The notes under the pieces are model-generated. The model did no database searches, was not told where the DNA came from, and worked only from the letters and a program-made list of their open reading frames with translations. A DNA stretch of 32,156 nt. It comes from Rhodanobacter sp. Its GTDB lineage: Bacteria > Pseudomonadota > Gammaproteobacteria > Xanthomonadales > Rhodanobacteraceae. The number at the start of each line of letters is the position of its first letter. Positions within the stretch are counted from its first letter, which is position 1. Positions 1 through 32,156 of this stretch are shown here, piece by piece. A program made the translations under genes and the position numbers. The stretch covers positions 1 to 32,156 of the forward strand of contig DAIDKO010000007.1 in the NCBI GenBank assembly GCA_027450005.1. Reading direction: 5' to 3'.

Positions 1-532
1 ACCCCGGCATAGCGCGACTGCTCCACCACCGCAAACACGCGGTGCATCTCCTCGGCCGTGGCACTGCCGGGGCGGGTGGCGGAGTGCACGCTGCCCGAGG
101 CGTCCATCAGGAACTCGACCTGCAGGCCGGCGTCGAAAGCCTGCTTGATGGTGGTGTCGTTGCAGTTGTGGGTCATACAGCCCACCACCGCCAGAGTGTC
201 GACGCCGTGCTCGCAGGGACGGTCACCGAGGTCGGTGCTGGCGAAGGCGCTGGACAGGGTCTTGCGCAGGTAGCGCTGGCGCGGGCGGCCGGCGACGATG
301 GAGTGCAGTTCCCAGCCGCGCGAGCCGGTGACGAACAGCGGCGCATCGGCCGGAGAAGACTGCTGCGCCACGATCACCGGGATGCCTGCGACATGCGCCG
401 CATCCATCGCGCGCCCGATGTTGCGCAGGGAATCGACCACCGACGGGTACGGATGCGCAGGCCGCCGCTCTCGTATTCGTTCTACACATCGATCGCGACC
501 AGCGCGCGGCTCGGGTGACGGACTTCGGTCAT
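1..532 (-). pseudogene. Isochorismatase-family cysteine hydrolase, nonsense plus frameshift, cut by window edge
   Basis: Reading the minus strand from ATG 532 (GGGGAA ribosome site just upstream) gives MTEVRHPSRALVAIDV, then TAG at 484-482, then NEYESGGLRI. The codon is expected to be CAG, because the family motif is D-x-Q-N. About 30 bases later, near 450-453, one base is missing. The continuing frame then runs open to position 1 with a clear isochorismatase-like fold: YPSVVDSLRNIGRAMDAAH, GIPVIVAQQSS, a catalytic-type Lys in YLRKTLSSAF, and the nucleophile region VVGCMTHNCNDTT with Cys present. Members of this family hydrolyse amide or ester bonds of small metabolites. The substrate cannot be told here. 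The catalytic Asp, Lys and Cys positions are all still recognisable, so the two lesions look recent. The gene lies divergent to a GlxA-like regulator, a pairing often seen for this hydrolase, and that regulator is also broken. Sequencing error cannot be excluded, but two independent lesions make it less likely. Confidence 0.8.
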
Positions 533-663
533 GGCGGCATTCCCCACAAGCGTGGGACGGTCTGTCCTGGCGACGCCATGATCCGCGCCCGCGGACCTCG
601 CCGGCAGTGGCCCGTTTGCCAAATTTCGTTCGAATCGGGCCAATCGACGCGGAGGCGTGCGGC

Positions 664-1410
664 ATGGCCAGGATAGGTGTGGCGATGGTGGCGTTCGACG
701 GCATCCGCCCGTTTCACCTGTCGGTGCCATGCGCGGTGTTCGGCGAAAACTCCGACGACGAGGCGCCGCCGTTCGAGTTGCGGGTTTGCGCGGTCGAATC
801 CGGCGAGCAGCGCACCTAGGCCGGCTTCGGCATCGCGGCTCGGCACGGGCTGCGCACGCTGGTTTCGGCCGAAATCGTGGTAGTGCCGTCCTGGCGCAAC
901 CGGCGCGAGACGCCACCGGCGCCGCTGTTGGCCGCGCTCAGGCGGGTCCATGCACGCGGTGCCGTGGTCGTGGGCCCGGGTGTGGGCGCCTTCGTGCTGG
1001 CCGAGGCCGGCCTGCTCGACGGTCGCCGCGCCACCACGCATTGGCGATGCGCCGCGCATTTTGCCGAGCGCTATCCGCGGGTGCAGGTCGATCCCGGCGT
1101 GCTGTACGTGGACGAGGGCATTGTGCTTACATCAGCCGGCACCGCCGCCGGCATCGCCTTCTGCCTGCACGTGCTGCGCCGCCACCTCGGCGCGGAGGCG
1201 GCAAACCGTGTGGCGCGCGATCTGGTGGTGGTACCGCACCGACAGGGCAGCCAGACGCGATACATCGCGCAGCCGGTGCTGGCCACCGCGCGCGACACGC
1301 CGCTGACGAAGACGCTGGACTGGGCCATGCGCCAGCCTTTGGGCGCCGCGCTCCACACCACGCCATCGCTCTACCGCCGCGAGTTCCGCGGCGGCTGGGC
1401 GGGCAGCGAT
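664..1410 (+). pseudogene. GlxA-like AraC-family regulator (DJ-1/PfpI domain), nonsense and lost DNA-binding domain
   Basis: ATG 664 follows GGAGG with 8-base spacing. The product begins MARIGVAMVAFDGIRPFHL, the start of a DJ-1/PfpI-like sensor domain as found in GlxA-type regulators. A TAG at 817-819 interrupts it in frame (ESGEQRT-stop-AGFGIAARHGL). Downstream in the same frame the sensor domain continues: VVVPSWR, GAVVVGPGVGAFVLAEAGLL, ATTHWRCAAHFAERYP, LTSAGTAAGIAFCLHVLRR. The linker TKTLDWAMRQPL is normally followed by about 75 to 100 residues of AraC helix-turn-helix. Here it passes directly into GAALHTTPSLYRREFRGG, which resembles the last residues of the HTH domain. The DNA-binding helices therefore seem to have been removed in frame, at about 1321-1345. 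No clear native stop remains and the end coordinate is approximate. Known role of the family: ligand-responsive activator of neighbouring genes, here presumably the divergent hydrolase. Confidence 0.75.
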
Positions 1411-1457
1411 CCTCCCCCAGCGCAGCTGCTGTCGACGCGGTCGGGTCGGCGTATCCA

Positions 1458-3602
1458 TCACTTCCGCGGCAGGCCCAGCTCCTGCGCGAAGAAGGTGAGC
1501 GCTAGCGCCGTGTTGCCCACGCGCTGGCTGAACGGCGCGCCGATGCCGTGGCCGGCGTTCATGCGCGTGAGCAGAAGCACCGGCAGGCCCGAGCTGGTGG
1601 CGTTCTGCAGCGCGGCGGTGAATTTGCGCGACTGCCACGGCGCCACGCGCGGGTCGTTGGCGCCGGTCGTCATGAGCACGGCGGGATAGGCAGTGTGTGG
1701 TTGCACGTTCTGCAGCGGCGAGTAGGCCAGGGTGGCCTTGAACTGCGCGGTATCGGCCACGCTGCCGTACTCGGGCACGTTATAGGCGCCGTTGGCGAAC
1801 TCGGTCTCGTGGCGGATCACGTCGTAGATGCCGACCATGCTCACCACGGCGCGGTAGTCCCGCGGATGCTGCACCAGCGAGGCGCCCATCAGCAAGCCGC
1901 CGTTGCTGCCACCGAGGATGCCGAGGTGCCTGCGGTCGGTCCAATGCATGTCGACCAGCGCCAGCGCGGCGGCGTGGAAGTCGTCGAACACGTTCTGCTT
2001 GTGCAGCGTCTGGCCTTGTGCGTGCCACAGCTCGCCGTTCTCGTTTCCGCCGCGGATGTTGGCGTAGGCGAGTACGCCACCGCGTTCCAGCCACGCCAGC
2101 TCGGGGCCGACGAAGCCCGGCGCCACCGGGATGTCAAAACCGCCGTAGCCATAGAGGATGGTGGGGCGCGCGCCATCTGGCGTCACGCCTTTCATCGCCA
2201 GCACGGTGACCGGGATCTTGGTGCCGTCCTTCGAGGTGCCGTCGATGCGATAGGTCCGGACTTGCGAGTAGTCGGCGGCGGCCTTCACCGCGAACACGGT
2301 CTTCAGCGTGCCGCTGCTGGCGTCGTATTCGGCCCAGCGCGAGGGCAGCTTCCAGCCGCTGTAATCGATCAGCGCCCGCGGCTGGCCCCGCTCGGCGGCG
2401 ATCCCGCCGATGCCGATGCCGTGCGGGGGCAACGGCAGGCGGCGAACGAACTTTGCGGCGTGGTCGTACTGTTCCACCCACCAGTCCGGCCCCCAGCTGC
2501 GCACCACCAGGAAGCCGTCGGCGATCGGCGCCACGTCCTGCAAGGCGCCTTCGCGCTGGTCCAGCACCTGGTGCGCTTGCCCGTCCGCATACACCGCAAG
2601 CAGCTTGCCGCGCGGTGCACCGGCGAAGCTGGCGACATAGAGCTGTTGGCCCACCCAGTCGGCGAAGCGCACATTGGCGTCGTGGCCCAGCACTTTCTTC
2701 CATTGCGTACCGTCGCGCAGCCATACATCGGCCGGACCGCCGTCGCCCGCGTTCGCCAGCACGGCGAGCTGCTTCGCGCCAGGCGAACTCAGCAGGCGGT
2801 ATTCGGCCACCTTGGAGTAGCCCTTGCCAAACACCACGCGGTCTTTTGCTGCCGCGTCGCCCAGCGCGTGATGCGCCAGCGTGGCATCGAACTGCACCAC
2901 GTCCTTGCCGGACGGCGGCGGCGGGAAGCGCACGTAGGTGAAGCCCTTCTCGTCCGCATCCCAGGCCACTCCCTGCGGCGTGGTGCCGCCGCCAGCCCAG
3001 GGCAGCGTGTCGGGCAGGGTCTTGCCGCTGGCCACGTCGAGCACATGGAGCGTGGTGAGTTCGCTGCCACCCTCGGCGGTGCCATAGGCAAGGTAGCGGC
3101 CGCTGGGCGAGGGCCAGTAGCCAGTGATCGCGGTGTTGCCACCGTTGGCATTGAGGTCCACCAGCATATGCGGCGTGCCGTCCGGCCAGCGCTGCGCCAT
3201 CAGCTGCGGCTGCGGCTGCGGCGGCGTCTCCTGCAGGTAGAACAGCGTGCCGCCAGCAAGCAGCGGCGAGGAGCGCGTGGTGGAGGTGATTGCCAGCTGC
3301 TGTACCCGCGCGTTCATTGCCTTGCCGTCGGGCATCGCCGCAACCACCTCGTCGGTGTAGCGATTCTGTGCAGCGATCCACTGCTGCACGGCTGGCGCAT
3401 CGGCGTCTTCCAGCCAGCGGTACGGATCGGCCACGCGTACGCCGTGCAGCACGGTGGCGTCGTCATGGCGTGGCGAAACGGGGGGTTGCGGCATGTGGCC
3501 GCCGATCAGCGGCACGGCCTTGCGGTGTGCCGGCGACATGTGCTGCCCCGCGCACGCAGCGGTGGCGAACAGCACGAGGGATAAGGCCAGCGCGGTACGC
3601 AT
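1458..3602 (-). CDS. Secreted prolyl oligopeptidase family (S9A) serine peptidase
   Basis: A 714-residue serine peptidase, normal length for secreted S9A enzymes, which cleave short proline-containing peptides. Residues 1-19 form a signal peptide (MRTALALSLVLFATAACAG). The TAAC could be a weak lipobox, so a lipoprotein form is possible. The N-terminal S9A signature GVRVADPYRWLED lies at about residues 55-67. A seven-bladed propeller region follows to about residue 430 and the alpha/beta hydrolase domain fills the rest. The catalytic triad is visible: Ser566 in GILGGSNGGLLMG, Asp650 in TTGANDPRVAP, His685 in NAGHGIGAPF. ATG 3602 is preceded by GGAG at suitable spacing. It is divergent from a second S9-family peptidase gene (S9C/DPP-IV type, now broken), with 136 bases between the two starts. 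The likely location is periplasmic, with a role in peptide scavenging. Family assignment is firm; substrate preference is inferred. Confidence 0.93.
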   Translation of the reverse strand: MRTALALSLVLFATAACAGQHMSPAHRKAVPLIGGHMPQPPVSPRHDDATVLHGVRVADPYRWLEDADAPAVQQWIAAQNRYTDEVVAAMPDGKAMNARVQQLAITSTTRSSPLLAGGTLFYLQETPPQPQPQLMAQRWPDGTPHMLVDLNANGGNTAITGYWPSPSGRYLAYGTAEGGSELTTLHVLDVASGKTLPDTLPWAGGGTTPQGVAWDADEKGFTYVRFPPPPSGKDVVQFDATLAHHALGDAAAKDRVVFGKGYSKVAEYRLLSSPGAKQLAVLANAGDGGPADVWLRDGTQWKKVLGHDANVRFADWVGQQLYVASFAGAPRGKLLAVYADGQAHQVLDQREGALQDVAPIADGFLVVRSWGPDWWVEQYDHAAKFVRRLPLPPHGIGIGGIAAERGQPRALIDYSGWKLPSRWAEYDASSGTLKTVFAVKAAADYSQVRTYRIDGTSKDGTKIPVTVLAMKGVTPDGARPTILYGYGGFDIPVAPGFVGPELAWLERGGVLAYANIRGGNENGELWHAQGQTLHKQNVFDDFHAAALALVDMHWTDRRHLGILGGSNGGLLMGASLVQHPRDYRAVVSMVGIYDVIRHETEFANGAYNVPEYGSVADTAQFKATLAYSPLQNVQPHTAYPAVLMTTGANDPRVAPWQSRKFTAALQNATSSGLPVLLLTRMNAGHGIGAPFSQRVGNTALALTFFAQELGLPRK

Positions 3603-3738
3603 GCGGAGCTCCAGGCGGCGACGATGCGTACGAGCGTAGCGCCAGCCTGCGATGCATGCACCTGACTTTCGGCACAGGCTGAACCGGGCGGCCGGCGCGC
3701 TCGGCTATGCTCGGTCTTTTTGCCGCCGGGAACCCACC

Positions 3739-6162
3739 ATGCGTCGTACCGCCTTTGTCGCCGCGCTCCTCTTCGCCGCCATGCCCGCGCTGGCCGGCGA
3801 CCTGACGCTGGAGCAGGTCATGGCCAATCCCGACTGGATCGGCCACCCTGTCGAGAGCCCGTACTGGAGCGTGGGTGGCCACCACCTGTATTACGCGCTC
3901 AAGCGCGACGGCGACAGCGTGCGCGACCTGTATCGCGTGGACGCGGCGAACGGCACCGGGGCCAAGCTCGATCCCGCCGCGATGGCGCAGGCCGACGGCC
4001 CGGCGGTGTTCGACCGCAGCCACACGCATGCCGCCTTCATCCTGCACGGTGACGTGTTCCTGGTGGACCTGGCCAGCGGCCGCCGCGTGCAGGTGACGCG
4101 CTCGCCGCAGGCCGAATCGTCGCCGCAGTTCTCCGCCGATGGCCGCACGCTGCAGTTCCGCGACGCCAACGACTGGTACGACTACGACCTCGCCAGCGGC
4201 GTCGTGTCGCCCGCCGCCATCCTGAAATTCGCCGACGACCCGCAGGCAAGGAAGCCCGATGCGCTGGAGCGCCGGCAGCTGCGACTGTTCAGCACGCTGC
4301 GCGAACTGAAGGCCGACCGCGATGCGCAGCAGGCCCACTAGCGGATCCTGGAGGCGGCCGACCCGAGTCGTGCGCCACGGCCTTTCTGGCTGGGCGACAA
4401 GGTCAAGCCGGTGGATACCGAACTGTCGCCCGACGGCCGCTGGATGCTGGTGGTCACCGCGCCCGCGCAGCACGACGACGGCAAGGCGCCAGACGTGATC
4501 CATTACGTCACCGACTCGGGCTACACAGAGGTGCAGAAAGCGCGCACCTACGTGGGCCGCAACGCCCCCGCGCCGCAGTCGCTGCTGCTGCTCGACCTGT
4601 CCGCGCTCAAGGTCTGGCCGCTCTCCACCGGCACGCTGCCCGGCATCAAGGACGACCCGCTGAAAGTGATCCGCGCACAGACCGTGGCCGCGCTGGAAAA
4701 GGCCGGCCACGACGACGAGGCCGAGGGACTGAAGGCGCCGGCGGTACGCCCGGTGACCATTGCGAACGACGGCAGCGGCGGCGGCATCGTGTGGAGCGAC
4801 GACGGTGAGCAGGCCGCCGTGCAGCTGCGTGCCATCGACAACAAGGACCGTTGGATCGCCAGCGTCGATTTCGCCAAGCACGCGCTGGTGCCGCAGGACC
4901 GCCTGCACGACGACGCCTGGATCAACTGGAGCTTCAACGACTTCGGCTGGGAGAAAGACAACCGCACGCTGTGGTACCTCAGCGAGGCCAGCGGCTGGTC
5001 GCGCCTGTATGCAAAACCACTGGACGGCAAGGCACGAGCGCTTACCGACAACCACCGCTTCGAAGTCAGCATGCCAGCGCTCAGCCCCGACGGCCGCTGG
5101 TTCTACCTGCTGGCGAACAAGGTGGCGCCGTATAGCTACGACGTCTACCGCGTGCCCGCCGGCGGCGGTTCGCTGACCCGGGTGACGCACTACGAAGGCG
5201 TGGACGGCTTCATGCTGTCGCCCGATGGCAACCGGCTCGCCGTGCTGCACTCGGCGCCGTACCTGCTTGACCAGCTCGCCGTGCAGGATGCCGCCGGCGG
5301 TATGCCGCGCGAACTCACCGACACCATGAAAAGCGCGTACACCGCGCATCACTGGATCCAGCCACAGTTCGTCGAGGTGCCCTCCTCGCACGGCGCCGGC
5401 GTGGTCTACGCCAAGTACTACGGCCCCGCGAACGAGGCCGACGCGCCCGCCTCGCACCCCGCGGTGATCTTCGTGCACGGCGCCGGCTACCTGCAGGATG
5501 TGTCCAAGCAGGAGACCTACTACATCCGCGAACAGATGTTCCACAACCTGCTGGTGCAGCAAGGCTACGTGGTGCTGGACATGGACTACCGTGGCTCCGC
5601 CGGCTACGGCCGCGACTGGCGCGACGCGATCTACCGCAACATGGGCCATCCGGAGCTCGAAGACCTGCTCGACGGCAAGGCCTGGCTGGTCAAGCGCCAC
5701 GGCGTCGACCCCAAGCGGGTGGGCATCTACGGCGGCAGCTACGGCGGCTTTATGACCGAGATGGCGCTGCTGCGTGCGCCGGGCCAGTTCGCGGCGGGCG
5801 CCGCGCTGCGCCCGCCGGCGGACTGGTCCACCTACAACGACGAATACACCTCGAACATCCTCAACAGCCCGCAGCTCGATCCCGAGGCCTACAAGACCAG
5901 TTCGCCGATCGAATACGCGCAGAACCTGCAGGACCCGCTGCTGATCGAGCACGGACTGATCGACGATAACGTGATGACCAGCGACTCGATCCGCCTGTAC
6001 CAGCGCTTCATCGAACTGCACAAGAAGAACTTCTGGATCTCGCTGTACCCGCTGGAGCGCCATGATTTCGAGCACGCGGCCGACTGGTATGACGAATACC
6101 GCCGCATCGACGAGCTGTTCCAGACCTACGTGAAGCCGGTCGAGGCCGGCAGCGGGAACTGA
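3739..6162 (+). pseudogene. Secreted S9C/DPP-IV-like peptidase interrupted by in-frame TAG
   Basis: The reading frame from ATG 3739 to TGA 6162 would encode about 807 residues, but codon 201 (4339-4341) is TAG: DAQQAH-stop-RILEAADPSRAP. The frame is otherwise uninterrupted. Residues 1-20 are a signal peptide ending ALA-GD. WD40/TolB-like propeller strands follow (SPQFSADGRTLQFRD, LSPDGRWMLVV, SPDGRWFYLL, LSPDGNRLAVLH), then a complete catalytic domain with Ser667 in GIYGGSYGGFMTEM, the Asp pair 742-743 in HGLIDDNVM and His775 in LERHDFEH. All triad residues are intact, so a single base change (CAG to TAG is simplest) inactivated it. Internal initiation, for example GTG 4411, would give a protein without a signal peptide and with a broken propeller, so restored function is unlikely. 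It forms a divergent pair with the intact S9A gene. Annotating it as two genes would be misleading. Confidence 0.82.
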
Positions 6163-6170
6163 GCGGGCGG

Positions 6171-6188
6171 CCCCGGCGCCTGCCGGGG
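6171..6188. terminator. Hairpin between convergent peptidase and RND genes
   Basis: CCCCGGC-GCCT-GCCGGGG, a perfect 7-bp stem with a 4-base loop, begins 8 bases after the TGA of the S9 gene. The converging RND gene ends at 6292. There is no T tract, so classic Rho-independent action is uncertain, but position and symmetry suit a bidirectional transcript end. Confidence 0.4.
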
Positions 6189-6291
6189 TACCGTACTGGG
6201 CTGCGTCAGTCCGGCTCGCGCGGCCCGCCACCCGGCGCAAGGCCCTGCGGCCAGCGTTCCGACCCCTCGTGCACCAGGGACGGCGCGCCGC

Positions 6292-9200
6292 TCATCCCGG
6301 CAGCGCCGGCACCTGCTTCGCCCGCTCGCGCTGACGCCTGATCTCCGCGCGCAGCGCCTTGAGCCTGGCCTTGCGCTCGCGGCGGTCGTGCTGCCACAGA
6401 TACATCGCCGGCGTGCTGAGCAGGGTTAGCAGCTGCGACACGAACAAGCCGCCCAGGATCGCGATGCCCAGCGGCTGGCGCATCTCCGAGCCGGTGCCGA
6501 AACCGATCGCCAGCGGCAACGCCGCGCCCATCGCCACCAGCGTGGTCATGGTGATCGGGCGGAAGCGCACCAGCGCCGCCTCGCGGATCGCCGCCGGCGC
6601 GTCCAGCCCGCGCTCGCGCTCCGCCACCAGGGCGAAGTCCACCATCAAGATCGCGTTCTTCTTCACGATGCCGATCAGCATCAGCACCGCGATCACCGAC
6701 ATCACGGTCAGCTGCGTGTGGGTCAGCAGCATCGCCAGGAAGGCACCCATGCCCGCCGCCGGCAGCGTCGACAGGATGGTCAGCGGGTGGATCAGGCTCT
6801 CGTAGAGGATGCCCAGCACCACGTACATCGCGCCGATCACCGCCAGCAACAGCAGCAACGAGTTGGTGAGCGCTTCCAGCAGGTTCTGGTTCTCACCGGT
6901 GTACTTCTTCTGCACGCCAGGCGGCAGGTGGGCGGCGAAGATCGCCTGGTCCACCAGCTTCAGGCCATCCGCCTGGCTCACGCCATCGGCCAGGTTGTAG
7001 TTGATCGACGCAGACTCGACCTGGTCGTAGTGGTGGACGCTGACCGGCGCGATTCGCGACTCCATGCGCGCCACCGCGGACAGGGGGATCATGCTGCCCT
7101 GCGTATTGCGCACGTAAGTGTTGAGCAGGGTGTACGGGCTCAGCGTGCCGGCGGTATCCGAGGTCAGCACCACGCGGTACTGATTGATGTCCGAATAGAT
7201 CGTCGAGATCGGGTTTTGGCCGAAGGCGTCGTACAGCGCGTTGTCGATCTGGGCCATGTTGAGCTGTAGTCGTGCAGCGGCGGCGCGATCGACCTCGAGC
7301 ATCTGCTGCTTTCCGATGCTGTCGAAACTCGAGGTGACGTCGCGGAATTGCTTCATGCCGCGCATCACCCTTTCCAGGTCCAGCGTGGGCTGCTGCAGCG
7401 GCGTCCCGCTGTTGCTGGTGAGCTGGAACGAATACCGGCCCACGTCGCTGTTGCCGCCACCGCCCATGTTGATGAACTGCTGCGCGGTGAGCGTCACGTC
7501 GAGGTCCGGCACGTTCTTGAATTTCTTCGCCAGCCGGTCCACCACCTGTTGCGCAGAGACGTGTCGTTCGCCGGGCTTGTTGCCCAGCGGCTTCAGGTCG
7601 ATGAAAAGGTTCGCCTGGTTGGCGACCGACCCCGGGCCGCCGCCGATCGATGCAGTGATATCCAGTACCGCCGGATCGGCGTGGATCTGCGCCACCACCT
7701 GCTGGGTGCGCTTCATCATCAGGATGGGCGAAATGTTCGCGTCGGCGGTGATGTTGGCGTTGATCAGGCCGGTGTCCTCCTTCGGCATGATGCCGCCGCC
7801 GGCGGTCATGCCGACCAGCACCGCCAGCACGATGGTCAGCACCAGCAGGATCGGCGGTTGCCAGCGCATCAGCCGGCGATGCTTCATCGCCCAGTCCAGC
7901 CCTCGCTCGTACAGGCGCAAGAACCCTTGGTCGAAGCGCTCGGCCCAGCGCTCCAGCCGGCCCGGCCGACGCACCGCATGCAGGTCGTCGCCGGCCAGCC
8001 AGCTGCCGCACAGCGCCGGCGTGAGCGTGAGCGAGACCAGCGCCGAAATCACGATGGTGGCGATCAAGGTCACCGAGAACTCGCGCATGAGCAGGATGAA
8101 AATGTTGTTGCCGAACACCATCGGTCCGAACACCGCGATCAGCGACAGCGTGATCGAGATCACCGTGAAGCCGATCTCGCGCACGCCGGTCAGCGCAGCT
8201 TCCAGCGCCGGCATGCCCTGCTCCATGTGGCGCACGATGTTCTCGATCACCACGATCGCGTCATCCACCACGAAGCCCACGCACAGCACCAGCGCCACCA
8301 GCGAGAAGATGTTGAGGGTGAAGCCCAGCGCCCACATCACCACGAACGCGCCGGCAAGCGACAACGGTACGCTGAACATCGCGATCAGCGTGGGCCGCCT
8401 GCGACGCAGGAACACCAGCATCACCAGCGCCACCATCACCACGCTCATCAGCAGCGCCACCTCCACCTCGTGCAGCGCCGACAAGGTGGTGGGCGTGAGA
8501 TCGAAGATCGGCGTGATCTTCACGTCCGCCGGCAGCAGCTTGCGCAATCGCGGAAGGCGCGCGCGGATCGCCTGCACGGTGGCCACCGCGTTCGCTTCCG
8601 GGCGCTTGGTGATCCGCAAAACCACCGCGCGATGCTCGTTGAACCAGGCTGCGGCGTACTTATCCTGCTGCCCATCGGTGACGGTGGCCACGTCGGACAG
8701 GCGCACGGGCACGCCGTCGTGGCTGGCGATCACCAGACGGGCAAAGTCCCGCGCGGTATGCAGCGCGTCGTTCGCGGACACCGTCATCTGGGTGGAACCA
8801 TCGCCGATCGCGCCCTGCGGCGAGGTCACGTTGGCCGCGCGCAGCGCGTTCGCCACCTCGTTCGCGGTGATGCCGGCATGCGCCAGCGCGGCGCTGTCCA
8901 GCGCCACCCGCACCGCGTGCGGCGCACCGCCGCCCACCTGCACCAGCGCCACGCCGGGAATCTGTGCGACCGCCGGTTTCAGCAGCGTGTCGGTGAGGTC
9001 GTAGAGCTTGTCCGGCGGCAGGCTGGTCGAGGTCAGCGACACCAGCAGGATGGGGATCTTCGAGCTGTCGGCCTTGAAATAGACCGGCGGGTTGGGAAGC
9101 TGCGGCAAGTCGGGCAACGCGGCGTTGATCGCCGCCTGCACGTCACGCGCCATCTCGTCCGGCCGGCGGCCGAAATCCAGCTGCAGGAAGATCTGTGCCC

Positions 9201-9462
9201 CGCCCTCGGTGGCGGTGGAACTCATGTGCGCGACCCCGGGAATGCGCCCCAGATGGCGCTCCAGCGGCGCCACCACGGTGTTCGCCATCACCTGCGCGCT
9301 GGCGCCCGGCAACTGCGCGGACACCGCCATGAACGGCAACTCGATCGACGGGAATGCCGCCACTCCCAGCAACAGATAGGCGCACAGGCCGGCAATGGCC
9401 AGACCGATCGCCAGCAGCGAGGTGCCGACCGGTCGCCGGATCATGGGGGCAAAGATGTTCAC
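6292..9462 (-). CDS. RND-family multidrug efflux permease (HAE1 / MdtB-MdtC type)
   Basis: About 1056 residues, the standard length for a proton-driven RND drug exporter of the inner membrane. The N-terminus MNIFAPMIRRPVGTSLL is typical when translation starts at GTG 9462, which has GGAG five bases upstream. A longer frame up to 9498 exists but lacks the family start. TM1 spans about residues 11-33. Two large periplasmic loops follow TM1 and TM7. The proton-relay residues are present: Asp400-Asp401 in GFVVDDAIVVIEN and Lys935 in GIVKKNAILMVDF. The sequence ends with a basic tail (RRERKARLKALRAEIRRQRERAK). RND pumps work with a periplasmic adaptor and an outer-membrane channel. Neither is present in the window: the gene upstream in the same direction is an alpha/beta hydrolase 141 bases away. 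The pump must borrow partners encoded elsewhere. Drug specificity cannot be inferred. Confidence 0.93.
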   Translation of the reverse strand: MNIFAPMIRRPVGTSLLAIGLAIAGLCAYLLLGVAAFPSIELPFMAVSAQLPGASAQVMANTVVAPLERHLGRIPGVAHMSSTATEGGAQIFLQLDFGRRPDEMARDVQAAINAALPDLPQLPNPPVYFKADSSKIPILLVSLTSTSLPPDKLYDLTDTLLKPAVAQIPGVALVQVGGGAPHAVRVALDSAALAHAGITANEVANALRAANVTSPQGAIGDGSTQMTVSANDALHTARDFARLVIASHDGVPVRLSDVATVTDGQQDKYAAAWFNEHRAVVLRITKRPEANAVATVQAIRARLPRLRKLLPADVKITPIFDLTPTTLSALHEVEVALLMSVVMVALVMLVFLRRRRPTLIAMFSVPLSLAGAFVVMWALGFTLNIFSLVALVLCVGFVVDDAIVVIENIVRHMEQGMPALEAALTGVREIGFTVISITLSLIAVFGPMVFGNNIFILLMREFSVTLIATIVISALVSLTLTPALCGSWLAGDDLHAVRRPGRLERWAERFDQGFLRLYERGLDWAMKHRRLMRWQPPILLVLTIVLAVLVGMTAGGGIMPKEDTGLINANITADANISPILMMKRTQQVVAQIHADPAVLDITASIGGGPGSVANQANLFIDLKPLGNKPGERHVSAQQVVDRLAKKFKNVPDLDVTLTAQQFINMGGGGNSDVGRYSFQLTSNSGTPLQQPTLDLERVMRGMKQFRDVTSSFDSIGKQQMLEVDRAAAARLQLNMAQIDNALYDAFGQNPISTIYSDINQYRVVLTSDTAGTLSPYTLLNTYVRNTQGSMIPLSAVARMESRIAPVSVHHYDQVESASINYNLADGVSQADGLKLVDQAIFAAHLPPGVQKKYTGENQNLLEALTNSLLLLLAVIGAMYVVLGILYESLIHPLTILSTLPAAGMGAFLAMLLTHTQLTVMSVIAVLMLIGIVKKNAILMVDFALVAERERGLDAPAAIREAALVRFRPITMTTLVAMGAALPLAIGFGTGSEMRQPLGIAILGGLFVSQLLTLLSTPAMYLWQHDRRERKARLKALRAEIRRQRERAKQVPALPG

Positions 9463-9603
9463 GTGTACTCCGTGGCGCGCCAGCAAAACCGCAGACACCG
9501 TGCGTCCAGCGTCCGTACCCTGCCTCCCTTTATGCCCGGCTTCGCGCGGCGGCGAATGTGCCTGAAGTCCACCCCCGGCTGGAATCGGGCACGCTTGCGC
9601 GGC

Positions 9604-10500
9604 TCAGGCGCCTGCCGCACCCGCGGTCGGCAGGCGCTGCAACCAGTCCACCAGTTCTACCAGCACCTGGCTGCGACCGGGTTCCGACTCGTTGAACAGC
9701 TCGTGGTACAGGCCGGCGAAGTAACGCGTGGTGAGCCGCTGCGCGCGTACCGCGGCGGAAGAGAAGTCGCGGCTACCCGCGGCGTCGACCAGCGCATCCT
9801 CGCCGGCCACCATCAGCAAGGTGGCGAGGTCGAGGCGCCCGGCGTCGGCGATGCAGGATGCTCCGGCGCGGAAGATGAAGTCGGCCAGGCGCGGACTGAT
9901 CCGGTCGTGGCACAGCGGATCGGCGCGGTAGGCGTCCACCACCCGCGCGTCGTGGCTCAGTCGCGGCAGGTCGAGTCCGTTGCGCAGGCGCAGATCCGGC
10001 AGCACGCGGGCCAGCACCGCCGCCAGCCGCCGCAGGCCCGGCGAGGCGTGGCTGCGCAACGCAGGCGAGGAGAGCACCAGCGCCCGCGGCGCGACGCGCC
10101 CGTCCAGTACGGCGCGCAAGGCCACCAGCCCGCCCATGCTGTGGCCCAGCAGCAAGGGCGCCGCGCCCAGCGACCGCGCATAGTCGGCGTGCACCACCGA
10201 CAGGTCCGCGAGCAGGTCGTCGGGATGCGCCAGCACGCCGCGCGGCCCGGGGCTTTCGCCATGGCCGCGCTGGTCGTACGCGCGTACGGCGTAGCCGCGG
10301 TCGTTGAACCATTGTGCGAGCTGGCGGTAGCGACCGCCGTGTTCACCGAGCCCATGAACGACCAGCACCGCTGCGCGCGCCTGCGTTCCCGGCCAGTCGC
10401 GCAGGCGCAGCTGCTGGCCGTCGGGCATGGCCAGCCATGCCGTGCCAGCCGTCGGTTCGGTGTCCTGCGCCTCTCGCGCCGCGGGGTCTGGCTGTTTCAC
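9604..10500 (-). CDS. Alpha/beta hydrolase, lysophospholipase / monoacylglycerol lipase type
   Basis: A 298-residue serine hydrolase. GTG 10500 is chosen as start because GGAAAG lies six bases upstream and the residues before it look like random translation. The oxyanion region VLVVHGLGEHGGRY, the motif AYDQRGHGESPGPRG, the nucleophile elbow LLGHSMGGLVALRA (Ser121), an acid residue in VAGEDALVD and His in GLYHELFNE match the PldB/monoglyceride lipase (Hydrolase_4) family. That family removes acyl chains from lysophospholipids or monoacylglycerols. No signal peptide is seen, so it is probably cytoplasmic or membrane-associated. It lies upstream of, and collinear with, the RND permease (141-base gap). 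Co-transcription is possible but no functional link is evident. The hydrolase fold is certain; the exact substrate is not. Confidence 0.88.
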   Translation of the reverse strand: MKQPDPAAREAQDTEPTAGTAWLAMPDGQQLRLRDWPGTQARAAVLVVHGLGEHGGRYRQLAQWFNDRGYAVRAYDQRGHGESPGPRGVLAHPDDLLADLSVVHADYARSLGAAPLLLGHSMGGLVALRAVLDGRVAPRALVLSSPALRSHASPGLRRLAAVLARVLPDLRLRNGLDLPRLSHDARVVDAYRADPLCHDRISPRLADFIFRAGASCIADAGRLDLATLLMVAGEDALVDAAGSRDFSSAAVRAQRLTTRYFAGLYHELFNESEPGRSQVLVELVDWLQRLPTAGAAGA

Positions 10501-10575
10501 AGGGGTCTTTCCATCATCGAATGCGAGGCGGCACCACGCGGCACGCGCGGGTCCGCGAGCCGCCATGCCTGCCGG

Positions 10576-11657
10576 TCAACGCTCCATCACCTGCAGATCT
10601 ATCGTCAGCAAGTCGAGCTTGCCCTTCATGAAGTCCTGGGGCCGCGTGCCGGTGGCCCCTGGAGGTGGTGTACAGCACCGAGGATACCCGGCTGCCGGCG
10701 CCCCCGGGCGGCGCCACCGCATCGATGCCATCGTCTAGTCCGGACGGCGGTGCGGGATGGCGCTGCACGTTCACCTGTCCTGGTCGTCGCTGGCCTGGGT
10801 CTTCCAGACATTCACGGCCGCCACGTCCCACAACAGCTTGCACCCGTCGGGGAAGAACACGAAGCCCAGCTGCCGCAGATTGCCCGGCTTGACCGGCTGC
10901 AACGAGGACGGATACGAGAACGCCACCCGCTGCGAGGCATAGCTGAAGCGCCCGCCGTAGTCGTAGCCGATGCGGATGTTGCGTAACGCCGCGGGCTGCA
11001 GCGCGGGGTCGCCGAGGAAATCCTTCCATTGCGCCAGCGTGCCCTGGTAGGTGGCGCAGAGGAAGCTGCTGAGCTCGTCGAGGTCCAACCTCGCATCGTG
11101 CGGGCCGCCCGGCGCGACGAAGCGCACCATCATCAGGCAACCGTCCGGCACCGGCAGGGAATACGTCACTAGACCACCTGGTCGAGCGCGGGCCTACGGT
11201 CGATTGCCAGCGCGACGTCGCCGGCCGGCTGGCGCGCCAGCGCGAACACCTCGGAGTCCTGGCGCAGCGAAAATTTCCCGATCCTGGCGATCGGGTAGAC
11301 GTGGCCGGCGCCGTCGCGCAGCTCGGGCGGCCCCCACAGGCTGTCCAGCCTGGCCATCAGCACGCGGCCCGCCGTCACGTAGGGGCCGTGGCCGATCGAA
11401 AACGCGGTGCCGATGGAGTATGACTTGTCGGTACGATCCCGGTAGGGAAGCAGGTCCAGCGGCAGTGGCTTCTCCGAGCTCAGAGGATCACTGGCCAGCT
11501 TGGCCTGCACCACCTCGAAGGTGGCCGACTGGATCGTCGGCAGCAGCGCGGCATCGAGGCTGGCCGCACGCGCCGTCGCCACACCTCATGCGGACACCAG
11601 CACCAGCATGCCGATCCGACCGAGACGGCGGATCATTCCATCGCATCGAGTACGCAT
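10576..11657 (-). pseudogene. Remnant of a trypsin-like serine protease lipoprotein with C-terminal extension
   Basis: One decayed gene explains several small frames. From ATG 11657 (AAGGA upstream) the frame reads a lipoprotein signal, MIRRLGRIGMLVLVSA, then TGA at 11588-11586 exactly where the lipobox Cys should be, then GVATARAASLDAALLP. A trypsin-like domain start follows: SYSIGTAFSIGHGPYVTAGRVLMARLDSL. The usual catalytic His of T-A-x-H-V is Arg here. After DRRPALDQVV the frame meets TAG (11171-11169) and jumps to TYSLPVPDGCLMMVRF, GTLAQWKDFL, IGYDYGGRFSYASQRVAF and LLWDVAAVNVWKTQASDDQD. This reads like the C-terminal extension of a much larger protease, so most of the catalytic domain (including the GNSGGP region) appears deleted. 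Two further frame changes (near 10775 and 10665) are needed to reach the plausible C-terminus QDFMKGKLDLLTIDLQVMER with TGA at 10578-10576. The full-length family comparison is from memory. The Cys-to-stop and His-to-Arg changes are read directly. Confidence 0.65.
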
Positions 11658-11783
11658 GCGTTTCCTTCGCATGAGCGCGCAGCCTGCGGACTCCCCTCGG
11701 CATCCTCGCGAGCGGCGGCAAGGCGCATCTTGGCATGGCGTCGCACCGGCGTGCATGGCGATTTGCGGGCAAACCCGTGCGCG

Positions 11784-11789
11784 TAGAAT
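11784..11789 (+). promoter_or_regulatory. Candidate -10 box for lhr
   Basis: TAGAAT lies 33 bases before the lhr ATG, in the 165-base gap after the divergent protease remnant. No convincing -35 at 17-base spacing was seen, so this is a weak call based on the hexamer and its position. Confidence 0.3.
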
Positions 11790-11822
11790 CGGGAGTCCCC
11801 GAGGCCATCGCACCCTGCCTGC

Positions 11823-16144
<4,322 letters not shown>

Positions 16145-16151
<7 letters not shown>

Positions 16152-16190
16152 CCGGCCGGCAGCCGGTGCGCGCTGCCGGCCGGTCACCCC
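16145..16190. terminator. Perfect 19-bp hairpin spanning the lhr stop codon
   Basis: The left arm 16145-16163 (GGGGTGACCGGCCGGCAGC) is exactly complementary to the right arm 16172-16190, with an 8-base loop. The TGA of lhr (16149-16151) is inside the left arm. It lies between convergent genes (the GH20 gene ends at 16227), so it could stop transcription in both directions. No T tract follows on either strand. An extragenic repeat element is an alternative reading. Confidence 0.6.
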
Positions 16191-16226
16191 GGCGCTGAGC
16201 GAAGCGGCATCCCTGCCGCGGGCGGT

Positions 16227-18545
16227 TCAGCGGCCGGCGTGCAGCGCAACCCGGCCGATCGCGTACAGCGGCCCATCCACGGGCGCGGTGTAGAGCAGGC
16301 AAATCGCGTGCACGCCGCTTTGCGCGGGCAGCCTTGCATCCAGCTTGAACGTGGCCGGGCTGTGCGCGGGATCGGGCAGCGGCATGCTGGCCAGTATCCT
16401 GCCGGCGCAATCGTCGGCACGCGCCACCAGCTCGCCGAACGCCGTGGCGTGCGGGCGCGACACCACCAGTTTCTGCTCGTGCGCCAGCGCGAAATTGCGC
16501 GGCAACCGCACCGCATCGACGTGGATGGCGGTGACGCCGTCCATCAGCGTGGGGGGGAACTGCTGGCAATCATCGAAGATGTTCACCGCATATACCGGCT
16601 GCGTGCTGGTGGCATCCGGTGTGGGTTGCAGGCGCAGGCGGAAATCGCTGCCGGCACAATTGGCCAGCTCCGTGCCGGGCAGGCTGAGCAGGGCGGCGCG
16701 ATCCAGCGTGCGCTCGCGCGCGGCGGCCAGCGCGCTGCCGTCGGCGGCGAAGCTGGTAGCGCGTACGGTGGCCGGCAGCGTCACCTCGAACGGCGCGACG
16801 TAGCGCGGCGACGCCGGGGTCGGAACGCTACCGTCCAGCGTGTAGCGGATGACGCCGAAGCCGGTCTGGTCCGACAGCGTCACCGTGGCCTTGCCGGTAG
16901 CCAGCGCCAGGTTGCGGTCGATGCCGATGCCTACCGCGAAGGCGTCGTCGGCCACGGCGACGTGCTGCGCACGGTACCGCTGCAGCTGCGCCGGCAGGCG
17001 CGCAAGGAAGCTGGGCCAGTCGTGGCGGGCGGCGGGCGACCATGCCACCTCACTCAAGGCGTCGAGGCGCGGGAATACCGCATGCTCCACGTGCGCGAAG
17101 GTGGGCATGTGCTCCGTCCAAACGTTGGCCTGCAAGCCCAGCACGTGCTTCGCCTGCGCGGCGTTGAGCACGCCGGGCACGGCCTGGAAACCGTAGACGT
17201 CCTTCAGCGATTCCACGCCGAGGCGGCCGGCATAGTCGTCGGCAAGGTTGCTCTGCACGTGGTCGAAGTACAGCTCGGGCGAGGGCGACATCACCACGTC
17301 GTGGCCGAGCAGCGCCGCCTTGATCGCGCCGTCGGTGCCGCGCCAGGACATCACGGTGGCGTCGGCGGGCAGGTTGTCGCCTTCGAGGATCTCGTCCCAG
17401 CCAATCAGCTTGCGCCCGTGCCTTTCGAGGTACTGGCCGATGCGGCCGATGAACCATCCCTGCAGCGCGTCCTCGTCGGTGATGCCGAGCTGGCGCATTT
17501 TCGCCTGTACGGCAGGCGATGCCTTCCACTGGTCCTTGATCGCCTCGTCGCCGCCCACGTGGATGTATGTCGAGGGGAACAGCGCCATCACCTCGTCAAG
17601 CACGTTGTCGATGAAGGTGAAGGTGTCGTCGTTGACGTTGTAAAGCCAGGGATTCACGCCCCAGTCGGTGGACACCTGCGGGCGCTTCCCCGTCACGCCG
17701 ATCTGCGGATAGGACGCCACCGCGGCCTGCGCATGGCCGGGCATGTCGATCTCGGGGACGATGGTGACGTGACGCGCGGCGGCGTAGGCCACGATGGCGC
17801 GGATCTGCCGTTGCGTGTAGTAGCCGCCGTAGCGTTTCGGCTCGCCGTCGTGGCCGGCGCCGGGCGGCGTGCGCCATGCGCCGATGTTCGTCAGTTCGGG
17901 ATAGCGCTTGATCTCGATGCGCCAGCCCTGGTCGTCGGTGAGATGCCAGTGCAACACGTCGAGCTTGAGCTGGGCCATCTGGTCGATCAGCTCCTCGACG
18001 TCGGCCACGCTCTGGAAGTGGCGCACGGAATCCAGCATCAGGCCGCGCCAAGCGAATCGCGGCCAGTCACGGATGGACAGCGCGTGGACGTCCACCGCGC
18101 CCTGCTTCGCGTCGGGCGTCAGCAGCTGCGCCAGCGTGACCGCGCCATGGAACAGGCCGGCGGCGTCGCGCGCGGTGACGCGGATGCCACGCGGCGTGAC
18201 GTCCAGCGCATAGCCCTCGGCCTGCGCCACCGGCGCGTGTGGGTCGCGCTGCAGCACGATCGCTTGGGCAGCCTTGGCGTCTTCCGAGACGTGCAGGTGC
18301 AGGCCGCGGGTACGCGTCACGAGGCCGATCAGGTAGTCCGCCGTCTGTCGCGTCGAGGCATGGTGGTCAGCCAGCACGATGGGCGTGTTCGCGTCGACGA
18401 CGAAGCCGCCACGATGCAGCGCGAGTTGCGCCGGCAGCGGAATCAACGCGGGCTGGGGCACATCGCCTGCCATCGCCGCCCGCAGGGGCACCAGGGCAAG
18501 CGCGAGCAGCAGGCAGGCACGGGACAACGAGGCAAGGCGTTTCAT
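16227..18545 (-). CDS. Secreted GH20 beta-N-acetylhexosaminidase
   Basis: 772 residues from ATG 18545 (GGAG six bases upstream; an in-frame TTG at 18551 is less likely). Residues 1-26 are a signal peptide ending AMA-GD, so it is probably periplasmic. The N-terminal GH20b-type domain occupies about 30-155 (LIPLPAQLALHRGGF, GYALDVTPRGIRVTARDAAG). The TIM barrel starts at RFAWRGLMLDSVRHF and contains LHWHLTDDQGWR, the catalytic pair Asp333-Glu334 in HVGGDEAIKDQW, and LQANVWTEH. A chitobiase C-terminal-like domain follows (IRYTLDGSVPTPASPRY). About 150 further residues with several Cys (LANCAGSDF, DDCQQF, ADDCAG) could be a carbohydrate-binding region. Family reaction: release of terminal beta-GlcNAc or GalNAc by substrate-assisted catalysis. 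The gene is downstream of a TonB receptor and a sugar kinase, which points to chito-oligosaccharide use. A terminator separates it from the receptor gene, so it likely has its own promoter. Confidence 0.94.
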   Translation of the reverse strand: MKRLASLSRACLLLALALVPLRAAMAGDVPQPALIPLPAQLALHRGGFVVDANTPIVLADHHASTRQTADYLIGLVTRTRGLHLHVSEDAKAAQAIVLQRDPHAPVAQAEGYALDVTPRGIRVTARDAAGLFHGAVTLAQLLTPDAKQGAVDVHALSIRDWPRFAWRGLMLDSVRHFQSVADVEELIDQMAQLKLDVLHWHLTDDQGWRIEIKRYPELTNIGAWRTPPGAGHDGEPKRYGGYYTQRQIRAIVAYAAARHVTIVPEIDMPGHAQAAVASYPQIGVTGKRPQVSTDWGVNPWLYNVNDDTFTFIDNVLDEVMALFPSTYIHVGGDEAIKDQWKASPAVQAKMRQLGITDEDALQGWFIGRIGQYLERHGRKLIGWDEILEGDNLPADATVMSWRGTDGAIKAALLGHDVVMSPSPELYFDHVQSNLADDYAGRLGVESLKDVYGFQAVPGVLNAAQAKHVLGLQANVWTEHMPTFAHVEHAVFPRLDALSEVAWSPAARHDWPSFLARLPAQLQRYRAQHVAVADDAFAVGIGIDRNLALATGKATVTLSDQTGFGVIRYTLDGSVPTPASPRYVAPFEVTLPATVRATSFAADGSALAAARERTLDRAALLSLPGTELANCAGSDFRLRLQPTPDATSTQPVYAVNIFDDCQQFPPTLMDGVTAIHVDAVRLPRNFALAHEQKLVVSRPHATAFGELVARADDCAGRILASMPLPDPAHSPATFKLDARLPAQSGVHAICLLYTAPVDGPLYAIGRVALHAGR

Positions 18546-18644
18546 CGGCAACTCCTGCGGGCGTCGGGCGCAACATCACCCGCTTCCAAGCACTGGAAAC
18601 GGGCTCATCAAACCGAGCATGCCACCTCCATGGCTACCCCGGAC

Positions 18645-18679
18645 AAAAAGACGGGCCCGCAAGGTGGAGCCGGGCCCGT
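18645..18679 (-). terminator. Rho-independent terminator after the TonB-dependent receptor gene
   Basis: On the minus strand, ACGGGCCCG and CGGGCCCGT form a perfect 9-bp stem with an 11-base loop, followed by CTTTTTG. It begins 57 bases after the receptor stop (18736). This is the only hairpin in the window with a good T run, and it separates the receptor transcript from the GH20 gene. Confidence 0.8.
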
Positions 18680-18735
18680 TCGGGGGAGAGTGCGAGCCGT
18701 CCGTGGCCCGCGGATTGTCGCGGTGAAGCGGAGGA

Positions 18736-21642
18736 TCAGAACTTGAAGTTCGCCGTCAGGTAGTACTGGCGCCCATTGACGTAGAACGCTTCGGGCGCCT
18801 TGTTGAAGCCCAGGCCGGCCTGAGCGCCGTCGATGTAGTAGCGCAGCTTCGGGTTGTTGAGGTTCATCGCGTCGAACGAGAAGCTGACGTGGTCGTTGAG
18901 CGTGTAGCCCAGCGACGCCGACAAGTAGCCCGTGCCCGCCTGCCAGTACGGCAGCAGCGGAAGGCCTGCGCCGGAGTTGGTCATCATGCCGTCGTAGAAC
19001 GCGGAACGGTACGTGTAGTTGATGCGCGCGTTCCAGTGCGCATTCTCGAAGAACCCGGACACGTTGACTGTGTCACGCGACGTGCCGTACAGCGGGCGGT
19101 TGCCGGCGGCACGGTTGTTCCCCAGCGTACCGTCCGGGTTGTACAGCAGGGTACCGCCCGTGGAGTGGCCGTTCGCGTAGGTGTAGTTCACCTGGGTGCC
19201 GAAGTGGTCGCCGATCGGCTGCACCCAGTTCAGCTCCACGCCCTTCAGGGTGCCATTGACGTTGACTGGCACGCTGACCAGGTACTGGCTGTAGATGGGC
19301 GTACCACTGGGATTGGTGGCCTTGTTGTAGGTCAGATAGTTGTTGAGGTAGGTCTGGGTGACGGCGCCGTAGTCGTAGTAGTTGCTGAGGTCCATCTCGT
19401 ACACGCTGGCCGACACCAGGCCGCGCGGGGCGAAGTACCACTCCAGCGACGCATCGAAATTGGTCGAGATCAGCGGCTTCAGGTAGGGGTTGGCGCCGCT
19501 GCCGGAACCCATGCCGCTGGCGACGACCGGATCATTGAGGTTCAGGAAGCCAGCCAATTGACCGTAGTCCTGCCGGGTCAGCGTCTGCGAGGCGGCAAAG
19601 CGTGCCAGCAGGCTGCCGTCGCTGTTGAGGTTGAACTTGAGGTTGAAGCTGGGAAGCAGCTTGCCGTAGTGGTGTTTGTAGTAGTTCCAGTACCAGCCGT
19701 TCGGGTAGAACGCGGAGGTGAACTGGGCGGCGCTGTGGTCGGCTTCGACGATGGAGGGGCTGGTATAGCCCACGTTCTCGTCGGTGCCGGCGTAGCGGAG
19801 GCCGAAGTTGCCGCCCCAGTTGCTACCCGAGAAGTTGAGCTGGACGTAGGCAGCTTCGTTCTTCTCGACCATCGAGTACATGCCGTTCGGGTACAGGCGC
19901 GAGCTGGTGTTACCGGTTACCGCGCGGTTGGCGTACGCCGCGTTCAGTGCCGCCAGCTGTGCGGACGTCCAGTACCAGATGTTGCCCGGCATCGAGCCTA
20001 CGCCGAGATCGCTGGCGAAGCTGCTGGGATAGTTGCCGCCGGCGGCCGGGTAGATGGTGGAGTTCAGGCCGAACTGCACGGCCGAGGCCCAGTTCGGACC
20101 CTGCGCGACGTCGTTCGGGCTGTCATGCGTGTGGCGCGAGTAGCGTGCGCCGAACTCCAGCGAGGAGAGCGCGCCGGCGTCTTCGAAGTCGTATTCACCG
20201 TCGGCCTGGAACCAGTTCTCCTTGTCGATGACGTGGATGCCCTGCTCGCCGAAGATCCAGTCGAGGCCCATCGTCGCCGGATTGAAGGCGCTGTTATTGC
20301 CGCCGAGCGTCCAGTCCAGCGGCTTGCCGGTGCCGTTCATGGCGTAGCTGGCGGACTGGCCGAAGCCCGTATCCATTTCCATCACGTTCTGGGTCGGGGT
20401 ATTGCCGGTGCCCTTGGTGGTGCCGCCCTGGAACTTGAAGTTCAGGTTCTGGGTCGCCTGCCAGTCGGCATCGAGGGTGATGTATTGGCTGGACTCGCTC
20501 TCGCCCGGGCGCGAGATCATGTCGTAGATGCCCTGCGAGATGACGCTGTTCGGAGCCATCGCGGCGCTGGTAAGGATGTTGCCGGACAGCGTGTAGCTGG
20601 TCAGTACGTCCTTCGGCAGCTGATCACGGGTACGGAGCATGTAGTTGCGGTTGTAGTCGGTGGCGTCCATGTGCGAGTAGAAGCCGTCGAGGTTCAACGT
20701 CAGGTTGTCCAGCGGCTTCCATTCGAGGTCAATCGAGGCGCCCTTGCGCTTGCGCTGCTGGGTGAACAGGGCGGCACCCGGCAGGTTGGGGTAGAACACG
20801 CCCGTGCTGGTGCTGCCCGGGGACGCCGGGCCGAGGCCGAGCTGGGTAGCCGCCGCCGATCCGACGGGGAGGTAGGAGTAGCCCAGTATTTCCTGGCCGT
20901 CACGCTGCAGTTGGCGCTCCTCGTAGAACACCTGGGCCAGGATGCCGAAGGTGTTGTCGCTGTTTTTCCAGTTGACCAGGCCATTGAACTGCGGCTTGGT
21001 GGTGCTGGGCAGGTCGGAATACACGCCGCCCACGCTGGCTTCGGCGGAGAGCGGCTTGGCGAACTCGAGCGGCTTGCGCGTGATGATGTCGATCGAACCG
21101 GCGGCGCCACCTTCCAGCAGCTTGGCCTCGGAGGTCTTGTGCACCACGACCTGGCTGACGACTTCGGAAGGCAGCATGGCGTAGCTGACGCTGCGGGTGC
21201 CGCCGCCGCCGAGCACGAACCAGTCGCCCGAGGCGATGCTGTGCCCGTTCACGGTGGTCAGGGTGAGTGAGGGCGCGCTGCCGCGGATGCTGGCGCGGTC
21301 GGCCTCGTCGAAGCCGCCTTCGGCGCCTGCCGCGTCGGCGATGTTCACGCCAGGCAGCTGGGCGATGGTGTCGGCCACGTTCTTGGCCGGCAGCTTGCCG
21401 ATGTCCACTGCCGACACCACTTCGACGTGCGAATTGGCGGCCTGTTTGGTGTCGATCGACATCGCCTCGCTGTTGCGGATGCCGGTGACGACGACGGTTG
21501 AAAGCTGCTTGGCGTCCTTCTTGTTCGCCGCGGTGTCGTTCCGGGTGTTCTGGGTTTGCGTGCCGTCCTGTGCGTAGGCGCCGACGGACAGGCACAGGCC
21601 GGCGACGATGCTCGCGGCAAGCAGTGTCTTGCGATGGTTCAT
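18736..21642 (-). CDS. TonB-dependent outer-membrane receptor (carbohydrate uptake type)
   Basis: 968 residues from ATG 21642 with GGGGAGGAAACC ahead. Signal peptide 1-24 (GLCLSVGAYA-QDG), then a Q/N/T-rich linker. A TonB-box-like QLSTVVVTGIR precedes the plug domain at about 65-190 (SAVDIGKLPAKNVADTIAQLPGV, ADRASIRGSAPSLTLTTVNG, SYAMLPSEVVSQVVVHKTSEA, EGGAAGSIDIITRKP). The remainder is an aromatic-rich 22-strand barrel ending in Phe (YYLTANFKF), as outer-membrane proteins do. Long receptors of this kind in Xanthomonadales import oligosaccharides using proton motive force passed by TonB-ExbBD. The neighbouring hexosaminidase, sugar kinase and sugar permease suggest a chitin- or GlcNAc-derived ligand; that is inference. 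It sits 93 bases downstream of the kinase gene on the same strand and is probably co-transcribed with it. It is followed by a strong terminator. Confidence 0.95.
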   Translation of the reverse strand: MNHRKTLLAASIVAGLCLSVGAYAQDGTQTQNTRNDTAANKKDAKQLSTVVVTGIRNSEAMSIDTKQAANSHVEVVSAVDIGKLPAKNVADTIAQLPGVNIADAAGAEGGFDEADRASIRGSAPSLTLTTVNGHSIASGDWFVLGGGGTRSVSYAMLPSEVVSQVVVHKTSEAKLLEGGAAGSIDIITRKPLEFAKPLSAEASVGGVYSDLPSTTKPQFNGLVNWKNSDNTFGILAQVFYEERQLQRDGQEILGYSYLPVGSAAATQLGLGPASPGSTSTGVFYPNLPGAALFTQQRKRKGASIDLEWKPLDNLTLNLDGFYSHMDATDYNRNYMLRTRDQLPKDVLTSYTLSGNILTSAAMAPNSVISQGIYDMISRPGESESSQYITLDADWQATQNLNFKFQGGTTKGTGNTPTQNVMEMDTGFGQSASYAMNGTGKPLDWTLGGNNSAFNPATMGLDWIFGEQGIHVIDKENWFQADGEYDFEDAGALSSLEFGARYSRHTHDSPNDVAQGPNWASAVQFGLNSTIYPAAGGNYPSSFASDLGVGSMPGNIWYWTSAQLAALNAAYANRAVTGNTSSRLYPNGMYSMVEKNEAAYVQLNFSGSNWGGNFGLRYAGTDENVGYTSPSIVEADHSAAQFTSAFYPNGWYWNYYKHHYGKLLPSFNLKFNLNSDGSLLARFAASQTLTRQDYGQLAGFLNLNDPVVASGMGSGSGANPYLKPLISTNFDASLEWYFAPRGLVSASVYEMDLSNYYDYGAVTQTYLNNYLTYNKATNPSGTPIYSQYLVSVPVNVNGTLKGVELNWVQPIGDHFGTQVNYTYANGHSTGGTLLYNPDGTLGNNRAAGNRPLYGTSRDTVNVSGFFENAHWNARINYTYRSAFYDGMMTNSGAGLPLLPYWQAGTGYLSASLGYTLNDHVSFSFDAMNLNNPKLRYYIDGAQAGLGFNKAPEAFYVNGRQYYLTANFKF

Positions 21643-21735
21643 GGTTTCCTCCCCTCAGAGGCTGGATCGGTCGGTGACCGTAGGTCGTGTTGACTTGCTT
21701 GGTTGACTGCGGTTGCGGTGTTCGGCGCCGTGTCG

Positions 21736-22833
21736 CTAGAGCGGTGGCATGGTCTGTTCTCCCTGCCGCTCCTCCAGGAACCAGCCGGCGGCGCCGATGA
21801 CACCTAGCTGGCCGTGCTCAATCAGTCGTACGGGAACCTTCTGCAGCCAGGCGCGCATCACGCCCTTGTTGAAGTAGCGCTCGGCGAACGTGCTGCCGCG
21901 CAGGAAGCCCTGGATCTGCGGCAGGATGCCGCCGGCGAGGAACACGCCGGCGCTGGCGCCGTACAGCATCGCCAGGTCGCCGGCGAAGCTGCCGAGCAGG
22001 CCACAGAAAACCTGCAGCGTTTCCGTGGCGGCGGCATCGTGGCCAGCCAGCGCGGCGCCGGTGACTTCCGTCGGGGTCATCAGCGACACCGGGCAATCGC
22101 GCAATTCGCACAGCGCCTGATACAGGTTGAGCAGGCCCGGACCGGACAGCACGTCCTCGTAGGAGACGTACGCGCGGTCGCGCGCGAGCACCCGCAGGAT
22201 CTCGATTTCACGCTCGTTGCCGGGCGCCAGCGCGATCTGCCCGGCTTCGGTCGGCAGTACCTGCGCGTGGCCGCCGGCACTCGGCAGCAGCACCGCCGAG
22301 CCCAGGCCTGTGCCCGGCCCCATCACCAGCACCGGGCCCCGCGCCGCCGGTTGGGCGACGTCGATCACCGGCAAGGTCTCGTCGGTGGCGACGAACTGGG
22401 TCGCCCACGTCACTGCCTCGAAATCGTTGATGACTTCCAGTTGTGCCAGCTTGAGCTGTTCGCGCAGCGCGCTGATGGACACGGGCCAGGGCAGGTTGTC
22501 GTTGACGATGTGGTCGTCCAGCACCACGCCAGCACAGGCCACCACGCAGCGACGCACGCGCGCGGCGAGATCGGCATGGCCGGCGGACCGCAGCCGCGCC
22601 ATGAAGTCGTGCAGCACGGAACCGAGGTCGGCCCAGTCGGCGCAGCCGTAGCGGTGGTAATGCAGCACGCTGACCGACGGCTGGCCGGCCGGCGTGGCGC
22701 GCACCAGTCCGATCCGCGCGTGGGTACCGCCCACATCGGCGGCGAGGAACGGCTCGGCCCGGTCAATCATGCCGTGCGGCACCGCCGGTGACACCGGCTG
22801 GGCGGCATGACGCTGGCTGGCGAACTCTCCCAC
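21736..22833 (-). CDS. glk: Glucokinase-family sugar kinase
   Basis: 365 residues from GTG 22833, which has GGGGGA six bases upstream. ATG 22770 (MIDRAEPFLAADVGG) would give a 344-residue protein nearer the usual 320-340, but has no clear ribosome site. The bacterial glucokinase (Glk, non-ROK) signature is present: phosphate loop LAADVGGTHARIG at about 30-42, catalytic-region EVINDFEAVTWA, second phosphate motif VLVMGPGTGLGSAVL, TEAGQIALAP, the Glk segment VSYEDVLSGPGLLNLY, and GVFLAGGILPQ. Reaction: ATP-dependent phosphorylation of a hexose, by family glucose. Here the context of GH20, a FHS sugar permease and a LacI regulator makes GlcNAc a possible substrate, which sequence alone cannot settle. 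It is the first gene of a minus-strand unit with the TonB receptor. The palindrome at 22929-22942 lies about 90 bases upstream of the GTG and probably controls it. Confidence 0.9.
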   Translation of the reverse strand: MGEFASQRHAAQPVSPAVPHGMIDRAEPFLAADVGGTHARIGLVRATPAGQPSVSVLHYHRYGCADWADLGSVLHDFMARLRSAGHADLAARVRRCVVACAGVVLDDHIVNDNLPWPVSISALREQLKLAQLEVINDFEAVTWATQFVATDETLPVIDVAQPAARGPVLVMGPGTGLGSAVLLPSAGGHAQVLPTEAGQIALAPGNEREIEILRVLARDRAYVSYEDVLSGPGLLNLYQALCELRDCPVSLMTPTEVTGAALAGHDAAATETLQVFCGLLGSFAGDLAMLYGASAGVFLAGGILPQIQGFLRGSTFAERYFNKGVMRAWLQKVPVRLIEHGQLGVIGAAGWFLEERQGEQTMPPL

Positions 22834-22928
22834 GTGGTTTCCCCCAATCTCCGCTGCGGCCTGCCGGCGCGGCGCGCGGTGCGCGTGCGGCCGCCGGCTG
22901 GCGATGGCATGGGAGTCTGGGATCGGCA

Positions 22929-22942
22929 TGACAACGTTGTCA
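22929..22942. promoter_or_regulatory. Palindromic LacI-type operator candidate
   Basis: TGACAACGTTGTCA is a perfect 14-bp palindrome with a central CG, the usual style of LacI-family operators. It also contains TTGACA-like -35 hexamers facing both ways (TTGACA read on the minus strand, TTGTCA on the plus), so a bound repressor would block promoters on both sides. The LacI-family gene at the end of the plus-strand unit is the obvious candidate regulator. From memory it resembles the NagR sites of Xanthomonadales GlcNAc regulons; I could not check this. Confidence 0.65.
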
Positions 22943-23248
22943 AGTGGATGTCCGGAAATTTTCATAAGGGCTCCCCCGAACTGCAACATGACTCGTGGCA
23001 GGGGACCAACTCCGGACAACCGCAAGACCCGGGCACCCGTCCCCACACAACACGATGGCCGGCAAAGGCCGCGTGGCAGGCCGATTCATCGACGGGATCA
23101 TCGTCCTGCTGGCGAACAAGCCTTTGCTGCCCAACCCGGCCGTCCGGGGCGGCGCACCTCGTCCGTACGCTGGCGCAGCTCCGCTACCGCCGCCGCGGCA
23201 CCCTGCGCATCGCAATGCGACGGCGCGCGGGCCTGGCGTACGCACCAG

Positions 23249-23278
23249 TTGACAACGATGGACTTTGCGGCCAATAAA
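23249..23278 (+). promoter_or_regulatory. Candidate promoter and operator half-site upstream of the MFS gene
   Basis: TTGACA (23249-23254) is followed after 17-18 bases by CAATAA/AATAAA (23272-23278), a fair sigma-70 layout about 60 bases before the MFS start codon. TGACAACG at 23250-23257 matches one arm and the centre of the upstream palindrome TGACAACGTTGTCA. The second arm (ATGGAC) is poor, so repressor binding is less certain than at 22929. Confidence 0.45.
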
Positions 23279-23336
23279 GGAGCTTCGGCGGCCCGCAGGC
23301 GTCGCCCTGCACACGCGTCTTCACGGGGAGAAACTC

Positions 23337-24620
23337 ATGGCAAGCACGCAGGCGGCCGCGCCGTCCGAACGCTCCTACATCGGGCCGATGATGATGATCG
23401 GCGTGCTGTTCTTCATCATGGGTTTCTTCACGTGGCTCAATGGGCCGCTGACGATCTTCGTGAAACTGGCTTTCAGCCTGGACGACGTCAGCGCCTTCCT
23501 GATCCCGGTCGCGTTCTACTTGTCGTACTTCGTGCTGGCACTGCCGTCGGCGGCGATCCTCAAGCGCACCGGCATGAAGCGCGGCATGGCGCTCGGGCTG
23601 TTCGTGATGGCGATCGGCGCGGTGATGTTCGGCGAGCTCATCAACCTGCGCAATTACCACGGCGCGCTGGTGGGCTTGTTCGTGATCGGTGCCGGCCTGT
23701 CCCTGCTGCAGACCTCGTCCAATCCCTACATCAGCATCCTGGGCCCGATCGACAGCGCGGCGCAGCGCATCGCCTTCATGGGCATCTGCAACAAGTTCGC
23801 CGGTTTCCTCGCCCCGCTGGTGTTCGGCGCGCTGGTGCTCAGCGGCATCGACACGCTCGACCAGCAGGTGAAGGCCGCGCCCAGCCTCGCGGCGCGTGAC
23901 GCCTTGCTCAACGGCTTCGCCGCGCGCGTCTACGCGCCGTACATGGCGATGGCCGCGGTACTGGTGGTGCTGGCGATCTGGGTCGTGCGCTCGGCCTTGC
24001 CGGAGATCAAGCCGGCGGGCGCGAACGACGAGCACGCGATCGGCCACACTGGCCGCAGCATCTTCAGCTTCCCGCACCTGTGGCTGGGCGTGCTGTGCCT
24101 GTTCGTGTACGTCGGCGTGGAGGTGATGGCCGGCGACGCCATCGGCATCTACGGCCAGGGCCTGCGCCTGCCGCTGGACGCCACCAAGCATTTCACCGCC
24201 TACACCATGTTCGCCATGCTGATGGGTTACGTCGTCGGACTGGCGCTGATCCCGCGCGTCGTCTCGCAGCAACGCTACCTCGCGGTATCGGCGGTGCTGG
24301 GCGTGCTGCTCACGGTGGGCGCCTATGTGACGAGTGGTTACGCCTCGGTGGCTTTCGTGGCCGCGCTGGGCTTCGCCAACGCGATGATGTGGCCGGCGAT
24401 CTTTCCACTGGCGATCAAGGGCCTGGGCAGCCATACCGAGGTGGGCTCGGCCTTCCTGATCATGGGCATCGTCGGCGGCGCGCTGATCCCGCAGGTGTTC
24501 GTGCACCTCAAGGAGGCGATCAATTTCCAGCTGGCGTTCCTGCTGGTGATCGTGCCGTGCTACCTCTACATCCTCTACTACGGTCTGCGCGGCCATCGTG
24601 TCGGCCAGTACGCAGGCTGA
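23337..24620 (+). CDS. FHS-family sugar MFS permease (NagP/GluP-like)
   Basis: 427 residues with about 12 membrane segments. ATG 23337 has GGGGAG six bases upstream. The N-terminus IGPMMMIGVLFFIMGFFTWLNGPLTIFVKLAF, the loop ILKRTGMKRGM between TM2 and TM3, LLQTSSNPYISILGP and GICNKFAGFLAPLVFG are typical of the fucose/glucose-galactose/GlcNAc proton symporter family. The second half has VYVGVEVMAGDAIGIYGQGL and ALGFANAMMWPAIFPLAIKGLG, also family signatures. It sits in the inner membrane and would import the monosaccharide made by the periplasmic GH20 enzyme. It starts the plus-strand unit with the LacI-family gene and is divergent from the kinase and receptor. GlcNAc is inferred as substrate from neighbours; glucose or another hexose is possible. 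Confidence 0.9.
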   Translation: MASTQAAAPSERSYIGPMMMIGVLFFIMGFFTWLNGPLTIFVKLAFSLDDVSAFLIPVAFYLSYFVLALPSAAILKRTGMKRGMALGLFVMAIGAVMFGELINLRNYHGALVGLFVIGAGLSLLQTSSNPYISILGPIDSAAQRIAFMGICNKFAGFLAPLVFGALVLSGIDTLDQQVKAAPSLAARDALLNGFAARVYAPYMAMAAVLVVLAIWVVRSALPEIKPAGANDEHAIGHTGRSIFSFPHLWLGVLCLFVYVGVEVMAGDAIGIYGQGLRLPLDATKHFTAYTMFAMLMGYVVGLALIPRVVSQQRYLAVSAVLGVLLTVGAYVTSGYASVAFVAALGFANAMMWPAIFPLAIKGLGSHTEVGSAFLIMGIVGGALIPQVFVHLKEAINFQLAFLLVIVPCYLYILYYGLRGHRVGQYAG

Positions 24621-24693
24621 GCGCGCGTGCCGCATGCACGAAGCCGTCCGCTAGACTATGTCGGGTTGCGGTGCGGCCAGATGGCCACGCCGC

Positions 24694-25773
24694 ATGCTCC
24701 TTCCTTCCATTGAGGCCACGCGTTTGCGCAGCGCCACCATCAAGGACGTAGCCGAGCAGGCGGGCGTATCGCTCAAGACTGTCTCGCGCGTCATCAACAA
24801 CGAACCTTCGGTGCACGCGCGCACCCGCGAAAAGGTGCAGCGCGCGATCGAGGCGCTGGATTATCGGCCCGACCCGTCCGCGCGCAGCCTGCGAAGCACT
24901 CGCGCCTACGCGGTAGGGCTGGTCTACGACAACCCCAACGCGCACTACGTCATCAGCCTTCAGAGCGGCGTCCTGGCGGCATGCCGCGCCAACGGCTACG
25001 GCCTGCAGATCCATCCCTGCGACTCCACCTCGCCCCGGCTGGCCGACGAACTGGTGTCCCTGGCGGCACAGGCGCGACTGGCCGGCATGGTGCTGGCGCC
25101 ACCGATGTCGGAGCAGCCCGAACTGATCCGCAAGCTGGCGGCGGCGAGGATCCCGTTCATGCGCATCATCTCGGCGCGCAAGGACCCGCAAGACGGCTAT
25201 CCCTGCGTCTACGTGGACGACCGCGATGCGGCCTACGCGATCACCGAACACCTGATCCAGCTTGGGCACACCCGCATCGGCTTCCTGTGGGGTGGCCGCG
25301 ATCACCGCTCCAGCCCGGAACGCTACCAGGGCTACGAGGATGCGCTGAAAGATTACGGGATCCCGCTGGACCGCAAGCTGATCCTACCTGGCGACTACTC
25401 CTTCGACGACGGCTTCCGCGGTGCACGCAAGCTGCTGGCGCTGAAGGACCGGCCCACCGCGATCTTCGGCTCCAACGACGAGATCGCCGCCGGCGTGCTG
25501 GCCGCCGCGCATTCCAGCGGCATCAGCGTGCCGTGGGAACTGTCGATCGCCGGCTTCGAGGACAGCCCGTTCTCCAAGCAATCCTGGCCTGCGCTCACCA
25601 CCGCGCGCCAGGCCACCGAGGAAATCGCCCGCCACGCCGCGCAACGGCTGATCGGCAACCTGCAGCGGGCTGCCAACGGCGAGCCGCTGGAGGAGGGCAA
25701 CGAGGGCTTCAGCCCGGAGCTGGTGGTGCGCGGCTCCACCGCGCCGCTGCGCGGGACCCCGGTCAAGCGCTGA
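24694..25773 (+). CDS. LacI-family transcriptional regulator of the sugar locus
   Basis: 359 residues from ATG 24694. An in-frame ATG at 24658 and a TTG at 24724 (GAGG eight bases upstream, giving LRSATIKDVA) are alternatives, and the TTG gives the tightest fit to usual LacI N-termini. The helix-turn-helix is TIKDVAEQAGVSLKTVSRVINN, with the hinge helix YRPDPSARSLRS. The periplasmic-binding-protein-like core follows: YAVGLVYDNPNAHYVISLQSGVL, MVLAPPMSEQPEL, VYVDDRDAAYAITEHLIQLGHTRIGFLWG, AIFGSNDEIAAGVLAAAHSSGISVPWELSIAGFEDSPFS. Members bind palindromic operators with a central CG and release or bind on sugar sensing. The palindrome TGACAACGTTGTCA upstream of the unit is the likely target. The gene follows the MFS permease after 73 bases and is probably co-transcribed. 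It may correspond to NagR-type regulators; this is inference from context. Confidence 0.9.
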   Translation: MLLPSIEATRLRSATIKDVAEQAGVSLKTVSRVINNEPSVHARTREKVQRAIEALDYRPDPSARSLRSTRAYAVGLVYDNPNAHYVISLQSGVLAACRANGYGLQIHPCDSTSPRLADELVSLAAQARLAGMVLAPPMSEQPELIRKLAAARIPFMRIISARKDPQDGYPCVYVDDRDAAYAITEHLIQLGHTRIGFLWGGRDHRSSPERYQGYEDALKDYGIPLDRKLILPGDYSFDDGFRGARKLLALKDRPTAIFGSNDEIAAGVLAAAHSSGISVPWELSIAGFEDSPFSKQSWPALTTARQATEEIARHAAQRLIGNLQRAANGEPLEEGNEGFSPELVVRGSTAPLRGTPVKR

Positions 25774-25893
25774 GGCGCGCGCCGGCCCCCGGCGCCGTGC
25801 CATCGCCGGATGGCGGAACCGGCCGGCTTGCGGCGGCGGCAGGCTTTGCGCATGCTGCGCCGACGCCATGGCCAGCCGCACAACCCCCCGCCG

Positions 25894-27399
25894 ATGACTG
25901 CCATGAACCGGCAGACAGCCCTGCGCTATGCCCTCGCACTGGCGGTCCTGCCGGCGCTGCTGGCGGCTGGCCTGTGGATCGCACCGCTGTTGGTGGACCA
26001 CTGGTCGTACCACCTGCAGTTCCTGATCGCGCTGGCCACCACCGCCTGGTGCGTGCGGCTGGTGTTCCGCTCCAGCTATCCGCGCCCGCTGATCGTGGCG
26101 CTGACGGCCAGCCTCGCCATGTGGACGCTCGGCGGGGCGACGCTGCTGGTGCAGATCGACTGGCAGCACTCGCTGGTGGACATCACGAACTACACCTACC
26201 TGTTGTTCGTCGGCTACAGCATCCCACTGCTCTACGGAGCGGCCACCTATGGCGACCCGCATCCGTCACGCTTGCAGCGCGCGATGGACGCATTGCTGCT
26301 GACCCTGCTGGGCCTGCTTTACTGGATCAGCATCATTGACAGGCTGGATGCGCACGGCAGCATCAGCGCCGACGGCCTGTGGTACGCGCAGCACGCGCTC
26401 GACGCGGTGAACGTTTTCATGGCGCTGGCGCACACGATCCGCTGGCTGACCGCGGACCCGGGGGCCACGCGGCGGTTCTTCCGCATCACCAGCGTGTTCC
26501 TGCTGGGCTACGCGGCGTGCATCGGCATCCACAACCATTTCGACATGCATGACGTGGGCGTCGGCTTCATGAGCAGGCTAGGCGACGTGCTGCCGCCGCT
26601 GCCCTTCGTCGGGCTGGCGCTGATGCTACATCATGGCCGCAACCTCCCTGCGGACGACGATACCGCGGGTAGCGGCGTGTTGCAGCGGGTGTTGCCGGGC
26701 GTGGGCCCGATCCTGTTCCTGCTGGCGATCTTCGCGGTGGGCGTGAGCATCGACGACCGCCACACCTACCAGGTGCTGACGATCGTGGGGCTGGCGATGG
26801 TGGCCTACATCGTGCGCAGCGTGCAGGTGCAGTACCGCTACCTGCAGGCGCAGGACCGGCTGCAGGGCATGGCCTCGGCGCTGGAGCGGCTGTCCTACAA
26901 CGACGCCCTCACCGACCTGCCCAACCGCCGCGCGTTCGACCGCGCGTTCGCGCGGGAATGGGCGTCGGCGATGCGCACGCCAGAGAGCATGAGCCTGCTG
27001 ATGATCGACATCGATCGGTTCAAGGACTACAACGACCTGTTCGGCCACCAGGCCGGCGACCACTGCCTGCGCGCCGTGGCACGCCTGATCGCCGGCACGC
27101 TGCACCGGCCTTCGGACTTCTGTGGCCGCTACGGCGGCGAGGAATTCGTCATCCTGCTGCCCGCCACGCCGCTGCAGGGGGCGGAAGTGGTGGCCGGCCG
27201 CATCATCGAGCGCATCCACACCGCGAACCTGCCGCACCGCCAGGGCATCGACGGCCGCGTGACCGTGAGCATCGGCGTTTCCGAACGCCACGCGATCGAC
27301 CTGCACGCCGATGCGCTGCTGGAACGCGCGGACCGCAACCTCTATCGCGCCAAGGGCCTCGGCCGTCATCGCTGGGACGCGGGCGACAGCGAAACCTGA
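25894..27399 (+). CDS. Membrane-bound diguanylate cyclase (GGDEF)
   Basis: 501 residues from ATG 25894 (ATG 25903 is equally possible; neither has a clear ribosome site). About eight hydrophobic segments fill residues 10-330, for example ALALAVLPALLAAGLWI, LQFLIALATTAWCVRLV, TYLLFVGYSIPLLYG, LLLTLLGLLYWISII and ILFLLAIFAVGVSI. A short coiled linker (QVQYRYLQAQDRLQGMASALERL) leads to the GGDEF domain at about 335-495: DALTDLPNRRAFDRAF, MIDIDRFKDYNDLFGHQAGD, CGRYGGEEFVILLP with the active-site motif GGEEF at 414-418, and TVSIGVSERH. RPSD lies five residues before GGEEF and fits the product-inhibition I-site RxxD. All residues needed for making cyclic di-GMP from two GTP appear intact. The membrane sensor is not one I can name. 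It lies downstream of the sugar regulator with a 120-base gap and its own likely promoter. The signal sensed is unknown. Confidence 0.92.
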   Translation: MTAMNRQTALRYALALAVLPALLAAGLWIAPLLVDHWSYHLQFLIALATTAWCVRLVFRSSYPRPLIVALTASLAMWTLGGATLLVQIDWQHSLVDITNYTYLLFVGYSIPLLYGAATYGDPHPSRLQRAMDALLLTLLGLLYWISIIDRLDAHGSISADGLWYAQHALDAVNVFMALAHTIRWLTADPGATRRFFRITSVFLLGYAACIGIHNHFDMHDVGVGFMSRLGDVLPPLPFVGLALMLHHGRNLPADDDTAGSGVLQRVLPGVGPILFLLAIFAVGVSIDDRHTYQVLTIVGLAMVAYIVRSVQVQYRYLQAQDRLQGMASALERLSYNDALTDLPNRRAFDRAFAREWASAMRTPESMSLLMIDIDRFKDYNDLFGHQAGDHCLRAVARLIAGTLHRPSDFCGRYGGEEFVILLPATPLQGAEVVAGRIIERIHTANLPHRQGIDGRVTVSIGVSERHAIDLHADALLERADRNLYRAKGLGRHRWDAGDSET

Positions 27400-27423
27400 A
27401 TGGCACGAGCCCACGCGGAGGGG

Positions 27424-27963
27424 TTACGGCGTTTGCGCCAGCCGTTGTACGGCGCTGCTGAAGCGCATCGGCAGGTCGCCGCTGAAACCCTCCGGATACC
27501 CATCGGGCACCGCGAAGCGCCAGCGCAGCACGGTGGCCAGCGCGTGCGCGTCGAGCACGGGATCGCCGCTGGATTCGGACAGCGTCGCGCTGGCGACGCG
27601 GCCGTTGCCGTCGACGACCAGGTGCAGCAGCACCCGCCCCTGCAGATGGCCTTCCATCTGCGACCATGAGGTCGACAGCTGCGGCATGGACACTGGCACC
27701 AGTTCCGGCGGGTGCAGTGCCGGTGCGGCCTGCGCCAGCGGCGCCATGGCCGGCAGCGAGGCGCGCGGCGTTTGCACCATCCGGTGCGCCACGCGCGCGT
27801 GGCGCCGCGGCTCGGCATGGCTTCGCGGCGCCGGCGCGAAGCCCGCCACGCGCTCGCTGGGGCCGGCCCAGCCGGCATTTAATCCGCTAAGCCATTGCGT
27901 GCCGGCAATGCCGACGGCCAGGGCGAGCAGGCTCAGGCTGGTGGTGGTGCGCAGACGCAACAT
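27424..27963 (-). CDS. Small TonB-family C-terminal domain protein
   Basis: 179 residues from ATG 27963 (AAAGG four bases upstream; the ATG at 27981 would add six residues before it). One N-terminal membrane anchor at about 8-25 (TSLSLLALAVGIAGTQWL) is followed by a basic, Ala/Pro/His-rich linker of about 75 residues and a TonB C-terminal fold at 105-179: LQGRVLLHLVVDGNGRVASATLSESSGDPVLDAHALATVLRWRFAVP. This domain contacts TonB boxes of outer-membrane receptors or occurs in stand-alone envelope proteins. The linker is shorter and less Pro-Lys/Pro-Glu rich than in classical TonB, and no exbB or exbD is nearby, so an accessory or specialised TonB is likely. It converges with the diguanylate cyclase gene (24 bases between stops). 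Confidence 0.8.
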   Translation of the reverse strand: MLRLRTTTSLSLLALAVGIAGTQWLSGLNAGWAGPSERVAGFAPAPRSHAEPRRHARVAHRMVQTPRASLPAMAPLAQAAPALHPPELVPVSMPQLSTSWSQMEGHLQGRVLLHLVVDGNGRVASATLSESSGDPVLDAHALATVLRWRFAVPDGYPEGFSGDLPMRFSSAVQRLAQTP

Positions 27964-28003
27964 GCGGCCTTTATGCCCCAATCCGCTCGAATCGCGGCTG
28001 AAG

Positions 28004-29287
28004 CTAGCGTTCGAGGATTGCGGTGACGCCCATGCCGCCCGCGGTGCAGATCGAGATCAGGCCGCGGCCCGAGCCTTTCTGCTCCAGTAGCTTCGCCAGC
28101 GTCGCGATGATGCGCGCGCCGGTGGCGGCGAACGGATGGCCGGTGGCGAGGCTGGAGCCGTGCACGTTGAGCCTGGTGGTGTCGATCGCACCCAACGGCG
28201 CATCCAGCCCCAGCCGGTTCTTGCAGTAATCCGCGCTTTCCCATGCGCGCAGCGTGCACAGCACCTGCGCCGCGAAGGCCTCATGGATTTCGTAGAAATC
28301 GAAGTCCTGCAGGGCGAGGCCGTTGCGCCTGAGCAGGCGCGGCACCGCCACCGTGGGCGCCATCAGCAAACCTTCGCCGTGCACGAAATCCACCGCGGCC
28401 ACCTCGGCGTCGCGGAACCAGGCCTGCACCTTGAGGCCACGCTGCGCCGCCCAATCCTCGCTGGCCAGCAGCACCGCGGCGGCGCCGTCGGAGAGGCCGG
28501 TGGAGTTGCCTGCGGTAAGCGTGCCCTGCCCCGAAGTCGTGTCGAACGCGGGCTTGAGCGCCGCGAGTTTTTCCAGCGTGGTGTCAGAGCGCAGGAAGCC
28601 GTCGCGCGCCAGGCCGCGGAACGGCACGATCAGGTCGCCGAAGAAACCGGCGTCGTAGGCCGCGGCGAGCTTGCGGTGGCTGTCCAGCGCGAGTCGATCC
28701 TGCGCTTCGCGGGTGACCTGCCAATGCTTCGCCATCTGCTCGCAGTGGTCGCCCATCGACTTGCCGGTGCGCGGCTCGGCCACGCCGGGGAAGGAAGGCT
28801 TGAACTCCCTCAGCGAGACGCGGTGCAGCGCCAACTTGAGCTTGTCCAGCGTCGTCCTGGCGCGGTTGACCGCCAGCAGGCGCTTGCGCAGGCGCGTGCC
28901 GAACACGATGGGCACGTCGCTGGTGGTATCCGAACCGGCGGCGATGCCGACGTCGATCTGGCCGCAAGCGATCTTGTTCGCCACGACGATCGCGTTGTCC
29001 AGCGAGGTGCCACAAGCGCGCGCGGTGGTGATGCCCGGCGTGGTGGGGGCGAGGCCGGAGGAGAGCAGCGCCTCACGCGCGAGGTTCCAGTCCGAGGCGT
29101 GCTTGATCACCGCGCCCAGCGCCACCTCGCCCAGTTCCACGCCGTGCAGGCCGTAGCGCTCGACCAGCGCTCCCAGCACCTTCACCGACATGCCGAAATT
29201 GCCCACATCGGCATACGCCGTGTTGTTGCGACAGAACGGGATCCGCACACCGCCGATCACACCCACGCGCCGCTGCATCTGTTCCAT
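28004..29287 (-). CDS. fadI: FadI-like acetyl-CoA C-acyltransferase (thiolase)
   Basis: 427 residues from ATG 29287. The second Met, four codons on, and an upstream in-frame TTG are alternatives. Thiolase catalytic residues are all present: Cys92 in TTARACGTSLDNA, His335 in YEIHEAFAAQ, His384 in ATGHPFAATGAR and Cys414 in SICTAGGMG. The middle segment (VNRARTTLDKLKLALHRVSLREFKPSFPGVAEP followed by TGKSMGDHCEQMAKHW) matches the long-loop FadI / trifunctional-enzyme beta-subunit branch rather than short biosynthetic thiolases. Reaction: CoA-dependent cleavage of 3-ketoacyl-CoA in beta-oxidation, reversible. FadI normally works with FadJ, which is not in this window. The gene is monocistronic here and divergent from the unknown gene at 29459. 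The symbol is by resemblance and less sure than the family. Confidence 0.85.
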   Translation of the reverse strand: MEQMQRRVGVIGGVRIPFCRNNTAYADVGNFGMSVKVLGALVERYGLHGVELGEVALGAVIKHASDWNLAREALLSSGLAPTTPGITTARACGTSLDNAIVVANKIACGQIDVGIAAGSDTTSDVPIVFGTRLRKRLLAVNRARTTLDKLKLALHRVSLREFKPSFPGVAEPRTGKSMGDHCEQMAKHWQVTREAQDRLALDSHRKLAAAYDAGFFGDLIVPFRGLARDGFLRSDTTLEKLAALKPAFDTTSGQGTLTAGNSTGLSDGAAAVLLASEDWAAQRGLKVQAWFRDAEVAAVDFVHGEGLLMAPTVAVPRLLRRNGLALQDFDFYEIHEAFAAQVLCTLRAWESADYCKNRLGLDAPLGAIDTTRLNVHGSSLATGHPFAATGARIIATLAKLLEQKGSGRGLISICTAGGMGVTAILER

Positions 29288-29325
29288 TCCAGGGAAATCC
29301 GCCAAAGCCTGCTGCAAGGCTAACC

Positions 29326-29358
29326 CGGCCTGCCGCGGTACGAAAGCGCGGCAGGCCG
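29326..29358. repeat. 12-bp perfect hairpin in the thiolase upstream region
   Basis: CGGCCTGCCGCG (29326-29337) and CGCGGCAGGCCG (29347-29358) are exact complements around a 9-base loop. It lies 39 bases upstream of the thiolase start in a divergent intergenic region, where a terminator is not expected. A REP-like repeat, an mRNA leader structure of the thiolase, or a protein-binding palindrome are options. Confidence 0.55.
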
Positions 29359-29420
29359 CACTGATGGCGCTTTGTTCACCGAATGCAGTCCCTGTCGCGT
29401 CCGGGCGACGGCAGCCCGCT

Positions 29421-29429
29421 TGCTAGAAT
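29421..29429 (+). promoter_or_regulatory. Extended -10 promoter candidate
   Basis: TGCTAGAAT is an extended -10 (TGn plus TAGAAT) placed 30 bases before the GTG start of the following gene. A clear -35 is not seen, which extended -10 promoters do not strictly require. Confidence 0.45.
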
Positions 29430-29458
29430 GGCGGTTCCCCCTCGCGGATTTCGTCGCC

Positions 29459-30592
29459 GTGGAAGCAATCCCACTGATCGCCCTGCCCATTGTGCTCGCC
29501 CTGGAACCCGTGGCCGGCACCACCTCGCGCGCGACGCTGAGCCGCGACGAGGCGGAGCAGCTGGCCGGCCTGGTCGCCGCCGACCTGCATGCACTGCTGC
29601 CGCAGGTGGCACAGGCCCGGCTGGCGCTGGCCGGTGCGCTGTTCGACCCGGTGGAGCTGCTGCGGCCCGGCTTTCCGGTGTGGTCCACGCTGGACGAGCT
29701 CGGCCGCCGCGTGCCTCGCGCCGGGGTGGCGCAGGTGGTGGCGTTCGGCAGCCACGAGGGCCGCATGCCGGCGCAACCCTTGGAGCCCGCGGCGCAGTTC
29801 GCCAACGGCCCGATGCGCCTGCTGCCGCTGTCGCTGCTGGCGCCCGAGGATCTGGCCGCGGAGCTGTCCGAACAGATCGAGGTGCAACTGGTCGGCCGCG
29901 GCGAAGCCGGCGAGCGCACTGCTGACTGGCTGATGCGCACGCTGGGCGTGCGGCTGGAACACGCGCGCTACCTTAGCCGTAACGACCTGATGGCGCTGAC
30001 CTGCGTGCAGTACGAACACGTCAACCTCGCGCCGCTTTGGAGCCTGCTGGAAGCGGCCCTGCTCACGCCGTACCGCGAGGAAAACGCGCTCAGCGCGCGC
30101 GGCCTGGCGCTGTGCTACGCGGATGGCCGCGTTCTGGCGCAGTCGCCCACCGCGTGGCTGGCCGCGCAAAGCGGCGACTCGGCGCAGCGCGCGCACGACT
30201 TCGCCGGCTTGGTGTTCGAGCTGCGCCAGTACGCGGCGCTGCTGGACGCACACACTCTGCCGCTGTGCCTGCAGTCCACGCCCGACGACGCGTCCGACGC
30301 CGGCTGGCTGCTGGAAACCCAGGCCGAGGCGGACCCGAGGCACGAGGCGCCGCAGCTGTACGCCCACGAAGCACCCGGCCTCGGCGTGGTGGCGGTCACC
30401 GTCGCGCAACCGGGCGAGGGCAGCAAGCTGCGCGTGCTCGCCCACGGCTTTCCGCTGCACCCGCGCTCGCTCGGCCCGCTGCTTGCCGCGCTCACCGACC
30501 GCTACGGCTGCGCCGCCGAACTGCAGGCGACCGGCCGCATCGTGTTGGACGAACGCGGCCAGCTCGCCGCGCCGGCCGCGTCGCTGCACTGA
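29459..30592 (+). CDS. Unrecognised acidic protein, about 377 residues
   Basis: GTG 29459 (MEAIPLIALPIVLALEP) is the likely start: it fits the promoter candidate 30 bases upstream, while the longer frame to 29372 would begin before that promoter. The ribosome site is weak. The protein is acidic and soluble, with no signal peptide or convincing membrane segment. Visible segments: RATLSRDEAEQLAGLVAADLHALLPQV, FDPVELLRPGFPVWSTLDELGRRVP, VVAFGSHEGRMPAQPLEP, MRLLPLSLLAPEDLAAELSEQIE, LVGRGEAGERTADWLMRTLGVRLEHARYLSRNDLMALTCVQYEHVNLAPLW in one run, and a C-terminal half with alternating helices and strands. The central residues E-H-A-R-Y-L-S-R-N-D-L look conserved in style, but I do not recognise the family. 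The third-position GC bias is high and the frame is clean, so it is a real gene. Its neighbours (thiolase, GNAT) give no clear function. Confidence 0.75.
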   Translation: MEAIPLIALPIVLALEPVAGTTSRATLSRDEAEQLAGLVAADLHALLPQVAQARLALAGALFDPVELLRPGFPVWSTLDELGRRVPRAGVAQVVAFGSHEGRMPAQPLEPAAQFANGPMRLLPLSLLAPEDLAAELSEQIEVQLVGRGEAGERTADWLMRTLGVRLEHARYLSRNDLMALTCVQYEHVNLAPLWSLLEAALLTPYREENALSARGLALCYADGRVLAQSPTAWLAAQSGDSAQRAHDFAGLVFELRQYAALLDAHTLPLCLQSTPDDASDAGWLLETQAEADPRHEAPQLYAHEAPGLGVVAVTVAQPGEGSKLRVLAHGFPLHPRSLGPLLAALTDRYGCAAELQATGRIVLDERGQLAAPAASLH

Positions 30593-30604
30593 GCGAGGGG
30601 CTGC

Positions 30605-30626
30605 GTCCGCTTTATCGAAAGCGGAC
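30605..30626. terminator. Hairpin after the unknown gene
   Basis: GTCCGCTTT-ATCG-AAAGCGGAC, a perfect 9-bp stem with a tetraloop, starts 12 bases after the TGA at 30592. No T run follows the stem on the plus strand. It lies between convergent genes and could serve both. Confidence 0.55.
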
Positions 30627-30725
30627 TGGCGCGGATGCGGGCAGGGCGCCGCGGGCGATGCCGCGATCCAGCCGGCCGACGGACCAGAGCCAGGCCTCCG
30701 GTGACAATTTCGGGCGAGGAATGCC

Positions 30726-30742
30726 CCGGCGATGATCGCCGG
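30726..30742. terminator. Palindrome just after the GNAT stop codon
   Basis: CCGGCGAT-G-ATCGCCGG is a 17-base palindrome 15 bases beyond the GNAT stop (minus strand). As RNA it can form a 6-bp GC stem with an ATGAT loop. A transcript end for the GNAT gene is plausible; no T tract supports it. Confidence 0.3.
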
Positions 30743-30757
30743 CGCCGACGTGCGGCC

Positions 30758-31207
30758 TCAAAGCACCTGCTCGTACATCGCGTAATGGCAGCGACGCATG
30801 CCGAGCCGCTCGTAGGTCGCCTGGGCGCGGCTGTTCTCCGTCTCCACGTACAGGCGAAGGCTCGCCGCCTTGGCGGCGCGGGCGCGGCGTTCCACCTCCG
30901 CATACAGCGCGCGGAACACGCCGTCGCGGCGCGCCCCGGGCACCACGTACACGCTCTGGATCCACCAGTAGTCGCCGTTGCGCCAGTCGCTCCATTCGAA
31001 CGTGACCAGCAGGCTCCCCACCGCCTCGCCGTCGCGCTCGGCGACCAGGTAAAACCCGCGCTGCGGATGCTCGAACACCGCGCGCACGCCGCGCTCCAGC
31101 ACCGCCGCATCGAGCTCGAGGTGTTCGGTCTCGCGCGCCATCGCAGCGTTCCAGGCGCTCAGCGCAGGCGCATCGGCAACGGTGGCAGGGCGGATCGACA
31201 GTGTCAT
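30758..31207 (-). CDS. GNAT-family N-acetyltransferase
   Basis: 149 residues from ATG 31207 with GGAA eight bases upstream. The longer frame to 31432 reads through the repeat region and is not credible. The fold order fits GNAT enzymes: MTLSIRPATVADAPALSAWNAAMA (strand 1, helix 1), RGFYLVAERDGEAVGSLLVTFEWSDW (strands 2-4), WWIQSVYVVPGARRDGVFRALYAEVERRARA (strand 4, acetyl-CoA pyrophosphate loop R-R-D-G-V-F, helix 3) and SLRLYVETENSRAQATYERLGMRRCHYAMYEQVL (motif B). The loop R-x-x-G-x-x has Phe where Gly or Ala is usual. It transfers acetyl from acetyl-CoA to an amine of unknown identity. Cytoplasmic. It stands alone between the convergent unknown gene and the repeat-bearing gap. Confidence 0.88.
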   Translation of the reverse strand: MTLSIRPATVADAPALSAWNAAMARETEHLELDAAVLERGVRAVFEHPQRGFYLVAERDGEAVGSLLVTFEWSDWRNGDYWWIQSVYVVPGARRDGVFRALYAEVERRARAAKAASLRLYVETENSRAQATYERLGMRRCHYAMYEQVL

Positions 31208-31523
31208 TTCGGCGTTTCCGGTCGAGGGCGGGGCCTGCATGGTAACGCGCATCACGGATGCAACGGCACCACTCAGTGGGCCGGGCGCATGCATGTTGGG
31301 AACGCGAAATTTCATCTGCGTGTTGCCAACGAACTGACCATGCGTTGCCAGTACAGTTGACCACGAGCGGCACAGAACTTGACCGGCATCGCCAACCAGC
31401 TGACCATCGGCTGAGGGGCGCTGGTCGAGCACAACCGACCGGCAGCAGCCCGAAGCGGACAGGTATGGATTAGGTAGGGAACCCAGCTACAGGATCTATC
31501 TCGCGATTCGACGGGGGGCTACG
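31208..31523. other. 316-base gene-free junction region
   Basis: No coding sequence is supported on either strand: frames crossing it lack ribosome sites and protein-like sequence. It contains the YTGACC repeat cluster (31323-31410). GC content falls across its right half into the next gene. It probably marks the border between the conserved chromosome and an accessory segment. Confidence 0.5.
31323..31410. repeat. Four imperfect direct repeats around YTGACC, about 22 bp apart; possible IS end
   Basis: The core YTGACC begins at 31334, 31357, 31379 and 31400 (spacings 23, 22, 21). Flanking bases partly repeat too: GCCAAC or GCCAGT before copies 1, 2 and 4, and CAGAA before copy 3. Regular short repeats of this size at an element edge resemble the multiple terminal repeats of IS21-family insertion sequences (transposase-binding sites). 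No transposase gene is visible, so this would be a remnant or the end of an element lying outside. A regulator- or replication-protein-binding iteron array is an alternative. Confidence 0.45.
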
Positions 31524-32156
31524 ATGCGGACGTTGCTGGCTGGACGCGAATTGCAGATCGGCGTCGCCGCGCTTCTTCTTGTCTCGCTTGCCGACTGGCC
31601 CTACGGCTTTTATGGATTCCTGCGCCTAGCAGTATGCGCAGCGACCTTAATCTTGGCGGGGCGAGCATCACGCAACGGTCGCCCATGGTGGGCAGTGGCC
31701 ATGGGAGGTGTCGCGATTCTCTTCAATCCCATATGGCCCGTGCATTTGGTGCGTCTCGATTGGGAGCCAATTGACCTACTTACCTCTGCCGCGGTCGCTA
31801 TCTGCCCACCCGTAAAACTATCTAGTAATCCTACTGATGTACCTGCATCGCAACCGACGTCGATCACAAAGCCAAGAGCGGCGTCTGCAAGATCTGATCC
31901 GTTGGCTAGCTTTTTCCGGTTACTCCCCGCCATCTTCAAAGCACGATCGCGGCAATCGAGTGCCAAGCTGATACAGCAAGCGGACCTTGCAAGGTTTCTG
32001 GTCAGGCACGCATTGATGGAAACGTATCAAACGTTGGGGGAGTCGGCAGACAAGCACGCCAGCGAGATCGCTGGATATTTGTTCAACGATCCAATTGAAG
32101 AGAGCACTAAGAAAAGCCTGTTTTGGTCTGCTACGAAGATTGAGGCGATGTTGTGG
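31524..32156 (+). CDS. Membrane protein with cytoplasmic C-terminal region, truncated by window end
   Basis: An open frame of 211 codons from ATG 31524 (GGGGGG seven bases upstream) runs off the window with no stop. N-terminal hydrophobic segments lie at about 10-23, 30-46, 56-68 and 84-95. The pattern WPYGFYGFLRLAVCA, then ILFNPIWPVHLVRLDWEPIDLL, resembles the small DUF6804-type membrane module (from memory). A Ser/Thr/Pro-rich linker (about 98-125) leads to a charged, probably helical cytoplasmic part (KLIQQADLARFLVRHALMETYQTL, ADKHASEIAGYLFNDPIEESTKK). Codons such as CTA, TTA, AGA, ACT, TCT and AAA are frequent here and rare in the neighbours, so base composition is clearly different and points to horizontal acquisition. 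Function unknown. A membrane module fused to a cytoplasmic domain beside a likely IS remnant would fit an accessory or defence locus, but that is speculation. Confidence 0.7.
   Translation, partial: MRTLLAGRELQIGVAALLLVSLADWPYGFYGFLRLAVCAATLILAGRASRNGRPWWAVAMGGVAILFNPIWPVHLVRLDWEPIDLLTSAAVAICPPVKLSSNPTDVPASQPTSITKPRAASARSDPLASFFRLLPAIFKARSRQSSAKLIQQADLARFLVRHALMETYQTLGESADKHASEIAGYLFNDPIEESTKKSLFWSATKIEAMLW

Follow-up and report, generated by a model that had tools for sequence, protein, structure and literature searches.

A gene at the end of a Rhodanobacter contig was proposed, in a reading made from the sequence alone (hereafter the sequence-only reading), to stand at the start of a possible island and to open into an undescribed accessory system. 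Does an island begin here, and by what route might its first gene have arrived? The stretch of DNA analysed (hereafter the window) is the entire contig C7, 32,156 bases long, from a draft genome of 2.9 Mb in 164 contigs that is 87.7% complete. The answer developed below, to which a probability of roughly 0.6 is given, is that the gene encodes a horizontally acquired, membrane-anchored fusion protein and lies in a variable integron slot. It is a genuine accessory gene of which only part can be read, and does not yet amount to a new system. New here are the integron parts in the equivalent slot of sister genomes and the occurrence of DUF6804 genes in attC arrays.

A truncated gene of foreign composition

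The gene (Table 1) has an ATG start and runs for 211 codons without a stop, its frame remaining open to the final base of the contig, so that the sequence-only reading was right to call it cut off. Apart from 14-base pieces, the last 100 bases of C7 have no match elsewhere in the own genome, and a continuation contig was not found. Lower GC and different codon use had also been reported, and both are borne out: GC is 54.8% and GC3 58.3%, below the 16 other window genes measured (63.9-72.8% and 84.7-91.4%, respectively). The contig-wide GC minimum in 633-bp windows (0.547, start 31520) coincides with the gene, and among windows of this size ending before 31253 the lowest value is 0.605 (mean 0.687). 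The foreign composition of the gene is thus supported.

Table 1. Coordinates of features at the end of the window, with the strand and the kind of evidence for each.
Feature	Position	Strand	Basis
GNAT acetyltransferase gene, conserved slot border	30758..31207	-	profile and homology
Border of variable slot (range where homology to 11 same-genus flanks ends)	31176..31253		nucleotide comparison
Four degenerate repeats about 22 bp apart, YTGACC in each	31322..31412	+	pattern scan, shuffles
Truncated gene: DUF6804 membrane module, linker and orphan helical part	31524..32156	+	ORF, profile search, composition
DUF6804 domain, residues 10-92, four predicted transmembrane helices	31551..31799	+	PF20619 match; structure model
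Ser/Pro/Thr-rich linker, about residues 97-124	31812..31895	+	sequence by eye; low pLDDT
Charged, helical, probably cytoplasmic part (start), residues 125-211, end missing	31896..32156	+	sequence, model

The membrane module noticed at the N-terminus does belong to DUF6804, a family of unknown function: the PF20619 profile matches at E 6.7e-22 and 77.9 bits, well above the cut-off of 27. The window protein shows the multi-helix small membrane domain and the conserved positions of this family, residues R34, A64, N68, P69 and W80 being invariant in 23/23 alignment rows and present here. An AlphaFold2 model of the visible protein (mean pLDDT 77.8, pTM 0.52) predicts helices at residues 7-20, 27-50, 54-66 and 77-93. 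From the even number of helices and the basic loop that links helix 2 to helix 3, an N-in, C-in topology is suggested, in which both ends of the protein would face the cytoplasm. The Ser/Pro-rich linker of the sequence-only reading is plainly visible in the sequence and has pLDDT values of 56-63 across residues 101-130. Beyond it the model contains long helices in a block of pLDDT 54-85. This C-terminal part (about 87 residues) is charged and unlike known families, as had been claimed, with no Pfam family, no plasmid match and only two weak matches among 299 genomes besides its own; no convincing relative was found. Predicting its structure had been suggested as a check, and a helical model was obtained, which for this part alone is of low confidence (mean pLDDT only 54.6).

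A fold search with the model found nothing at E <= 0.001 among PDB or viral entries, and rows from VIA-align reached Z 12.2 with four-helix bundles, the first two of them designed proteins, a likeness that may reflect merely a common helix arrangement. No solved structure was found by sequence search with the protein, PHROGs and NCBIfam profiles did not match it, and PADLOC models gave 0 families at E <= 1, so that membership of a known anti-phage defence family was not found. Most of the DUF6804 relatives found are proteins of 93-132 residues lacking a second domain, whereas the window protein continues into the linker and an unrelated part that is cut short by the contig end. Extra soluble parts do occur elsewhere, in an Acidobacteria MAG (L090), in viral contigs (L105-L107) and on a Pseudarthrobacter plasmid (L150), where a Pro/Ala-rich linker joins the two. 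In L090 and L150, unlike the window protein, the extra part is N-terminal, and that of L105 has no similarity to the C-terminal part of the window protein (E 8.5). The fusion architecture in general is not unique to the window protein; its C-terminal part has no relative among those found.

Could the frame be open by chance, in foreign DNA that is decaying? Such a non-functional relic would fit a gene with no readable partner that is not kept in sister species, and a scan of positions 31150-32156 finds no promoter-like site (terminator-like sites number two, with 0.6 expected). It sits poorly with 211 open codons and with five residues kept as in the 23 aligned proteins, and is considered highly improbable.

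A variable slot that holds integron parts in sister genomes

Presence and absence across relatives had been proposed as a further check. The window protein has no match in any of 14 same-genus genomes (G008, G011 and G014 are only 85-92% complete), whereas its GNAT neighbour is matched in 12/14 at E <= 2.4e-42. A syntenic gene conserved in all close relatives with equal base composition, which would have spoken against a foreign origin, is therefore not what is seen. In all 11 flanks that reach past the GNAT gene, nucleotide homology stops within the border range of Table 1, and DNA from 31208 onward, compared with 4/14 same-genus genomes, gives a best E no better than 0.02. More widely, the PF20619 profile matches 4/147 genomes of the family and 3/369 of the class, the own genome being counted in each. 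A tRNA-associated island was considered and dropped, as a scan finds no tRNA in the window.

The draft is metagenome-like and its composition and homology shift at one place, as they would if assembly or binning had joined Rhodanobacter DNA at about 31,250 to the DNA of another organism. The closest genome (G008) is 95.7% identical over 3,000 bp and its contig breaks inside the GNAT gene, so the join cannot be confirmed there. Against such a chimera, the shift coincides with the border at which 11/11 relatives diverge, a known type of variable site here, and an artefact is judged very unlikely.

What occupies this site in the relatives? Integron parts (intI and attC) are found in the equivalent slot of 5/11 same-genus genomes in which the flank could be read. 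A tyrosine recombinase gene adjoins the GNAT gene in G004 and G013. That of G004 scores 448.9 bits against TIGR02249, the NCBIfam model for integron integrases (cut-off 265), and 345 bits against the narrower model NF011946, below its cut-off of 435; the G013 protein is 92% identical to it. The integrase of G007 and G010 lies beyond a large GH94 gene, which encodes 2,868 residues in G010 and has relatives by tblastn in G007, G014 and G001, and a 48-residue integrase fragment lies beyond the GH94 relative of G014. A covariance model built from 19 attC sites of one locus, a Xanthomonadales-type array (L012), detects attC sites beside the integrases (L061, L058, L062, L127, L060) and at the opposite border of the slot (L146, L147, L148); at these loci the chromosomal integron lies between a G6PD block and the GNAT gene. 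The opposite border was linked to the slot through its similarity to the G6PD block; G010, G003 and G001 each have that block contiguous with the slot, and in G013, G004 and G014 the border sits on a separate contig. In the five genomes the arrays show a GC of 0.55-0.62, similar to that of the window gene and of the preceding gap (0.605-0.614), and the draft contigs of G004, G007, G013, G014 and G008 end in or at the slot, as the window does.

Other contents also occur. A response-regulator gene adjoins the GNAT gene in G012 (by profile) and in G006 and G009 (by similarity), and G005 has different content again. The slot stretches searched in G003 and G001 gave no attC and no integrase match, which means that the variable slot need not equal an integron. 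Taken together, these comparisons point to the slot between the G6PD block and the GNAT gene as an integron hot spot in the genus. The possible island of the sequence-only reading is thereby strengthened as an accessory location and recast as a slot; the suggestion that it opens into an undescribed system finds no support, as the contig stops and no downstream gene can be read.

A similar arrangement is described in a study of Xanthomonas, where intI is mostly located downstream of ilvD, intact intI has been lost in many species, and a COG category could be assigned to only 11.9% of the orthologous cassette genes (PMC12444791). The chromosomal integrons of Xanthomonas and the slot of the sister genomes are alike in having an integrase and attC arrays, and the likeness extends to cassette genes mostly without known function and to lineages without an intact integrase (PMC12444791). 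They differ in position, mostly downstream of ilvD (PMC12444791) as opposed to between the G6PD block and the GNAT gene, and no integron part is seen in the window itself. The slot is thus a parallel case at another site.

Cassette, transposon or another route

The own genome (87.7% complete) contains no integron integrase above cut-off and none matching that of G004 at E <= 1e-20. The opposite slot border was not found in it either, the best match being 74% over 334 bases on contig C41 and paralogue-like. Is the window gene nevertheless a cassette? In the strict sense it does not qualify as one on the visible side, neither attC nor attI having been found upstream of the gene. The core GTTRRRY is absent from the + strand of 31000-32156, and its complement has a single occurrence, within the gene at 32081. 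With filters off, the attC model, which derives from one Xanthomonadales-type array, scores no higher than 4.4 bits in 31150-32156; with default filters its single match in the window scores 13.5 bits at 4143-4199 (E 0.93-1.6). The attC that a cassette carries itself would fall downstream, and hence beyond the contig end. A decayed intI in the gap (31201-31560) was sought and dismissed, the best tblastn E being only 0.21, and single-strand folding of the gap is unremarkable (z -0.60). The gene could be a former cassette left stranded here, or could have arrived by another route.

One such route is suggested by the DNA directly before the gene, where the sequence-only reading saw an IS-like repeat cluster. 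The repeats are real. YTGACC occurs at 31334, 31357, 31379 and 31400 (spacing 23, 22 and 21), and the three-copy pattern has just two overlapping matches in the entire window, both in the repeat stretch, and none in 100 shuffles. Among 149 loci it is found in eight, all containing the window's own repeat stretch, and is absent from the other 141. The best pair of 17-mers in the repeats is identical at 15/17 positions, which was reached in 0/200 shuffles of the gap.

Ends of transposons can bear repeat arrays of this kind. The four evenly spaced, degenerate 22-bp units could then be transposase-binding sites that form the iterated end of an element with the DUF6804 gene as its cargo, independently of any integron, and the lack of a detected attC in the visible part would agree with this. 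What weighs against a transposon-borne island is that the repeats were not found again in the own genome (best E 0.02 over 38 bases) or in plasmid records at E <= 0.1 (a laxer limit gives 15 scattered matches, best E 0.3), and that no transposase is readable before the contig end. A transposon or IS origin is held to be unlikely. The link of the repeats to an insertion sequence was not confirmed, and the claim that such an element opens the region is unsupported, no similar element having been found. Possible identities for the repeats include a transposon end and an operator, among others.

For the preferred reading, an acquired fusion in the variable integron slot, the window would hold the first part of an accessory gene in a chromosomal slot that contains an integron in several sister species. 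The gene would have reached the slot by cassette traffic, or have been stranded there upon loss of the integron. The four-helix DUF6804 domain would form an inner-membrane module, both ends of which are predicted to be cytoplasmic; a flexible linker would follow, and then a helical part in the cytoplasm that the module would anchor at the inner membrane.

DUF6804 genes in attC arrays and phage-like contigs

Relatives elsewhere indicate the company such genes keep. A search by peptide pattern confirmed no whole-protein relative in genome_contigs or viral_contigs, and one plasmid record was found. With a four-protein alignment (A1), 16 loci were found in genome_contigs and nine in viral_contigs; further viral_contigs scans added one DUF6804 locus, L152. 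Annotated phage records gave no DUF6804 match with the window protein as query, and a word search for DUF6804 in the available library of papers returned no mention.

DUF6804 genes lie among attC sites at four other related loci (L010, L012, L094 and L099). In L012 a DUF6804 gene and a partner are framed by attC sites at 7645-7717 and 8336-8408, and in Pseudoxanthomonas broegbernensis (L094) the DUF6804 gene has attC sites at 5622-5697 and 6335-6410. A Lysobacteraceae MAG array (L010/L085) has intI within the stretch and attC sites of 23.5 and 24.7 bits nearest the DUF6804 gene; in Lysobacter antarcticus (L099) the nearest pair of sites is weak, at 21.0 and 17.1 bits, in an otherwise stronger array. 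No attC was found at a further Rhodanobacter locus (L011) or at 16 other DUF6804 loci, non-Xanthomonadales or viral, where the Xanthomonadales-type model may miss other types.

A second small membrane protein adjoins DUF6804 in 7/27 loci, three of the seven being seeds of the model used. Independent loci with the partner gene number 4/24, of which two have weak scores (E 4.8e-13 and 2.6e-6), and L105 and L107 are near-duplicates. No Pfam family was found for the partner protein (two sequences tried), and a plasmid search with it gave no match at E <= 0.001. It is possible that DUF6804 and the partner form a two-gene unit. The two genes stand side by side, in either order, at L012:7645-8408, L010:6833-8053, L099:5844-6614, L114, L086, L101 and L104. 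The DUF6804 gene of L086 (Methylobacter MAG) is 78% identical to the Lysobacteraceae MAG copy and has the same partner beside it; either recent transfer or a mis-binned contig could account for this.

In two viral contigs the pair is opposite in strand to the virion genes, lying between the head protease and portal genes in L101 and beside virion structural genes in L104. Its placement in both resembles that of a phage accessory gene (moron). DUF6804 is also found among genes for a DNA methyltransferase, a radical SAM protein and a terminase small subunit (L109), and L103 gave matches to two phage families without known function; PHROGs profiles were applied to L101, L103, L104 and L109.

What might these proteins do? 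Carriage in integron arrays and among virion genes, sometimes with a partner, fits an accessory function at the envelope such as phage exclusion or abortive infection. In the window protein the soluble part would sense or signal and the membrane module would alter the envelope, leading to superinfection exclusion or abortive infection. The idea that DUF6804 serves as a mobile membrane module in phage or envelope conflict is tentative and of low probability. A bolder version is more doubtful still: DUF6804 and its partner would be an undescribed two-gene membrane system, mobile as integron cassettes and phage accessory genes, that prevents phage from entering or kills the infected cell, and the window gene would be a one-protein variant with the membrane module wired to its own cytoplasmic sensor. 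The occurrence of this membrane domain without known function in integron arrays and phage-like contigs indicates where its role should be sought; the window gene, being only partly visible, carries modest weight of its own until the remainder is read.

Elsewhere in the window, frames 3652-4341 and 4411-6162, adjacent and on one strand, resemble on visual inspection the two pieces of a single interrupted S9-type peptidase gene (3652-6162).
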